NCBI GenBank assembly: GCA_013388835.1
Contig: JACAEL010000018.1
Span: forward strand, 1 to 64,000
Direction: 5' to 3'
DNA from: Candidatus Thorarchaeota archaeon
Lineage (GTDB): Archaea; Asgardarchaeota; Thorarchaeia; Thorarchaeales; Thorarchaeaceae
DNA: 64,000 nucleotides
In this document: one piece after another, positions 1 through 64,000 of the stretch
How positions within the stretch are numbered: position 1 is the first letter of the stretch
Layout: every line of letters begins with the position of its first letter
Program-made: the position numbers and the translations under genes
Notes under the pieces: model-generated
Databases searched by the model: none
Seen by the model: the letters and a program-made list of their open reading frames with translations, nothing else
What the model was told of the DNA's origin: nothing

Positions 1-754
1 CCTCACCCTTTTCAAACCTGAGCCGGACGCCTTCGATGACACGACCCTGATAGACAAAGGGGATGTCGAAGTAGACCGTTCCCTCTACTGTGTCCTCAAT
101 CGGAGCCGTAAAGACCTCTCCGCTGGGCATGTTCTTCTTCCCGTCTGATGCAATCCAGACCCGCCCATCGGTGCGCGCATACAGGTCGGTCTCCGGACCA
201 ACAAACCTCACATCGCTGTGGCGTTCGAGGTGTTCCTTGACCAGGTAGAGGTTCTTCGACTCAGCAGCCCAATCAATCAGTGTGGCACCGTATACGAAGT
301 CCTCGTACTCCTCAAGGCTCATGTTGGCCTGCTGGGCCAGTGCTCTACACGGGTGGACAGTCAAGACCCACCGCTTGGACAGCACGGTGTCTTGAATAGG
401 CCTCTGGACTCTGCTTACCGCAATCAGACGCTTGGGGTCGACTGATGTGAGTGTTCTCGTGTTCATAGGTGCGCTCAGATTGATGATGACGTCAGCGGCC
501 TTGTACATCTCGGCTACGTGCTTGGGAAAGACCTCTAAGGTCTCCGGGCTGGAATTCTCAAGCGTCGCCCTCTGTATTTCCTCGCTTTCGAACAGGGTCA
601 GTACCTTTCCTCCTGCAAGGGAAACGTGTTTGGCCACAGCAATAGCCAGTGTGTGCGACTCAGGAGAGGCTCTGACAATCACCATGTCACCGGGCCTGAC
701 CTCAGCGCTCCACTTGACAAGTATCTCCGCATGTCTCTCAGTTCTGGGGTCCAT
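1..754 (-). CDS. M29-family aminopeptidase, N-terminal part (cut by window edge)
   Basis: The minus strand is open from an ATG at 754 to the left edge, giving about 251 residues of a protein that continues outside the window. The N-terminus starts MDPRTERHAEILVKWSAEV, followed by RPGDMVIVRA, a layout typical of M29 (AmpS/AmpT-like) metallo-aminopeptidases, which remove N-terminal residues from peptides in the cytosol. Later blocks such as LIDWAAESKNLYLV and GEVFTAPIEDTVEGTVYFD also fit the family. The metal ligands lie in the missing C-terminal half, so catalytic integrity cannot be judged. An in-frame ATG at 787 is an alternative start; neither start has a clear Shine-Dalgarno, and 754 gives the usual family N-terminus. 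Confidence 0.82.
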   Translation of the reverse strand, partial: MDPRTERHAEILVKWSAEVRPGDMVIVRASPESHTLAIAVAKHVSLAGGKVLTLFESEEIQRATLENSSPETLEVFPKHVAEMYKAADVIINLSAPMNTRTLTSVDPKRLIAVSRVQRPIQDTVLSKRWVLTVHPCRALAQQANMSLEEYEDFVYGATLIDWAAESKNLYLVKEHLERHSDVRFVGPETDLYARTDGRVWIASDGKKNMPSGEVFTAPIEDTVEGTVYFDIPFVYQGRVIEGVRLRFEKGE

Positions 755-1078
755 TTCTACCAGCGCGGCAGCTGAGTGTTGCCTCATTTATGACTTCTCA
801 TTCTGGCCTGTAATGCGAGCTCCGAAGAAGAACCACGCCTGTCCATCTAGTTCAATCAACAATCTATGAACTCACGTGATGAGAATGGACTCTGTCGTGG
901 AAGTCAAGGCCGGACTAGGCAGAGGTGCCAGCGTTACCGGACCCCGAGCAGTTCACACACCGAATACCACAGTAACATTCAGTTTCTCCGCTGCGGTGAC
1001 AGGTCAGAATCACTCATGTGAGAGTCCTGAGAAGGGTTTGGCTTAATAGTACGATTGTATCCACGGCATTCAGTAGAC
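755..1078. other. Divergent intergenic region
   Basis: About 320 bases between the divergent aminopeptidase and permease genes. The only signal I can point to is the TATA-like element at 1041-1049 for the permease. I see no convincing promoter for the minus-strand gene, no tRNA-like fold and no supported small reading frame. Confidence 0.5.
1041..1049 (+). promoter_or_regulatory. TATA-like box for the permease-pckG operon
   Basis: GCTTAATAG lies about 35 bases before the ATG at 1079. With normal archaeal spacing, transcription would begin near 1070, giving a very short leader. This supports 1079 as the start rather than the in-frame ATG at 1055. Confidence 0.45.
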
Positions 1079-2353
1079 ATGGATCCTGCAGGACTAGTGG
1101 TCATTGGAATCTTCGTCGTCACACTCCTGATAATAATGACCGAACAAGTGAACGATACAGCTGCCTCACTTCTGGGGTTTGCGGCAGCAGCCACAGTGGT
1201 CTATGCCAGTGGAGGCGCAGACTTCGGAGCTCTCGCAAAGTCCATGGACTGGAGCGTCATAATGTTTGTTGTTGCCATGATGGTAATCGTGTCAGTTGTT
1301 GCGTCGTCGGGGCTATTCCAATACTTAGCCCTCATAATCGCAGTCAGGACTGCAGGAAACCCAAGACGCATCTTCGACTCCTTCATGGTTCTCGTCTTTG
1401 TCATCTCACTCTTCTTCGACCCGCTGCCCACAATGCTCATCGTAAGCACCTTCACTGTCGAGGTGTGCAACGCTATTGATGTCGACTTCCGCCCGTATCT
1501 CATGACGGAGGCGGTGATTGCGGGAATCGGGTCTTTTCCAACTCCAATCGGCTCGGTGTCAAACCTCGTTGTGGTGTATCTTGCTGACATAAACGCTGGC
1601 ATCATGTTCTTGCTCCTCCTTCCTCTCGCGGTGCTGCTGACACTATTCACAGTCATGTACATGCGACGCAAGTACTCAGAGGTCATAAGCGACCAGAAGG
1701 AGAGGGACATCACGGACCTGCTTGGTGTCAATCCCCTATCTATGGTGAGGTCAAAGTCCGACTTCATTGCTTCATGCATTGCCATGTCGATTCTCATCTT
1801 GGGACTCATTGTGGCTCCTGAGCAAGCGTCAATGCTGGCGTTGCTTCTGGCCTCCGGGTTGCTCCTCACCTCAGGAAACCGAGCAAAGGATTTCCTGAGA
1901 ACGCTCTCATGGGACAGCATATTCTTCCTAGTAGGAATGTTCGGAATAGTCCAAGCCTTGGATGCGACCGGTGTCATTGCTGACCTAGGCGCCGCCCTCG
2001 TGGGACTCTCAGAGGCGAACTATGTGGTTGCAATTCTTGTGATGATCTGGGTTCCCGGTGGCTTGATGGCCCCTATCGACGCGAAGGCAGTTGGTATCCT
2101 TGTCGCTCCTGCAGTGAAGGAACTCACGGCAATCAACCCTGTGATTCCAATCTCACTAGTTGCTGGCACCAACATGGGCGGCTACGTTGTACCATTCGGA
2201 GATGCGCCCAACACTGTTGTGGTCTCCATCGCAGAGAAACACTGCAAACCTCTCAGCTGGTCGGAGTTCAACAGAGCAGTCATCCCGATTGGTCTATTTC
2301 ACCTAGCTGTCAGCACTGTCTACCTCTCACTGACAGCTCTTCTCTTCCCGTGA
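1079..2353 (+). CDS. ArsB/NhaD (SLC13-like ion transporter superfamily) permease
   Basis: A 424-residue integral membrane protein with roughly 10-12 hydrophobic segments. It has the internal-repeat look of the ArsB/NhaD/P-protein superfamily: a loop reading SFPTPIGSVSNLVV in the first half and a matching re-entrant-like block GTNMGGYVVPFGDAPNTVV in the second. Members exchange Na+ for H+ or export oxyanions such as arsenite; the substrate here cannot be read from sequence and no arsenic genes are nearby. An earlier in-frame ATG (1055) would add eight residues but lies upstream of the predicted transcription start. Its stop overlaps the GTG start of PEP carboxykinase by four bases, so the two are probably co-transcribed and translationally coupled. 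A link between ion or carboxylate transport and gluconeogenesis is possible but unproven. Confidence 0.8.
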   Translation: MDPAGLVVIGIFVVTLLIIMTEQVNDTAASLLGFAAAATVVYASGGADFGALAKSMDWSVIMFVVAMMVIVSVVASSGLFQYLALIIAVRTAGNPRRIFDSFMVLVFVISLFFDPLPTMLIVSTFTVEVCNAIDVDFRPYLMTEAVIAGIGSFPTPIGSVSNLVVVYLADINAGIMFLLLLPLAVLLTLFTVMYMRRKYSEVISDQKERDITDLLGVNPLSMVRSKSDFIASCIAMSILILGLIVAPEQASMLALLLASGLLLTSGNRAKDFLRTLSWDSIFFLVGMFGIVQALDATGVIADLGAALVGLSEANYVVAILVMIWVPGGLMAPIDAKAVGILVAPAVKELTAINPVIPISLVAGTNMGGYVVPFGDAPNTVVVSIAEKHCKPLSWSEFNRAVIPIGLFHLAVSTVYLSLTALLFP

Positions 2354-4326
2354 GCACCACCATAGCGAGCCAGTCGATGATAACATCAGTGAACCGGATG
2401 CTTCATAACAGGATGGGCCACGAAGCCTTCAACAGAGTGAGGGAACTGATGTTGATGCAGAGAATTACCGACATGAGTGAAGGAGTGATAGACTCGACAG
2501 GCTTCGCCCGACTGAGAGCATTGAAGTGCAGCGGTGCGCTCGCATTCGTATCTGATGCCATACGCCTCTGCGAACCTGAGAAAGTCTTCGTGGTGACCGA
2601 CTCAAGCGAGGACCGTAGTCGTGTGAGGAGAGGGGCCATTGAGAGAGGAGAGGAGGAGGAGCTGGTCATGCCGGGCCATACTGTGCACTTCGATGGGTAT
2701 TACGACCAGGGCCGCGACACCAACAGCACACGCTACCTAGTCCCCGAGCGGGAGCAGTTCGAGCCGTCCCTCAATCAGGTCGATCGCGAACAGGGTCTGT
2801 GCGAGGTCAGAGGTCTCCTGAGAGGTTCGATGAGAGGCCGCGAGATGATTGTTCGGTTCTTCTCTCTTGCACCACCAGACTCCCCATACTCGATAATGAC
2901 AATGCAGATTACGGACTCATACTACGTTGCTCACAGCCTTGACCTGCTCTACAGACCGGCCTATGGAGAATTCTGCAGACCAGATATGGACAACAGCTTC
3001 TTCAAAGTGCTTCACTCAACAGGTCGACTCGAAAGGGGTGTGTCTGTCGATGTCGATAAGCGTCGTGTATACATCGACTATACCGACAATGCAGTGTATA
3101 GTGTCAACACGCAGTACGCAGGCAACACGGTGGGCCTGAAGAAGCTAGCATTCCGTCTTGCTATCCGAAAGGCAGACAGAGAAAACTGGCTTGCAGAGCA
3201 CATGTTCATTATGGGTGTGCAGGGACCCGGAGGTCGAAAGACCTACTTCACAGGAGCATATCCTTCAGGGTGTGGAAAGACCAGCACATCGATGACTGTG
3301 GGCGAGACCATTGTGGGAGACGACCTTGCCTACATCAGAAGGTTCGGTCAGGAGGTGCGAACCGCAAACGTCGAGTGTGGCATATTCGGAATCATCAGAG
3401 GGGTCAGTGCAGTGGACGACCCAATCATATTCAGTTCTCTGACGACCCCCGGCGAGATCATATTCTCGAACGTCCTAGTCCATGATGGTGTGCCTTACTG
3501 GCTACAGGACGGACGCACTCCTCCCCTCACTGGCCGCAACTATGCAGGCGAGTGGCACGAAGGAATGATCGGACCGGACGGCGTTCCCGTGCCAATGGCT
3601 CACAGAAACGCTAGATACACCATGATGCTGAACCGATTGCCAAACCTTGATCCACTTGCCGATGACCCGATGGGGGTGCCGCTCAGTGGGATCATCTATG
3701 GCGGGAGGGACTCGGACACAAATGTGCCTGTCAGGGAGTCCTTCAGCTGGGAGCACGGCGTCATCTGCATTGGAGCAAGCCTGGAGTCAGAGTCCACCGC
3801 CGCGACGATAGGAAAGGAGGGCGTCATGCAGTTTCAGCCATTTGCGAACCGGGACTTCATCTCAATACCACTCGGTCGCTATGTGAAGAACCACCTGACA
3901 TTCGCGAGGGGGCTGGAGCGACCACCCCGGGTATTTGGAGTGAACTACTTCCTCAAGGATGATAGGGGAGAATACCTCAACGAGAAGGACAACAAACGCG
4001 TGTGGCTTAAGTGGATGGAACTGAGAGTTCACGGAGATGTCGAAGCGCTCAGGTCCCCTGTTGGTTGGCTACCCAAGTACTCGGACTTGGAAAGGCTGTT
4101 CGGGTCGGTACTGAATCGGGAGTACTCGAAACAGAGCTACACAACACAGTTCACAATCAGGACGACCAAGCTTCTTGAGAAGATTCAGAGGATAGAGTCC
4201 ATCTATCGCACTCAAGCAAGCGAGACGCCAGACTTGCTCTTCAGAGTATTGCAGGAGGAGCGAGAGAGGCTCGAGAGAGCAAGGGCAGAGCTGGGCGACA
4301 ACATTCCACCCAGCGCATTTGTCTGA
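2350..4326 (+). CDS. pckG: Phosphoenolpyruvate carboxykinase (GTP)
   Basis: A 658-residue cytosolic enzyme that converts oxaloacetate and GTP to PEP, CO2 and GDP. The kinase P-loop reads GAYPSGCGKTS at about residues 302-312, keeping the active-site cysteine directly before GKT as in the GTP-dependent family (usually AFPSACGKTN). The N-terminal part has the family block YLVPEREQF, and the C-terminal part has GVNYFLKDDRG and an all-helical end. At 658 residues it is somewhat longer than the common 600-620. The GTG at 2350 overlaps the permease stop; an in-frame ATG at 2377 would shorten the protein by nine residues and cannot be excluded. With the PPDK gene at 33-35.7 kb it points to PEP-centred gluconeogenesis. 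Confidence 0.93.
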   Translation: MSTTIASQSMITSVNRMLHNRMGHEAFNRVRELMLMQRITDMSEGVIDSTGFARLRALKCSGALAFVSDAIRLCEPEKVFVVTDSSEDRSRVRRGAIERGEEEELVMPGHTVHFDGYYDQGRDTNSTRYLVPEREQFEPSLNQVDREQGLCEVRGLLRGSMRGREMIVRFFSLAPPDSPYSIMTMQITDSYYVAHSLDLLYRPAYGEFCRPDMDNSFFKVLHSTGRLERGVSVDVDKRRVYIDYTDNAVYSVNTQYAGNTVGLKKLAFRLAIRKADRENWLAEHMFIMGVQGPGGRKTYFTGAYPSGCGKTSTSMTVGETIVGDDLAYIRRFGQEVRTANVECGIFGIIRGVSAVDDPIIFSSLTTPGEIIFSNVLVHDGVPYWLQDGRTPPLTGRNYAGEWHEGMIGPDGVPVPMAHRNARYTMMLNRLPNLDPLADDPMGVPLSGIIYGGRDSDTNVPVRESFSWEHGVICIGASLESESTAATIGKEGVMQFQPFANRDFISIPLGRYVKNHLTFARGLERPPRVFGVNYFLKDDRGEYLNEKDNKRVWLKWMELRVHGDVEALRSPVGWLPKYSDLERLFGSVLNREYSKQSYTTQFTIRTTKLLEKIQRIESIYRTQASETPDLLFRVLQEERERLERARAELGDNIPPSAFV

Positions 4327-4369
4327 CAGCGAACAAGGAGGCTAACGGGCCGCAGCAATGCACAGCGTA

Positions 4370-6754
4370 CTAGACCGGCGGTGGTTCTCTGACAACTCTT
4401 ACCAAGACCGAGTTGAAACCGGGCGTATGGCCAAATGCAGTGTGTCTGTCATCCGTCAACACATTGATGTTCCCGTCACTCATCCACCAGCCATCAGAGG
4501 ACCAGATGACCCGAGGGTCTATGTCTTCGGTCAATACCAGCCTGACGCCGGTCAGACAGCCTCGCTTCGACTCGACCCGGACTCTGTCCCCTTCTGACAG
4601 TCCGAGCTTGCTGGCTGTATCGGGATGCATTCTTATGAAAGTACGTTGTGAACCGACCTGCGCCCTTGTCGGCATCCGCAAGGGCTCTTCCATGGCATCA
4701 TACTTGCATGCGTCTAGGATGCACTGACGACATCCGACGCACTTTGAAGGGTCCCACCTGGGAATCAGCAGTCCAGTCATGCTCGGCGGCACCGTGAGCA
4801 TGCGACGGTCCAGCGACACTGCGAGGAGTCTTACGGATTCAGCAAGAGCTTCCCGCATCACCCGATGGTCGTCATTGTGTATGTCATCGCTGCGTTGTAT
4901 CTCAACTGCACTCGGAGATGACAGCGATATTGCCTCTTCTGGACACTCTCTTGCACATCTCTGACAAGTGGTGCAATGAACGAAGCTCTTCACACTACCA
5001 CCGACCTCAAGTGTTGTGTATTGCGAGTGAAGCCGTTCTCTGAGGCGGCCGGATATCATTATGAGGGGATACTCTGCGTAAGTGTCGGGGGTGCTGACAG
5101 GACTCTCTGCAGGCTCCTCATAGAAGGGGAGTGGGTCATAGCCCATCCTTGCGAGTTGCTCCGAGTAGAGCTCCACCTTTCCCGATGGCGTGGAGAACCT
5201 GTGGTCGGCGAAAGGTATTGCAGGAGAGGAGGTTCGTATCCCCTCAGGGTGCGCCATGAGGCCTTCCAGAGTGATGTGTTGGCAGTCATGAGAACTCAGC
5301 GCCAGTCGAATCATTGCGAGCTCGTCTTCGCGAAAGAACTCGCCGAGTCCCAACCTTGTGGCTACTCCTCTCCAGATGTCGAGTTCGCTCATTGCCTCTC
5401 CAATGGGGTCGATGAGCTTGGGGGCATACTGGACGATGCGATGTAGCTCGCTGTGGACGAGATTGTGGTGCTCAAATATGAAGGTGGCAGGGAGGACAAT
5501 GTCACATAGTCTTGCCGTGTCCGTCATCTCCAGATCGATGCAGACCTTGAATGGTATCCTCTGTAGTGCAGCCATCGTCTTGTGCGTGTTTGGCCACTGC
5601 GTGACGGGACTTGCCGCCTGGATGACAAGGACCTTCAGAGGGCTCTCAGGCTGACTCAGAATCAGATCGGGGAGATAAGTCGCCGATGGGACGATTGGTT
5701 TGACATGTGAATCTAGCATGTCGGACAGGGTTATGGCCGCCCCGTTGAATGGACTGAAGTCCGAAGACAGGTACTGGAACCCGCCCCCAGACACACCGAT
5801 GTACCCACAGATTGCGAGAAGACTGTGAACTGCACGGGCGGCCCATGTCCCGTTCGTGTAATGGTTCATCCCTGCAGGCGCGGTCATTATCATTCCGGGG
5901 CCATGAGTGGCAAAGGTCACGGCTATTCGTTCAATCATGTCGGGCGAAACCCATGTAATCTCGCTCACTCGCTTCTTATCATACTCCGCAACTCGTTCGC
6001 AGTACTGCTCAAACCCTCGCACATGTTCCTCGACGAAGCTACGGTCGTATAGTTTCCTCCGTACTATCTCGTTGGCGATACCAAGAGCTAGTGCACCGTC
6101 TGTCCCCGGTCGGATGGTCGTGTACAGGTCGGCCATCTTGGCGTGCGGCGTCCGCCTCGGGTCGATGACTATCAGCTTTGCACCCCTGTCAATCGCCTCC
6201 CGTATGACCAGCTTCGAGTGAATGGATGACTCGAACTTGTTCGTCCCCCAGATCACTATGCACCGCGAGTTTGCCCAGTCAGACAGCTCATGTGGCGGAA
6301 ACGGGCCTACATTGAAACGAGCACCCTCATATGCCCCTTCAAAACATATCTCCACAATGCCCGGAATCATCCGGCATCCGAAGACGTTAGCAAAGCGCGA
6401 AGCATAGCGAGGGGCCATACCATCGTTGCCGGACCCTGAGTACACTCCTACGGACTGGGGGCCGTACCTCTCTCGTGCTTCAGCCATTCTTGCCGCTATC
6501 TCATCCAGTGCCGCCTCCCAAGATACTCTGGCGAAGCTCCCATCCCGCATTCTTCTCAGGGGATGTGTGAGTCTGTCAGGGGAGTACGTTCGCAGCAGGT
6601 GACCGTATCCCTTCGGGCAACACCGTCCCAGAGTGTAGGGATGATTGGGGTCACCCTCCACTCGCACAACTCGACCATCCTCTAGTGTCACACGATAGGC
6701 GCAGATGTCCGGGCAGTTGAGCGCACAGGCAGAATACAGCACCCGACGAGTCAT
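4370..6754 (-). CDS. Molybdopterin oxidoreductase with an inserted two-cluster ferredoxin segment
   Basis: A 794-residue member of the DMSO reductase/formate dehydrogenase family. The N-terminal [4Fe-4S] ligands are C10, C14, C18 and C45 or C46 (GRCCPKG), followed by the bis-MGD domains; C137 in EICFEGAY is a candidate Mo ligand. The C-terminal dinucleotide-binding domain starts at about residue 563 (LIMISGRLRERLHSQ) and resumes at about 705 (FIRMHPDTASKLGLSEGDRV). Between them lie two added cysteine motifs: C594-x2-C597-x2-C600-x3-C604-P and C672-x2-C675-x2-C678-x4-C683. No signal peptide is present, so it is probably cytosolic. No partner subunit is adjacent; the ferredoxin pair at 16-17 kb could donate electrons. 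The start has a good Shine-Dalgarno (AGGTGA, about 8 bases upstream). The substrate is unknown. Confidence 0.87.
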   Translation of the reverse strand: MTRRVLYSACALNCPDICAYRVTLEDGRVVRVEGDPNHPYTLGRCCPKGYGHLLRTYSPDRLTHPLRRMRDGSFARVSWEAALDEIAARMAEARERYGPQSVGVYSGSGNDGMAPRYASRFANVFGCRMIPGIVEICFEGAYEGARFNVGPFPPHELSDWANSRCIVIWGTNKFESSIHSKLVIREAIDRGAKLIVIDPRRTPHAKMADLYTTIRPGTDGALALGIANEIVRRKLYDRSFVEEHVRGFEQYCERVAEYDKKRVSEITWVSPDMIERIAVTFATHGPGMIMTAPAGMNHYTNGTWAARAVHSLLAICGYIGVSGGGFQYLSSDFSPFNGAAITLSDMLDSHVKPIVPSATYLPDLILSQPESPLKVLVIQAASPVTQWPNTHKTMAALQRIPFKVCIDLEMTDTARLCDIVLPATFIFEHHNLVHSELHRIVQYAPKLIDPIGEAMSELDIWRGVATRLGLGEFFREDELAMIRLALSSHDCQHITLEGLMAHPEGIRTSSPAIPFADHRFSTPSGKVELYSEQLARMGYDPLPFYEEPAESPVSTPDTYAEYPLIMISGRLRERLHSQYTTLEVGGSVKSFVHCTTCQRCARECPEEAISLSSPSAVEIQRSDDIHNDDHRVMREALAESVRLLAVSLDRRMLTVPPSMTGLLIPRWDPSKCVGCRQCILDACKYDAMEEPLRMPTRAQVGSQRTFIRMHPDTASKLGLSEGDRVRVESKRGCLTGVRLVLTEDIDPRVIWSSDGWWMSDGNINVLTDDRHTAFGHTPGFNSVLVRVVREPPPV

Positions 6755-6913
6755 TACCTCTCACCTCGCATGTGCTATTCGAATAATCCTTCCTGTTGTG
6801 CAGGCACCCGCACTCTAGACGCAGGTCTCATGCAGTATTGACATGGGCCGCTTCCACACCAGCAGTCATGAAGTCCACCGATACTCAACTCACCCTTTCA
6901 GAACAACAGGCGA

Positions 6914-6959
6914 TGTACATATCTGCACATCAATGTACGGCAGAAGACTTAAAAGTACA
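6914..6959 (+). promoter_or_regulatory. Phased TGTACA-type boxes (candidate TRP boxes) over the trpB2 promoter
   Basis: TGTACA occurs at 6914-6919, TGCACA at 6924-6929, TGTACG at 6934-6939 and AGTACA at 6954-6959. The starts are 10, 10 and 20 bases apart, so all fall on the same face of the helix. They flank and overlap a TATA-like element at 6947-6953 (CTTAAAA-type). In Methanothermobacter thermautotrophicus the repressor TrpY binds TRP boxes with consensus TGTACA and controls both the trp operon and trpB2. The match of motif and gene is seen here; regulation by a TrpY-like protein is inferred. Further partial boxes lie at 7100-7104, 7136-7140 and 7151-7156. Confidence 0.55.
6947..6953 (+). 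promoter_or_regulatory. TATA-like box of trpB2
   Basis: The stretch CTTAAAA lies about 255 bases before the trpB2 ATG. Standard archaeal spacing puts the transcript start near 6975-6980, so trpB2 would have a long (about 225-base) leader that contains the short reading frame at 7002. Confidence 0.5.
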
Positions 6960-7001
6960 TGAGTTGTGCAGCGCGACAACCAATCCCCAGGAGGAGAATA
7001 C

Positions 7002-7067
7002 GTGAGCGTGCGTTCCAGCCAATGGGACTGGGCTCCGAGAGGAGCCGTTCAGAGAGCACGCCAGTAG
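7002..7067 (+). CDS. Putative Trp-containing leader peptide of trpB2
   Basis: A 21-codon reading frame with a GTG start preceded by a strong Shine-Dalgarno (AGGAGGAG at 6989-6996, five bases before the start) and ending in TAG at 7065. Codons 8 and 10 are tryptophan (…SSQWDWAPRG…), a dense use of a rare residue directly upstream of a tryptophan synthase gene. The second Trp codon touches a perfect hairpin at 7031-7046. The arrangement resembles attenuation leader peptides of bacterial trp operons. It lies in the long leader before trpB2, between the candidate TRP boxes and the trpB2 ribosome-binding site. It may be coincidence: the frame is short and no homologue can be checked here. Confidence 0.42.
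   Translation: MSVRSSQWDWAPRGAVQRARQ
7031..7046 (+). promoter_or_regulatory. GNRA-loop hairpin abutting the leader Trp codons
   Basis: GGCTCC-GAGA-GGAGCC is a perfect six-pair stem closed by a GAGA (GNRA) tetraloop. Its first base is the last base of the second Trp codon of the leader frame, so a ribosome stalled on the Trp codons would cover or melt it. A regulatory role is inferred. Confidence 0.45.
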
Positions 7068-7099
7068 TCTCAGCACTGGGTGTCTGCGCTGACTTCTGC

Positions 7100-7140
7100 G
7101 TACATGACTTCTCCAGTAGTGGTACTTGTCTCTCATGTAC
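7100..7140 (+). promoter_or_regulatory. Long inverted repeat in the trpB2 leader
   Basis: GTACATGA (7100-7107) and TCATGTAC (7133-7140) pair perfectly, and inside them AGTA (7115-7118) pairs with TACT (7123-7126) around a four-base loop. The outer arms also contain TGTAC/GTACA half boxes, so the element could act as RNA structure or as a DNA operator. Confidence 0.4.
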
Positions 7141-7205
7141 TAGCAGGCAGAGTACAGACACTCCAGAGGTAGGGGATGGCTTTTCACACAACAAGGTGGT
7201 TAGTG

Positions 7206-8546
7206 ATGAACAGGTATCCCAGAATAATACTGAACCAAGATGAGATCCCAAAGAACTATGTCAACATACTCCCGACTCTCAGAGAGCCCCTGCCTCCGCC
7301 GCTTGACCCACGAACAAACGAGCCAGTCAAGCCGGAGGCGTTGCTTGCAATCTTCTCAGCGGAGTGCGTGCGTCAGGAGGTTGCGTCAGCAAAGACGATA
7401 CCCATACCCGACGAGGTACTGGAGGCATATCTGAGATACGGTAGACCGACTCCTCTGCAGAGAGCCGTGGGGCTCGAGAGAGCCCTCAAGACACCTGCCC
7501 GGGTATACTTCAAGAGAGAAGACGTCTCACCGACAGGTAGCCACAAGCTCAACACAGCGCTGGCTCAGACATACTACGCACAGAGGGAGGGAGTCGAACG
7601 CCTCGCCACAGAGACCGGCGCGGGGCAATGGGGCAGTGCAGTGGCGCTGTCGTGCGCACACTTTGGTCTCAAGGCCATGGTGTACATGGTGAGCGTGAGT
7701 TACCGGCAGAAGCAGTACAGGGGAACGATGATGAGGGCGTACGGCGCCGATGTGGTTCCCAGTCCATCCGACAGGACAGAGTTTGGCAGGCGGCTACTGA
7801 AGGAGCGCCCAGATCACCCAGGCTCTCTCGGCATCGCGATAAGTGAGGCACTTGAAGACACACTCAACACACCGGGGACCAAGTACACTCTGGGATCTGT
7901 GCTCAATCACGTACTGCTGCACCAGACTGTGATTGGTCAGGAGGCCATAGCCCAGCTCAACTCGATAGACGAAACCCCTGACGCAGTGATAGGATGTGTT
8001 GGCGGAGGAAGCAACTTTGCGGGACTGGCGTATCCGTTCATGACAAAGAAGCAATATCGTGAGGTCGACTTTGTGGCTGTTGAACCGGAGGCATGTCCGT
8101 CCATGACAAGGGGCACATACGGTTACGACTTCGGAGACACTGCGGGAATGACACCCAAGCTGAAGATGTATAGTCTGGGAGCAGGGTTCACTCCGCCGGA
8201 GATCCACGCAGGTGGCCTCAGGTATCACGGACTGGCGCCGAGTCTGAGCGCCCTAGTTCACGACGGGCGAGTGAGACCACTTGCCTATGACCAGATAGGC
8301 GTTCTCGAAGCAGGAACGTTGTTTGCCAAGTCGGAAGGCATCATTCCAGCTCCTGAATCGGCCCATGCAATAAAGGCTGCAGTCGACATGGCATTGGAGG
8401 CCAAACGCAATGGCACCGAGTGCGTTCTTCTGTTCAACCTATCGGGACATGGGCACTTCGACATGGGAGCATACCGGGCACTCCACGATGGGACTCTGTC
8501 ACCAGAGAAACAGGTCGAGATCGCGGCGGCACCCACACTACGCTAG
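7206..8546 (+). CDS. trpB2: Tryptophan synthase beta chain, TrpB2 type
   Basis: A 446-residue PLP enzyme that makes L-tryptophan from indole and serine. The PLP lysine is in SPTGSHKLN and the phosphate loop is CVGGGSNFAG. The longer N-terminus (about 60 residues before the catalytic fold, with PPLDPRTNEPV) and the YRGTMMRAYGADV block match the TrpB2 branch common in archaea. No trpA is adjacent, which is usual for stand-alone TrpB2. The ATG at 7206 is chosen because AAGGTGG lies seven bases upstream; an in-frame ATG at 7176 lacks one. Regulation is probably through the long leader and the TGTACA boxes described above. Confidence 0.93.
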   Translation: MNRYPRIILNQDEIPKNYVNILPTLREPLPPPLDPRTNEPVKPEALLAIFSAECVRQEVASAKTIPIPDEVLEAYLRYGRPTPLQRAVGLERALKTPARVYFKREDVSPTGSHKLNTALAQTYYAQREGVERLATETGAGQWGSAVALSCAHFGLKAMVYMVSVSYRQKQYRGTMMRAYGADVVPSPSDRTEFGRRLLKERPDHPGSLGIAISEALEDTLNTPGTKYTLGSVLNHVLLHQTVIGQEAIAQLNSIDETPDAVIGCVGGGSNFAGLAYPFMTKKQYREVDFVAVEPEACPSMTRGTYGYDFGDTAGMTPKLKMYSLGAGFTPPEIHAGGLRYHGLAPSLSALVHDGRVRPLAYDQIGVLEAGTLFAKSEGIIPAPESAHAIKAAVDMALEAKRNGTECVLLFNLSGHGHFDMGAYRALHDGTLSPEKQVEIAAAPTLR

Positions 8547-8953
8547 GTCGTGACACACCACTGGCGGGAGGGGGAGGCCTTTCTAGAGGCAGCATGCCCG
8601 CTTGAGTCTGCGGCAGCATGCGCCGAGGTGCTAGGTGTTGTGAACGAGTTCAGTAGGTGCCATGCCCTGCCGCAGGGCAACCCCGTTGTGCGAGTGGCCA
8701 GATGAAGTCAGACCGTCTCATTCACCGTTCAGTTCAGGACAGTGGACCACAGTTGTCTTGTGCTGCAGCCCTAGCATCTCTCTCGAGGCAGACATGGCAA
8801 TGGGACCATCCGAGACTGTGGTGTGTTCGCATAGACATAAATGCTGCCGAGCGTGTGCCTTCTGGATAATGCCAGACCCCAGGCCTACTGCGGCACCAAC
8901 TAGCTGACTTGGGACTGGACTGACTTGAAACAGCCACTGCATGGTGCAGCAAT
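8547..8953. other. Intergenic region with small hairpin and direct repeat
   Basis: About 400 bases between trpB2 and the GNAT fusion gene. It contains the 10-base direct repeat GGCAGCATGC (two copies, near 8590 and 8612), a short hairpin GCCCTG-CCG-CAGGGC at 8664-8678, and a TATA-like ACATAAATG near 8834-8842 for the next gene. I see no supported gene. Confidence 0.45.
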
Positions 8954-11900
8954 ATGAGCGAACAGACTCCTGAGATTGAGATTGTCGAATACACGGAGGA
9001 CCTTGCGGAAGACCTAGCTGCAATGTATAACGCATGGGATGACCTCTGGCCCGGGGGGTACACGCACGGCGTTCCATTCACCGCGGAGAGAGTAAAGAAG
9101 CAGTTCGGTGCAATGAGCGCGATAGCCATCCTCGTGGCAGTCGACAGACAAACGGGGAAGCCTCTCGGTTCTTGCACAGTACATCAGCACATGCGAGACG
9201 AGGACGCAGTCTATGTCGGCACGCTTGGTGTGCGTCCCGAGGCACTAAACAAGAAGGTGGGAAAGAAGCTGCTCCTGCGGGCAATTCAGATCGCCAGTGC
9301 ACGGAGTGCAACTAGAGTGGACCTGAATACATGGCCCGGCAATCTCAGGGCAGTGCCGCTGTACAAGAAGATGGGCATGATGTGGAACCCTCTCGAACAG
9401 GGTCTGCGCATGGAGACCTACATCCCATCCATTCTCTCACATCCGCTCACGCGTCCATTCTTTGACAGGCTTGAGTCACCCCACGCCTGGTACGACCTGC
9501 TTGAGCGCGAGATTGTACAAGGTCCTGACCGTCACACTGTGGATGGGATGGATGTGTATCCCTACTCTTTCCGACGTGGGGACGACACTCTATCCGTGAC
9601 TGTTGACGTCTATTCCAGGGCCATTACCGGAGTCCGCAGAACAATCAGTGAAGAAACCGTCGCAATCGAGGCGAAGGTACACAGACACATCACTCTCTGC
9701 GGGATTCAGTCCCACTACTCCCTGAAACTGGAGAACTCGTCTTCGAGAGAGATGCAAGTCCATGTGAAGTTGACAGGTTTCCGAGGAATCAAGTTTCTTA
9801 CACAACAGTCCACGAAGATGACGCTCAAACCAGGCCAGAGACACGAGTGGACCGTGCCGTTTGTGCTGAACAGCGACACAGAGACATACCGACTGGGAAT
9901 CCGAACGCCATTCATCACTGCCAAGATTGTTGTAGATGGCCAGAAATGCGAACTGAAGACAGGTATGGTGATTCAGCCCCCTGCGGATGTCATGACGCCA
10001 TATGGCCTTGTGAGAGTGGCCCCCGGAGGGAGTGTGGAAGTCCCCATTACTGTGCATAGCTCCGCGCCTCATGCAATGGAGGGGGTGCTCTCTGTAGGAA
10101 CCAGCACAAGGCACATCACAGTCAAGCCAAGCTCGGTGGAGATCAGGACTCCATCTCAAGGATTCTCAGGTGCAACCATTCAGGTGTTGACAGACGCCTC
10201 GCTCAAACCTGGTGTGTATTACCTGCTTGTGAGTCTAGGACTCAAGGGTACTGGTCTCGACGGGCCCTTCAGTGTGAAGACACGCGAGTTCAGAGTACCT
10301 GTCTTTTGCCTCGTTGATGGCCGCGCATTGGTGACTGAGCAGAAGGAGACTCACAGACTCATCGTGGCGGCAGAGCGTTATGATGCGGTCGTCAGGGAAG
10401 AGGGCGCGGTGCTTGAGGTGAAGACACGCTATGGCACGATGGATAGTGTGTTTGGTCTGCAGTCAGAGATAGGACCGCCCTTTGGACTCCACCCATTCAG
10501 ATTCGCACAGCGCAGGAGCTGGGTGGAATACGATGAAGAGGGGATGAATCTGGTCCTTGAAGCATCACACCCGGACAGGTCTCTTCATGTAGAGGACATC
10601 TTCGTCTTTGAACACAACTCGTCAGTAGTGAAGCACGAGGTCTGGGTCCAAAACACTGGCGACGGACCTCAACAAGTGGAGGTGCACATCAGAGCGCTGT
10701 CGGATGGAATCGGGCTGAGGAGCGGCGAGGTCTTCTTGCCGATGAGGGATGGCGTAGTCACCGGCAGTTCAAGCGACTTTCTCCACACGTACCCAAGCAT
10801 CTCGTCTAGGCCACAAGACTGGACCGAGGGGTGGATTGCAGTTCAAGACGAGTCTGGTTGTTCTGGTCAGGTGTGGGACCTGTCTGCCGCCAAGGAAGTC
10901 CGACTCGGGCAGGGACAGCTGAACGCCTTGCACTTTGCAGAGACTCGGCTGGAGGCTGGACAGAAGCTATGTCTTGGCAGACTGTGGATGACGATCGGAG
11001 CAAAGGACTGGCAGGACATCAGACGTCTGTACAGGTCCAGAGTCCTCAGAACATACGACAGTGGGCTGGTCAGCACAGACGTGAGAAACACGGTAGCCGC
11101 AACACGCATCGAGTCGCGTCCATTCCTTGCGACAGGGGATGGACCGGTGACCATGTCAGTCAGGGTCGCCTCCTCGCTGTTGGCTCCCCAGTCGGGTCCT
11201 CTGTCATTCGAAGCACCTGCGGGATGGACCGTGGAAGTCACTAGACAAGATGGCACCTCTGCAGTTGGCGAGCATGTGAGGTTCGATGACTTCGTCTTGC
11301 AGGGAAGTGAAGAGGTCAAGCTCGTTCTGACTCCAAAGACCAAGCAGCATGGATTCCGCATTCACAGGGGAAGAGTGTCATTCAGGGTGGCCCCGGAGGT
11401 GGTGGAGGACATCGTCATTGTCCAGCTGGCAGACATGCGTGACAAGGTCACAGTGAAGGAGTCCACTGAGAGCGGGAGCAGAGTCTTCACAGTCTCCAAT
11501 GGTGCTCTGCAGTTCAAGGTGTCACCTGACTTCGGTGGCTGTCTGTACTCACTGAAGAACGCCAGTGGCACAGAGCTGCTACAGTCAAGCTTTCCCACAC
11601 CAACCCCCAAGCCGGGAGGCTTCATGGAGAACTACTTCGGTGGCATTCAACCCATTCTCACTGACGATGCCCAAGGAGAGGTCTTCACCAGGGCTGAGAC
11701 CAACAAGGAGGAGATCACAGTCCAGCCGTGTCGTGACGGACCATGGACCGGAGTTGAGGCGCTCTGGTCCGGCAGGATTCAGAAGTCCATGCTGGGGCTA
11801 GAGTTCACGCTCAGGTACCTCACTCTGCCGGGTTCGCCACTGCTCCTTGTCACATTCGCCGCGAAGAACAATACCCATGCGCCCCGGAGAGTCCAGAGAG

Positions 11901-12274
11901 TCCTTGCAATCGACCCGGGTTTCAATGGTTCCACTGAAGGCATCGTGATAAGGACAAGTCTTGCCGACGGGTTCCGTGACCTGTGGCCCGGTCCGGCACC
12001 CCATCTGCTCATGCCAAGGAAGCACGCATTGTGGCTACGCATGGGAGAATTGAGAGAGAACGCTCAGGGACTCGCTCTGATAAACGACCAGCAGAAAGCT
12101 TCTCTGTTCTCTCTAACGGCAGAGGGGTGGTGCTTCGTCGCACAATACGAGGTCGCGGTCAATCTCCTCCCGGGTACCACAGACGTGGCGAGAACCTGTC
12201 TTCTCTTGGACCCGAAGTCTGATAGCGACATCATGGACGTCAAGAGAGTCATCAGCCAGATGTGTAGTGGATAG
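8954..12274 (+). CDS. GNAT acetyltransferase fused to large beta-sandwich region
   Basis: A 1106-residue protein. Residues 1-160 look like a GNAT N-acetyltransferase: VGTLGVRPEALNKKVGKKLL resembles the acetyl-CoA-binding segment (though the Q/RxxGxG signature is degenerate), and LNTWPGNLRAVPLYKKMGM matches the usual C-terminal GNAT block. The remaining 940 residues are beta-rich without membrane segments: repeated Ig-like stretches at about 250-450, then a region at about 840-1100 (FKVSPDFGGCLYSLKN, LEFTLRYLTLPGSPLLLVTFAAKN) that resembles the galactose-mutarotase-like supersandwich of carbohydrate-active enzymes. There is no signal peptide. A cytosolic enzyme acetylating sugars or glycoconjugates is one possibility, but the function is unknown. 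It is flanked by a convergent membrane gene. Confidence 0.75.
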   Translation: MSEQTPEIEIVEYTEDLAEDLAAMYNAWDDLWPGGYTHGVPFTAERVKKQFGAMSAIAILVAVDRQTGKPLGSCTVHQHMRDEDAVYVGTLGVRPEALNKKVGKKLLLRAIQIASARSATRVDLNTWPGNLRAVPLYKKMGMMWNPLEQGLRMETYIPSILSHPLTRPFFDRLESPHAWYDLLEREIVQGPDRHTVDGMDVYPYSFRRGDDTLSVTVDVYSRAITGVRRTISEETVAIEAKVHRHITLCGIQSHYSLKLENSSSREMQVHVKLTGFRGIKFLTQQSTKMTLKPGQRHEWTVPFVLNSDTETYRLGIRTPFITAKIVVDGQKCELKTGMVIQPPADVMTPYGLVRVAPGGSVEVPITVHSSAPHAMEGVLSVGTSTRHITVKPSSVEIRTPSQGFSGATIQVLTDASLKPGVYYLLVSLGLKGTGLDGPFSVKTREFRVPVFCLVDGRALVTEQKETHRLIVAAERYDAVVREEGAVLEVKTRYGTMDSVFGLQSEIGPPFGLHPFRFAQRRSWVEYDEEGMNLVLEASHPDRSLHVEDIFVFEHNSSVVKHEVWVQNTGDGPQQVEVHIRALSDGIGLRSGEVFLPMRDGVVTGSSSDFLHTYPSISSRPQDWTEGWIAVQDESGCSGQVWDLSAAKEVRLGQGQLNALHFAETRLEAGQKLCLGRLWMTIGAKDWQDIRRLYRSRVLRTYDSGLVSTDVRNTVAATRIESRPFLATGDGPVTMSVRVASSLLAPQSGPLSFEAPAGWTVEVTRQDGTSAVGEHVRFDDFVLQGSEEVKLVLTPKTKQHGFRIHRGRVSFRVAPEVVEDIVIVQLADMRDKVTVKESTESGSRVFTVSNGALQFKVSPDFGGCLYSLKNASGTELLQSSFPTPTPKPGGFMENYFGGIQPILTDDAQGEVFTRAETNKEEITVQPCRDGPWTGVEALWSGRIQKSMLGLEFTLRYLTLPGSPLLLVTFAAKNNTHAPRRVQRVLAIDPGFNGSTEGIVIRTSLADGFRDLWPGPAPHLLMPRKHALWLRMGELRENAQGLALINDQQKASLFSLTAEGWCFVAQYEVAVNLLPGTTDVARTCLLLDPKSDSDIMDVKRVISQMCSG

Positions 12275-12331
12275 TCGCTCTTGGCTGGCTGCAAGAAGCG
12301 GCCAGAGATGCATGTCATGAAGCCCACGGCA

Positions 12332-13429
12332 TCATTGGTCGGACCGTTTCCTTAGAAAGGGGAAGGCGACATGAACGAGCATGTCCGAGTCTGGGAAGTC
12401 ATCGGATGAGATATTCCTGCCAGCAATGGAACCAAAGCGATCTGCAAACATGTCTGCGAAGGTCTTGACAGACTTTGCTATTACCATTGTGACGCGCTCT
12501 ACAACGACGGCGACAGTGAAGCCCAATTCGACCCTCTCCTCAACGACGACGGTCCTCTCGCCAGTGACAACCCTGTTGACACCCCTGTGGACGCCCGACT
12601 CCTTCATGACTATTGAGATTGCAGTCAGCGCTGATGCGAAGAGGCCCGGATCTGTGTCTTCCTCGGTGGGGCCATAGTGGTAAGCACTAATTCCAGATGA
12701 CGCAATCACCCAGATACCAAACAGCCGAACTGGGATTCTGTAGCAGTACTCCATGTCACTGGCCAGCGACAATGCCACAATCAGAAGCAGCCCAACACGA
12801 ATCAGATCAAGAGCAGTCTCTAGTGGGAACCCGGGGATGACCTCGGTTCCCAAGTAGGATGACAAGTCGCCGAGAAGGAACGAGAGCAAGTAGGCAATGG
12901 ATATCAACACCATGGTTGTGCCAATGACAATGCTGCGCCTCTCGGGAATCCTGCGGTATGCACCCAAGAAGACGGAAGAGTTATAGAAGAACACGATTGC
13001 AGAGAAACAGGCGAAACCGCCATTCCATGCGAGAACTGCAAGATTGCCAATAGGTGAAGGACTTGCCAGGCTGGCGAATCCCGAGATGGAGCTAGCCACT
13101 CCAATTCCAGTCAGGAAGGCAACCACTCGCCAATCAGGAGACTCGCTCCTGAGGCTCATGAAGAACAGCGCCACCATAGAGAACACGACAATCCACAGTG
13201 GGATTGCTATCCGGTCGATGAGCTCGGGACCTAACGATAAGGGGTCGACCTCAGGACCAGCAAGCATAGTGCTCGCTATGCCTGTCAGAGCGCCCATGAA
13301 CAGTCCTTCCTTCAAGAAGTAGACCTTGCGGCCGGTCCGCTTCTCCTGTACTATGAAGATCAGTGTCAGGAGTGAGAAGCCGACAATCAGGCCCAACCCA
13401 TTGACCAAGACTCCAAGATTGACGGTCAT
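12332..13429 (-). CDS. Polytopic membrane protein with C-terminal longin-like domain
   Basis: A 365-residue protein with about seven hydrophobic segments in residues 1-235, followed by a soluble C-terminal domain. That domain (VIASSGISAYHYGPTEEDTD, then PGLFASALTAI and a GERTVVVEERVELGFTVAVV strand pair) aligns by eye with the N-terminal domain of the divergent gene at 13732 (LIMERGGIPLFFLKLDP…DPLLVSGFFSAM) and with the stand-alone proteins at 19870 and 22181. The pattern fits a longin/roadblock-like fold, which in other systems binds small GTPases. Here it is fused to a membrane part, as a receptor or GTPase anchor might be. The ATG has GGGAGAG upstream. The gene is divergent from a longin-GTPase operon and shares its spacer. 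Confidence 0.7.
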   Translation of the reverse strand: MTVNLGVLVNGLGLIVGFSLLTLIFIVQEKRTGRKVYFLKEGLFMGALTGIASTMLAGPEVDPLSLGPELIDRIAIPLWIVVFSMVALFFMSLRSESPDWRVVAFLTGIGVASSISGFASLASPSPIGNLAVLAWNGGFACFSAIVFFYNSSVFLGAYRRIPERRSIVIGTTMVLISIAYLLSFLLGDLSSYLGTEVIPGFPLETALDLIRVGLLLIVALSLASDMEYCYRIPVRLFGIWVIASSGISAYHYGPTEEDTDPGLFASALTAISIVMKESGVHRGVNRVVTGERTVVVEERVELGFTVAVVVERVTMVIAKSVKTFADMFADRFGSIAGRNISSDDFPDSDMLVHVAFPFLRKRSDQ

Positions 13430-13731
13430 CTGGACATCTCTCCCGGTCTACCGAAATGCCGCTTTTGACGTTATCTCGTACGAGACCATGAGTTGACAGA
13501 TGGAACCTCGCTGGGCATCGACCACCATATGTCGCAACAGAGAGCAATCGCCCGAGTGGGACAGCCATGTGATTCTTCAGTGCCTGTGTGCCCGGCTGGC
13601 AATCAGCCCTATGACACCAGCATATTGACAGACAGCGCATTCGCACGGTGCAGCACTCTCAGAACCCGGAGCACTATCAAGTCGCAGGGCTTATTACCTC
13701 AAGGGCTCATGCCTGTCATGGTCGGTGCATC
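13430..13731. other. Divergent promoter region with 12-bp palindrome
   Basis: About 300 bases between the membrane-longin gene and the longin-GTPase operon. TCTCGTACGAGA at 13474-13485 is a perfect 12-base palindrome about 45 bases before the minus-strand start, a possible operator. TTATTA near 13691 is a TATA-like element for the plus-strand operon. Confidence 0.4.
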
Positions 13732-15006
13732 TTGGCTAAGCACAGCATTCAAGCCATCCTCATAATGGAAAGAGGCGGCATACCGCTCTTCTTCCTGAAA
13801 CTTGACCCTAGAGCCCAAGACCTCGACCCGCTGTTGGTGTCCGGTTTCTTCTCAGCCATGCAGCTGTTCTCAAAGGAGGTAATTGATGGCGTCACTCCTG
13901 TCTTCCAAGTCGACTATGGTGCCAGGCTCTTCACGGTGATCTCAGGTGAGTCCACCGACTTGGTGGCAATAAGCGAAGGCAGATGGGAAGAGGGGACATC
14001 CGGTCTGCTTCTGTCACTGCTACAGGAGTTTGAGCAGGTCTGGTTCAAGAACCTGACCCACCAAGAAAAGGACCACCTCAACATCAACACCTGTTTCCCA
14101 TCCTTCAGGGAGAGTGTGATCCATATGCTCGAGGTGCGAAACATCTCAGAGACGTGGGTTCCGTTCATCCGGGAGGAGCGTGGACGCGAGATAGACTCCT
14201 CCATGCTACCCACACTTGACCTGATAGACGGGAATCGGACCGTAGAAGTGATAGCACAGGAGAGCACACAGTCACGCGACGAAGTGATAAGCAGACTCAC
14301 GTTACTGTGGGCGCTGGGTACCATCGACTTCAGGAATGTCCTCAACCCGGACGATGTCGTTGTCGCTACCTCTCGCCTCGACAGACTCCTCCAGAGCTCC
14401 TCACCTCAGAGGATAGAACTGGCCAAGAAGTCGGCTGAGACAGTGCTCATGCTTTCTCGTCTGGTGCCGCTTCTTGACGGAAGAAGGACAATGGGTTCGG
14501 TCCTTGCTGCTCTGCGTGAGCACTACAGCGAGGAGAAGGTCCGGGGAGCTCTCGACACTCTGCTCTCGCTCAAGGCCGTCGAGACTCTATCACCAGAGAA
14601 GCGGAGGATACTGCTCCTAAAGGAGGCAACTGACATAGCAATCCGGGTTGCAGAAAAGGCATATTCCAAGACCGCTGTGTCAAAGGCCATGGAGGGGGTA
14701 TTGAATAAGATGGGTACGGCCGAGGTTGCGGGAGACCTCATGATGTCAGAGAACTCCTGGACCGTCAATTACGGCATCCGCCTATACGAGGGCATGAATC
14801 CACGGCGGCTCATGGAGGTGTACGCGGAATGGATGAAGGTACTTGCGCAGTTTGTGGAGGCACTTGACGCAGAGGGGAAGAAGAAGTACATCGAGGGACT
14901 GTGCGAAGCGTATCAGGAATACCTACTCCAGAGATACGGCAGCGGTGACCTGCGAGGCTTCGAGGAGATGACTTTCTGGTTGGAAATGGCAAGTGCGGAG
15001 CGTTGA
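13732..15006 (+). CDS. Longin-like domain fused to winged-helix-like C-terminal region
   Basis: A 424-residue soluble protein. Residues 1-110 carry the longin-like domain (IQAILIMERGGIPLFFLKLD; GFFSAMQLFSKEV). From about residue 165 follow helical blocks such as LPTLDLIDGNRTVEVIAQES and LVPLLDGRRTMGSVLAALRE, which look like two winged-helix units of the kind seen in PatA/DUF4388-type regulators, and then a helical tail. I choose a TTG start at 13732: GGTG lies five bases upstream, and the first beta strand of the domain begins before the first ATG (13765), as the alignment with paralogues shows. It precedes a small helical protein and a GTPase, so it is a candidate GTPase regulator or effector. 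Confidence 0.65.
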   Translation: MAKHSIQAILIMERGGIPLFFLKLDPRAQDLDPLLVSGFFSAMQLFSKEVIDGVTPVFQVDYGARLFTVISGESTDLVAISEGRWEEGTSGLLLSLLQEFEQVWFKNLTHQEKDHLNINTCFPSFRESVIHMLEVRNISETWVPFIREERGREIDSSMLPTLDLIDGNRTVEVIAQESTQSRDEVISRLTLLWALGTIDFRNVLNPDDVVVATSRLDRLLQSSSPQRIELAKKSAETVLMLSRLVPLLDGRRTMGSVLAALREHYSEEKVRGALDTLLSLKAVETLSPEKRRILLLKEATDIAIRVAEKAYSKTAVSKAMEGVLNKMGTAEVAGDLMMSENSWTVNYGIRLYEGMNPRRLMEVYAEWMKVLAQFVEALDAEGKKKYIEGLCEAYQEYLLQRYGSGDLRGFEEMTFWLEMASAER

Positions 15007-15010
15007 CAAC

Positions 15011-15358
15011 ATGAACGAGACGAGGACCCTAGACAGACCAATATACAAGATTGCAGACATCTTGGGCAGAAGAGCTCAGACTATATACGGGAGGCAGACT
15101 GTGATTGACCTCTGCTCGAAGGCGGGCGTTTCTCTAATGGACGACTACGACGACGACATCAGAGACGTCGATAGCGATGAGGCTCTGATGGACTTCGTGA
15201 CCAGGTATGCTAGGATGAGCCCAGCTGCCCGACTGACGGTCTTGACTCTGGCAAAGCAATACGGAGTCACACTTCCCGAGGAGCTCACCAAGAAGAGGAA
15301 ACACTCACTCAAAGAAATAGTTGAAATGCTCGTGCAGTATCTTCCCAGACAGCCATAG
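15011..15358 (+). CDS. Small helical protein of the GTPase operon
   Basis: A 115-residue protein of unknown family, rich in charged residues and predicted helical, with an acidic central patch (DDYDDDIRDVDSDEAL) and a basic C-terminal third (ELTKKRKHSLKEI). It has no membrane segment and no cysteine cluster. It starts five bases after the stop of the longin-winged-helix gene and ends about 60 bases before the GTPase, so the three probably form one transcript. It may be an adaptor or GTPase-binding protein; this rests on position alone. A GTG at 14993 would overlap the upstream gene. Confidence 0.6.
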   Translation: MNETRTLDRPIYKIADILGRRAQTIYGRQTVIDLCSKAGVSLMDDYDDDIRDVDSDEALMDFVTRYARMSPAARLTVLTLAKQYGVTLPEELTKKRKHSLKEIVEMLVQYLPRQP

Positions 15359-15416
15359 GACGCCCAGCAGAAAGACTGAACTAGAGGATTGTTGACTCTG
15401 AAGGACGGTTGCGACA

Positions 15417-15929
15417 ATGAGCCCACACTATCTGTTCAAGGTCATCCTAGTCGGGTCCGCTGCGGTGGGAAAGACTAGCATGGTACTCCGGTACACCACA
15501 GGCAGATTCAGAGAGTACTATGCACCGACCTTGGGTGCGGACTTCGCGACCAGAGCTGTGGAGACCAGTAAGGGGAAGGTCAAACTTCAGATCTGGGACC
15601 TCGGGTCGCAGGACTTTCTGGGCCGCGTCAGGGCCAAGTACTACCGCGGTGCACGCGGCGTCCTCTTCTTGTACGACGTCACCAACAAGGACTCGTTCCG
15701 CGAGATTGAAGCGTGGTGGAAAGAGGTCACATCAAACGTAGAAGACACATTCAACATCATTGTTGCCAACAAGACGGACCGCTCAGACAGGATCATCTCC
15801 ACACAGGAAGGAGAAGAGCTAGCATCCAGGTACTCTGCTGGCTACATGGAAACATCCGTGAAGTCGAACGAGGGGGTCGATGACCTCTTTGCACTCATGG
15901 CAAAGCGAATCGCAGAAGCGACTATCTAG
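15417..15929 (+). CDS. Rab/Ras-like small GTPase
   Basis: A 170-residue GTPase complete for all G motifs: P-loop GSAAVGKTS (residues 13-21), switch I threonine in YAPTLGADF, WDLGSQ (60-65) keeping the catalytic-type glutamine, NKTD (about 118-121) and ETSVK near 145. Ras-family proteins cycle between GTP and GDP forms to recruit effectors. WDLGSQ replaces the usual WDTAGQ. No C-terminal cysteine is present, so prenyl anchoring of the eukaryotic kind is unlikely. It is the last gene of the longin-containing operon. Confidence 0.93.
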   Translation: MSPHYLFKVILVGSAAVGKTSMVLRYTTGRFREYYAPTLGADFATRAVETSKGKVKLQIWDLGSQDFLGRVRAKYYRGARGVLFLYDVTNKDSFREIEAWWKEVTSNVEDTFNIIVANKTDRSDRIISTQEGEELASRYSAGYMETSVKSNEGVDDLFALMAKRIAEATI

Positions 15930-15995
15930 ATAGACGGTAAGCGCTCGATGTCCATCACTGTGAAACTGACAAAGACGGATACGAAGGCATCACTG

Positions 15996-16060
15996 CATCC
16001 TGTCTGACTGGAGAGTCACTCTGGGGGAAGTAATGTTTCGTTCCACATCCAGTCTGACTG
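15996..16060. repeat. Pair of near-identical 15-base repeats
   Basis: CATCCTGTCTGACTG (15996-16010) and CATCCAGTCTGACTG (16046-16060) differ at one base and start 50 bases apart, in the spacer between two convergent genes. The second copy contains the palindrome CAGTC-T-GACTG. Meaning unknown. Confidence 0.5.
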
Positions 16061-16130
16061 AAGCGTTGGCAGTGCCTCCGGTATCCATCGCTTAGCGAAA
16101 CCCTTGGTCCCAGGTTCCAATGAGCAGTGA

Positions 16131-16352
16131 CTACTTCAGGTGAATGGCGTTCTTTGGACAGACGGTCACGCAGTCACCGCACCGGGTGCAGAGGTCAGTA
16201 AACGCGACGTCGACACGCCACTCAGTGGGATCTTCGCTCACATAGTCTGGTGAGTACATCATGAACAGGGCTGACGGACACACCTGAAGGCACTTCTTGC
16301 AAGCCCTTGGGTCCCCGCATATGGCGTGATCAACAAGGATGCGAGTCCGCAC
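16131..16352 (-). CDS. Small two-cluster ferredoxin
   Basis: A 73-residue protein with cysteine motifs CGDPRACKKCLQVCP and CTRCGDCVTVCPKN, as in 8Fe-8S-type ferredoxins that carry low-potential electrons in the cytosol; the first motif has a longer first spacing than the classic CxxCxxCxxxCP. The start is taken as the GTG whose G is shared with the TAG stop of the upstream ferredoxin gene (TAGTG), because GGAGG lies seven bases before it; another GTG six bases upstream sits too close to that site. The two genes are therefore translationally coupled. Confidence 0.8.
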   Translation of the reverse strand: MRTRILVDHAICGDPRACKKCLQVCPSALFMMYSPDYVSEDPTEWRVDVAFTDLCTRCGDCVTVCPKNAIHLK

Positions 16353-17221
16353 TACCACGCCTCCTTCAGAGCAGGGAACGCTACCCTGTCGACCAGCGAT
16401 ATTGCGCCCTCGGGGCAAGCCCGAGCACACAGACCACAACCGAAGCACTTCCACTGATCGATGAACGGTCGAGTCATGGAATCCACGAAGGTGATTGCTC
16501 CGAACTGACAGTGGGATGTGCAACTCCTGCATCCTGTGCATTTTGAGAAGTCGACTCGCGACACGTACTCGCCCTTGAGCAGTGCCTTGAGGCCGTATGC
16601 GGTACGAATGCGAGTGGCTGCACACTCGGGCAGTTCACAGCTACACAGAGCTGCAACGTATGGACTGGGGCCCATCCACACAGTGTTGATGCGTCCTCGG
16701 TCCTCCATCTGTTCGACAAACTCCTGAGCTGTACCTACGTCAAGTCTTGTTGCTCCACCTTCAGGGATGTATCGCGGCAGGCGCGGGACCATCTCCGCGA
16801 GAGCACCGAAGGCCAGACAGCACTCGTCTTTGACTCCACGGGTCATGTGTCTGCAAGCACAGTGCACTCTGATGATTGGGTCGGCCAGTTCGAGTATCTT
16901 CTTCGCATCGCTCAGCGGGACCACCTGTCCAGGATGACCCTCTGCTCGTCGCGGGTTTCTTCCTGCCAGAGGCTTCTCCTTTCGAAACCATGAGTTGATG
17001 TACCAGTGGATGAGCCTTCCCAGAACCGGGGTCCTGAACTTGTAACCGGGTCCCTTAGTAGACATCCCGTAGATACGTTGCAGATAGACCTTCTCGAACT
17101 GCTTCCAGAGCTCGTAGATGTACTCGTGTGCCCCGACTTCCCTTGCAGTCTCCTCCAGGTAGTTTCTGGAGTTCAGATACCACCTACCTCCAGCCCCGTG
17201 CTTGAAGCAATAGTCACACAT
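16352..17221 (-). CDS. Iron-sulfur protein with C-terminal dicluster ferredoxin domain
   Basis: A 289-residue cytosolic protein. The C-terminus has two [4Fe-4S] motifs: C228-x2-C231-x2-C234-x3-C238 and C259-x2-C262-x2-C265-x3-C269-P. The middle carries further cysteines (HCACRHMTRG at 120-129, ECCLAFG at 133-139, and C193, C195, C200), a pattern known from uncharacterised archaeal and anaerobe Fe-S proteins that may bind another cluster. The N-terminus begins MCDYCFKHGAGG. The ATG is preceded by AGGTGA, with a TTTTAG-type TATA box near 17270. It probably forms an electron-transfer pair with the small ferredoxin. The partner enzyme is unknown; the molybdopterin oxidoreductase at 4.4-6.8 kb is a candidate. 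Confidence 0.82.
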   Translation of the reverse strand: MCDYCFKHGAGGRWYLNSRNYLEETAREVGAHEYIYELWKQFEKVYLQRIYGMSTKGPGYKFRTPVLGRLIHWYINSWFRKEKPLAGRNPRRAEGHPGQVVPLSDAKKILELADPIIRVHCACRHMTRGVKDECCLAFGALAEMVPRLPRYIPEGGATRLDVGTAQEFVEQMEDRGRINTVWMGPSPYVAALCSCELPECAATRIRTAYGLKALLKGEYVSRVDFSKCTGCRSCTSHCQFGAITFVDSMTRPFIDQWKCFGCGLCARACPEGAISLVDRVAFPALKEAW

Positions 17222-17644
17222 CTTCTCTCACCTGGATTCATCTGCACTGCCTCTAGAAGAACCGACCTAAAACTATCTCGGCGTGGATGGCAGCAACGGG
17301 GTCCTGCAACGTAACGCAGGGGATAACCCAGTCCCATGACTCTGGCATCTAGCCTCGCAAGATGGCCTGCGGAAGTGCTGGGCGGCTGTGGTAGGCTGAC
17401 ATCGTTGCTGTTCTTCATGGTAATGCCATACGTCGTGAAGTACTGGCCCATGCCCATGCCCTCTGGGAGGAGAGCATTCTGCTTGTGTCACCTGCTTGAT
17501 ATCGCCCGTGATTGCATGCCAAGACACCGCGCCATGCGGGCGCAGGACAGCCAAGGAATGCTTTTCTGCTGCGCCGAGTAGCTCAAAGAAGGCACGAATC
17601 GGAGTGCGTGTTGACCGGAACAGGCCAATCGAGATGAAACATCA
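17222..17644. other. Divergent intergenic region
   Basis: About 420 bases between the ferredoxin pair and GTPase A. Apart from the ferredoxin promoter and ribosome-binding site at 17222-17275 and a weak GC-rich inverted repeat near 17530, I see nothing supportable. Confidence 0.4.
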
Positions 17645-18184
17645 ATGAGCCTGCAGACTGCAGCAAGATCCCCCACTTACAAGGTCATCATGATGGGGCC
17701 CGGAGGATGTGGAAAGACCAGCATAGCACTCAGAGTCACACAGAACCGCTTCCAAGATGACCTGCGAATGACCATCGGAGTCAACTTCCACTCACTTCGA
17801 GTGGAGTGTGAGGGGAAGAGCGTGAATCTCGTACTGTGGGACCTAGCAGGACAGCCGCGGTTCAAGGATGTCGTAGCCGGCTACTTCAAGGGGGCACACG
17901 CAGCGATTGCAGTATACGATGCGTCCCGCCCAATGACTCTCGCAGATCTTGACGGCTGGATTGAAACCGTGAGCCTTCAGGCACCGAAGGCGAAGCTGGT
18001 CGTGGTGGGCAACAAGACGGACATAACTGACGGCTTCAGGGTGTCGTTCGATGAGGGCTCTGAGTTCGCACTGAGGCATAACGCAGTCTTCTGTGAAGTG
18101 TCCGCAAAGACAGGCGAGGGGGTTTCTGACCTGTTCAAGACGACGGCATGCGGTATTCTGACGAATGCGAGCGGCCCGGCATGA
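17645..18184 (+). CDS. Small GTPase, module A
   Basis: A 179-residue Ras/Arf-like GTPase. Motifs: GPGGCGKTS (18-26), switch I in RMTIGVNF, WDLAGQPRF (65-73), NKTD (123-126) and VSAK (152-155). It is closely similar to the GTPase at 21179 (both have MTIGVNF and GQPRF blocks) and more distant from the one at 15417. There is no C-terminal cysteine for lipid attachment. It converges on a membrane gene whose paralogue lies in the same operon as the 21179 GTPase, so it probably belongs with the zinc-ribbon, longin-like and membrane genes at 18.5-20.7 kb. Confidence 0.93.
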   Translation: MSLQTAARSPTYKVIMMGPGGCGKTSIALRVTQNRFQDDLRMTIGVNFHSLRVECEGKSVNLVLWDLAGQPRFKDVVAGYFKGAHAAIAVYDASRPMTLADLDGWIETVSLQAPKAKLVVVGNKTDITDGFRVSFDEGSEFALRHNAVFCEVSAKTGEGVSDLFKTTACGILTNASGPA

Positions 18185-18499
18185 AGAAAGTGTATCCCTG
18201 CAGGTCAGCGTCTCGCCCGTGAATGTTCTGCATACCCCCTGCATCAACACTTCCTCGACTCCCACCGCCACATTCGTTCTGCATGCCAGGCCATTGACCT
18301 ACCATCTCATGTGGTAGTGCCAGTGTCGCGAGTGGGACGTCATGCTACCGGGATGCTGTGTCTCATCCTTGCACGCCGGACGCCACGCTGAGCTGGCCGG
18401 GTGCTCACGCGTTCAGACGCCCGCCGTCACGGTCTTCATCTGTGCACATCGAACGATTGACGACGTCGTTGGACTGAAGTACCAACGACTACCTGCCCA
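18185..18499. other. Convergent intergenic region
   Basis: About 315 bases between the ends of GTPase A and membrane protein A. I see no reading frame with homology, no tRNA and no strong terminator hairpin. Confidence 0.4.
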
Positions 18500-19867
18500 T
18501 CATCCGCTGCCCTGCCCAGGCGCCGCCTTACCCAGCCATCTGTCCAAGCGACCGGTCAGGCCGGACCAGAACAGCCCGATGCCGATGGTCAGAATCGGAT
18601 AGGAATAGACTGGGTCGAGGTTCACCGCCTTGACCACAGTATAGAGAAGAATCCCGAGGGTGAGTGAAAGGGCTCTGTAGGGTGCTCCTCCCTCAGTCCT
18701 TGTGAGCCACCATGCCCTGAGGAAGACCACTACAGGGATGACAAGGACCAGGATGAATGAGATGCCCAACACGGTCAGGATGTCAGTCAGTGACCACGGG
18801 TCAGCGGGATAGGCAAGGTAGAGGTAGATGGCCGCAGGAGTAATCAGGATGGGCGGCACCAGGACAGTATTCCTCCAGCCTGCAGCAAGAAGAGCAGTCA
18901 TTGCAAACATGGTCATGAACACCATGCCACTTGCCATGCTAAAGTAGGTGGTATTGATTTGACTTACCAGCCCTCTGCTTGCCAGAGTGCCTATGAGCTG
19001 GTCAGAGGCCACTGCTGAAAGGGCGACTATCAGCATCAGTGTTGCAGCGGAGTGATTCTTTCTCCAGCGACCATACAGGTACGCGGCTGTTCCTGTCGCC
19101 ATGGCCGCTCCCAGAGAGCTGATGCCGACAAGTATGGCCACTACTGGTTCGGCCCATACACCACCCCACTGGATAAGGCTCACAGCAATGACTGGGCTTG
19201 CCAGACTGGCTCCGTAACCGATGAGTTCCAGAGACAAGTCTTGTTCGGTGTTAAGAAACGAGAAGATGACCATGCCGGCACCGAGCACTGCCGGGTATAT
19301 CATCGAGAGGTCCATTGGTTCACCAAGACTGTGAAAGAATCTGAGAACGTAAGGAATCTGAGCAAAGACCGCAGCAGCAATAGCAAAGCTGGTTGGACGT
19401 TTGGTTTCGCGGGCCACGTAACCGAACAGAATCCCTACCGATAGGAGGAGCAGGACCAGAAAGACGACTCCTACTGCCTCGAGGAAGAAGATGCTCAGGG
19501 CCACTCCATAATAAAAGGACGCCCATGTCACAAGAGCATAGACAGTCAGCGGAGCTGTGTACCGTCGGGTCTGCCCGGTTATCAGAAGCACTGCCAAGGC
19601 GAGCAAGACACCCTCGATCAGCACGCCTATCCACACGGAGGTTCTGTCAAAGGTCAGACTGAGAAACACGTCGCGGTAAGCCGAGTTGAGCACTACGAAA
19701 CCGAAGAACGCGTAGCTGGCCGCGATATAGTAGAGCACCGCGAATGGCCTCTTCTCTTCAGTAGAGAGCCCCAGTCTCTTCATCCGAGTGTAATATGCAA
19801 TAGTACCAGCAGCGACAATTACAGCCGCACCCAGATAGAGTTCAGTGTGACCAAACCATGTGGACAT
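18500..19867 (-). CDS. Polytopic membrane protein, module A
   Basis: A 455-residue protein that is almost entirely hydrophobic, with about 13 membrane segments and short loops. It is a paralogue of the protein at 22637: both share EQDLSLELIGYGAS-type and ATGTAAYLYGRWR-type blocks in the centre and a C-terminal WSGLTGRL-type or WLGLTGRL-type ending. I recognise no transporter motif and cannot assign a family. The start at 19867 lies two bases after the stop of the longin-like gene and has AAGGTG nine bases upstream, matching module B; an ATG at 19891 would overlap that gene. It may be a sensor, transporter or membrane scaffold controlled by the neighbouring GTPase. Confidence 0.75.
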   Translation of the reverse strand: MSTWFGHTELYLGAAVIVAAGTIAYYTRMKRLGLSTEEKRPFAVLYYIAASYAFFGFVVLNSAYRDVFLSLTFDRTSVWIGVLIEGVLLALAVLLITGQTRRYTAPLTVYALVTWASFYYGVALSIFFLEAVGVVFLVLLLLSVGILFGYVARETKRPTSFAIAAAVFAQIPYVLRFFHSLGEPMDLSMIYPAVLGAGMVIFSFLNTEQDLSLELIGYGASLASPVIAVSLIQWGGVWAEPVVAILVGISSLGAAMATGTAAYLYGRWRKNHSAATLMLIVALSAVASDQLIGTLASRGLVSQINTTYFSMASGMVFMTMFAMTALLAAGWRNTVLVPPILITPAAIYLYLAYPADPWSLTDILTVLGISFILVLVIPVVVFLRAWWLTRTEGGAPYRALSLTLGILLYTVVKAVNLDPVYSYPILTIGIGLFWSGLTGRLDRWLGKAAPGQGSG

Positions 19868-19869
19868 CT

Positions 19870-20310
19870 CTAGAACACCTTCTCTCCCCATTCCTTCGCC
19901 TTTTCACGTATCTCGTCCAGTGTCGACTTCGACCACTTGAACAACTCCTGCTTCGCCATTTCCGAAGCCTCATCCCCGATTGCCATCAGGTCCTTCAGCA
20001 AGCAGACGAAGCCATCATCAATGGGACCAACCTTCTCCGAGAGCATTCGCACAACAGCCCTATGCCTTGTTTCCGCCTTGGTATCCGCAACAGTGTGCAG
20101 AGTCACAACGTAGCCATCATTGATTCTGCTCATCAGGAGTTGCAGCTCACCAAACTTCAACTCGCGCACTTCATCGCCTGATACATGCTTCACGAAGATC
20201 TGCAGAGCTGAGAGAAACCCGCCGAATAGCATTGCGTCGCCCTTCAGGTGCTCGAATCCAACCGACGCTCTAGTAATGCCAGCATCATCGATGACGAAGA
20301 TCCCTTCCAT
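19870..20310 (-). CDS. Longin/roadblock-like protein, module A
   Basis: A 146-residue soluble protein. It begins MEGIFVIDDAGITRASVG, followed by FGGFLSALQIFVKHV, a beta-hairpin segment (ELKFGELQLLMSRINDGYVVTLH) and a helical C-terminus ending KEWGEKVF. The order strand, loop, helix, strands, helix fits the longin/roadblock fold found in GTPase regulators such as MglB and the TRAPP/SNARE longins; this is judged from pattern only. The start is fixed by alignment with the module B paralogue (MHGAFLMSQQGETLASVG). Longer in-frame extensions are unlikely. It lies between the zinc-ribbon gene and the membrane gene. Confidence 0.72.
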   Translation of the reverse strand: MEGIFVIDDAGITRASVGFEHLKGDAMLFGGFLSALQIFVKHVSGDEVRELKFGELQLLMSRINDGYVVTLHTVADTKAETRHRAVVRMLSEKVGPIDDGFVCLLKDLMAIGDEASEMAKQELFKWSKSTLDEIREKAKEWGEKVF

Positions 20311-20423
20311 GTTACCACATCCAGATGTGCAGCGATTCGGCCCTTTTATCCTGGATATGGGCAGCCATGCCGCTCTTGTCCAAAAACACTGAAAGGCAGC
20401 TGTTCGTTTCAATCATCCTCCGG

Positions 20424-20684
20424 TTACAAAGAGTCGAGCCAACGCTTAGTCTTCTGAACACTCTCTTCATCAATGGTTGAAGCCTCAGCTGCCAGTTCCA
20501 CATCACGTATCTCGAACCGTGCGTCAACATACGCCACAATCGAGTGACCGTTCTCGCACTTTGCAGCGACCATGACTGGATGCTTCTTCGCACTCAGCAC
20601 GAGATCTTCTTCAATCTCAATGCGAATCCTCGTGCCGTCCTTGCATCCGGGACAAGGTACAGGTTTCAGTGTCCTTTTTCCCAA
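20424..20684 (-). CDS. Small zinc-ribbon protein, module A
   Basis: An 86-residue protein with ligands C11-x2-C14 (PCPGCKDG) and a second pair in AKCENGHSIVAYV, giving a likely Cys3-His zinc site. A long helical tail follows. It starts with TTG, preceded by GAGGAG seven bases upstream; the module B paralogue also starts with TTG, has the same length and puts its first cysteine at residue 11. The small size and single metal site suggest an adaptor rather than an enzyme. It is the first gene of the zinc-ribbon, longin, membrane operon. Confidence 0.78.
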   Translation of the reverse strand: MGKRTLKPVPCPGCKDGTRIRIEIEEDLVLSAKKHPVMVAAKCENGHSIVAYVDARFEIRDVELAAEASTIDEESVQKTKRWLDSL

Positions 20685-21178
20685 GGTGGGTCTCCTCGAT
20701 TCTAATCGCCGATTCGCTGTACTGAGGGGAGGGGTGATATTAAGTACTTATCCTTTCCTCGTAACAAGAACATCATGTCCGGAATCGACATCAGTCGTTC
20801 ATTGTGTCCTGTGACCAGTATCGAAGGCAACTGGCGCCATAGACCTCTAACGAGAGTACAGTTGTGAACGGTGCTGCCAAGTACTACTGCTGAGCAATGT
20901 GATCCGATGAGACCGAGGGCGGCCAAGTGCCTGTCAACCTCATCTGCGGAACGGTGTTAGGCAGACAGCAGTCGTGTTGAAAGTCAGGTGCTCCGTCGCA
21001 TGATGTGCGAGGGAGGCATGGAGACGTCTCATTACGTCATCAGACCTCGACGAGTCTTTGCGCGATTGATAGTTCGGCCGTGGGTTTCTGGCCCAACATG
21101 ACAGATCCAAGCAGACTGCGGGATGACTACCACCAGCAAGTTTCATATGGGTCATGCATGACGTACACGAGACTCAAG
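20685..21178. other. Divergent region between modules A and B
   Basis: About 490 bases separating the two paralogous operons. On the minus strand CTTAATATC (20736-20744) is a TATA-like box placing the module A transcript start about 30 bases before its TTG. On the plus strand TTTCATATG (21141-21149) could serve GTPase B. The remaining 400 bases show no gene I can support. Confidence 0.5.
20736..20744 (-). promoter_or_regulatory. TATA-like box of module A operon
   Basis: Read on the minus strand this is CTTAATATC, preceded by a purine-rich AGGATAAG stretch that could be a BRE. It lies about 52 bases before the TTG start of the zinc-ribbon gene, giving a leader of roughly 30 bases. Confidence 0.45.
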
Positions 21179-21703
21179 ATGAAGTCCAGTGTGCGAGGAC
21201 CAGTGGGCAAGACAGTGCTAATAGGCGAGGGTGGCGTCGGGAAGACTAGCCTTGCTGTCAGATACACAGAGGACCGGTTCGACGAGAAAATGAAGATGAC
21301 CATTGGAGTGAACTTCGCATCCAAGAAGGTCAAGCTCGAAGGCAAGGAGGTCACGCTCCTCATATGGGATCTCGGAGGCCAACCGCGATTTCAGGAGGTC
21401 GTTTCAAGTTACTTTGTTGGGGCCCTACTGGCCATCGCTGTGTACGAGGTACCTACGCCCTACACCCTATATCGATTGGAAGACTGGATTCGGCGTCTTC
21501 ATGAGAGTGTTCCGGACTGTCCAGTCTTCATAGTAGGCAACAAGACGGACGAGAGGGGAGATGGCTCCGTCACAGAGTCGCAGGCGATGGAGTTCGCTGC
21601 CAAGTACGGTGCGCGACACTTCTTTGTCTCAGCCAAGAATGGCACAGGAGTAGAGGACATGTTCAATGCAGCAGCAGCTCTGGTAGCACAGAGGCTGCGA
21701 TGA
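21179..21703 (+). CDS. Small GTPase, module B
   Basis: A 174-residue Ras/Arf-like GTPase. P-loop GEGGVGKTS (16-24), switch I KMTIGVNF, WDLGGQPRF (63-71), NKTD and VSAK are all present, so it should bind and hydrolyse GTP. WDLGGQ is nearer to Arf-type WDVGGQ than to the Ras WDTAGQ. The C-terminus (AQRLR) lacks prenylation cysteines. The ATG at 21179 would be nearly leaderless with the TATA-like element at 21141; an ATG at 21158 would add seven residues. It is first in a five-gene run: GTPase, zinc ribbon, longin-like, polytopic membrane protein, seven-segment membrane protein. Confidence 0.92.
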   Translation: MKSSVRGPVGKTVLIGEGGVGKTSLAVRYTEDRFDEKMKMTIGVNFASKKVKLEGKEVTLLIWDLGGQPRFQEVVSSYFVGALLAIAVYEVPTPYTLYRLEDWIRRLHESVPDCPVFIVGNKTDERGDGSVTESQAMEFAAKYGARHFFVSAKNGTGVEDMFNAAAALVAQRLR

Positions 21704-21788
21704 CATCAGAAGTTGGTCGAATGACAAACGTGGTCACGCTACAGAGTTCGGATAGGGCTCTGTGGCGTCATCGAAGGAAGGGATAGTA

Positions 21789-22049
21789 TTGACGCGAGTA
21801 AGCCTTGCACCATTCAGGTGCCCAGCCTGTCCAGATGGGAAGCAGGTAATGATGGAAGTCGATGACGAGAAGATTCAAGCCGCAAAGAGGTTTCCAACAC
21901 CCGTGACAGCCAAATGCACGAGAGGACACGCTCTTGTAGTCTTCGTGGATAGAGACCTTCGAGTTGTCGATGTGCAGACTGCTCTTTCCGTGTCGGAAGG
22001 GACGAAGGATGCCGTCGAACGGGCCAAGGGATGGTTCGAAACGCTCTAG
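21789..22049 (+). CDS. Small zinc-ribbon protein, module B
   Basis: An 86-residue paralogue of the protein at 20424, with the same length and the same cysteine positions: RCPACPDG at 10-17 and AKCTRGHALVVFV later, a probable Cys3-His zinc site, then a helical C-terminus ending WFETL (WLDSL in module A). The TTG at 21789 is chosen because it reproduces the module A N-terminus and has GGAAGGGA just upstream; a GTG at 21762 would add nine residues with no counterpart. Position after the GTPase suggests an adaptor role. Confidence 0.78.
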   Translation: MTRVSLAPFRCPACPDGKQVMMEVDDEKIQAAKRFPTPVTAKCTRGHALVVFVDRDLRVVDVQTALSVSEGTKDAVERAKGWFETL

Positions 22050-22180
22050 CCTTGCAGACCAGGGCAACAGCGACACAAATAATCTTATTATTCGTCATGC
22101 ATCAGTCGAATCCATCCAGTTATCAGTCGGGACCAACTGGTATTTGGACAATGAAGTACAGACTTGCGGGGACAGCGAAT

Positions 22181-22624
22181 ATGCATGGTGCCTTTCTGAT
22201 GAGCCAGCAAGGGGAAACCCTCGCCTCAGTGGGAATGGACAGACTTGGCATGGACACTTCGGCGTTTGGCGGCTTCGTAAGTGCAGTCCAGATGTTTGCG
22301 AAGAAGATTGCCAGCAATGAGTTGAGCGAAGTCAAGATGGGGAAGATGAAGATGATAGTCAGCCGTGCAAAGGACAACTATGTCGTCACCTTGCACTCTG
22401 ACGACGACGAGATGGCGGCAAGAGAGAACAGCACCATCGCACAGATTCTCTCTTCGGAAGAGGGGGTGGCGTTCGATCAGGTGTTAGTAGACAGGGTGTC
22501 CCAAATCGTGCCGTCAGACCACAGTCTTCCTGAGGAAATGAGAGAGAGCCTCCTCGACTGGTCTCGAAAAGAGTTGGAGCATGCAAAGAGAGCGGCCAGC
22601 GACTGGGCCAAGTCGGTCTTCTGA
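22181..22624 (+). CDS. Longin/roadblock-like protein, module B
   Basis: A 147-residue paralogue of the module A protein at 19870. Shared blocks include GETLASVGMDRL versus GITRASVGFEHL, FGGFVSAVQMFAKKI versus FGGFLSALQIFVKHV, MKMIVSRAKDNYVVTLH versus LQLLMSRINDGYVVTLH, and DWAKSVF versus EWGEKVF at the end. The start is set by that alignment; in-frame ATGs further upstream overlap the zinc-ribbon gene or extend into a spacer with no counterpart. The fold is inferred to be a small GTPase-binding longin/roadblock type. Its stop is 12 bases before the membrane gene. Confidence 0.72.
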   Translation: MHGAFLMSQQGETLASVGMDRLGMDTSAFGGFVSAVQMFAKKIASNELSEVKMGKMKMIVSRAKDNYVVTLHSDDDEMAARENSTIAQILSSEEGVAFDQVLVDRVSQIVPSDHSLPEEMRESLLDWSRKELEHAKRAASDWAKSVF

Positions 22625-22636
22625 AGGTGATTAGCA

Positions 22637-24109
22637 ATGCAGGTAACGCCAAGTGCAGTGTATGAGATGGGAAACCTGTACTTTGGGGCAGCCAATATCG
22701 TTGCGGCGCTGACGATCGTCCTGTATAGTATCAGGAAGTCACGGCTGGCAGAACCAGAAACGAAGAGCGCATTCCGCCCGCTGATTGTCATTGCCATGGC
22801 ATTCCTGTCGCTCGGAGTGGGGTACATCCTCACCTCCTACGAGAGCAGGTTTGGAGTGGTACTGCTCGTCAAGGAGTACTACTTGCTGTATCTCTTCTTA
22901 TTGGCAGAGCTCATCCTGCTCGGATTGTCTGGAAGCATGGTACTAAAGAGGCGTTACCCCTTGATTGGGGCCACTGCAGTAAGCGGCATATGCGCAGTTC
23001 TGCTTGCTGCAGCGATTGTGCTGACTCTCCAGTCAGGTTCAGACCCCGTGGCGGACATGTACTTCTTTGCAGGCTCACTGATCCGGTCAGTGACCCTAAC
23101 CTTTGTGTCTGCAGTATTCTTATGGATAGCATACAGTAACAGGCGAGGCACTTCCACAGCACTCGGATTTGCTCTAACGGTGCAACTGCTTGCTCTGCCA
23201 GGGTTGTACACGGGGCCCATCGCCACGGCTCCGCTAAACATGATTGCCTACTTCTTCTCACTGATGGGACCTGCAATGGTGACCTTCGCGTTTCTCGTGC
23301 CAGAGCAGGATGTTTCACTGGAGCTGTTTGGCTACGGTGCCAGTTTCTCCGGACCAGTCATGATTGTCGCTGCACTCGAAGGCATGGGCTACGGAGTTAT
23401 CTTTCCACAGTCAATCTATGCCGGCTTCGCAGGTTTGGCGGTCATGGTATCGTCTGCCACAGCCGCGTACCTCTACGGTCGATGGCGTCAGTCAAGACAA
23501 ACCCCTACACTTGCGTTGACCCTCTCATTCGGACTCCTGTCCGGTTCACACATGTTCGGAGTGCTAGCAATGTCGGGGGCAATGCCGACTGCACTCGGAC
23601 TGCATATCGAACTAATCGGAACAATGATGGCGTTTGCACTCTTCTCAAGCGTGGCTATCAATGCCGCAGGCCATAGGACACTCGGCGCGTTCCCATTTCT
23701 CATAGCAGTCCCAGCAATAGTTCTTGCGTCTGCTAATTACCCTGATTCCACGTTGTACTTGATTACAGAGGGTGCATTCATGGCCGTGCCCCTAGTCATC
23801 CTGTTCATTACACCCTCGATATTCTACCTCTTGGTGTGGAGAAACATGAGAAGAACGGGAGCGGCAGGCTCCTCCAAGCCGCTCTGCCTAGCAGTCGGAG
23901 TCCTTGCGGTGATAATGATTCACATGACTGCAGTCTTTGCCTCCATGGAGGGCCTCCATGCAGGATATGCACTGGCTTCAGCACCATACCTCCTGATGTG
24001 GTTGGGTCTTACTGGAAGACTGGAGCCTAGAGTACGAGGGCCAGCTCGCACTATCAATCCCCAGTCCGTTTCAAGTAATAGACACGAAGGTGCAAACACT
24101 GCAGATTGA
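22637..24109 (+). CDS. Polytopic membrane protein, module B
   Basis: A 490-residue hydrophobic protein with about 13 membrane segments, paralogous to the protein at 18500. The best conserved stretch is EQDVSLELFGYGASFSGPV together with SATAAYLYGRWRQS, probably one membrane segment and a basic cytosolic loop that could contact the soluble module proteins. GGTGAT lies about seven bases before the ATG. The C-terminal tail after WLGLTGRLEPR is short and polar. I cannot place it in a known transporter or receptor family. It is followed at once by another membrane gene. Confidence 0.75.
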   Translation: MQVTPSAVYEMGNLYFGAANIVAALTIVLYSIRKSRLAEPETKSAFRPLIVIAMAFLSLGVGYILTSYESRFGVVLLVKEYYLLYLFLLAELILLGLSGSMVLKRRYPLIGATAVSGICAVLLAAAIVLTLQSGSDPVADMYFFAGSLIRSVTLTFVSAVFLWIAYSNRRGTSTALGFALTVQLLALPGLYTGPIATAPLNMIAYFFSLMGPAMVTFAFLVPEQDVSLELFGYGASFSGPVMIVAALEGMGYGVIFPQSIYAGFAGLAVMVSSATAAYLYGRWRQSRQTPTLALTLSFGLLSGSHMFGVLAMSGAMPTALGLHIELIGTMMAFALFSSVAINAAGHRTLGAFPFLIAVPAIVLASANYPDSTLYLITEGAFMAVPLVILFITPSIFYLLVWRNMRRTGAAGSSKPLCLAVGVLAVIMIHMTAVFASMEGLHAGYALASAPYLLMWLGLTGRLEPRVRGPARTINPQSVSSNRHEGANTAD

Positions 24110-24119
24110 AAGCGTCGTG

Positions 24120-24896
24120 ATGCGAACATTCGACCTAGACTTCATCTATTTCGACATTGGCTTAACAGCCGTGTGGATGCTGATTCTCTGGAGGAAGAAC
24201 AGACGACTGCCCATTGTATTCGGTCTGATGGGCTTCGTGGTCTATCTCATCTTCGACTATGGTATTTGGTACTCCCTGCTTCACACAAGGGTCTTCTATG
24301 AACTGCCGACATGGTTGAACCCATTCACGTTTCTGCTGTACTTCTCATTCACCTATGGGATGGTCCAGTTCTCCTATGTCACACTGATACTGACAGAGCA
24401 GCCTGACAGGAACGAAATCATCTTCTTCTCGGCACTGCTTTATGTGGGATGGCTCGCAATAGGGCTTGCTTCTCAGCTCATTCCCATGGACGATGCCCAG
24501 ATCTCTATCGCCCGGATTATGACTGCACAGCGCGGCATTCAGGCGGTCGCAGTAGCTGTCGAGTATCTTGTACTGCTCGCATTAGCGCAGAGGGGAAAGA
24601 TTGGACTCACATTTCAAAGAGTCGTGTTCATCTTCGCAGTCGGGGTGTTTGTGCACTTTTCGATGGAATCGACCCTGCTGATCGTGGGAGTCCGTAACTT
24701 CAGCTTGTTCGACTTGCTGTTTGACAGCCTGCTTGAGTTCAATACAGGTGCCCCCGTGCTCTACATTCTAGGACACTACGCCCGTCAGTTCATGCACGCA
24801 AGGGCAGACTTGACACCAGGGCCAGAGGGCCCGGCAACCACCACAGGAAAGACCATCGGCAGCGGCGGGGTTTCATCATCGTCTAAGTGCTCGTAG
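24120..24896 (+). CDS. Seven-segment membrane protein downstream of module B
   Basis: A 258-residue protein with seven hydrophobic segments and a polar, serine/glycine-rich cytosolic-looking tail. It begins MRTFDLDFIYFDIGLTAVWM. No retinal-lysine or transporter signature is obvious, so the family is unknown. The ATG at 24120 lies ten bases after the stop of membrane protein B; a GTG at 24090 would overlap it. Module A has no equivalent, so this gene was either gained by B or lost from A. Confidence 0.65.
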   Translation: MRTFDLDFIYFDIGLTAVWMLILWRKNRRLPIVFGLMGFVVYLIFDYGIWYSLLHTRVFYELPTWLNPFTFLLYFSFTYGMVQFSYVTLILTEQPDRNEIIFFSALLYVGWLAIGLASQLIPMDDAQISIARIMTAQRGIQAVAVAVEYLVLLALAQRGKIGLTFQRVVFIFAVGVFVHFSMESTLLIVGVRNFSLFDLLFDSLLEFNTGAPVLYILGHYARQFMHARADLTPGPEGPATTTGKTIGSGGVSSSSKCS

Positions 24897-25033
24897 TTCA
24901 GAGTGCCTGACACCTTGCAGACGACATGAGTCAGAATAAGGAAGTCATCCTGCCTCGACCGTGACACGACCAGATGTCGTGCGCATCGACTGACCTCCTG
25001 CATAATGGATATCAGGTGCTCTGGAGGCAGTAG

Positions 25034-25474
25034 GTGACGAGTATGAAACGCAAAGCTCGAGCCTCTCGACGGAGAACAGCAGAGTACTCAGACCAATGGA
25101 CTCCTGATAGGATTGAGCGAGAGGAGTTCCCTCGCTTGGTGCAGTCATTAGCAGCCAGGAGCATATCGTTTGTTGCCCAAGAAATCCCACATGAAGAGAT
25201 GGTGATGCAAGCCAAGTTCCTCCTCGATCGACTGAATCTTCACATGGTGAGCGATGTGTCATGGTACTCTGATGGTCTGCTCAGGGCGGAGGTGGCCGGG
25301 TGGGGCCGCTCAGCTGACTCGAAGAAGCACTTGGGCGTGAGGATTGAGATGGCGCAGTCTCACGGGGGAAAGAGTGTCAGATGCCGTGTCTGGACCTTCT
25401 GCGAGTCGGACGTGGATGCATCGGAGTGGTTGATGCGCGTGCATGAAACGCTGAGCGTTCAACGCCACATCTAG
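25034..25474 (+). CDS. Hypothetical protein
   Basis: A 146-residue soluble protein I do not recognise. It has a very basic N-terminus (KRKARASRRR), a central mixed segment with LLDRLNLHMVSDVSWYSDGL and RAEVAGWGRSADSKKHLGVRIEMA, and three cysteines with no metal motif. The start is GTG 25034 (GGAGG six bases upstream) or ATG 25043. It stands alone between the membrane gene and the toxin-antitoxin-like pair. Confidence 0.55.
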   Translation: MTSMKRKARASRRRTAEYSDQWTPDRIEREEFPRLVQSLAARSISFVAQEIPHEEMVMQAKFLLDRLNLHMVSDVSWYSDGLLRAEVAGWGRSADSKKHLGVRIEMAQSHGGKSVRCRVWTFCESDVDASEWLMRVHETLSVQRHI

Positions 25475-25637
25475 CGCTCGCTGGTCGCCGGCATCACAAG
25501 TCAGCGTCATGCAAGCGCCCTAGCCAGTGTAGTTTGGGGTCGTTCCACTACGAGTCTGCTGTTGCACAGCATTGGAAAGCGAAGAGGGCAAATGCTAATG
25601 GCGTGTTGGGCGGTCCTAGCGAGTGGGATCACGGTCG

Positions 25638-26060
25638 ATGGAGCTCGCAGAGAAGATAAGGTACACCCTGAAAGGAGAGATGGATGAGTCAATCCGCTTT
25701 CTGCTTCTCTTCGGCTCGCAAGCGTCTACCACAGCTGGTCCTCTCAGCGACATCGATGTTGCGGTCTACATTGGCCGTTCAGTCTACAAGAGAGATGGTC
25801 CTCGGGCAGCTCTGAAACTGGGTGTGTTGCTGGAGAGAGGGCTTAAGACCGAGGATGTCGATGTGGTTGTCCTGAACGGGGCCAATCCCGCGATGCGGTT
25901 CAACGTCATCCGTGCGTGCGTTCCTATTGTAGTGCAGGACGAGGGTGAGTACGAGGACTTCGTCGTGAAGGTGCTTTCTGAGTACTACGACTATCTGCCC
26001 TTCTTGGAGGAGCAGTTTCGTGCAGCCAGAGCATCACTGGAAGAGGGTGCGGCACAGTGA
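25638..26060 (+). CDS. mntA: MntA-like nucleotidyltransferase (antitoxin)
   Basis: A 140-residue minimal nucleotidyltransferase. G26-S27 followed ten residues later by D38-x-D40 (GSQAS…SDIDVAV) is the GSx10DxD motif, and D75 in DVDVVV is the third acidic residue. In characterised MntA/HepT pairs this protein AMPylates a tyrosine of the HEPN toxin and neutralises it. The ATG at 25638 follows an in-frame GTG at 25623 that I consider less likely. Its stop overlaps the start of the HEPN gene by four bases, the usual operon layout. Confidence 0.85.
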   Translation: MELAEKIRYTLKGEMDESIRFLLLFGSQASTTAGPLSDIDVAVYIGRSVYKRDGPRAALKLGVLLERGLKTEDVDVVVLNGANPAMRFNVIRACVPIVVQDEGEYEDFVVKVLSEYYDYLPFLEEQFRAARASLEEGAAQ

Positions 26061-26479
26061 GTGATTCCGAGCTCAAGTCCCGAGTCCTCTTTCTCCAAGA
26101 AGCACTCAGGAAGCTCGGAGAGATTGCATTGGCTAAGAAGGAAGACTTCTTGGCCAAGTACACGCTTCGCGATTCTGCTCTGCGAAACTTTCAGGTTGTA
26201 ATCGAGTGTCTCACAGATATCGGCAATTACATGCTGAGGCGGGGAAAGCAGAAGACACCTGAAACCCGAGCTGAGGTGTTTCAGCTGCTCTGCCGTGCCG
26301 GGCACCTCCCTGCGGAGCTTGAGAACGACCTAGTCGAGATGGCCCGATTTCGAAACCTGCACGTACACACCTACTCCGCTGTGAATCTCTCCTATATGTG
26401 CGAAACACTTCAGCGACGCCTGACCTTCTTGAAGAAGGTTGCAGCTCTAATCACGAGGGTATGCAGCAGCCGCCCATGA
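26057..26479 (+). CDS. hepT: HepT-like HEPN ribonuclease (toxin)
   Basis: A 140-residue all-helical HEPN protein of the DUF86/HepT type. R99-N-L-H-V-H104-T-Y106 matches the Rx4HxY motif exactly; R and H form the RNase site and the tyrosine is the residue modified by MntA in studied systems. It begins with GTG overlapping the MntA stop. All key residues are present, so the pair is probably a working toxin-antitoxin or abortive-defence unit. No other defence gene is adjacent. Confidence 0.87.
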   Translation: MSDSELKSRVLFLQEALRKLGEIALAKKEDFLAKYTLRDSALRNFQVVIECLTDIGNYMLRRGKQKTPETRAEVFQLLCRAGHLPAELENDLVEMARFRNLHVHTYSAVNLSYMCETLQRRLTFLKKVAALITRVCSSRP

Positions 26480-26842
26480 GTTGGACAATCATGGACTTTA
26501 CTGAGTGGAGTTCACATACGTCCATGTCGAGATGGAGAGCTTGAGGTCGGCCTGACACATCATGAGACCTCAAGGAGTGACCCCAGTATCGTTTCTGGGA
26601 GTGACAAGACTCCTGTGTCTAACTTTGTCCAACTAAAGATAAACGGCTGCACAATCGATGACATCCTGAAGATAGCGGGAGCGGCAGTCCCGCTCTCCGT
26701 CATCGGGAGTCCTCAGCAATACTGACTGATGCTGGTGCTGCATTGGGCGCGGCAGGGGCCAGTGAAGGTACGATAGAGTGAGTCAAACGCCAAAGTTAAG
26801 TGTTGAATGGGGGCAGACCGCTCCGAGGTCACTTCATTGCGA
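26480..26842. other. Intergenic region between HEPN gene and thrS
   Basis: About 360 bases. It holds the nested inverted repeat at 26656-26705 (listed separately) and a TATA-like AAGTTAAG at 26793-26800 for thrS. I see no small gene and no tRNA. Confidence 0.45.
26656..26705. other. Nested stem-loop
   Basis: Outer arms CGATGAC (26656-26662) and GTCATCG (26699-26705) and inner arms GCGGGA (26675-26680) and TCCCGC (26688-26693) pair perfectly, with unequal internal loops. It lies upstream of the predicted thrS promoter and about 180 bases past the HEPN gene, so it may be an RNA structure, a terminator or a DNA site. There is no following T-run. Confidence 0.4.
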
Positions 26843-28741
26843 ATGCTCCAGATACACTCTGATGGTTTCTCATTCGAGGTAAAGAGGAAGGCAATCAAGA
26901 ACGCAGAGGAGACAGAGTCCAAGAACTACTCGACCGACGCTTCATGTCTCGTGAACTTCATCGCATCTGAGGCCTCGGACGAGACCGATTTGGAAAGAGC
27001 ATCGCAGCTCACAGCAGACATGATTGACTCCGCAGCACAAGAGGTCAGCGAAAAGAACATCGTTGTATACCCATGGGTGCACCTGACCGAACGACCCTCT
27101 CAGCCAAGTGTTGCCCTGAAGCTGCTGAAGAACGTCGAGAGAATACTGAAGGAGCGGGACTACACTGTATACAGAGTCCCATTCGGCTGGTACAAGGCCT
27201 TCACAATCCATTGCAAGGGACATCCTCTCGCGGAGAGGTCAAAGACACTAGACGTGACCACACTGAAAGAGAAACCGAAAGAGGGCGTCAGGGAACAGGA
27301 GGCGGCCCCGGGTGAAGACCTTACTGCGCTCAAGGCTGAAGAGAAGGCGTCGTCAAGGTTCTACATAATGGAGCCAGATGGCAAACTTACAGACCACGAC
27401 AAGTTTGACTACACTGGCTACGAGGAGCTTCGCATATACGTCAAATACGAGACCGCCAAGGATAGGACCGTGAGCGAGCCACCTCCGCACATTGAACTGA
27501 TGAAGAACCTCGAACTCGTGGACTACGAGCCCGGTTCAGACGCGGGCAACTTTCGGTGGCCTCCGAGAGGCTTCACACTGAAGAGAGCCATCGAAGAGAG
27601 AGTCACAGCTGAGATGCTTGACTACGGCGCACACATGGTCCAGACTCCACTGATCTATGACTACGCTCACCCGGCGCTCAAGTCATACATGCAGCGCTTT
27701 CCATCAAGACAGTACATTGTCAGGTCAGGAGAGCAGAACTACTTTGCGAGGTTTGCCGCGTGCTTTGGCCAGTTCCTACTCGCCTCGCAGTCGCTCATCA
27801 GCTACAAGCAGCTTCCTCTGAAGCTCTTCGAGATCGCTCCGTCATACCGGAGGGAACAGAGCGGCGAGCTGGCAGGGATGAGACGACCCCGGGCATTCAC
27901 CATGCCAGACATTCATGAGATAGTCTCGGACTTTGCCATGGCCAAGGAGTCCTCAATGAAGCAGCTGAGATTCATCAAGAAGCTGATGGATGAGCTTGAG
28001 GTGGATTACGAGGTCGCCTTCAGAGTCCTGAGGTCCTTCCTTGATGAGAACCGGGACTTCATCAACGCGGTAGTCAAGTTCATCGGCAAGCCAGTCATGC
28101 TGGAAGTGTTCGAGGAGCGGTATGCGTACTTCGTCTTCAAGGGAGAATGGAATGTTGTTGATGACCAGCAGAAGTCCGCATGCCTCGCAACCATGCAGAT
28201 TGACGTTGAGAATGGTGAACGCTTCAATATAGTCTACGTGGACGAGAGAGGCAAAGAGAAGCACCCTCTGATAATGCACACCTCGCCCTCAGGATCGGTC
28301 GAGAGAGTGCTGTATGGCGTCCTCGAACAGGCACACAAAGACAAGAAGAGAGGAAAGAAGCCCAAACTGCCTCTCTGGATGACTCCGGTCCAAGTCAGAC
28401 TGCTGCCAGTAGATGACGGTATGATCGAGTACTGCATGGGTATCGGCGAGGAATTGATGAAGGCTGGAATCAGGTACGAAGTAGACGACAGGACTCTTAC
28501 AGTGGGCAAGAAGGTGCGTGCTGCTGAGAAGCTCTGGATACCTTACATCTGTGTTGTCGGCGAGAACGAGAAGGCGAACGGGATTCTGACCGTGAGGAAG
28601 AGAGAGACGGGCGAACAGACAGAGATGAAGGTCTCGGAACTCGTGAAGGAGATATCCACAAAGACTGCGTTTGCTCCTAAGCAGCGGCTTCTGATGCCCT
28701 CGCTGATATCGAAACAGCCGATCTTCTCAAGAGAAGTGTAG
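26843..28741 (+). CDS. thrS: Threonyl-tRNA synthetase, archaeal type
   Basis: A 632-residue enzyme that charges tRNA-Thr. Residues 1-150 (MLQIHSDGFSFEVKRKA…) form the D-aminoacyl-tRNA-deacylase-like editing domain typical of archaeal ThrRS, which removes mischarged serine. The class II core follows with FARFAACFGQFLLAS (its cysteine is the expected zinc ligand), motif 2 SYRREQSGELAGMRRPRAF and TMPDIHEI, and the C-terminus is an anticodon-binding domain. Length and domain order are normal. The ATG at 26843 matches the family N-terminus; a frame extension to 26807 is unlikely. It starts a group of threonine-related genes. Confidence 0.94.
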   Translation: MLQIHSDGFSFEVKRKAIKNAEETESKNYSTDASCLVNFIASEASDETDLERASQLTADMIDSAAQEVSEKNIVVYPWVHLTERPSQPSVALKLLKNVERILKERDYTVYRVPFGWYKAFTIHCKGHPLAERSKTLDVTTLKEKPKEGVREQEAAPGEDLTALKAEEKASSRFYIMEPDGKLTDHDKFDYTGYEELRIYVKYETAKDRTVSEPPPHIELMKNLELVDYEPGSDAGNFRWPPRGFTLKRAIEERVTAEMLDYGAHMVQTPLIYDYAHPALKSYMQRFPSRQYIVRSGEQNYFARFAACFGQFLLASQSLISYKQLPLKLFEIAPSYRREQSGELAGMRRPRAFTMPDIHEIVSDFAMAKESSMKQLRFIKKLMDELEVDYEVAFRVLRSFLDENRDFINAVVKFIGKPVMLEVFEERYAYFVFKGEWNVVDDQQKSACLATMQIDVENGERFNIVYVDERGKEKHPLIMHTSPSGSVERVLYGVLEQAHKDKKRGKKPKLPLWMTPVQVRLLPVDDGMIEYCMGIGEELMKAGIRYEVDDRTLTVGKKVRAAEKLWIPYICVVGENEKANGILTVRKRETGEQTEMKVSELVKEISTKTAFAPKQRLLMPSLISKQPIFSREV

Positions 28742-28789
28742 AACCACTCCCTTGTGAGGTCCGGTTCGTCAACTCAGATACACACAGAG

Positions 28790-28807
28790 CAAGACACACG
28801 TGTCTTG
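28790..28807 (+). terminator. Hairpin after thrS
   Basis: CAAGACA-CACG-TGTCTTG forms a seven-pair stem with a four-base loop, 48 bases after the thrS stop. There is no clear T-run, so the terminator call is tentative. Confidence 0.35.
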
Positions 28808-29031
28808 TCACCCCTGGTCAAAGATCCTGTGGTCGCGCCCTGATATCAGTTGAAGAGTCGCGCGAACCCGATTGAGATGTTCCCTAGCCTTGACTCGAGG
28901 CATTCACGACATGTCTGCAGATGTGCAGCTTGTCGGCAGCTGTTCCAGATTCGGTCAGTTGTTCCACAGGTCAGTAGGAACTGTTTTTAGTTGGCCTTGG
29001 CATTGGATTGTACTACAAGGAGCGAGTACGA

Positions 29032-30174
29032 ATGAAGTGTCTTGTCTTGGGAGCAGGACAGATGGGCAGAGGTGTGGCCTATGACCTGGCCCGAAACGAC
29101 GATGTTGAAGAGATTGTGATTGCGGACATTCGGCAGGACCAAGCAGGGGCACTGGCCAAGTGGATAGGACCGAAGGCAACAGCTGAAACCGTCGATGCAC
29201 GAAGCGAAGCTCAGCTGAAGAAGCTCTTCTCGAAAGTGGATGCAGTAGCAAGCTGTGTGAGCTACACTGTCAACTTGCTGCACACGAAGCTGGCAATCGA
29301 AGCTGGTGTGCACATGACAGACTTGGGTGGGAATCTTCACATCGTCAGGAAACAGCTTGAGCTGCACGACAGGGCCAAGTCAGCAGGCGTCACAGTGATT
29401 CCTGACTGTGGTCTCGCGCCCGGCATGACCAATGTGCTTGCCCGGGCCGGGATAGACTACCTTGACAAGGTGGAGGTCGTCAAGATACGAGTGGGAGGGC
29501 TTCAGCAGGAACCAAGGCCGCCCCTGAACTACTCGCTCATATTCTCCGTGGAGGGTCTCATAAACGAATACGTCGAGCCGTGCATGGTTCTCCGCGACGG
29601 AAAGATCGTGTTTGAGGAACCCCTCGTCGGATTCGAACAGATAGTCTTTCCCCAGCCCTTCGGCACACTGGAGGCGTTCAACACCAGTGGCGGGTCCTCG
29701 ACACTCCCCATCACATATGAGGGCCGGGTCAAGAGCCTTGACTACAAGACCATCAGGTATCCGGGTCATGGTCACAAGATGTGGTGCCTGATGAAGCTCG
29801 GGTTCATGGACAGCACGGAACAGGACTTTGACGGAGTCAAGGTGGCACCAAGGAGGATTCTAGAGCGATTGCTGGAGAGGAATCTGCCTGCCACGGGCAA
29901 GGATGTGACTCTTATTCGAGTCATAGTCCAAGGATGGAAGGGGACGGAGTCAAGGAACATCGAGATGGAAGTCATTGACTACTTCGATGACACCACAGGA
30001 CTCACGTCCATGATGAGGACAACATCCTTCTCACAGGCAATCGCTACCGCAATGACTGCAGATGGTACAATAAAGGAGCGCGGAGTCCTTCCCCCGGAAC
30101 TAAGCATACCCCCGGATTCCTTCATCGAGGAGCTGCGCAGACGTGGGATAGACATCAAGAAGCGGGTGTTTTGA
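29032..30174 (+). CDS. Saccharopine/lysine dehydrogenase-family oxidoreductase
   Basis: A 380-residue NAD(P)-dependent enzyme. The N-terminal Rossmann fold begins MKCLVLGAGQMGRGVAYDLA (GxGxxG-type loop). The family blocks VSYTVNLLHTKLAIEAGVH, DLGG and PDCGLAPGMTNVLA are present. Such enzymes include saccharopine dehydrogenases and lysine 6-dehydrogenases, and I cannot tell the substrate. AAGGAG lies ten bases before the ATG, and TTTTTAG near 28984 is a TATA-like box. It lies between thrS and a threonine dehydratase, suggesting amino-acid breakdown. Confidence 0.87.
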   Translation: MKCLVLGAGQMGRGVAYDLARNDDVEEIVIADIRQDQAGALAKWIGPKATAETVDARSEAQLKKLFSKVDAVASCVSYTVNLLHTKLAIEAGVHMTDLGGNLHIVRKQLELHDRAKSAGVTVIPDCGLAPGMTNVLARAGIDYLDKVEVVKIRVGGLQQEPRPPLNYSLIFSVEGLINEYVEPCMVLRDGKIVFEEPLVGFEQIVFPQPFGTLEAFNTSGGSSTLPITYEGRVKSLDYKTIRYPGHGHKMWCLMKLGFMDSTEQDFDGVKVAPRRILERLLERNLPATGKDVTLIRVIVQGWKGTESRNIEMEVIDYFDDTTGLTSMMRTTSFSQAIATAMTADGTIKERGVLPPELSIPPDSFIEELRRRGIDIKKRVF

Positions 30175-30239
30175 CACAGGTCATGAAATGAGCCTGCACA
30201 GGGAAGCTTGATTTTGCGGCTTCATCTGCGTCATCACCT

Positions 30240-31490
30240 GTGAGTAAGCACTCCGAGACGACCAGCATGATTGACTACGAAGACATGTACAGGAGAATCC
30301 AGCACGCACGGGAAGTGCTGAAGGGCATTGCGAAGAGGACTCCAGTGGACAGGTCTGGAGCATTCAGCGAGATAACCGGTGGGGAGGTCTTCCTGAAACT
30401 GGAGAACATGCAGAGGACCGGGTCGTTCAAGGTGAGAGGCGCCACATACGCTATCTCGCAGCTGACACAGAAGCAAAAGAGCGCAGGGGTCATAGCTGCG
30501 TCGGCGGGTAACCATGCGCAGGGCGTTGCTCTTGCCGCATCCAAACTCGGCATTGCATGCACGATAGTCATGCCTGTCATCTCGCCCATCGCCAAGATAC
30601 AGGCCACGAAGTCGTACGGTGCCAATGTCATACTTCATGGGGTCTCCTTTGATGATGCCCTGGCGGAAGCGACGGAGATTGCAAAGAAGACTGGGGCGAC
30701 GTTCATCCATCCATTCAACGACCTGAACGTGATTGCTGGCCAAGGGACGATTGGACTTGAGATACTTGACGAAGTCCCGAATGTACAGGTGGTAGCAGTC
30801 CCTGTGGGCGGTGGAGGACTATCAACCGGCATCGCAATTGCCATCAAGCATGAGAGACCGGACGTGTGTGTGTTCGGCGTTGAGGCGGCAAGCGCGCCGT
30901 CCATGCTCGCTTCGCTCAGAGAAGGAAGACCTTTGATGGTCGGCGACATCGACACCATATGTGACGGGATTGCGGTGAAGAAGCCGGGTCCACTCACACT
31001 TGAGATTGCAAAAGACAGGCTCGACGGGGTCGTGACCGTCGAGGAGCTGGAGGTCTCAAGGACTCTGTTTCTTCTGTTAGAACGCAGCAAGATAGTGGTG
31101 GAGCCAGCAGGTTGTGTGGGTCTCACTGCAATGCAATTCGGAAAGGTTGATGTCAGGGGCAAGGTCGCGGTAGCCGTACTGTCGGGGGGAAACATCGACA
31201 TGAGCATGATGTCAAAGATTGTGGACAAGGAGCTTGTCCGACTAGGAAGGTGCGTGCGACTCAGAGGGTCCATACTCGACAGGGTGGGAAGTCTGAACAA
31301 GGTTCTCACGGTTGTCGCGGAGTCGGGCGTGAGTGTCATCGACATCAGACATGACAGGAGCGATCCGTTCATTCCGCCCAACAGAGCGGAGCTCCTCATG
31401 TCTGTCGAGGTCCCCGACCGGAGCGCACTTCAAAGACTACTGAACACGCTTGACGAGCATGGTATGCACTTCGAGGTGTATGAGGACTAG
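30240..31490 (+). CDS. ilvA: Threonine/serine dehydratase with ACT domain
   Basis: A 416-residue PLP enzyme converting threonine to 2-oxobutyrate and ammonia. The PLP lysine is in the motif GSFKVRGA; ASAGNHAQGVA and the glycine-rich phosphate loop PVGGGGLSTG are intact. The last 80 residues (RGSILDRVGSLNKVLTVVAE…) form one ACT domain, usually an amino-acid sensor giving feedback control. One ACT domain places it with catabolic or biosynthetic short forms. The start is GTG 30240; an in-frame ATG at 30267 would also fit the family N-terminus. Confidence 0.92.
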   Translation: MSKHSETTSMIDYEDMYRRIQHAREVLKGIAKRTPVDRSGAFSEITGGEVFLKLENMQRTGSFKVRGATYAISQLTQKQKSAGVIAASAGNHAQGVALAASKLGIACTIVMPVISPIAKIQATKSYGANVILHGVSFDDALAEATEIAKKTGATFIHPFNDLNVIAGQGTIGLEILDEVPNVQVVAVPVGGGGLSTGIAIAIKHERPDVCVFGVEAASAPSMLASLREGRPLMVGDIDTICDGIAVKKPGPLTLEIAKDRLDGVVTVEELEVSRTLFLLLERSKIVVEPAGCVGLTAMQFGKVDVRGKVAVAVLSGGNIDMSMMSKIVDKELVRLGRCVRLRGSILDRVGSLNKVLTVVAESGVSVIDIRHDRSDPFIPPNRAELLMSVEVPDRSALQRLLNTLDEHGMHFEVYED

Positions 31491-31716
31491 CGAACAGCGG
31501 TCAAGCGAGTACGCCGTTCCAATACACCTGCGCCATCTTGTCAGAAACAACATGGTGTGGTCCGAAAGAGGCGGTTCAATGACTCATCCTATTCTTCACA
31601 TCAGTCGCTCCCCAAGGCTTCCCGGACACTGTGAGCATGTGGCACCCGCTCTTCGTCCTGCTGCCAGTGTCCGTTGCTAAGCCCCGCACAAGGACTGTGG
31701 TAGCCTCGCGACTTGA

Positions 31717-32664
31717 CTACTTGATACGCTTGGACAGTCGCTCAATCATGTCCTTTGTCATCTTGGCCAGGTCGAAATCGGGTGCCCACCCCCACTCTGC
31801 ACGAGCCACTGAGTCGTCGATAGATGCAGGCCAAGACTCCGCAATCTTCTGTCGAAAGTCCGGTTCGTAAGTTATCGTGAACTCAGGTATTATCTCCTTT
31901 ATCTGTGCAGCCAACTCGGCGGGCGTGAAGGACACTGCAGTGACGTTGAAGCTGCGATGCTTCAGGCGACTGGCATCTGCCTCCAAGAGCTGGTATGTCG
32001 ACTTGATGCAGTCCGGCATGTACATCATCGGCAGTCTCGCATCGTCCTTCAGGAAGCACTTGTATCGCTTGTTCTTGATTGCCTCATAGAAGATCTCCAC
32101 TGCGTAGTCGGTGGTGCCGCCACCAGGAAGCGACTCAGAGGAGATGATCCCCGGATATCTGAGAGAGCGGAAGTCGACTCCAAAACGAATGGCATAGTAC
32201 TCTCCCAGCAGCTCGATGGCCACCTTCGTCACGCCGTACATTGTGGTTGGCCTCATGATGACGTCGTTGGGCGTGTTCTCCCTTGGCGTGCTCGGACCGA
32301 AGGCAGCAATCGAACTCGGAATGAGCACGCGTTCGAGGCCCAGCTCTCGTACGGTCTCAAGCACGTTGAACGCACCATCCATGTTCGTTCGGTATGCCAT
32401 CTGGGGGTTCTTCTCGCCAGTCGCAGACAGAACAGAAGCATTGTGAATGATCATGTCGATGTCAAGGTTCACGCATAGGGTCTGCAGCTCGTTGAGGTCA
32501 AGGACATCAAGATGATAGTAGGGTCCATCCTCAGTCAGGACCTTCGGTGGCTTCTTGCGGCCAGTCGCAACGACGTTGTCACCACCATAGCGCTTTCTAA
32601 GGGCCCCAACCAGCTCAGTGCCAATCTGGCCGTAGCTTCCAGTTATCAGAATTCGCTTCTTCAT
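31717..32664 (-). CDS. tdh: L-threonine 3-dehydrogenase, SDR (epimerase-like) type
   Basis: A 315-residue extended short-chain dehydrogenase. ITGSYGQIGTELV is the NAD-binding glycine motif, and YGVTK carries the catalytic Tyr-x3-Lys pair. LPGGGTTDYAVEIFYEAI and DDARLPMMYMPDCI are characteristic of the epimerase-like threonine dehydrogenases, which oxidise threonine to 2-amino-3-ketobutyrate. It converges on the dehydratase gene, so two routes of threonine breakdown lie side by side with ThrRS. UDP-sugar epimerase is the main alternative but fits the motifs less well. Confidence 0.87.
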   Translation of the reverse strand: MKKRILITGSYGQIGTELVGALRKRYGGDNVVATGRKKPPKVLTEDGPYYHLDVLDLNELQTLCVNLDIDMIIHNASVLSATGEKNPQMAYRTNMDGAFNVLETVRELGLERVLIPSSIAAFGPSTPRENTPNDVIMRPTTMYGVTKVAIELLGEYYAIRFGVDFRSLRYPGIISSESLPGGGTTDYAVEIFYEAIKNKRYKCFLKDDARLPMMYMPDCIKSTYQLLEADASRLKHRSFNVTAVSFTPAELAAQIKEIIPEFTITYEPDFRQKIAESWPASIDDSVARAEWGWAPDFDLAKMTKDMIERLSKRIK

Positions 32665-32742
32665 TGGACCACCTATTGTTCGGTCACGAGCTGAGAACGG
32701 ACTCAGTCTTCAGACCGGGACCGTATTGGCCCAGTCCGAAAA

Positions 32743-32750
32743 AAAAGGGT
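32743..32750 (-). terminator. Oligo-T tract downstream of ppdK
   Basis: On the minus strand TTTTTATCACCC is followed by eight T residues, the usual look of an archaeal intrinsic terminator. It would end transcripts from ppdK about 270 bases after the stop. The TTTTTATC part might instead be a promoter element for tdh. Confidence 0.4.
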
Positions 32751-32951
32751 GATAAAAAGGCTACGTGTGAGGATCAGTCCGCGACTTCATCTGTTGATAT
32801 GGTAACCGGCCCTGTTCCACAATTAGAATAATAGTCAACTGCTGCATACTCTGACATGGCAGTGAGAGTCGCCTGAGAAGTGGCGTGGCTGATAGTCAGA
32901 GCGCCTGCTTACTCTGGTCCAACTGCCCATTCTATCTCCTGAATCGGACAA

Positions 32952-32980
32952 GGCGGGCTGCCAACAACGCGCGGCCCGCC
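32952..32980 (-). terminator. GC-rich hairpin after ppdK
   Basis: GGCGGGC and GCCCGCC pair perfectly over seven bases around a 15-base loop, starting 37 bases past the ppdK stop. It may stabilise or end the mRNA; there is no T-run. Confidence 0.35.
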
Positions 32981-33016
32981 AGTTTCAATGCTGTCCGAGC
33001 AGGCAGATGCACACAT

Positions 33017-35737
33017 TCATGCGTTCCGCTTCTTCTTTATGGCAGCCTGGGCGGCTGCAAGCCGTGCAATCGGCAGCCTATAGGGAGAACACGACACATA
33101 GTCCATACCAATCTGATAGAAGAACTCCACCGAACGCGGGTCGCCACCATGCTCACCACAGACACCAATCTTGATGTTCGGACGAGTCGCTCTTCCTCGT
33201 TCAATGGCGATCTGTATCAGTCCGCCTATGCCTCGCTTGTCAATGCTCTGGAATGGATCATTTCTCAAGAGATGCATATCCAGGTACTGAGGCAGGAAGG
33301 TGTCAATGTCGTCGCGACTGAACCCAAAACCCATCTGGGTCAGGTCGTTTGTGCCGAAGCTAAAGAACTCGGCAGTCTCAGCCATGTCACCAGCTCGCAT
33401 ACATGCACGTGGGAGTTCTATCATCGTGCCGTACAGAAAGTCGACATCAATGCCGCTCTCGCTCCGCACCTGCTCGTACACCCTGTCGACAATCATCTTC
33501 ATCGCCTTGAGCTCCGCTGCACCCACTACCACTGGAACCATGATCTCCAGCTTGACCCTCTTACCCTCCCTGATGAGCTCAGTGGCAGCCTCCAGTATTG
33601 CCCGAACCTGAGTCTCGTAGATCTCAGGATATGTGATTCCAAGTCGCACACCTCTGTGCCCCATCATTGGGTTGGACTCGTGTAATGCATCGCCTCGGCG
33701 CCTCACCTCTTCGATGTCTATGCCGAGTGCGTGAGCCAGTCGTTCCTGTCCAACACGGCTCTGCGGCACGAACTCGTGAAGCGGCGGGTCCAGAAGCCGG
33801 ATGGTGACAGGAAGACCATCCATCACACTCAGTGTCGATTTGATGTCATTCTTCATGTACGGAGCTAGCTCAGCGAGGGCGTCAAGACGTTCACGTTTCG
33901 TCTGGCTGAGAATCATTCTACGGAGGAGAAAGAGTGGCTCGTCGGAGCCCTCTCCATAGAACATATGCTCGGTCCGGAAGAGCCCAATCCCCTCGGCCCC
34001 AAATCGAAGAGCGGTTGTCGCATCAGCAGGGTTGTCTGCATTGGCCCTGATACCCATTGTCCTGTGACGGTCTATCAGAGCCATAAGCTTCTGTAGACGC
34101 GGGTTCTGAGTTGAGTCGATCATCTTGACTCGTCCCTCATATACCAGACCCCGTGTCCCGTTTAGTGTCAGAATGTCGCCCTCTCTGTAGACCTTGGAGC
34201 CGATGATCAACCGCTTTTCGAAGGGGTCAATCTCAAGTCCGCTGGCTCCGACTATACAGCACTTACCCCAGCCACGAGTCACGAGAGCAGCATGACTTGT
34301 CATCCCGCCCCTTGCGGTGAGGAGAGCCGCAGCGGCTCTCATTCCCTCTATGTCTTCCGGGTTGGTCTCCTCACGGACCAGCACAACACTCTTTCCCTTG
34401 CGCGCAGCCTCGACAGCATCCTCGGATGTGAAGACGATCTCACCCACTGCTCCGCCCGGTCCTGCAGGAAGCCCTCGTGCAATCACCTTTGCCTTCTTTT
34501 CCGCCTCAGGGTCGATTATCGGATACAGCAGCTGTCCGAGCTGCTCAGGAGCAATCCGCATGACCGCAGTGGCATCGTCAATCTCATTGTTCTCCAGCAT
34601 GTCCAGAGCTATGTTCAAGGCCGCCGTTGCAGTGCGCTTTCCCACTCTGTGCTGAATCAGAAACAGACGGCCCTCCTCCACGGTGAATTCCAAGTCCACC
34701 ATGTCCTTGGTATGCTCCTCCAGACGCCGCCTGATGTCGAGCAGTTCTGCGTAGACGCTGGGCATGCGATCCTCCAGTGTTGGAAGGTCACGGTTCTGGT
34801 CCGTCCTGCTAGCATTGTTGATTGGGTTCGGTGTCCGAATCCCCGCAACCACATCCTCTCCCTGAGCATTGAACAGACACTCGCCATAGAACTGGTTCTC
34901 CCCGGTGGCAGGATTGCGCGTGAAAGCCACCCCTGTGGCTGAGTTCTCACCCAGATTGCCAAAGACCATGCTCTGCACTGTACATGCAGTGCCCCAATCG
35001 TCCGGGATGTTCTCAATCCTGCGATATGCGACTGCTCTTGCTCCGTTCCAGCTCTTGAAGACAGCAGTGATTGCGCCCCACAGTTGTTCGTACGGGTCAT
35101 CGGGGAACTCCTTTCCAAGCACCTTCCGAATGCGCTCTCTGAACTCCTCCACCAGCGCCTTCAGGTCAGTCACTGACAGCTCCGTGTCGTTCTTCACACC
35201 GGCCTCTCGTTTCCTCTTCGACATCAACCACTCAAGCTGCTCTCTTATTCCGCCTGCGGACTCCTCGGGCTCAATCCCCTCGGCCTTCTCCATGACGACA
35301 TCACTGTACATCATCATGAGTCGTCGATAGCTGTCATAGACGAACCACTCGTTGCCGGTCACCTCCACGAGTGCTGGTATCGTCTTTGAAGTCAGACCGA
35401 CATTCAGTACTGTCTCCATCATCCCGGGCATGCTCTCTCTTGCTCCAGAGCGGCATGAAACAAGCAACGGGTTCGTGGGGTCTCCGAATTTGCGTTGCAT
35501 TGTGCTCTCCACCCACCTGAGAGCGTCGAGCACTTCCTGCTTCACATCTTCTGGGAGTTGCCCCTCCCGCAAGTACGCATTGCAGACTTCAGTAGATATC
35601 GTGAAACCGGGCGGCACCGGCAGACCAAGCAGGGTGGCACTTGCCAGAGATGCACCCTTGCCGCCGAGGACCTCTTTCATCTGGCCGTTGCCATCAGCCT
35701 TACCTGCACCGAATCGGTATACAGACTTCCTTGCCAT
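33017..35737 (-). CDS. ppdK: Pyruvate, phosphate dikinase
   Basis: A 906-residue enzyme interconverting pyruvate, ATP and phosphate with PEP, AMP and pyrophosphate. It has the full domain order: the N-terminal ATP-grasp domain (VLGGKGASLASATLLGLPVPPGF; SCRSGARESMPGMMETVLNVG), the swivelling domain with the phosphorylated histidine in GGMTSHAALVTRGWGK, and the C-terminal barrel with CGEHGGDPRSVEFF and YVSCSPYRLPIARLAAAQ. Length is normal. GGAG lies nine bases before the ATG. With GTP-PEPCK it supplies or consumes PEP in the cytosol. Confidence 0.96.
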   Translation of the reverse strand: MARKSVYRFGAGKADGNGQMKEVLGGKGASLASATLLGLPVPPGFTISTEVCNAYLREGQLPEDVKQEVLDALRWVESTMQRKFGDPTNPLLVSCRSGARESMPGMMETVLNVGLTSKTIPALVEVTGNEWFVYDSYRRLMMMYSDVVMEKAEGIEPEESAGGIREQLEWLMSKRKREAGVKNDTELSVTDLKALVEEFRERIRKVLGKEFPDDPYEQLWGAITAVFKSWNGARAVAYRRIENIPDDWGTACTVQSMVFGNLGENSATGVAFTRNPATGENQFYGECLFNAQGEDVVAGIRTPNPINNASRTDQNRDLPTLEDRMPSVYAELLDIRRRLEEHTKDMVDLEFTVEEGRLFLIQHRVGKRTATAALNIALDMLENNEIDDATAVMRIAPEQLGQLLYPIIDPEAEKKAKVIARGLPAGPGGAVGEIVFTSEDAVEAARKGKSVVLVREETNPEDIEGMRAAAALLTARGGMTSHAALVTRGWGKCCIVGASGLEIDPFEKRLIIGSKVYREGDILTLNGTRGLVYEGRVKMIDSTQNPRLQKLMALIDRHRTMGIRANADNPADATTALRFGAEGIGLFRTEHMFYGEGSDEPLFLLRRMILSQTKRERLDALAELAPYMKNDIKSTLSVMDGLPVTIRLLDPPLHEFVPQSRVGQERLAHALGIDIEEVRRRGDALHESNPMMGHRGVRLGITYPEIYETQVRAILEAATELIREGKRVKLEIMVPVVVGAAELKAMKMIVDRVYEQVRSESGIDVDFLYGTMIELPRACMRAGDMAETAEFFSFGTNDLTQMGFGFSRDDIDTFLPQYLDMHLLRNDPFQSIDKRGIGGLIQIAIERGRATRPNIKIGVCGEHGGDPRSVEFFYQIGMDYVSCSPYRLPIARLAAAQAAIKKKRNA

Positions 35738-36166
35738 TCAGAACCACTCCGACGCCTCTGAATGCATGGTCTTTGCGGTGTTACGGCTTGACCTCTGCAC
35801 TCTTCGGACTTGGGAAACAGCGCATGGACGACCCCGATGCGAAGTCGTACCCTTAGCAATAGTCTACACCTTGCATCTCGATTTTAATGTGACTGTCCAG
35901 TCACTCTGTTGTACAGCCAAGCGGCTGACACCACCGCAGTCGCTGCACTCCACTGCAGACTCCGAAGAGCGACACCGTCGGGCCCACATGCAATCGGTGG
36001 CAGTGGGAATTGTGTTTGGAGTCCGGAAGCAGACATCGGTGCAACAGGCGTTCATGTTAGCTGACAATGAAAGACAACCGGCAAGCAGAACGCTTTTCTT
36101 GTCAAGGACGACCCTCCCTTGACCCCAGCTGAAGACGCTGACTCCATTCGGAAGGGTAAGACGCAC
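35738..36166. other. Divergent intergenic region
   Basis: About 430 bases between ppdK and the PLP-enzyme gene. On the minus strand CATTAAAATC near 35882-35891 is a possible TATA box for ppdK, giving a leader of about 120 bases. I see no clear plus-strand box and no small gene. Confidence 0.4.
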
Positions 36167-37633
36167 ATGATAGACCTGACTGTGAGACCCAAGCAGCTCG
36201 AGCGGACTGTGAAACGCTGTCGGGAGAGAGGAATCATCATACCGACGTTCGAACAGATGAAACACCCCGAGTCCATTCCTGGCGCAATCAGGACCCAGCT
36301 GGGCAGTATTGGACTCTGGGACATTGTTCCACAGAACCTCTTCCGGATAACTTGGAAGAACGAACCTGTGGAAAGAGGTGGCGGCTTCCGGGACATTCCA
36401 AACTACCTTGAGATTCCTTCAGAGTTGAGTGGTGTCGACGCAAGAATCATCGGGCTAGTTGGGAAGTGGTTCCCCACTGGAGCACACAAGGTCGGTGCAA
36501 CCTTTGGCTGCTTGGTGCCCCCACTTGTCACGGGGCAGTTTGATCCAACTCGTCACAAGGCAGTCTGGCCAAGCACAGGCAACTACTGCAGAGGTGGCGC
36601 CTATACCTCCTCACTTCTTGCATGCGAGAGCATAGCTCTGCTGCCCGAGGAGATGTCTCAAGAGAGATTCGACTGGCTGGCCTCAGTCGCCGGAGAGATA
36701 ATCAAGACCCCAGGTGGGGAGAGCAATGTCAAGGAGATATACGATGCGGTTAGAGAGCTGAAGAGGACACGTGAGGACGTGTTCGTATTCAATCAGTTCA
36801 GTGAGTTTGGTAACTACCTCTTCCACTACGACGTCACCGGCCATGCGATGGAGGAGACACTAGGAAAGGAACTTGGAAAGGATACGTTTCAGGGTGTGTG
36901 TCTCACGACAGGGTCGGCAGGCACTCTCGGTTGTGGGGACTACATGAAGCAGGTCTACCCGACTACGAGGATTGCGGCGGGAGAGGCGTTGCAGTGTCCG
37001 ACCATGCTACAGAATGGCTTTGGAGCCCATCGAATCGAGGGCATAGGTGACAAGCACATACCGTTCAATCATAATGTCCGCAACACGGACATGGTGATTG
37101 CAATCGATGATGACGACGTGGTGAGTCTCCTTAGACTCTTCAACGAGCCGGAGGGCAGGGCATACCTCATGCAGGACGTGGGGGTCGCGGATAGAACTGT
37201 CAGTCAGCTTGACCTGCTGGGTATGTCCAGCATCGCCAACGTTCTGATGAGTGTGAAGTTTGCTCAGTACTATGAACTGGGCCCAGACGATGTGATACTG
37301 ACCGTCTTCACTGACTCGGCTGACATGTATCGGTCAAGGCTCAAAGAGATGTCCTCAAGACATGGAGGCTACACGAAGATGGATGGCATCAGGGACTATC
37401 ACAGGCATATGTTGGGTGTCAAGACGGACAATATGCTTGAGCTGACGTATCATGAGAGAAAGAGGATACACAACCTCAAGTACTTCAGCTGGGTCGAGCA
37501 ACATGGTTTCAGCACAGATGAGCTGAACCGCCAGTGGTATGACCATGCAAACTACTGGTCAAGCATTCAAGGACTGGTACCACGCATTGACGAACTCATA
37601 GTACAGTTCAATCAGAAGGTGGGCTTGCTCTAG
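36167..37633 (+). CDS. TrpB/cysteine-synthase-like PLP enzyme of unknown substrate
   Basis: A 488-residue fold-type II PLP enzyme. The lysine is in the motif TGAHKVGATFG, resembling TrpB's SGSHKLN, and the phosphate loop is probably GSAGTLGCGDY. Other blocks, WPSTGNYCRGGAYTSS and EALQCPTMLQNGFG, are unlike standard CysK, TrpB or threonine synthase, and the protein is longer than any of them. It belongs to an uncharacterised group. The ATG at 36167 is preferred; the frame extends to 36119 but the extra 16 residues look non-coding. It is a single gene, divergent from ppdK. Confidence 0.75.
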   Translation: MIDLTVRPKQLERTVKRCRERGIIIPTFEQMKHPESIPGAIRTQLGSIGLWDIVPQNLFRITWKNEPVERGGGFRDIPNYLEIPSELSGVDARIIGLVGKWFPTGAHKVGATFGCLVPPLVTGQFDPTRHKAVWPSTGNYCRGGAYTSSLLACESIALLPEEMSQERFDWLASVAGEIIKTPGGESNVKEIYDAVRELKRTREDVFVFNQFSEFGNYLFHYDVTGHAMEETLGKELGKDTFQGVCLTTGSAGTLGCGDYMKQVYPTTRIAAGEALQCPTMLQNGFGAHRIEGIGDKHIPFNHNVRNTDMVIAIDDDDVVSLLRLFNEPEGRAYLMQDVGVADRTVSQLDLLGMSSIANVLMSVKFAQYYELGPDDVILTVFTDSADMYRSRLKEMSSRHGGYTKMDGIRDYHRHMLGVKTDNMLELTYHERKRIHNLKYFSWVEQHGFSTDELNRQWYDHANYWSSIQGLVPRIDELIVQFNQKVGLL

Positions 37634-37851
37634 GAAGAACAGCTTCCGAAGGATGCCGAATTGCTGAAAGGTCTCGGAGCAGTTGGCGTGTCGAGAATCT
37701 CAGGCGATCTATTGCGATACGGACGAAAGCGTATAGTACTGCGGCGATGTTGCAAGGCGTGACAGTGAGAGCATTGGCACGGATAGTAGGAGATTTAATC
37801 CAAGGTCTTCCCGACCACAAGACAGTCAATGACCAAGGAGCATGACCTTGA

Positions 37852-38439
37852 GTGCACAAGAAGTCATTCAGGAAACCAATAGTCAGACTCAGCTCCGACT
37901 GTGTGCGTTTCCCGAATACTTGTCCCGTCTGCGGTGCTCCTGCAACATGCAGCGTCCGCATCAGCACAAGACCGCGACTAACAACGCACACAGGACTTGA
38001 CGGCAATCGCGTCCTCGCAGTCTACTCCATGCATAGACATGAAGTCATTGGCCCCCCTTCCAAGGTCTTTGTTGTCCCTGTGTGTGAGGAGCACCAGCAC
38101 TCCGACGAATGGGAGTGGCGGTACAGGTCAGTGTTCGCTTGCCTGACTGGGATTTCTGCATCCGCTCTTGTCTTTGGAACGATGGCGGGTTTTCATGAGG
38201 CACGGCTCTCAGGTGTGTTACCGCTATGGTATATTGCCCTACTCATGGGATTCATATTCCTCCTCAGCGGGACCATGATTGCGTTCGGGAAAAAGCCCAT
38301 TGAGAAGGCAATCGACTTCCTCGGCTTTACATACGACGAGAAGTCAGTCCTCGTGAGCATTGGCAACGACACCTATCGCAGACTGTTGCTGGAGCAGAAC
38401 CCATCTGCAGAACTGGTCAACTGGGTTGTCTTTCTATGA
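37852..38439 (+). CDS. Small membrane protein with N-terminal zinc-binding motif
   Basis: A 195-residue protein. C26-x2-C29 in the NTCPVCGAP block, with C35 and a later CEEHQH, suggests a zinc-ribbon-like N-terminal domain. Two hydrophobic segments follow (about 108-130 and 140-162), then an 80-residue cytosolic-looking C-terminus. I do not recognise a family. GTG at 37852 is the start in this frame, with AAGGAG about ten bases upstream. Its end overlaps the convergent acyl-CoA synthetase gene by six bases. Confidence 0.6.
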   Translation: MHKKSFRKPIVRLSSDCVRFPNTCPVCGAPATCSVRISTRPRLTTHTGLDGNRVLAVYSMHRHEVIGPPSKVFVVPVCEEHQHSDEWEWRYRSVFACLTGISASALVFGTMAGFHEARLSGVLPLWYIALLMGFIFLLSGTMIAFGKKPIEKAIDFLGFTYDEKSVLVSIGNDTYRRLLLEQNPSAELVNWVVFL

Positions 38440-39876
38440 CTGTGAGTGACGACGGCCCTTTGTCTCATAGTAATCACAGACTCTGGTGAGGGCTCCCACA
38501 GCCTCTCGGATGTTCCTGAAGACGGGTACTCCGGCCTCCACGAATATGCTCCACGCCTCCGCGCGCTGTGCTGGGTAGGCGATTTCCGGGACTGCTATGA
38601 GCACTGGCTTGTGATGCTCTTGCATCACGCGCTTGGACTCTCTCGCCAGTGTCTTCCAGAAGCCATCTATGATGTCGTTGGCACCCATTATGGTGGCGAC
38701 CTGGTGTATATTGTGCACATCGGCCTCGACGATGATTGAGTCGAATCCTGGCTCATTGCCCACAATTCGGATTACTTCGCGGGTGGTCTGGTCCTGATAG
38801 TAGTCAGCCGCAAGGTCGATGGGGTTGCTGAGCCCGGTGCCCACATCCTTGATGAGTGGTCTGAGCTGGCGGATGGTCTCTTCAGAAGTCTTCGGTACCC
38901 TGAGACCATGCTCGATACAGAGGTCAGTGTATATGACACTCGTTCCCCCGCTGATGGCAATCATGCCAACGTTCCTAGACCGTGGTGGTGGACACATGGA
39001 GAACACGCTGAGTGTGGCAACCATGTCCTCCAACGTTGTAACGACCGGTACGTTGGCCTGTCGAAACGCCGCACTCCAGATGTCTGATGCGCCAGCCAAA
39101 GCACCGGTGTGGGATGAGGCAGCCCGTGAGCCCTCTTCAGATCGTCCTCCCTTGAGCACCACAGCCGGTTTCTTCGCTGCAAGCTGGGTCATCGAGCGGA
39201 GGAACCACACACCATCCTTTGTGCCCTCTATGTAAGCACCAATCACATGGGTCTCAGGGTCTTCGCGAAAGTACTCCATGATCTCCGGCGGTGTGATGTC
39301 GAGCTGGTTCCCGAATGAGAACAGCTTGCTGAAACCCATGCCCGACTCCACACCAGCAGTGTATACAGCGATAGCCACCCCGCCAGACTGCGACAAGAAG
39401 CCCACATTGCCTGCCAGTCTCTTGACGGTGGGCATGAATGCAAACCCGAGGCGGGGATAACAGAGACCCATGCAGTTTGGACCCAGAATGCGTATCCCGT
39501 ATTTGCGTGACACCGCACCAAGCTCTCGTTCGCGTGCCCTTCCCTCTTCGGTCCCGAGCTCCGAGTAGCCGCTAGAGAACACCGTTGCACCCCGTGCACC
39601 CTTCTTTGCACACTGCTCTAGGACAGGCGGCACGTACTTGTTGGGTACTGCAATTATCGCATAGTCAATTGGCTCTGGGATCTCTTCGACACTTACCAGT
39701 ATCCTGTGACCAAGCACCTCGCCACCGTTCCTGGACACCAACCACACGCGAAGGTCGTGTTGCCACTGCAGCATGCTGTGCGCCCAGTAGTAGCCCATAT
39801 TGGGAGAGACCCCGACGATGGCAACAGACTTGATGTCAAGCATCTGAGCAATCGTTGGACGCGCTGGTTCGCTCAT
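38434..39876 (-). CDS. Acyl-CoA synthetase (ADP-forming), alpha subunit
   Basis: A 480-residue protein of the succinyl-CoA-synthetase-like family that makes ATP from acyl-CoA, ADP and phosphate. The N-terminal CoA-binding Rossmann domain contains SVAIVGVSPNMGYYW and ILGPNCMGLCYP; the ligase domain has FLSQSGGVAIAV, and SHTGALAG is the region of the phosphorylated histidine. The ATP-grasp beta subunit is absent from the window, so it must be encoded elsewhere. The frame is open for another 134 codons, but ATG 39876 is supported by GGAG nine bases upstream, a CTCTTAAATG TATA-like box at 39915-39924 and the family N-terminus. It is divergent from the PIN gene. Confidence 0.88.
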   Translation of the reverse strand: MSEPARPTIAQMLDIKSVAIVGVSPNMGYYWAHSMLQWQHDLRVWLVSRNGGEVLGHRILVSVEEIPEPIDYAIIAVPNKYVPPVLEQCAKKGARGATVFSSGYSELGTEEGRARERELGAVSRKYGIRILGPNCMGLCYPRLGFAFMPTVKRLAGNVGFLSQSGGVAIAVYTAGVESGMGFSKLFSFGNQLDITPPEIMEYFREDPETHVIGAYIEGTKDGVWFLRSMTQLAAKKPAVVLKGGRSEEGSRAASSHTGALAGASDIWSAAFRQANVPVVTTLEDMVATLSVFSMCPPPRSRNVGMIAISGGTSVIYTDLCIEHGLRVPKTSEETIRQLRPLIKDVGTGLSNPIDLAADYYQDQTTREVIRIVGNEPGFDSIIVEADVHNIHQVATIMGANDIIDGFWKTLARESKRVMQEHHKPVLIAVPEIAYPAQRAEAWSIFVEAGVPVFRNIREAVGALTRVCDYYETKGRRHSQS

Positions 39877-39914
39877 CGCAAAGTCTCCGAACGGAGGCAC
39901 CGGCAAGAGACCGT

Positions 39915-39924
39915 CATTTAAGAG
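39915..39924 (-). promoter_or_regulatory. TATA-like box of the acyl-CoA synthetase gene
   Basis: On the minus strand this reads CTCTTAAATG, about 40 bases before the ATG at 39876, giving a leader of about 15-20 bases that just includes the GGAG ribosome-binding site. Confidence 0.45.
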
Positions 39925-40075
39925 TAGCGTCCTTTGCGTTAACACAACCTTTTTCCGACAGTGCCAGCTCCGATTCGGGAGAGCTAGTGCTCGAAACTGC
40001 GCACTGCAACTCGAAACGCAATTCGTAATCTCTGCGGGTCCAGTGAGAGGACAGAGCTGTCTGGAGACAAAGAAC

Positions 40076-41890
40076 ATGAGAGTATACCTTGATGCCAACT
40101 TCTTCATCTCAGGCTTCAGTGAGAGACCAAAGGATGTCCTCACCATCAAGGAAGCGGCCGACTCAGTGGGCATGGAACTATGGATGACAAGACAGGTGTT
40201 CTTGGAACTGCGATGGTACCTTCGACGCGAGGTCGAGCAGATTGTGGCTATTGATGAGACTCTCCCCAAGGACATCAAGAGCTTGATGGAGGCTACTAGG
40301 CGACCTGAGTCTGCACTTCCTCAACCAAACGACATGTCACTCGTACTTGCCGCGCAGAGAATCAAGGGCTCGAAGGTCGTGACAAGCGACCTCAAGCTTC
40401 TGAACCTGATACAGGACCTTGGTTTCAGTGTTGACGGCATCGTGGGGTCGGCATTTGTCCTTGAGCTGATAGAGTCGGTGGACAGCGAGGAACTGAAGAA
40501 GAAACTGACAGCGATAAGGGAGCGAATATACGCAGAAGAGGTCAGGTACAGCATTGCCCGGAAGGAGGCATACGACCCAGTCGCGAGGATTCGCATTATC
40601 GAAGAACATGCGATGCGAGTCCTGCGGACGGTCAAGCGCCCGGTGGAAGAGCTGGACCGCAAGCTCACAAAGGGGCAGCCACTCTTCGTGCTGGACTTTC
40701 TAGAGGACATCAAGGCAAGCATACCTGCGATGTTTGACGACTTCAGAGAGGGTAGGTATGACACACTGGCCAGTGAGATAGAAGCTGTACAGAACGAGAT
40801 TGAGAGACTGCTAATAGTCTCGACACTCACCGAGGATGGCCCGACACACCAGAGTCTGGTGGAGAGCGCATCAGACCTCACATTGTTCCTCTATTTCCTG
40901 GAGACCATTTGCCATCTCTATCGGGGCACAAGACAGGGGATTGAGGACGCCCTGAAAGTCAGCGAAGAGGCGTTCAGGCTCTTGATGTTCTCTGCGGTCA
41001 AGAACGAAGAGCTGAAGGCGTCCGTCTTCTTCACACGCATAGTCCTTGCACTGATTCGTGAGGAGTACGAGGAGATTGACTACTACTACTCGCTCTATGA
41101 GAGCATGCTAGCGCGAGCTGGACTTGAGGACATGAAGGCCACCTCTGAGGGTCTTTACGTGACCATGCAGATCCTCAGGAAGTTCATGGGCGGCTTCTCA
41201 ATCACGAAGACCAAGCTCCAATACCCCGACGTGACCGTTGAGATGCTGAACGACATCGCAAAGTATGCGGTACAGCTTGACGACCACGAGAATGCTTGGC
41301 AGCTCTCCGTCAAGGCGTATCAGATAGGGGTAGCCTATGGAAAGGAGGAGGCGGCGAGGCAGTCGTTCCTCATGCTATACAAGGTCTGTGCAGCAACAGG
41401 AGACAGACTGAAATCTCAGCTGGAGAAGTTTGCCGAGAACGCTCTGAAGATGTTCGTGAAGAATGGCTGGGACACCTCGATGATCATACCCGTACTGAAC
41501 GAGGTCCAGGGACGACCGCCAACAGTCCCGGACATGACAACGCCGGGACCCGTTCCGGTCTCAAGCCTGCCCAATGAACTGAAAGGATGGATGGATGTCC
41601 TGCTCCTGCAGAACATACTCGGAAGGGAGATGCTGGTGGTCCGCAATAGCGGTCTCACGGCCAGAATTGGGGTCGTTGTGGCAAACCACCCGGGTCTCAA
41701 GAGCCTGCGCACAGGATACAAGATTGCCCTCACAAGCGGGGATTTCAAGGTGACCAACGCAGAAGCAAGTGTTATCAAGCAATACTCCGTGATGGTTATT
41801 GTAGAGCCAACCCCTACAGCCGAGATATCATATGAAGGCGAGTACGGCTTCCGAAGTCTGAAGTTTGCCCAACCGGAGACCACCCAGTAA
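40076..41890 (+). CDS. PIN-domain protein with long helical-repeat region
   Basis: A 604-residue protein. Residues 1-135 form a PIN nuclease domain with all four acidic positions: D6 (YLDANFFI), E44 (VFLEL), D86 (NDMSLVLAA) and D105 (TSDLKLL). Residues 140-500 are almost entirely helical, with paired-helix periodicity like TPR or similar scaffolds, and the last 90 residues are beta-rich (LVVRNSGLTARIGVVV…SYEGEYGFRSL). PIN domains cut RNA; the scaffold may bring partners or substrates. There is no adjacent antitoxin-like gene, so it is probably not a VapC. GGAG lies ten bases before the ATG. It is followed by a small membrane protein gene. Confidence 0.75.
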   Translation: MRVYLDANFFISGFSERPKDVLTIKEAADSVGMELWMTRQVFLELRWYLRREVEQIVAIDETLPKDIKSLMEATRRPESALPQPNDMSLVLAAQRIKGSKVVTSDLKLLNLIQDLGFSVDGIVGSAFVLELIESVDSEELKKKLTAIRERIYAEEVRYSIARKEAYDPVARIRIIEEHAMRVLRTVKRPVEELDRKLTKGQPLFVLDFLEDIKASIPAMFDDFREGRYDTLASEIEAVQNEIERLLIVSTLTEDGPTHQSLVESASDLTLFLYFLETICHLYRGTRQGIEDALKVSEEAFRLLMFSAVKNEELKASVFFTRIVLALIREEYEEIDYYYSLYESMLARAGLEDMKATSEGLYVTMQILRKFMGGFSITKTKLQYPDVTVEMLNDIAKYAVQLDDHENAWQLSVKAYQIGVAYGKEEAARQSFLMLYKVCAATGDRLKSQLEKFAENALKMFVKNGWDTSMIIPVLNEVQGRPPTVPDMTTPGPVPVSSLPNELKGWMDVLLLQNILGREMLVVRNSGLTARIGVVVANHPGLKSLRTGYKIALTSGDFKVTNAEASVIKQYSVMVIVEPTPTAEISYEGEYGFRSLKFAQPETTQ

Positions 41891-41914
41891 GACGACACAC
41901 GGAGACAATTGCAC

Positions 41915-42352
41915 ATGGAGCCACTAGCTCTCTTCACCCTCATGCTCGGTGTCAGTCTAGTCGCCATCTTCAACTATCTACTCAACTGGGCCCCCGGTTC
42001 TGAGCCGGAGGACTATCAGATTGGTCCAAGAGAGCTGGGTCTTCGCTGTGACTGTAGCATGAACGCTGTGGTCTTGGGAGCAATCAGCGTTCTAGTCTTA
42101 TCGGTCTCCTCCTCTCGTTTCTCCTCAAGAGAGGAGCTCTTCATGACGGGCGTCCTCTCTTTCTTCATCGTGACTCTGGCGGGAGTGATGGGAAGACGCA
42201 GACGCTACAACGAGTGGAAGACCATGAGGGGAGTGTTCGAACGGGTCCTGCCGCCACACATGCCGCAGAACATGGACACAAGCGTCTTGGAGATCGAATT
42301 CGACGACGAGGATGATGACGACGAGGACTCATATGAGTACTACGACGAGTGA
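41915..42352 (+). CDS. Small membrane protein with acidic C-terminal tail
   Basis: A 145-residue protein with three hydrophobic segments and a tail of about 20 residues made almost only of Asp, Glu and Tyr (DDEDDDDEDSYEYYDE). It has a short cysteine pair (RCDC) after the first segment. No family recognised. The ATG at 41915 has GGAGAC about eight bases upstream. It lies 24 bases after the PIN gene, likely the same transcript. The tail could bind cations or basic proteins. Confidence 0.6.
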   Translation: MEPLALFTLMLGVSLVAIFNYLLNWAPGSEPEDYQIGPRELGLRCDCSMNAVVLGAISVLVLSVSSSRFSSREELFMTGVLSFFIVTLAGVMGRRRRYNEWKTMRGVFERVLPPHMPQNMDTSVLEIEFDDEDDDDEDSYEYYDE

Positions 42353-42389
42353 CATTCATGCAGTGCTGAATGTGAATACATGAACATGG

Positions 42390-42395
42390 TTTATA
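42390..42395 (+). promoter_or_regulatory. TATA box of the pseudo-GTPase gene
   Basis: TTTATA lies 22-27 bases before the ATG at 42417, so the transcript is predicted to start at or next to the start codon and be leaderless. Confidence 0.55.
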
Positions 42396-42416
42396 GGAGA
42401 GAAATCACACAGAAGA

Positions 42417-43535
42417 ATGAAGATGTCCTCGCCCCCAACTACGAAAGGAAGTGTGATCTCAAAGGTCCTCGTGCTTGGCCTAGATGGGGCTCTGCAGGCG
42501 GGCTTTCTGGCGAGGGCATCGGGGACTTGTTTCTCATACAGCCTATACACATCGCTTGGGATTGGTATTGGCGTGACCAGATTCGAACACAGAGGTTTCG
42601 TCGACATCACGCTTCAACTCTGGTCACTGCCACATCACGAACAGTGGCAAAGAACCATAGCCAGCTTCACAAAAGGCCGCAGTGCGACGGTGCTGGTAGT
42701 CAGACCCGATGAAGTTGCGAGGATACCGGAGATCGTATCCATCCTTGAGAGGCCCGATGGCGAACCTGTCACGATAGTACAAGTCGGTCAAGAACCGGTA
42801 GACGAGACCAAGACCGCGATAATCACCGATGTCTTCGCACGCTCCGTACTGACACACAACAACGCATCGATTCCAGACGTGCTCATGTGCTTGGGAGACC
42901 TGATTATGGACTCGGTTCAGAGACAGCGCATCGATATGTTCCTGATACCGCCAGAGGACTGCCCAGCAGCGATTCCAGAACGAGACTTTGAGAGCGGTCT
43001 TCTAAACAGCGAAGTTGAAGTGCAGGCGATCAGGTCGCTTGCAACCAGCCTTGGACTGGAGTGCGACGACGACGAGTGCTTCATTCCTCTTGCGAAGGGG
43101 TCTGCCGTAGTCAACCTGTGGACGGCCTCAGTCAAGTTCTACCCCATCTTGTGCGAGATGTGCGAGAACAAGTGCACGAGAAAGAGCAGCATATGTATCG
43201 TGAGTACACACAACGGCTGGTCGCGGGGGGACCTTGGTGAGAAGGCTCTCCTCACAATGGCAAAGATCTACGCGCTGAGTACGGGAGACCTTCCAAAGGA
43301 TGTCGTCAGCCAGCTCAACGCATCGGCATCGTGTGCAAAGTTTAGGGCCTCTTCAGAGTACGACTCCACCGCAGTACAGGAGGTCCTGAGTGCACTCGGC
43401 TACAGACCGTACGAAAGCAGATGGACGCTGCTGGACGAAGCAATGAAGAGGGTTCTTGTGGGCAAGCTCAGCGCCGACGCATACGACACACTGAATAGGC
43501 TGCTTCAAAAAGCCCTGACTCGCTGCACGCACTGA
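42417..43535 (+). CDS. Pseudo-GTPase domain fused to a cysteine-cluster domain
   Basis: A 372-residue protein. Residues 13-150 align by eye with the GTPase at 15417: SKVLVLGLDGALQAGFLA matches FKVILVGSAAVGKTSMVL, and DITLQLWSLPHHEQW matches VKLQIWDLGSQDFLG. Every catalytic signature is lost: the P-loop has no GK-S/T (residues 21-29), WDxxGQ is WSLPHHEQ, and NKxD is replaced by the QVGQEP region. The C-terminal part has C246-x2-C249-x3-C253-x6-C260, a possible zinc or Fe-S site. It is probably a non-hydrolysing scaffold derived from a Ras-like GTPase. Expression looks leaderless from the TTTATA box. Confidence 0.7.
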   Translation: MKMSSPPTTKGSVISKVLVLGLDGALQAGFLARASGTCFSYSLYTSLGIGIGVTRFEHRGFVDITLQLWSLPHHEQWQRTIASFTKGRSATVLVVRPDEVARIPEIVSILERPDGEPVTIVQVGQEPVDETKTAIITDVFARSVLTHNNASIPDVLMCLGDLIMDSVQRQRIDMFLIPPEDCPAAIPERDFESGLLNSEVEVQAIRSLATSLGLECDDDECFIPLAKGSAVVNLWTASVKFYPILCEMCENKCTRKSSICIVSTHNGWSRGDLGEKALLTMAKIYALSTGDLPKDVVSQLNASASCAKFRASSEYDSTAVQEVLSALGYRPYESRWTLLDEAMKRVLVGKLSADAYDTLNRLLQKALTRCTH

Positions 43536-43562
43536 GAGGTGGTACTTGCTCTGCATCGCAGG

Positions 43563-44054
43563 ATGATATCAGTGATAGGCGGCTCAGACTCTGATGAAGA
43601 TGCTCTGCGAGCCGCGGAAGAGATTGGCAGAGAGATAGCCAGACGCGGGGTCGTTCTGGTGTGTGGTGGACTGGGAGGCGTGATGGAGGCTGCGTGTCGG
43701 GGGGCACATGAGGCAGGAGGCCTCACAGTAGGCATCATTCCAACTGAGAGTCATGAACATGCAAACGACCATGTAGACATCGTCATCCCCACCGGCATGG
43801 GATACGCAAGGAACTTCCTCGTTGCAAGAACAGGACACGCTGTGATTGCGATTGGGGGTATGGCGGGCACCCTGAGCGAGATGGCAATCGCATGGTTCTC
43901 TGACAGACCAGTGGTTGCGCTGGGCCATACAGGCGGCTGGGCCAAGAGACTGGCCGGAGAGAGGATAGATGAACGGAGAGAGGACGTCGTATACGCAGCC
44001 ACAAGCGCTTCCGATGCAGTAGACCATGTGTTTGAAGCGCTGGGTTGGAAATGA
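43563..44054 (+). CDS. LOG/TIGR00725-like Rossmann protein
   Basis: A 163-residue protein beginning MISVIGGSDSDEDAL, with VCGGLGGVMEAACRGAHEAGG and ARNFLVARTGHAVIAIGGMAGTLSE. These match the TIGR00725/LOG-like nucleotide-binding family (relatives of cytokinin-activating phosphoribohydrolases); the GGxGTxxE-type active-site block is present as GGMAGTLSE. The true substrate of this branch is not known. The ATG at 43563 gives the family N-terminus; an in-frame GTG at 43539 is less likely. It follows the pseudo-GTPase gene closely. Confidence 0.83.
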   Translation: MISVIGGSDSDEDALRAAEEIGREIARRGVVLVCGGLGGVMEAACRGAHEAGGLTVGIIPTESHEHANDHVDIVIPTGMGYARNFLVARTGHAVIAIGGMAGTLSEMAIAWFSDRPVVALGHTGGWAKRLAGERIDERREDVVYAATSASDAVDHVFEALGWK

Positions 44055-44094
44055 CAGGACTGCAGGTGGTCTACCTTTGAATGGAGGTGATTCT

Positions 44095-44913
44095 CTGATC
44101 GAAGACGTTCCCGTTGACTTGGAGACTGTAAGAGGCATGATGCACAGCCTTCAGAGGAGATTCGCTGCCTTGCCGAACGTGGTTCACTTGCCTTCCTCAC
44201 ACCTCATTGTGGTTGGAGACCTTCATGGAGAACTAGGCCCAGCTAGTAACGCCGTGGAGCTTCTTGAAACACACCCTGAAGCCACGCTTGTCTTTCTCGG
44301 TGACTATGTGGACCGCGGAGAGCAGCAAGTGGAGACCGTCAACTTGGTCATGGCAGCCGCAGCCAAGCATGGCGACAGAGTGGTCATGCTGCGGGGCAAC
44401 CATGAGAGCTTTGGTGTTGCCACAAGATATGGCTTCTTTGAAGCATGTCAGCAGTCATACGGGACTGACGCCTTCGACGAATACATGGCGTTCTTCGCAA
44501 CGCTCCCACTTGCAGCGGTCTCTCCGGACGGCGTCTTCCTCTGCCATGGAGGAGTCCCGGCAGGACTGACATCGCTAGGACAACTAGACCTAGAAGACAG
44601 ATTCAGTCGCGACTTTGTCAGCACCCTTGCCATGCAGCAGGTCTGGAACGACCCAAGGGACGGTGAGTTTGACTTCCTTCCCAGCGACAGAGGCGAAGGC
44701 ATCCTGTACTTTGGCCGCCATGCCTTCAGAAGATTCATGGACGTCACAGACACAGAGATGCTAGTACGTGCCCACGAAGTCGTCCCGGAGGGCATAAGGA
44801 CCATGTTTGACGGCCGGTTGATCAGTGTCTTCAGCGCCTCATACCGAGGCACTGTCACACCCAAGGCCTTAGTGCTAGAGTCAGACGCCCGGTGGCATGC
44901 GGTGCCGCTCTAG
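44095..44913 (+). CDS. PPP-family serine/threonine protein phosphatase-like enzyme
   Basis: A metallophosphatase of about 272 residues. All PPP signature blocks are present: GDLHG (41-45), GDYVDRG (69-75), RGNHE (100-104) and LCHGG. These bind two metals and are shared with eukaryotic PP1/PP2A and bacterial PPP enzymes. The start is unusual: a perfect nine-base Shine-Dalgarno GGAGGTGAT (44083-44091) sits before an in-frame CTG at 44095, with no ATG, GTG or TTG at that spacing. The frame is open upstream to 44026, and the first downstream ATG is 44134. It may reverse a protein phosphorylation signal; substrates unknown. Confidence 0.85.
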   Translation: MIEDVPVDLETVRGMMHSLQRRFAALPNVVHLPSSHLIVVGDLHGELGPASNAVELLETHPEATLVFLGDYVDRGEQQVETVNLVMAAAAKHGDRVVMLRGNHESFGVATRYGFFEACQQSYGTDAFDEYMAFFATLPLAAVSPDGVFLCHGGVPAGLTSLGQLDLEDRFSRDFVSTLAMQQVWNDPRDGEFDFLPSDRGEGILYFGRHAFRRFMDVTDTEMLVRAHEVVPEGIRTMFDGRLISVFSASYRGTVTPKALVLESDARWHAVPL

Positions 44914-45023
44914 AAGCGGCTTTGAGCTTGGGCATTGAGGTACTTTCATAAGGTGCTTAGTAGGCACCATTGGCATCTGATAGGTAATCCGGCAAGGATG
45001 CCTGCCGACAGAGATGATCTCGT

Positions 45024-46100
45024 ATGGTAAAGGTCGCTGTCATCAAGACATCTCCGAAGACCGTGGTTGATGATGTCGGTCGACTCATGGACTTGGCCGA
45101 GTATGACAAGCACATCTCCAAGGACATCCGGACAACAATCAAACTCAACCTCTCGTGGAGCAAGTTCTACCCGGCCTGTTCAACCAACCCCTACATCTTC
45201 GATGGCCTTCTCAAGAAGATGACTGCAGATGGCTTCTCTCCGAGGTCGATACAGGCGGTAGAGAACGAAACGGTGGTCACCAACATATATGCTGGGACCA
45301 AGGGGAACAACTGGTACAGCGTGATGAGGAAGTACGGAATCAAGTTTCTGCCGCTCATCAAGGCGCACTACGAAGAGGTGAAGCTGCCTCGCAAGACGCT
45401 CGTACTGGAGCGCACTTTCGGAGAGGTGATCGCACCAAGAGAGATATTCGGCACAAACATAATCCACCTGCCGACAATCAAGACGCACGGGCACACCTTG
45501 ATGACCGGAGCCATGAAGGACTCGTTCGGCCTCTACCTGACCAAGAACAGACACCTCGCCCATCTCAAGATACATGAGGTGTTGGTTGATCTTCTTCTCT
45601 TGCAGAAGACGGTCTCCCGCAGTGAGTTCGTCATCACCGACGGGACTGTGATGGGCGACGGGGCCGGACCGAGGACCATGATTCCAAGAATAGGGAACAT
45701 CCTGCTCGCAACACATGACATGGTTGCTGCAGACACAGTCCAGACCCGAATCATGGGTCTGAATCAGCGTCTTGTCAGAAAACTGCAGATTGCCAATCAA
45801 CTCGGTCTTGGTGAGTGTGACCCTGACAAGATTGAGATTGTGGGCGACTTCGAGTCCTTTGACGAACTCCCCAACTTCCACATGCACACGGCAAAGAGCC
45901 CGGTCATAATGTGGAACAGGGGTTTCCTGCGATTCCCCGGTATGGAGACATTCCTGTTTCGCTCACCGCTGATGTGGCTCCCCACGCAGTTGTCAGGCCT
46001 GTACCACGACGGGCTCTGGCTGCCCACTAAAGGACGGAAGTGGGTTCGCTGGTTCCTTGAAGAGACAGAGTATGGAAAACTATGGAAGACCTATGCGTGA
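45024..46100 (+). CDS. DUF362 family protein
   Basis: A 358-residue protein of the DUF362 family. The N-terminus VKVAVIKTSPKTV and the central NIIHLPTIKTHGHTLMTGAMKDSFG block are characteristic. Some family members carry ferredoxin domains and are thought to act in redox chemistry; this one has no Fe-S motif. It overlaps the prenyltransferase gene by eight bases and begins a run of four tightly packed genes. A TTTCATAAG element at about 44944 may be the promoter, with a small GGTGC/GCACC hairpin just after it. Confidence 0.85.
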   Translation: MVKVAVIKTSPKTVVDDVGRLMDLAEYDKHISKDIRTTIKLNLSWSKFYPACSTNPYIFDGLLKKMTADGFSPRSIQAVENETVVTNIYAGTKGNNWYSVMRKYGIKFLPLIKAHYEEVKLPRKTLVLERTFGEVIAPREIFGTNIIHLPTIKTHGHTLMTGAMKDSFGLYLTKNRHLAHLKIHEVLVDLLLLQKTVSRSEFVITDGTVMGDGAGPRTMIPRIGNILLATHDMVAADTVQTRIMGLNQRLVRKLQIANQLGLGECDPDKIEIVGDFESFDELPNFHMHTAKSPVIMWNRGFLRFPGMETFLFRSPLMWLPTQLSGLYHDGLWLPTKGRKWVRWFLEETEYGKLWKTYA

Positions 46101-47094
46101 TACGGAGAAGGTAGACTTGGCAACTAGAGACTACATCAGACTGCTCCGCGTACATCAGTGGTACAAGAACTTCCTTGTGTTCTTGGCAATCATCTTCGCG
46201 GAAGTGCCCAAGGAATGGCCTTGGACGACTGTGCCTGCGCTATTCAGATGGTCCAACTACCCACCACTCATCCTCGGCTTTCTTTCGTTCTGTGCAGTAT
46301 CAAGTGCAGTATACATATTCAACGACGTGAAGGACATAGAGGAAGACGCTCAGCACCCCGAGAAACGCCATAGACCGCTGCCATCAGGTGCGGTCTCCCG
46401 TAGAAGCGCCCTCATCCTCGGGAGTGTACTGATGATCGTCGGTCTCACAGTAGCCTTCACGCGACACCCAGTGTTCTTTGTGCTTGTGATTCTATACATT
46501 ATCAACTCGCAGCTCTACAACTACTACCTCAGGAAGTGGGCAATCGTTGACGTGGTGGCAATTGCAGTGGGCTTCATCATTCGTGCTATCTCTGGGGCAT
46601 TCCTACTTGAACCAGTGGTCCCCTTCACGTCATGGCTTGTCATAGGGGTGTTCTTCGTCGCACTTGTCCTAGGCTTCGGGAAGAGGAAGAACGAGCTCCA
46701 GTATCTTGGACAAGACGCCGCAATTCACAAGCAGGTGTTCATTCACTACACCGATGAGATGCTGAACCAGGGCATCACAATGTCCGCAACGTGGGTCGTG
46801 CTCTTCTATGCTCTATACACTTATGAGAACTTCAGAGACACCATGACGACCCAGCCGGTGATGATGACGGTGCCGATAGTGGCAGGCATCGTGATGAGGT
46901 ACGTCTACCTGATATTCTCAGGCAGTCCCGTGGGCAGAAAGCCGCACCTCGCCATAAGAGACAAGGGAATCCTGATTGGCGGCATTCTGTTCTTCATTGT
47001 GCTTGTGTGGACCTTGTTCTTCTGGGAACCCTTCTTCGACTGGTTCTACGACGTATTCAGAGACCTGTTCCCGCCAATGCCCCCACTTGGGTGA
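46093..47094 (+). CDS. UbiA-family prenyltransferase, polyprenyl-phosphate phosphoribosyltransferase-like
   Basis: A 333-residue membrane protein with about nine hydrophobic segments. The first active-site loop reads NDVKDIEEDAQHPEKRHRP, matching the NDxxDxxxD…HPxKRxRP form found in decaprenyl-phosphate phosphoribosyltransferases rather than quinone-forming UbiA enzymes. Those enzymes attach phosphoribose to a polyprenyl phosphate. It starts inside the end of the DUF362 gene and is followed by a PHP phosphoesterase and a flippase-like gene, consistent with a lipid-linked pentose pathway. The archaeal lipid substrate (dolichyl phosphate?) is inferred. Confidence 0.83.
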   Translation: MRDTEKVDLATRDYIRLLRVHQWYKNFLVFLAIIFAEVPKEWPWTTVPALFRWSNYPPLILGFLSFCAVSSAVYIFNDVKDIEEDAQHPEKRHRPLPSGAVSRRSALILGSVLMIVGLTVAFTRHPVFFVLVILYIINSQLYNYYLRKWAIVDVVAIAVGFIIRAISGAFLLEPVVPFTSWLVIGVFFVALVLGFGKRKNELQYLGQDAAIHKQVFIHYTDEMLNQGITMSATWVVLFYALYTYENFRDTMTTQPVMMTVPIVAGIVMRYVYLIFSGSPVGRKPHLAIRDKGILIGGILFFIVLVWTLFFWEPFFDWFYDVFRDLFPPMPPLG

Positions 47095-47099
47095 CAGTC

Positions 47100-47765
47100 A
47101 TGACACTCTCGGCGTTTGACCTACACTCACATACAATCCACTCCAAGGATGGGCTCACCCATCCTCGTTCCCTGTTCAAATGGATGAGGCTACGAGGTCT
47201 CAGAGGAATGGCAGTCACAGAACATGAGAGACCAAGTCTCGTGAAGCCAATAGTACGCGACGACCGGTTCCTCATAAACGCATGCGAGTTCAAGACGGAA
47301 GACTTTGGAGAACTGATCGGTCTGTTTGTCACTGAGCCCATACCTCCCTCGACCTTTGAGGAAACAGCGGACCGGATTCACTCGCAGGGAGCCATAACTG
47401 TCTTACCTCATCCTCGGGATCCGCTGAGAAAGGAGGCCGCACTCCGAAAGGGCCTTCCTGATGAACTCATCAGCCGACATGTGGATCTGGTGGAGGGTAT
47501 CAACTCGCGCTGTGTGCTGAACATCTTTAACACATGGGCCCAGCGACTTGCAGTGAGACTTGCCAAGCCAGTGACAGCCGGTAGCGATGCACACAGCTTT
47601 CTCGAGATAGGTCATGCAAAGACATTCCTTGCCGACATATCATGTGTAGAAGACATCAGGCGTGAGCTGAAGGCAGGAAGAACACGGATATGGGGGTACC
47701 CGTCGTTTCCCATGTGGCAGGTCCCCACGATTCTGTGGCAAAGGATAAGGAAGATGGTCAGATGA
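47100..47765 (+). CDS. PHP-domain phosphoesterase
   Basis: A 221-residue PHP metalloenzyme. Metal-binding motifs are DLHSHTIHSKDG near the N-terminus, VTEHER, LPHPRDP and AGSDAHSF. PHP proteins hydrolyse phosphate esters using two or three metals. Located between a prenyl-phosphate phosphoribosyltransferase-like enzyme and a flippase-like protein, it is a candidate for removing the 5-phosphate of the lipid-linked sugar. The ATG at 47100 comes six bases after the upstream stop, and its own stop overlaps the next start (ATGA). Confidence 0.85.
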   Translation: MTLSAFDLHSHTIHSKDGLTHPRSLFKWMRLRGLRGMAVTEHERPSLVKPIVRDDRFLINACEFKTEDFGELIGLFVTEPIPPSTFEETADRIHSQGAITVLPHPRDPLRKEAALRKGLPDELISRHVDLVEGINSRCVLNIFNTWAQRLAVRLAKPVTAGSDAHSFLEIGHAKTFLADISCVEDIRRELKAGRTRIWGYPSFPMWQVPTILWQRIRKMVR

Positions 47766-48808
47766 GTGACACAAACCCCTGTGAGATACCTGTAGAGCGC
47801 TCGGGTCTGGTGAGCGTTCGGAAGCTGCTGCTCTTCGTGTTCGCTGGTGTGGTGATCTACCTTCTTATGATACTCTATGGCGAGATTGGCAGGATTGCAT
47901 CTGCATTATCGGTCATCCCGTGGTGGTGGGTCGTGCCTGCAATCCTGGTCCTCTCGTTCCTGAACTACATCATTCGGTATGTCAAGTGGCAGTACTTCCT
48001 CCGACGCATAGACGTCAATCTGAGACACCTCGAGTCCTTCAGCGTGTTCCTTGCCGGCTTCACCCTCACTGTCAGTCCCGGAAAGATAGGTGAGGTGATC
48101 AAGGGCTACTTCTGCAATCAGCTGAAAGGCACACCCATAGCCAAGGTGGTGCCTGTGGTCGTGTCTGAACGTGTGACGGACCTCCTCGCCATGGTCCTGT
48201 TGGCCATGATGGGCTTTCTTCTCGGTTTCAACACAGGCAACGAGCTCATCACAATAATCGGGCTTGGAGGACTTGTCTTCTTCGGCGCACTCGTCCTGAG
48301 CCGAAGGTCGCTCTACAACCGACTTATCAAGCGGATGACATCCTTCGGTCCGCTGAAGAGATTCCAGAGCAGCTGTGACATGATAGAGGACACAATGGTA
48401 AGGACACTTGCTCCAAGACCCATGCTTGTGAGCACCACGATAAGTGTCCCCGGCTGGTTCATGGAGTGCATCGAGCTGTGGATTCTCCTAGGCCTTCTGA
48501 CCGGGACCGGCCTGCCGTCGCTCGCTCCGGAGTCCCTTCTGCTGTTGGTCCACGCGACGTTCATTCACTCTGCAGCCTCTGTGATAGGCGCACTGGTGTT
48601 CACACCGGGAGGACTCATAGGATACGAGGCCAGTTCCATCGCACTCATGCAAGTCCTTCTAGGTCTCACGGAGGCTGTGGCAAGTGTCGCCACCATCCTC
48701 ATCCGGCTGGCGACGCTGTGGTTCAGTGTCGTAGTCGGCTTTGTCGCGCTTGCAGCGGTAGAACGACTACACAGGCAGGGTGAGTTGCTCAGTGTCCAGC
48801 AAGCTTAA
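47762..48808 (+). CDS. Lysylphosphatidylglycerol-synthase-like (UPF0104) membrane protein, flippase-like
   Basis: A 348-residue integral membrane protein with about eight segments. VSPGKIGEVIKGYFC and VVVSERVTDLLAM are the hallmark blocks of the UPF0104/AglD-C-terminal family, and FTPGGLIGYEASSIAL is the matching late block. Members are associated with movement or use of polyprenyl-linked sugars, and the archaeal N-glycosylation protein AglD carries such a region. The ATG overlaps the PHP stop by four bases. It is likely the last step of the DUF362-UbiA-PHP group. Confidence 0.8.
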   Translation: MSDTNPCEIPVERSGLVSVRKLLLFVFAGVVIYLLMILYGEIGRIASALSVIPWWWVVPAILVLSFLNYIIRYVKWQYFLRRIDVNLRHLESFSVFLAGFTLTVSPGKIGEVIKGYFCNQLKGTPIAKVVPVVVSERVTDLLAMVLLAMMGFLLGFNTGNELITIIGLGGLVFFGALVLSRRSLYNRLIKRMTSFGPLKRFQSSCDMIEDTMVRTLAPRPMLVSTTISVPGWFMECIELWILLGLLTGTGLPSLAPESLLLLVHATFIHSAASVIGALVFTPGGLIGYEASSIALMQVLLGLTEAVASVATILIRLATLWFSVVVGFVALAAVERLHRQGELLSVQQA

Positions 48809-48811
48809 AAC
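48803..48811 (+). promoter_or_regulatory. TATA-like box of tyrS
   Basis: GCTTAAAAC spans the end of the upstream gene and lies about 28 bases before the GTG at 48836, so the tyrS mRNA would have almost no leader. Confidence 0.45.
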
Positions 48812-48835
48812 AAACATCACTCCGCCGAACGAGCG

Positions 48836-49864
48836 GTGTGTGGATTGACAGACAAGCTTGACCTAGTCATTAGCAATGCCGAGGAAGTTGTGACCACTGA
48901 GGAGATCAGGACAGTCCTGACCGAGAAGCCCAGTTTCAACTTCTATTACGGTACTGCTCCGACAGGTCCGTTCCACTTTGCTTACATGATTCCACTCAAC
49001 AAGCTAGTTCAGCTGACCAGCGCAGGTGGAAAGGGAACGATACTGATTGCAGACTATCATGCCCACCTTGACGACCGCAAGACATCGTTCGAGCTCATGG
49101 ACCTCCGCTCCACCTACTACACCGAGTGCATACGTGGTGTGCTTGGCCCTGCAGCCCGGAAGATAAAGTTCGTGAGAGGCTCCAGCTACCAGCACAAGAG
49201 AGACTACGTCGAGGACCTCTACAAAATAGCTGCGAGAGTGACAACAACACGAGCAACTCGGGCGGCAAGCGAGGTCGTCAGAATGAAGGGGGAGCCCAAG
49301 GTGTCAGAACTGCTCTACCCGCTGTTGCAGATACTGGATGTCAAGTACTTGGACGCAGACATCGCAGTGGGCGGAATCGACCAGCGGAACATCTACATGC
49401 TTGGCAGGGAAGTCCTTCCCGAGATTGGCCACTCGAAGGGGTGTTACATCTTCATGCCACTGCTGCCCTCTCTCAAGGGCGGGGGCGCAAAGATGTCCGC
49501 GAGCGACCCGCTGTCCCACATTCGTGTGACTGACTCGCCAGAGAAGATACGGGACACGATAATGAAGGCATACTGCCCGCCGGCCGACTTGAGTCAGAAC
49601 GCCGTCACATCCACAGTGAGTCTCATCCTGTTCCCACGCTATGGGCGCGTCACAATTCCCAGAAAGGAGAAGTTCGGAGGAGACATCGAATTCACCTCCG
49701 TCAAGGATTTCCAGGATGCCTACAAGGCGGGTCAGTTACATCCTCTTGATGTCAAGCAAGCCGTGGCGGACAGGCTCATCGAGGTCCTCGCACCTGCGCG
49801 AGAGTACTTCGCGGCTCATGCCGACATTCTCGAGGAGATTGAGAGGACACAAGAGAGTCGCTAG
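48836..49864 (+). CDS. tyrS: Tyrosyl-tRNA synthetase, eukaryote-like
   Basis: A 342-residue class I synthetase. The HIGH box is YYGTAPTGPFHFAY, close to the YWGTATTGKPHVAY of eukaryotic TyrRS rather than the HxGH of most archaea. ADYHAHLDD and GGIDQRNIY also follow the eukaryotic form (ADLHAYLDN, GGIDQRKIF). YPLLQ with D three residues later is the tyrosine-binding set, and GGGAKMSASDP is the KMSKS loop. There is no C-terminal EMAPII-like domain. The start is GTG 48836 or TTG 48845. Confidence 0.92.
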   Translation: MCGLTDKLDLVISNAEEVVTTEEIRTVLTEKPSFNFYYGTAPTGPFHFAYMIPLNKLVQLTSAGGKGTILIADYHAHLDDRKTSFELMDLRSTYYTECIRGVLGPAARKIKFVRGSSYQHKRDYVEDLYKIAARVTTTRATRAASEVVRMKGEPKVSELLYPLLQILDVKYLDADIAVGGIDQRNIYMLGREVLPEIGHSKGCYIFMPLLPSLKGGGAKMSASDPLSHIRVTDSPEKIRDTIMKAYCPPADLSQNAVTSTVSLILFPRYGRVTIPRKEKFGGDIEFTSVKDFQDAYKAGQLHPLDVKQAVADRLIEVLAPAREYFAAHADILEEIERTQESR

Positions 49865-49904
49865 ATAGCCGCATGGGCGACTCTCTCGGTCCGCACATCA
49901 GATA

Positions 49905-49922
49905 CCGGCAGCTTGCTGCCGG
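49905..49922. terminator. Perfect hairpin between convergent genes
   Basis: CCGGCAG-CTTG-CTGCCGG is a perfect seven-pair stem with a CTTG tetraloop in the 75-base gap between tyrS and the convergent giant gene. Being symmetrical, it could end transcription in both directions; no T-run follows. Confidence 0.5.
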
Positions 49923-49939
49923 GGTCTGACGCTTTCATA

Positions 49940-52900
49940 CTAGTCGATATCTATTCCCAGACTGTCAAGAAGAGCCTCGAGGTCAGCCTTGGAGAGTGTC
50001 ATCGCCTGTTCCAGGATGATCTCTATCTCTTCAGGTGCAATCCCCTTGCGTTTGAGTTTCTTGCGCAGGTCCTCGATTATCTCGGGAGTTGCTGCAAGGG
50101 GTGCACCCGCTGGGGTCACCTCGGGTACTCTGCCCTCAGCCTTGGCGAGCGCTTCTGCTCGTCGTGCCTCTTCCTGACGAATGACCTCACGCAGGAAGCC
50201 GGGCCTCTCGCTTGCCTTCATTCTTGCCAAGTCCGCCCTGAATGCCTCTATCTCTGCGGGACCCAGTCCAGTGACGGATGCTAGTCGCTCCAACAGCTCG
50301 TTCACCTCAGGGACGATGGCCTTGATAGGCTCAGGGTCAATCTCCTCCGGTGACTTCTTGATGAAGACTGGTCGAAGCTCATCGTTGACAATGGTCATAA
50401 TAATGGCGTGTCTGGACTGGACACGAGGCTGCTTCGGGATCTTGCCCTTGTGCAGCACTGCGAGCATCGTGTTGATCACGCGAATCAGCCGGGGCACACT
50501 AGCGTACTTGAAGTAGTAAACGGCCGCCAGTGCTACTATCATGGCGGTCACTGCAGCACTTGAGTACAGCGTGTTGCGCAGAAGGTCCGCCGCCGAGGCG
50601 CTAGAGAGGATTGTGAAGATTATCTGTTGCGAGTCAAAGCCCTCTCGTGTCAGAGTCAACGTCAGACGAATCTCTCCTGCGCCGTTGACAAGGAACAGAA
50701 GGGAGTAGTATCCATCTTCAAGATACTGCACCCGGTCCGGATAGTAGGTCAGGTTCTCTCCCTCGAAGGAGACGATTGGAGTCATCCCAGATATGCCGAC
50801 CCCATGGTCAGTGTCGAAGTAGCGGATGACCAGCGTCAATGCGGTTCCTGGCGTGGTGACGATAGTAGTGTTCTCCACATAGAAGCTGGTACGTATTGGA
50901 CGTACTGTGACCTCCACTGAGAAGGGTGATACTGAGTACTGACCAGTGGGGAAAGTGAGATAGACCGTGTACACACCGAGTGGTAGGTCACCGGGAACAC
51001 TGAGCGAGTAGTTTCCGTTGTAGAGAGGCAATAGCAACTCCTCGCCAAGACCCTCCCAGTAGGCCAGCCCGTTGATGTTGGTGACAGCATTTCCTGTTAT
51101 GTCGTTTACGACTCTGAACTCAACAGCTGCGGTATCGTTCACAGGTACCGACACGGATAGCGGGCCAATGACTGTGGCCGGGGTTCTCAGCAGGACGAAG
51201 AGCAGGGTTTCCTGTGCAGTTGCATAGTTAGTGAGTGAGAGTCGGACGACAATCTCATATGTTCGCGAGAAGGTCAAGTCCACATTGAGAGTCACCGTGT
51301 AGGTGCCATTCCCCAGGTCCGAGAGGACAGGGGCCGAACCGTCCCACGTAATGAGGCCTGTTGCGCCTATCACAGGGAGCGAGTTGTGCGTGTCGTTGAG
51401 ATAGAGCCTGTAGACTACTGTGTCATTGGTGTATCCAGCGTGAGTCAAGGGGCTTGCAACAATGACTGTCGGTAGACTCCTTATCGTGACGATAATGGTC
51501 CTGCTGGCCATCGCATATCCAGCTTTCGAAGCTAGCAACCTCAGCTGAATCTCCTGTGCTCCTATCAGGCTGGTGTCGATGCTACCGGTGTAGAGTGCGC
51601 CCATCTGCTCTGTCAAGACCCCCGCTAGACTTCCGATAGTGAAGGACACATTGGCTCCAGCCAAGCGGCCGCCAAAGTAGGTGTCATTGTACTCCACGTT
51701 GAGCACTAGTGGGTCACCATAGAAGACGATGATGGTCTGCTCGTGGCTGGCGAGTCCCACCAGTGTAGGCACAGGGACTATGCTGACAGAGATCTCCAAG
51801 CTAAGGAAGTCATGATTGGTGTCGAAGGCCGTAACGACCACATCATAGCTTCCTATCGGGAAGCCCATGGAGTCTATTTGCCCAACATAGAAGCCGGGCG
51901 TGCCATTGGCAACCATAGCATAGGCCGTGTTGTTCCACTCGAAGCTCACACTGTCAGCAACAACAGGGATTCCTCTGAGTGTGTCGTTGAGGTATACAAC
52001 AAAGCTCAGTGTTGTGGTTGTCACGACCGAGTAGGAGCTCTGCCCGGGGATGATCTGACCAGAGGCTCTTGAGACCACGAGCGAGAACTGCGTCTGGCGT
52101 GTCTGGTAGTACTCGCGTGCGACTGTCACCTGTGGCTGATAGAGCCCATGGTCAGCATCACTTGTGTCCAGAAGGATCGAGTATGTCCCATTGCCCCAGT
52201 CGGAGAGGTGGTACAGGGAACCATTCCACAGAATCGTGGCATTCATGCCGGGCACTCTGGTACCATCAGAGACCTGCCGCACTTCGAATCGGATCAGTAC
52301 GAACTCTCCCCACTCAGCGTAGTAGGCGCTGCGTTCAAGGAGAATCTGTACATCCTGCGAGCCGGGTTGCACAGATGCCTCAACAGAACTGGTCTGATAG
52401 AACTGGCGCTGTGCTTGGACCGTGAAGACATACTTCTGGGCAAGCAGGCCCGTGGTGTTCAGTGTCAAACGGTAGAGACCACCTCCCACTTCCATCACGC
52501 TGTATCCATTTGCCCAGTTGCTCGTCACGGATGCCCCTGTGACTGGTGTGCCATGGTCAGTGTCGGTCAACGTGACATTCACTACCTGCGGGGCCCCAGG
52601 CGGCAGAACGCCCAGAGGAGGAGTCTCCACCAGCATGGCGGTCAGTATCGCACGAATTGTGGCAGGAACGTCCTCTGTGGTCCTGTTGGCGTAGAATGGC
52701 ACACCCGTCCTGGAGAATGTGACATCGAAGTACACGATTCCAAGGGCATTGAACTGCTGGGTGGGCACTCGCAGCTCATAGTCGCCCAGTCCTAACTCCC
52801 GCACATAGTAAGTCGGGCTGGTCAGGTTGGCGCACTGAATCGACAGACTTGCACTGGGAATCCCTGTGCCTGTCAGATAGTCGACGTAGTTCAGCACAAT

Positions 52901-55900
52901 GGTGATGTTCTCGGTGAATGGCGTTGCAGACACGAGTGGGAACGCTATCAAGGTCGGCCGCTCAACGGTTGTGGCCTTTGTGACCGTACTCCTGGCTGCA
53001 TAGAAGGGTGAGGTTGAACTCCTGTCAATCGACAGCTGGATGTCCCATCCTGTCACCAGTGCGCTGGAATTCAGCAGGGTACAATTGAAGCTTATCTCAT
53101 AGTATGTCCCCATAAGGTACAGCGCGTACTGGGAGGAAGTAATCGGGCTCATAGAAGGCCCGTGAGATAGAGAGATGTGCACCTTCTGTATTATGATCAG
53201 AGTCCCGGTGAGGAAGTCAGTGTACTTGAATCTGAAGGTCACATTCTCAAGGAATGGGGTCTCGCCGGGCGTCTGAACCATCAGAATCTGCGTCGGCCTC
53301 TGTACCACACGAGCATTCACTGTCACACCGCCCGGTTGGTAGAAGGGTGCGCCTGACCGTGACAGAGTGACACTCAACGTGTACGCTGCGACTGAACCAA
53401 GGGCGACGGTACTCACTCTGACCTGGTACACACCGTAGCCGAGATAACTCACCCAGTAGTTGGTGTCGAGAACAAGTGGGAAGCTGGAGTTGGTGCAGCT
53501 GACCAGCGCGGTCGCACCCGATATGCCTGTTCCCGTCGAGTCATCTACGTAGGTCACGGTGAATGTGACGTTGGCAAGGTAGGGAGCGGGGTCAGGGGAC
53601 TCGTATCCTGTCTGTGTGAGACGCTTGAGAACCGAGATGCTGAACAACTCAAATGCGTCGCTCACGTAGTTCGACCCTGTGTAGACCACAGACGCATTGA
53701 CACTGTAGATGCCGTCTGACGCAAATGCCGAGGTGTTCAACACCAAGGACCATCGACCATTGCCAAGGAATGTGACAGAGTACCATCCACTGAGTCCCGG
53801 TCCTATTGTGAGTGTGCCGGTCAGTCCTTGAGATGATCCTGACACAACGTCTGTGTAGTTGAAGAATATGGTGACGTTGTTACCCCACTGTGCAGGTATG
53901 AATGGGTCATGCACAAGCTGAGAAGCTCTCAATATGACTATGACCGTGAATCCCTGTGCAGTGACCGAGGAGTAGTATGGAGGTCCTGTCCATGTCAGGT
54001 TGAGATGAAGAATGAACGAGCCGACACCACCAAGCGAGGAGGTACTGATGTTGAGTCTGAACACGCGCTGTCCAGCATCGTACGTCTTCACAAAGGACAC
54101 GTATGCCTCGTTGAGACTGACGACTAGGTACCCAGAGTCTGCTATCCGCTCTGCGGACAGTGAGTCAACGAACGTGAACTCGAAGACGGCGGTCTCACCA
54201 TAGGGGGTGGCCTGCACCGGTGTGAAGTCGACATACGTGGGTCTGTCGAGAACGACAAGTGTGACAACAATAGAGTCGTTCTCATACAGGGGCGACACAC
54301 CTTGAGCCCAAGAGAAGTCGAAGCGGAAGCTGAACGTGCCAGTCACTCCGAACTCGCTGCTGTTGAGCCTGAAACTGAAGGTGCCAGAGGTGCCTATCTC
54401 GTTCCACACAAAGTCCGACTGTGTCACAGGGTGCCCGCCGGTCAGTGGAGTGATGACAACAGTGATGTGACCGGACGAGTTGGAGATTCTTGTGCCATTC
54501 TCCATGTCGTAGTAGTACATTGTGAAGTTGAACTCGTTAAGGTAGTATGTGGCAGTCGGAGACTGCTCCAACCTCAGGTCCGTGGATGTACCCTGTACTC
54601 TGAAAGACGTGTTGATTGTCTGGTTGTAGTACTTGACTACTGTACCAGTCCACCGAATCCTGATTGTAATGTCCTTCCAGCCAATGGTACCCCACTGGTC
54701 GCTTGCAAGAGTTATGTTGTAGTGACCACTGCCGAAGGAAGACGCGCCGACGCTATACGCCAAGGTGCCAAGAGTCGGCGATGACACGGTGATCTCGACG
54801 TTACCGGTGTCGTTCGTGATACCGACAGACAAGTCCGTATCTTGGAAGAAGACCAAGACTACCACTGTCTGTCCGTACGGAGTCTGCGCTACAGGCGCGT
54901 CGAGCTCGAAGAGGGTGTTGTGACTTCTTATGATGACACCGATATCGAACGTGTGATTCAGATAGCTGGGACGGCGGACCTCAAAGCGGACTGGATACGG
55001 CGTCCCAGGGCTTGATAGAGGGTCGGTATCATAGGTGTAGAGTGTGATCCTATAGACTCCAGAGGTCTCTTCCGTCACGGTGTAGTTCTGCTGACCAGTG
55101 TGGTGGAAGGAACTCCAGTTGCAAGTGATGAATGATGCACCACCTGTCACCGGCAGACTCGACTCATTCGTCCAAGTAAGTGTGAATGATGCCGACTCCC
55201 CGACTGGAATAGAGAGCTGGTTAGAGGAGTAGGAGATAGTGTTGTATATCTCTCGAATCTCAACGAACATGGTCATCCACTGAGGAATGACAAACGGCGC
55301 TCTGGCTGTGACGTTGAGTGCGTATCGGCCAAGCGGTTTGCCCACACAATTCAGTTCGACCAGGTAGCTACCAGAGCCGAGCGGTGTCACAGAGTAGGTC
55401 GTCCAGTTGACCGCGACTGTTGCGCCCGTTATGCCAGTCCCATTGACGTTCTTGAAGACGACGGTGAAACTCTGACTTGCGTCAATGGGGCCCGACACCT
55501 GTGGATACTCCGGTGACTCGATTGTGGCCGCATAGTTGACGTATATGGTCAGGGTTGCAAGTGCAACATCGAAGTGGGCTCGGGTCCAAGTGAGGGAGAT
55601 CACATACACTCCAGCTCCCGAGAGGAGAGAGGTGTCTATGACTTTGGTGTACTGCCCGTTGCCACTGTCATCAAAAGTGTCAGTCCCAAGGACCCAAGAC
55701 ATCTGCAGCACGCCGCCTCCCACAAGCACATCACTATCGGTGTCATTTGCTTCGAGTATCACAAGGACCAAGTCGCCGTAAGTGGTGTTCGTGACCCAAG
55801 TGCCCTCTGCGTCATCCGGATAGGTGATGACAAGCTCCGATGAGTGTGTTACTGTGAAAGGCCTCTTGAAGAAACCTGCACGGGTCCACTCGCCGGACAC

Positions 55901-57691
55901 TCCGACATCGTTAGCGACTGCCTGTACCATCCAAGAACCGGCCGGAGCTGTTGACCCGCTGAGCGTGAATGTGTTGGTGGTCGCGTACCCAGAACTGTCT
56001 GTGGTGGCGCTCAATGTCAACCACTCAGACCCGCTGGGCGAGTAGATAGTGAAGTTGACAATCGCATTCTGATAACTGGGACCCAGATATGCCCGAGCTC
56101 TCGTCGTGTTGCCGGCTCGTAGATTGACCGTGCTCTTCCAAGTCGAGTCAGAGGGATCATACATCTGGAAGTTGGAGATGAGATTTGGTGATGTACTCAG
56201 TATGCGCCAGTATCCGTACCGTCCAGCCTCTGTGGTCACCTGATAGGCAGACACGTTCAGGAATTCATCCCCAGTATTGCCGCCAGTCCAGCCATAGGTC
56301 AGGTTGGTGGATGGAGCCAGCGGAAGAGCTACGAAGAAGACGTCTCTGTCTTGTGGGATTGACAGATTGAAGAAGTAGCGATTCGGGTAGCCGGACGGAA
56401 TGACTGCGTAGTAGTAGGAGCTGAAGTTCGTTGCAGTACCGTTGTAGACTATGAACCTCTCGCCATACGCGGTCGGACTGATCTCATAGACTGTGTCCAC
56501 GCCCAAGTGCCGAGCATACATGTTCGTCACAAGATCGAACTCCACTCCGATGGGCCTGTCGGGTACGGGTGGACTGGGTGTTGGAGTCCAGGAGAAGTTC
56601 AGTGGGATTGGGTTGACGGACCACGGAGTTGCCGGCGTCTGTGTCAAGGACCCAGAACCGTAGCCTGAGCCACTTGTCACATTCAGGCCATTCATCTTCA
56701 GGTTGACACTAGCAGGGGTTGCTGCTGCCTTGAGATACATCTCAAAGTTGTCAATCTTTGCCCTCGGCCCAATCTCGGGTGTGTAGCCGACTGCAGCCTT
56801 GCTCCATAGCCCGATGGTCACGGTCACACTCTGATCGGTAGGTAAGTTGAACAGGGATGGCGAAAGCCAGACCATCCCAGTGTTGTACCATGTCTCTTCC
56901 TGCCCAATAGAGTCGAATACAAGCAGCCACGGAGTCGTAGTCTGGCCGGCAGTGGTTATGGACAGGTAGAGTGCAAAGGAGCCGGTCATCCCATAGTGAG
57001 TGTCATCTCTCGTGTCTGCCCAATAGTCGGTCTTGAAGCCAGCCCAGACAACGGTCCCTCGAGGAATGGTCATGGTCTGCGTGAGATACGCACGGTCGCC
57101 GTCGTCATAGTGGTACGGAGCGGACCCACTGGTGGAGTCAATCTCGAGGTCCACGCACCCATCGGAAGACCCATGACCTGTCGAGTTGTACACAGAGGTG
57201 GGCGTGCTGCTCCCGGCCACATTGGTCACTGCAAGAGTCCAATCGCTTGATGATGGAGCGGTCGAGAGGTCTGGGTTCTGCACCCATGTTCGGTTCTCTG
57301 TAAGGCCTGAGACCTGTGCCTCGACACGGTAGCCCTGCCAGCCAGACCCCGTGGGAATGTTGGCGGAGACACCAGAGGTACCACTGCCCGGCGTATATGT
57401 CATTGACAAGTCGGAGAAGGAATCGGTCGCATTGCCGTATTCCCCGCCTTGAAGGGGTGAGGTGTAACCAGTCCATGCAGTCATACCCTGGTCAGAGAGA
57501 GTGTACCTGTACAGAGTGGTTTCAGGAACAGGTCGCCGCGATGACGAGTCCGGTTGAACCGCCGGCGGCACCAGAACCTCAGAGCCGCCTGTCACCGTTG
57601 AAGAGCCAAGTCCGTGAAACACCACAGACATCTGCATCGTGAGGAGCATCGTCAGACCAAGTATCAGGACGAGTGTATGTGCACGCTTCAT
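49940..57691 (-). CDS. Giant Ig-repeat surface protein with cytoplasmic tail (second of pair)
   Basis: A 2583-residue protein. An N-terminal signal peptide (MKRAHTLVLILGLTMLLTMQ) is followed by about 2300 residues of beta-rich, Ser/Thr/Gly/Tyr-rich extracellular sequence built from repeats of about 100 residues, many joined by short RPT-type linkers (VLDRPTY, VVQRPTQ, TVERPT). One membrane segment lies at about 2370-2392 (AAVTAMIVALAAVYYF). A basic, helical tail of about 190 residues faces the cytosol, with SERPGFLREVIRQEEARR and a final block IAPEEIEIILEQAMTLSKAD. Many NxT/S sites suggest glycosylation. The ATG overlaps the stop of the upstream paralogue. Likely an adhesin or cell-surface receptor. 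Confidence 0.88.
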   Translation of the reverse strand: MKRAHTLVLILGLTMLLTMQMSVVFHGLGSSTVTGGSEVLVPPAVQPDSSSRRPVPETTLYRYTLSDQGMTAWTGYTSPLQGGEYGNATDSFSDLSMTYTPGSGTSGVSANIPTGSGWQGYRVEAQVSGLTENRTWVQNPDLSTAPSSSDWTLAVTNVAGSSTPTSVYNSTGHGSSDGCVDLEIDSTSGSAPYHYDDGDRAYLTQTMTIPRGTVVWAGFKTDYWADTRDDTHYGMTGSFALYLSITTAGQTTTPWLLVFDSIGQEETWYNTGMVWLSPSLFNLPTDQSVTVTIGLWSKAAVGYTPEIGPRAKIDNFEMYLKAAATPASVNLKMNGLNVTSGSGYGSGSLTQTPATPWSVNPIPLNFSWTPTPSPPVPDRPIGVEFDLVTNMYARHLGVDTVYEISPTAYGERFIVYNGTATNFSSYYYAVIPSGYPNRYFFNLSIPQDRDVFFVALPLAPSTNLTYGWTGGNTGDEFLNVSAYQVTTEAGRYGYWRILSTSPNLISNFQMYDPSDSTWKSTVNLRAGNTTRARAYLGPSYQNAIVNFTIYSPSGSEWLTLSATTDSSGYATTNTFTLSGSTAPAGSWMVQAVANDVGVSGEWTRAGFFKRPFTVTHSSELVITYPDDAEGTWVTNTTYGDLVLVILEANDTDSDVLVGGGVLQMSWVLGTDTFDDSGNGQYTKVIDTSLLSGAGVYVISLTWTRAHFDVALATLTIYVNYAATIESPEYPQVSGPIDASQSFTVVFKNVNGTGITGATVAVNWTTYSVTPLGSGSYLVELNCVGKPLGRYALNVTARAPFVIPQWMTMFVEIREIYNTISYSSNQLSIPVGESASFTLTWTNESSLPVTGGASFITCNWSSFHHTGQQNYTVTEETSGVYRITLYTYDTDPLSSPGTPYPVRFEVRRPSYLNHTFDIGVIIRSHNTLFELDAPVAQTPYGQTVVVLVFFQDTDLSVGITNDTGNVEITVSSPTLGTLAYSVGASSFGSGHYNITLASDQWGTIGWKDITIRIRWTGTVVKYYNQTINTSFRVQGTSTDLRLEQSPTATYYLNEFNFTMYYYDMENGTRISNSSGHITVVITPLTGGHPVTQSDFVWNEIGTSGTFSFRLNSSEFGVTGTFSFRFDFSWAQGVSPLYENDSIVVTLVVLDRPTYVDFTPVQATPYGETAVFEFTFVDSLSAERIADSGYLVVSLNEAYVSFVKTYDAGQRVFRLNISTSSLGGVGSFILHLNLTWTGPPYYSSVTAQGFTVIVILRASQLVHDPFIPAQWGNNVTIFFNYTDVVSGSSQGLTGTLTIGPGLSGWYSVTFLGNGRWSLVLNTSAFASDGIYSVNASVVYTGSNYVSDAFELFSISVLKRLTQTGYESPDPAPYLANVTFTVTYVDDSTGTGISGATALVSCTNSSFPLVLDTNYWVSYLGYGVYQVRVSTVALGSVAAYTLSVTLSRSGAPFYQPGGVTVNARVVQRPTQILMVQTPGETPFLENVTFRFKYTDFLTGTLIIIQKVHISLSHGPSMSPITSSQYALYLMGTYYEISFNCTLLNSSALVTGWDIQLSIDRSSTSPFYAARSTVTKATTVERPTLIAFPLVSATPFTENITIVLNYVDYLTGTGIPSASLSIQCANLTSPTYYVRELGLGDYELRVPTQQFNALGIVYFDVTFSRTGVPFYANRTTEDVPATIRAILTAMLVETPPLGVLPPGAPQVVNVTLTDTDHGTPVTGASVTSNWANGYSVMEVGGGLYRLTLNTTGLLAQKYVFTVQAQRQFYQTSSVEASVQPGSQDVQILLERSAYYAEWGEFVLIRFEVRQVSDGTRVPGMNATILWNGSLYHLSDWGNGTYSILLDTSDADHGLYQPQVTVAREYYQTRQTQFSLVVSRASGQIIPGQSSYSVVTTTTLSFVVYLNDTLRGIPVVADSVSFEWNNTAYAMVANGTPGFYVGQIDSMGFPIGSYDVVVTAFDTNHDFLSLEISVSIVPVPTLVGLASHEQTIIVFYGDPLVLNVEYNDTYFGGRLAGANVSFTIGSLAGVLTEQMGALYTGSIDTSLIGAQEIQLRLLASKAGYAMASRTIIVTIRSLPTVIVASPLTHAGYTNDTVVYRLYLNDTHNSLPVIGATGLITWDGSAPVLSDLGNGTYTVTLNVDLTFSRTYEIVVRLSLTNYATAQETLLFVLLRTPATVIGPLSVSVPVNDTAAVEFRVVNDITGNAVTNINGLAYWEGLGEELLLPLYNGNYSLSVPGDLPLGVYTVYLTFPTGQYSVSPFSVEVTVRPIRTSFYVENTTIVTTPGTALTLVIRYFDTDHGVGISGMTPIVSFEGENLTYYPDRVQYLEDGYYSLLFLVNGAGEIRLTLTLTREGFDSQQIIFTILSSASAADLLRNTLYSSAAVTAMIVALAAVYYFKYASVPRLIRVINTMLAVLHKGKIPKQPRVQSRHAIIMTIVNDELRPVFIKKSPEEIDPEPIKAIVPEVNELLERLASVTGLGPAEIEAFRADLARMKASERPGFLREVIRQEEARRAEALAKAEGRVPEVTPAGAPLAATPEIIEDLRKKLKRKGIAPEEIEIILEQAMTLSKADLEALLDSLGIDID

Positions 57692-60600
57692 TCACTGCCA
57701 CCTCCAATCTGATCAAGAAGTGCGTCCACTTCTGCCTTCGTCAACCCTTTGGCCTGTTCCACCATCAGGTCGACCTCGGTCGCGCTGATGCCCATCGCAA
57801 GCAGTCTCTCTCTGAACACGGTCAACTCCGCATCTGTGGGAGGCCTTGCCGCGGCCTCCTTCGTCTTGCCCTCTGCGGCCACCTCCGCGAGGTCCTTGGC
57901 TCTCCGAGCACGCTCCTGTCGGAGGACTTCTGACACGAACCCAGCACGCTCGCTGGGCCGCATCTTCTCCAAGTCTTGTCGCAGGGTGTCGAGGTCAGAG
58001 TCAGTAAGCCCGACCACCACTCCCAGCTCAGTAAGTAGGCTCTCTACGTCCATGGCCTCGACCTCGACCGTGGAGACAGACAGGTCCTCGAAGGTCTTGG
58101 TGATCTTGAGTGGCGCAAGGTCTTCATTCATGGCGTCGAGCACCAGCTGGCGGCGGTCCCGCACAGGTGGAGCATCGGGGATTATGCCCTTTGCAATGCG
58201 GCTCACCATCTTCCTCAGCCATCGGAGCATCTTCGGCACAGACAACACTCGAATCCACAGAGACGCGAGTGATGAGCCAATGACCGCCAGTAGAGCACCA
58301 ATGCCAAGGTAGTTGACGAGCATCTGCTGTTCCGGTGTGAGGGTTGTGATGACATTCACCACATAGACGGCGGTTGCATAGTCTTCGCGGTCCAAGTTCA
58401 GAGTGACGTGGTAGATGCCCACACCGGGTGCCATGAAGCCGAAGAGGTATGTACCGTTACCGTAGTCACGGTCTAGGCCAGGAACCCTCGTGAGCGTCGA
58501 GTCTAGAGTACTGTTTGTTGCGCCAGGAATTGGTACGTTGTGATCAAGGTCCCAGTAGACAACGCGCACGGTGAACTCTGTGTTCGCAAACATGGAAGTG
58601 GGCAGGGCTGCCACTCTCAACTCGGTGTTGACAAGGCGAATCGTGAGAAGCAAAGTCTCCTCAGCACGGCTGTAGTTTCCTCTGCTGATAGTGACTCTGA
58701 TTGAATACGGGATGCTGCGGACCTCAAGGCGGGTGCGGTTGGTGTCCTGCGGACCAATGCGATAGGTCCCATTCCCGTAGGAGTGCATTATCAGTGTACC
58801 AAACTCCCAGACGGCAACAGCAGTGGCGTCGGTAATGTATCTGTGGTTCAGAGAGTCCCAGAATGTCAGGTACTGAGTATAGTCATCTGTTACAGGCACA
58901 CTGACTTCGAGCTGTCCGAGTATCTGGGTGGGTATTGGATTGACCTTCATCTTGAGAACTACGTAAGCACCATAGTAGCGGTCCTTGACGAGGGAGAGGA
59001 CGACGTCATATGCTGCGGGACCTGCAAAGACGACTGTGCTATTGACCTCTATCGAGTAGGTACCATTGCCAGCGTCCGTCAGCTCAGCAGTGAAGTCCTC
59101 GATACTGAAGCTGGATGTGGCGCCTGCAATGCTTCTGTTGTTGTGCTCATCCCAGAATGTCACGACGAAAGTGACGTTGCGACCGTAGTAGGCCTCTTGT
59201 TGAACTGGACCCACAACCACTATGCGTGTTGGGATTCTGCTGATGATCAGAGTGTACTGCAGTGACGACGGCGTGTAGCCGACCTTTGCACTCGAGATGA
59301 GTACGACCCACTCGCGTACAGGAAACTCCGTGGTGTTCACGAGGACCGTATAGTAGCCTCCACCCAGTTCCGTCAGATTGCCTGACAGTCCGGCCACGCT
59401 GTACATCACATCGGCACCGACAACGGCACGGTTCAGGTCCGTGTTGTTGAGGTAGATGGTCAAGTTGGCAATATCGCCTGACACCACAGCGATGACCGAC
59501 ACACCACCATATGCCACCATCTGCACGTTCACCTCTCGCACTTCGATGGTGACAAACCCGACGACACTCTTGTAGTTGTCAGATGAAGCCTGTAGAAGCA
59601 CCGAGTGGCTTCCGATGGGCACATCTTCAACAGCAATGGTCCCCACGTACACAGACTGGGTCGCATTCCATGTGAGCAGACCTGAACCGCCAATCCAGCT
59701 GAAAGTCACGGTGCCTGAAGTTATGTCTGCACCAGAGCTCAGGACACGATAGGATGCTGTGACTCTGACTGACTGCCCGTTGACAGCACTGGATGTGGAG
59801 AGGGACCCGTTGAGGGTTGATGACACCCGCGCGATTCGCAGCTGGAAGTCCTTCACACGGTCCTCGAAGTTGGTCGCCTCAAACGAGACCGTGACAACGA
59901 ACTCGCCTGCTATGTACTCGGAAGTGTCAATCGTGCAGTTGTAGAGTCCACCACCCATCTCGTTGGTGAGATACAGCACTCCAGAGAAGGTGACGTTGAC
60001 TTCTGCTGCCAGCACCGGGAGCCCGCTCCGTATACTGGTGACGTTGACCACCAGAGTGACATCCTCGCCCCATACCGGAATGCCGGGATAGGAGGTCAAG
60101 AGGATGTCGACTGGAAGGCGCACTAGCAGGATCTGTGCGGACACCGTCCTGTTCACATGATACTGCTTCGCTGCACTCACGGTGAAGCTGTACGTACCAG
60201 CATCGAGACCGGTTGTGTTGATCGTGAGCCGGTACACACCGCCACCAATCTCCAAGATTGTGGAACCGGGTCCGTACAGGTCATTCCAATTCGTCACAAC
60301 GTTTGCAAGTGCAATGCCTATGCCTGTGGAAATACTGCTGAATGTGATGTTCGCCGTTATCGTGTCTCCCGCATAGAAGGACTGGGCTGCCGGAAGAACC
60401 AGCTGCAGGTCTGTTGAAACTGGAGTGACACTGACAGCGAACTCGACGTCTGTCCAGTTCTCATAGAACGGCGACCCGCTCCAAGAGACATTTGCCCTGA
60501 ACACGTACTTGCCAATTCCAAGTAGTGTCAGTGTGTCCACCAGAAGGCTGTACTTGCCATTGGCGTTGTCGATGACCCACCGAGTGAACACGCTGTCGTT

Positions 60601-63600
60601 CAGGCAAGACAATGACACTGTTGCGCCCACGAGCCCGGAACCGCTCAGGTAGTCATTGTACTGGATCAGAGCGGTGATGTTGAAACCGTAGTCAGCGGGA
60701 GGTGTGGACAGCACAGTGACCTGGGTGAATCTGGTTGTGATTGTCACTTGCGTTGCTGTCGTGGAGTTGGAGTAATAGGGAGCAGAATTGCCCCACACAA
60801 ACTTCACGTAGATGGGATAGTCACTCACAAGGCTGCTTACAATCAGGTCGGAGGGGAAGGAGATAGTGTAGCCATCTGATACGGCAGTGAGTGTGTACTG
60901 CGAGTCAAGAATCAGGGTTCCAATCCCGTGAGTCAAGACCAGCACGGACTTGGTGAGGACGATAGAACCACCAGAGAGACCGTCTGTAGCGGATATTGTG
61001 AAGACCACATCTTCGAGGAATGGAGTGCTGAGTGGGGAACGCGTCACCGTGACAGTTGCGGGCCTTCGTGACACCTCTATGTCTACAGGTCGAGAACGCT
61101 CCTGATAGAAGGGCGCGCCAGCAAAACTGGCCGTTATCTCAATCGTGTAGCCGCCGAATGTGCCGAGCGCCACGGTTGATATCCTGACTCTGTACATGCC
61201 CGAGCCAAGATAGTCGACGAAGTAGTTGATACCGAGTTGTAGTGGATCATTTGATGTTGAGCAGTATGCGGTGATTGATGCTCCTGCTATGCCCTGACCT
61301 GTATTGTCATCATAGTAGGTCACAGTGATGTTGGCCTGTGTGAGATATGGAGCAAGTTCGGGGACTTCGCTCGTCAGCTGAGTGCGTCGCTCGACAATTG
61401 TCAGGTAGAAGAAGTCCTGTGCATCCAGACAGTATCTCGGGCCGGGACCGTAGGATATGGAGGCATTCACTGTGAAGACACCCAAGGATGGGAAGATGCC
61501 TGTGTTCAGAGTCACTGTGTAGGTGCCATCGCCATTGTCCACGATATGAACCGCAGGCATGAGCCACGCATCGAGAGTCAGAACACGACCATTCATACCT
61601 GCAGTGGAGTAGTCGTCAAGGTCGCGATACGTGAACGTCAGTGTCAGGTTGTTGCCGTACTGAACAGGGGAATAGGACCCATGCGTCAGGTCCGTGTTTC
61701 TCTCCCGCACAGTGATTGTGACAGCGATGCCTGTACGGTTCTGGTAGTAGGGTGAACCACTCCAGACGACGTTCAGGTGGAAGGTGTGGGTGCCCGGTGT
61801 CCAGTCACTCGTGTCAAGCTGAACGTAGATGGTTCCGCCATTCGCCGGGTTGGCAAAGACCACGTACGATATGGGCTCCGTGATGTAGACCTGGAGTGAC
61901 GCACTTGGAAGAATGGGTTGACCAGAGAGCGTGTCGTAGTAGGTGAGGGTCATGTTTACTAGCTCATCGTAGGGTGTGACAGGCAGCGGGACACGATCCA
62001 CCTGCGTCTGTCGATAGGTCGAGTAGACTGTGATCACAAGTGTCTGGTTTCTGTAGAGGGGCAACTGCCCGGCCGACCAGTTGAGATAGACTCTCAGCTG
62101 ACATGACACGAGTCCACTCAGAAAAGTGGTGTTGAACTCGATTCTGTACTCACCGGGGCTGCCGACATAGTCAACCTCCGAAATCACCATCTGCGACTGA
62201 GTCAGGGTCTGTCCAGCTGTGAGGACTTCAACTGTGATGTGCACGTTTCCAGCATAGGGACCGGTACCATTCACAATGCCGGTCTGCGCTCCCAAGTCAT
62301 AGTAGATGACAGTGAACGTGATATTCTCAAGGTATGGAGTGGCGAGCGGATTCTGGCCCACGAAGATGTCGGTTGGAGTAGCGGTGATGTCGACGCTTGT
62401 GGTGATGACCCGGTTGTAGTACTTCACAGTCGGGCCGGTCCAGTTGGCATAGATGGTCAGGTCTTTGACACCGAGAGACCCCCACTGACTCGCTGCCATA
62501 CGAATGATATACTCGCCCTCCATGCTGCCATTGACCACCGTGTAAGCGACGGTTGGCAAGAGAGAGCTCTTCACATAGATGTGAACGTTGTAACCAGAGG
62601 CACTGCCGTTTCCGATGCCTACACCGACGTCAGCATCGTAGTAGATGACGATCACTTCTACGTCCGCAGTATACGCGGTCGGGTCAATCGGGTTAGACAG
62701 ATAGAAGGAGGTCAGGTGGGTCCGGAGCCGCACATCAACGTAGAAGGTGTGATTCTGGGAACCGAAGGCCTGTACATCGAACCTGACAGTGTAGTTGCCA
62801 AGTACGTCATCGTCCATGGAATAGAGTGTGATCCTGTATAGACCCTGTGTGGCAGTCTCCACCACGGTGTAATTCAGGTCTCCCAAGCCATGGATTGCAG
62901 ACCAGTTGCATGTGATGGCCCCAGCAGCACCACTGATGGGCACATTGTGGTCGGTGTCGGTGTAAGTGATGGTGAAGTCGATATTGTAACCAACTGGCAG
63001 GACAAGAGAGCTTGCCGAGGGAATGGCGGAAGTGTACAGCTCGCGGACATGCACAGAGAGTGTGATTATCCGGGACTCATAGTAGTCCTTCGATGCAGTG
63101 ATGGACACCTTGTATTCCTTTAGCGGTACGTTGTCTGTTTCTACTGCAAGTGTGTAGTATCCTGGTGCTCCCGGTGTCACGGTGTATGTGTCGAGGGTCC
63201 AGTTACACACGATAGACGCTCCAGACACTGGCTGTCCCAGCTGGTCAAGCAGTCGTAGAGTGAGCTGTGCATCGTAGCCGCTTGGCACACTGACGCCGGG
63301 CGCGTCTGGAGAGAACAGGTCAGTAGTGAAGATCACATTCAGGGAGAAGACTCGATCCAGCGAGTCATAGTATGCCTTGCTCCATGCAAGAGAAACTTCA
63401 TACCTTCCCGGTGTGGAAACCAGATTGGTGTCAAGGGTGACGCTGTATTCACCAGTACCAAGATCATTGACCACACCAGAACCATATGCCCACGAGTATG
63501 TCATGGAGCCCCCAGGAAGCAGGTCACCATTGTCTGAGTCGTTGACCCTCACCTGTAACAGAACCAACTGCCCATAGGTCACATTCTTGGTCCACGTTTC

Positions 63601-63990
63601 TCCTCCAACAGGATACTTCACAGAGGCGCTGGTACTGTGCCTCACAGAGAAGCCCCGCCGGAAGAAACCGACGTTATGGAGAGACCCGCTGGATATTGTG
63701 TCATTCACGTAGGCCTGCACTTCCCACGCTCCAGTCCGAGCAGTGACCGCATCCAAGTCAACATAGGAGGTCACAGCATACCCGGATGAGTCCACGGTCG
63801 CCTGCAGAGTGGTCCACACCGCTCCGGTGGGATCATAGACTGTGAAGTAGACCACATCGTTCTGGTACGTGCTTGGAAGCGTTGCTCTGAATCGCGTGTC
63901 GTCGCCAGCTCTAAACGTGTGTGTAGTGGTCCAAGCGGATGTGGTGGGATTCCAGACCTGAAGCCCGGTGACCATGTTTGGAGAGGTGCC
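50680..63990 (-). repeat. Tandem Ig-like repeat arrays of the two giant proteins
   Basis: Protein-level repeats of about 90-110 residues (about 270-330 bases). A typical unit has a linker, PYxxNVTFTxxYxDxxTGxxI, then GAxVxxxW, then LGxGxYxVxLxT and a final FY segment. Units differ strongly in DNA sequence, so the array is old. The boundaries are interrupted by the N-terminus, membrane anchor and tail of the downstream protein near 55.9-58.3 kb. Confidence 0.7.
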
Positions 63991-64000
63991 TTTCAGGTAC
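57688..64000 (-). CDS. Giant Ig-repeat surface protein with cytoplasmic tail (first of pair, N-terminus outside window)
   Basis: The frame is open past the right edge, so about 2100 residues of the C-terminal part are visible. It is a paralogue of the next gene and aligns from about residue 510 of it (SPNMVTGLQVWNPT versus SPNLISNFQMYDPS), so roughly 500 residues are missing. Repeats correspond one to one between the two proteins (PVQYGNNLTLTF versus PAQWGNNVTIFF; APYLTQANITVTYYDD versus APYLANVTFTVTYVDD). A membrane segment (GIGALLAVIGSSLASLWI) and a tail of about 180 residues follow, with SERAGFVSEVLRQERARR and ISATEVDLMVEQAKGLTKAE matching the paralogue. Its TGA shares bases with the next ATG. 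Confidence 0.87.
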   Translation of the reverse strand, partial: YLKGTSPNMVTGLQVWNPTTSAWTTTHTFRAGDDTRFRATLPSTYQNDVVYFTVYDPTGAVWTTLQATVDSSGYAVTSYVDLDAVTARTGAWEVQAYVNDTISSGSLHNVGFFRRGFSVRHSTSASVKYPVGGETWTKNVTYGQLVLLQVRVNDSDNGDLLPGGSMTYSWAYGSGVVNDLGTGEYSVTLDTNLVSTPGRYEVSLAWSKAYYDSLDRVFSLNVIFTTDLFSPDAPGVSVPSGYDAQLTLRLLDQLGQPVSGASIVCNWTLDTYTVTPGAPGYYTLAVETDNVPLKEYKVSITASKDYYESRIITLSVHVRELYTSAIPSASSLVLPVGYNIDFTITYTDTDHNVPISGAAGAITCNWSAIHGLGDLNYTVVETATQGLYRITLYSMDDDVLGNYTVRFDVQAFGSQNHTFYVDVRLRTHLTSFYLSNPIDPTAYTADVEVIVIYYDADVGVGIGNGSASGYNVHIYVKSSLLPTVAYTVVNGSMEGEYIIRMAASQWGSLGVKDLTIYANWTGPTVKYYNRVITTSVDITATPTDIFVGQNPLATPYLENITFTVIYYDLGAQTGIVNGTGPYAGNVHITVEVLTAGQTLTQSQMVISEVDYVGSPGEYRIEFNTTFLSGLVSCQLRVYLNWSAGQLPLYRNQTLVITVYSTYRQTQVDRVPLPVTPYDELVNMTLTYYDTLSGQPILPSASLQVYITEPISYVVFANPANGGTIYVQLDTSDWTPGTHTFHLNVVWSGSPYYQNRTGIAVTITVRERNTDLTHGSYSPVQYGNNLTLTFTYRDLDDYSTAGMNGRVLTLDAWLMPAVHIVDNGDGTYTVTLNTGIFPSLGVFTVNASISYGPGPRYCLDAQDFFYLTIVERRTQLTSEVPELAPYLTQANITVTYYDDNTGQGIAGASITAYCSTSNDPLQLGINYFVDYLGSGMYRVRISTVALGTFGGYTIEITASFAGAPFYQERSRPVDIEVSRRPATVTVTRSPLSTPFLEDVVFTISATDGLSGGSIVLTKSVLVLTHGIGTLILDSQYTLTAVSDGYTISFPSDLIVSSLVSDYPIYVKFVWGNSAPYYSNSTTATQVTITTRFTQVTVLSTPPADYGFNITALIQYNDYLSGSGLVGATVSLSCLNDSVFTRWVIDNANGKYSLLVDTLTLLGIGKYVFRANVSWSGSPFYENWTDVEFAVSVTPVSTDLQLVLPAAQSFYAGDTITANITFSSISTGIGIALANVVTNWNDLYGPGSTILEIGGGVYRLTINTTGLDAGTYSFTVSAAKQYHVNRTVSAQILLVRLPVDILLTSYPGIPVWGEDVTLVVNVTSIRSGLPVLAAEVNVTFSGVLYLTNEMGGGLYNCTIDTSEYIAGEFVVTVSFEATNFEDRVKDFQLRIARVSSTLNGSLSTSSAVNGQSVRVTASYRVLSSGADITSGTVTFSWIGGSGLLTWNATQSVYVGTIAVEDVPIGSHSVLLQASSDNYKSVVGFVTIEVREVNVQMVAYGGVSVIAVVSGDIANLTIYLNNTDLNRAVVGADVMYSVAGLSGNLTELGGGYYTVLVNTTEFPVREWVVLISSAKVGYTPSSLQYTLIISRIPTRIVVVGPVQQEAYYGRNVTFVVTFWDEHNNRSIAGATSSFSIEDFTAELTDAGNGTYSIEVNSTVVFAGPAAYDVVLSLVKDRYYGAYVVLKMKVNPIPTQILGQLEVSVPVTDDYTQYLTFWDSLNHRYITDATAVAVWEFGTLIMHSYGNGTYRIGPQDTNRTRLEVRSIPYSIRVTISRGNYSRAEETLLLTIRLVNTELRVAALPTSMFANTEFTVRVVYWDLDHNVPIPGATNSTLDSTLTRVPGLDRDYGNGTYLFGFMAPGVGIYHVTLNLDREDYATAVYVVNVITTLTPEQQMLVNYLGIGALLAVIGSSLASLWIRVLSVPKMLRWLRKMVSRIAKGIIPDAPPVRDRRQLVLDAMNEDLAPLKITKTFEDLSVSTVEVEAMDVESLLTELGVVVGLTDSDLDTLRQDLEKMRPSERAGFVSEVLRQERARRAKDLAEVAAEGKTKEAAARPPTDAELTVFRERLLAMGISATEVDLMVEQAKGLTKAEVDALLDQIGGGSE

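Follow-up and report, generated by a model that had tools for sequence, protein, structure and literature searches.

Several described systems bring small GTPases together with proteins of the longin/roadblock superfold. The closest to the locus reported here are the actinobacterial conservons (AGPS; CvnA-D; PMC4316618, PMC8510531, PMC13343842), four-gene operons that encode a membrane sensor, a longin/roadblock-superfold regulator, a small protein and a Ras-like GTPase, and that occur as several diverged copies per genome with an optional fifth gene. In Myxococcus, the Ras-like GTPase MglA is encoded with the roadblock GAP MglB, and a further group of longin-fold proteins (Mon1-Ccz1, FUZ, HPS1 and the TRAPP longins) act as exchange factors for Rab GTPases. 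Asgard archaea, which are related to the ancestors of complex cells, possess dozens of small GTPases of their own, and a 2016 review listed among its outstanding questions whether operons would reveal the targets of these enzymes (PMC4917890). A 2024 structural study found operons to be of little help in the Lokiarchaeon MK-D1, the GTPase genes of which do not generally share operons with genes for roadblock, longin or TRAPPC3 proteins (PMC10933270).

The window (the whole stretch of DNA that was analysed, 64,000 nucleotides) corresponds to positions 1-64000 of contig C18 in a Thorarchaeota genome of 3.0 Mb that is 97.6% complete and contains 37 matches to the Ras family. It harbors two diverged copies (‘modules’ A and B) of a four-gene set that encodes a Ras/Rab-type GTPase, an 86-aa zinc ribbon (ZR), a longin-fold protein (LON) and a polytopic membrane protein (MEM), arranged as follows:

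17645..18184, + strand: GTPase A, 179 aa, Ras/Rab type (PF00071, E 1.2e-39), convergent with the remainder of module A
18500..19867, - strand: MEM-A, polytopic membrane protein of 455 aa, without a Pfam or NCBIfam family
19870..20310, - strand: LON-A, probable longin-fold protein of 146 aa, member of family A2
20424..20684, - strand: ZR-A, zinc ribbon of 86 aa, start codon TTG preceded by GAGGAG, C2CH ligand pattern
20685..21178, no strand: intergenic region separating the divergent ZR-A and GTPase B genes, sequence read directly
21179..21703, + strand: GTPase B, 174 aa (PF00071, E 3.3e-41)
21789..22049, + strand: ZR-B, zinc ribbon of 86 aa, TTG start
22181..22624, + strand: LON-B, 147 aa, probable longin fold from AlphaFold2 topology and Foldseek
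22637..24109, + strand: MEM-B, polytopic membrane protein of 490 aa, about 15 predicted helices
24120..24896, + strand: accessory membrane protein of 258 aa, about seven segments, present in some type I modules (see below)

An earlier note on this DNA had described two modules of four families at these positions; all of the open reading frames are present, and the four A-B pairs are homologous well beyond chance. In BLASTP comparisons the GTPases are 46% identical (E 3e-54), the zinc ribbons align gap-free over their full 86 residues at 34% identity (E 1e-22, with CPxC...C...GH aligned), the LON proteins are 33% identical and collinear (E 1e-30), and MEM-A and MEM-B are 26% identical over 475 columns (E 7e-31) and have the EQDxSLEL and YLYGRWR blocks in common. 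The sequences bear out what the note had read from each pair: zinc ribbons of equal length with matching cysteines and TTG starts, collinear LON proteins of 146 and 147 residues, and the two blocks common to the membrane proteins. Both TTG starts are preceded by an SD-like stretch, and several relatives have ATG at the same position. The five genes of module B form a block and share a strand; module A consists of a ZR-LON-MEM block (- strand, 20684 to 18500) and a tail-to-tail GTPase gene (+ strand, 17645-18184), so that it contains the same four families, as claimed, but is not a single transcription unit. The seven-segment protein, which the note had counted in module B, is indeed there, but as an accessory of some B-type modules and not as a general part: it is 43-44% identical to genes at the same place in two other genomes (loci L075 in G037 and L077 in G033) and persists as a remnant in G045. 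The idea that it represents half of a MEM protein was rejected on comparison. When the module proteins were searched against Pfam and NCBIfam, only the GTPases were recognised, whereas ZR, LON, MEM and the seven-segment protein had no family above cut-off; the operon adds three protein families that are absent from the libraries searched. PADLOC found no match to anti-phage defence systems.

Two other gene clusters lie close to the modules. At 13648-15929, 2 kb from module A, is another regulator-GTPase cluster, composed of a 452-aa protein, a 121-aa protein and a Rab-like GTPase; the N-terminal part of the first of these resembles a longin (E 2.8e-6 with the A2 profile when two sequences were searched). 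Just past module B, at 25623-26479, an MNT nucleotidyltransferase and a HepT-like RNase are paired in the usual toxin-antitoxin arrangement. Elsewhere in the phylum, five type I loci from one subgroup have large PAS-domain, winged-helix regulator genes nearby (cluster 9).

By every sequence criterion that was applied, the four-gene set is a real conserved operon. A search with LON-B in 79 related genomes yielded 40 wider stretches, onto which all of the families were mapped, and a phylum-wide search with a ZR profile added type II blocks in further GTDB families; a single-sequence scan of genome contigs with MEM-B returned nothing, and an alignment-based scan gave matches. The co-localisation that the note had expected in other genomes was found: the final MEM profile has matches at 30 places in 23 of the 228 genomes of the phylum, distributed over four GTDB families (MEM is absent from the other 205), and ZR-LON lies directly before MEM, on the same strand, at all 26 places where upstream DNA is visible, the remaining four beginning at a contig end. 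The gaps between LON and MEM range from -4 to 27 bp. A same-strand GTPase gene adjoins the block at 23 of these 26 places; at the others it is convergent (module A), absent (contig C91 of G026) or not visible (one each).

The blocks display two gene orders: GTPase-ZR-LON-MEM (type I), in which the seven-segment protein sometimes follows MEM, and ZR-LON-MEM-GTPase (type II), in which a second LON sometimes follows the GTPase. The type II GTPase gene mostly overlaps the end of MEM or lies within 6 bp of it (G038, at 227 bases, is the exception). Since the GTPase gene precedes ZR in type I and follows MEM in type II, the linkage has outlived rearrangement. Type II blocks occur in three further GTDB families (f9, G136; f5, G050; f16, G223), while another f9 genome, G076, contains the order GTPase-ZR-LON-MEM and, at the start of a different contig, the end of a MEM gene with GTPase genes after it. 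Both types of block are present in each of three other genomes (G026, G033 and G042). Reduced forms are found as well: G017 retains a ZR-LON remnant without MEM, and the MEM-less derivatives comprise one tandem copy in G026 and the locus of G069, where LON and the GTPase persist, the ZR frame is broken and MEM is missing. Outside the phylum, where the scan used type I MEM patterns, all eight matches were to Thorarchaeota.

MEM has no homologue of known function, and its properties were derived from modelling and alignment. The AlphaFold2 model of MEM-B (pLDDT 83.4, pTM 0.81) contains about 15 membrane helices, which agrees with the polytopic protein of the earlier note but not with its count of about 13 segments. 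With the N-terminus placed outside, lysine and arginine residues number 20 on the cytosolic side and three on the outer side, and a like skew is present in all 21 sequences; conservation is likewise much higher inside than outside (0.58 versus 0.43, Mann-Whitney p 1e-21), and four residues (E229, R282, P353 and P393) are invariant. A conserved cytosolic face combined with a variable outer face would suit the docking of cytosolic partners. Neither MEM-A, MEM-B nor ten aligned members matched HisKA/HATPase or any other Pfam family. A Foldseek search of the PDB gave no match at E 1e-3, including to 7TM receptors (plain GPCR matches were at E 0.1 or worse), and the best match, to LYCHOS (E 5e-3, TM-score 0.24-0.32), is not a fold match. 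An internal repeat is not claimed (profile comparison of the two halves, E 0.019, probability 2%).

Several of these features would also fit a MEM protein that is a transporter or channel, with the GTPase, LON and ZR serving as its cytosolic gate or trafficking control and relaying no signal onward. The roughly 15 helices, the conserved cytosolic face and the invariant glutamate, arginine and prolines are all compatible with such a protein, and LYCHOS, the weak best match, contains a transporter-like domain. However, MEM matches no Pfam transporter family, the loci have no metabolic neighbour genes in common, and the LYCHOS scores are too poor to indicate a related fold; we consider this explanation unlikely.

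The assignment of LON as a longin rests on a model of moderate confidence: the fold is likely, and its details are unreliable. In the AlphaFold2 model of LON-B (mean pLDDT 64, rising to 77-83 in the central sheet) the elements run b-b-a-b-b-b-a-a plus a further helix, which is the longin order, and the N-terminal helix of roadblock proteins is missing. The Foldseek matches listed are longin or roadblock structures (COPI core, MglB, the AP sigma small chain, VAMP7, Ragulator and Mon1-Ccz1), of which the COPI core alone passes E 1e-3. Thus, the longin-like fold proposed in the earlier note is supported by topology and by structural matches, at the moderate confidence of the model. No LON protein exceeds the curated Pfam cut-offs for longins; the best lead, Fuz_longin_1, is below cut-off both in an A2 member (E 0.0018) and in the LON of locus L073 (E 0.0079, 16.8 bits versus a cut-off of 26.1), and was rejected as a LON-specific mark because it matches many longin proteins across the phylum. 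Profiles of LON, MEM and ZR gave chance matches only against the sequences of solved structures.

Longin-like genes also occur in other settings. The host genome (contig C33, L136:1802-4870) and genome G009 (L137:6703-9785) have a conserved trio in which a pair of longin-winged-helix proteins encoded side by side (about 310 and 450 aa) precedes a MinD/ParA-type ATPase, and many Thor genomes contain adjacent pairs of Fuz_longin_1 matches that resemble this pair. At ten loci, a third (‘solo’) group of LON paralogues adjoins genes for a Robl_LC7 protein and for an Asgard gelsolin (E 3e-15 with the profile of PDB 7c2f), beyond which lie ABC transporter-like genes. At eight type II Thor modules, a divergent flanking gene has a gelsolin-like stretch, and at most of these an AsnC/RAM-domain gene also flanks the module.

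Longin folds are found in coat and SNARE proteins that do not regulate GTPases, and a second alternative is that the set forms a membrane-trafficking or cytoskeleton module, in which MEM would recruit the GTPase to a patch of membrane and so organise actin or coat-like proteins. The longin fold of LON being nearest to the COPI and AP small chains, the gelsolin-like gene beside type II modules in eight Thor genomes, and the roadblock gene and clear gelsolin gene beside the solo LON paralogues all point in this direction. Nevertheless, the type II neighbour is weak (E 0.002, profile-profile) and confined to a single family, it is absent at the modules of the window, and the common synteny may reflect descent, so that we regard this alternative as quite unlikely.

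In the zinc ribbon, C11, C14, C43 and H47 are invariant in 16 members and would provide two ligand pairs of the CxxC/CxxH type. The ZR domain is also found outside the module, across the phylum. In Lokiarchaeota-type genomes (family f2, the name being inferred), it ends proteins of about 200 aa that have a longin-like first part (PF13774, E 0.011 in one of five scanned); ZR-family domains occur in other proteins of 170-290 aa from such genomes as well (L090-L098). In G050 a ZR domain adjoins another GTPase, and in the host genome (contig C78, L100:5241-6280) one adjoins a small GTPase and is joined to a winged helix that resembles DUF742 (E 2.9e-4, below cut-off), DUF742 being the CvnC family of conservons. 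DUF742 is not among the matched families listed for the ZR proteins of the modules. CvnC is likely a GEF (PMC13343842), and the L100 locus is a possible archaeal counterpart of CvnC-CvnD. The Loki-type fusions, L100 and G050 are leads, not proof, that link ZR to the control of GTPases.

The GTPases of the modules are a dedicated subfamily. Those of modules A and B and of the other genomes group together, apart from the other GTPases of the host genome and with the exception of one very long branch, and a single clade is not rejected (p-AU 0.44); GTPase B and its counterpart in the type I module of G028 are 63% identical. Two candidates were set aside: the GTPase at L122, whose branch, although next to GTPase A in the tree, is very long, and the open reading frame at 42417-43535, a weak match that is not a GTPase and was left out of the second tree. 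The module GTPases retain the P-loop glycines, the switch II glutamine (GQ), NKxD and SAK, and hydrolysis is therefore possible, as judged from these motifs. Seven residues (M38, P69, R70, V74, F79, A87 and R99) set them apart from the other GTPases of the genome, and the first five of these are at or beside switch I and II. The last six residues lack cysteine in 23 of 24, so that a eukaryotic-type C-terminal prenylation cysteine is not found there.

The components have a common history. Type I and type II fall on opposite sides of the MEM and LON trees (support 100/99), and the ZR tree makes the same split with lower support (93/98), which shows joint descent of the three genes. MEM-A is the deepest branch on the type I side (100/99) and MEM-B nests among type I orthologues from other genomes; the two copies in the window therefore stem from an old duplication, in keeping with the paralogy proposed in the earlier note but not with a recent event. 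The notion that the genes are neighbours by descent only, with unrelated functions, draws on the many loci that come from one GTDB family, but it is strongly disfavoured, and very improbable, given the same block in four families with MEM identities near 20%, two gene orders, overlapping genes, and the joint loss or decay of several parts in G017 and G069.

Four genes kept together across distant lineages probably encode one membrane signalling machine. Our preferred reading, to which we give a rough probability of 55%, is that a single G-protein signalling unit, anchored in the membrane, is built from ZR, LON, MEM and the Ras/Rab-type GTPase dedicated to them; from the linkage, the folds and the conservation of residues we infer its physical association, its direction of control, a ligand and an output. 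MEM would be embedded in the cell membrane, its conserved face turned to the cytosol, as a docking platform or, as a guess, a sensor. LON and ZR would bind this face together with the switch regions of the GTPase and set its nucleotide state, as a GEF or a GAP. The GTPase, without a lipid-anchor cysteine of its own, would be held and switched at the membrane through MEM, LON and ZR, and would relay the signal onward. ZR, LON and the GTPase may also work without MEM, because 205 genomes lack it and MEM-less derivatives exist. The earlier note had argued for a functional complex, probably a GTPase-controlled membrane receptor, transporter or scaffold; co-localisation and the probable longin fold favour the complex, and a GTPase-controlled membrane complex is the best reading, in which MEM may be a receptor, a transporter or a scaffold.

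A more ambitious version of this signalling unit, which we put forward tentatively and judge unlikely, is a receptor-coupled Ras/Rab-type pathway in Asgard archaea, where membrane receptors of a new, multi-helix class would control the GTPase through a longin-zinc-ribbon exchange factor, with the receptor lost or gained across lineages. If true, it would constitute an archaeal forerunner of the control of eukaryotic Rab/Rag GTPases by membrane receptors. In either form, the operon names one GTPase subfamily and a putative set of partners for it that can be tested: a longin regulator, a zinc ribbon and a membrane protein.

No account of this operon was found in the open-access part of the literature that was searched, and each of the known systems corresponds to it in part. 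LYCHOS (GPR155), a cholesterol sensor, couples membrane sensing to Rag GTPase signalling; MEM has no sequence similarity to it, and the structural match is not significant. The longin Rab GEFs have in common with LON the probable fold, a Rab-like partner GTPase and the family Fuz_longin_1, to which two LON members have their best Pfam lead, whereas LON is a single domain of 130-150 aa that falls below the Pfam cut-off. The GTPases and longins of PMC10933270 belong to the same organism group and protein classes (Thor-Rab; a longin predicted in MK-D1), yet the GTPase genes described here do sit in an operon with a longin gene. MglA-MglB also pairs a Ras-like GTPase with a regulator of this superfold, and MglB is among the best Foldseek matches of LON, but the LON model is without the roadblock N-terminal helix, and the Asgard module has ZR and the polytopic MEM in addition. 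Like the conservons, the module has a Ras-like small GTPase within its operon and exists as a syntenic four-gene unit in several paralogous copies. However, CvnA is a histidine-kinase-like membrane sensor and MEM is not; CvnB is a Robl_LC7 protein, whereas LON has no PF03259 match and a longin topology; CvnC is a DUF742 protein and the ZR of the module is not; and the conservon GTPase belongs to ATP_bind_1, whereas that of the module is a Ras protein (PF00071) without an ATP_bind_1 match. With three of the four component definitions (CvnA, CvnB and CvnC) thus failing, the module is not a conservon, but by analogy it would work like one, on the same plan and with different parts.
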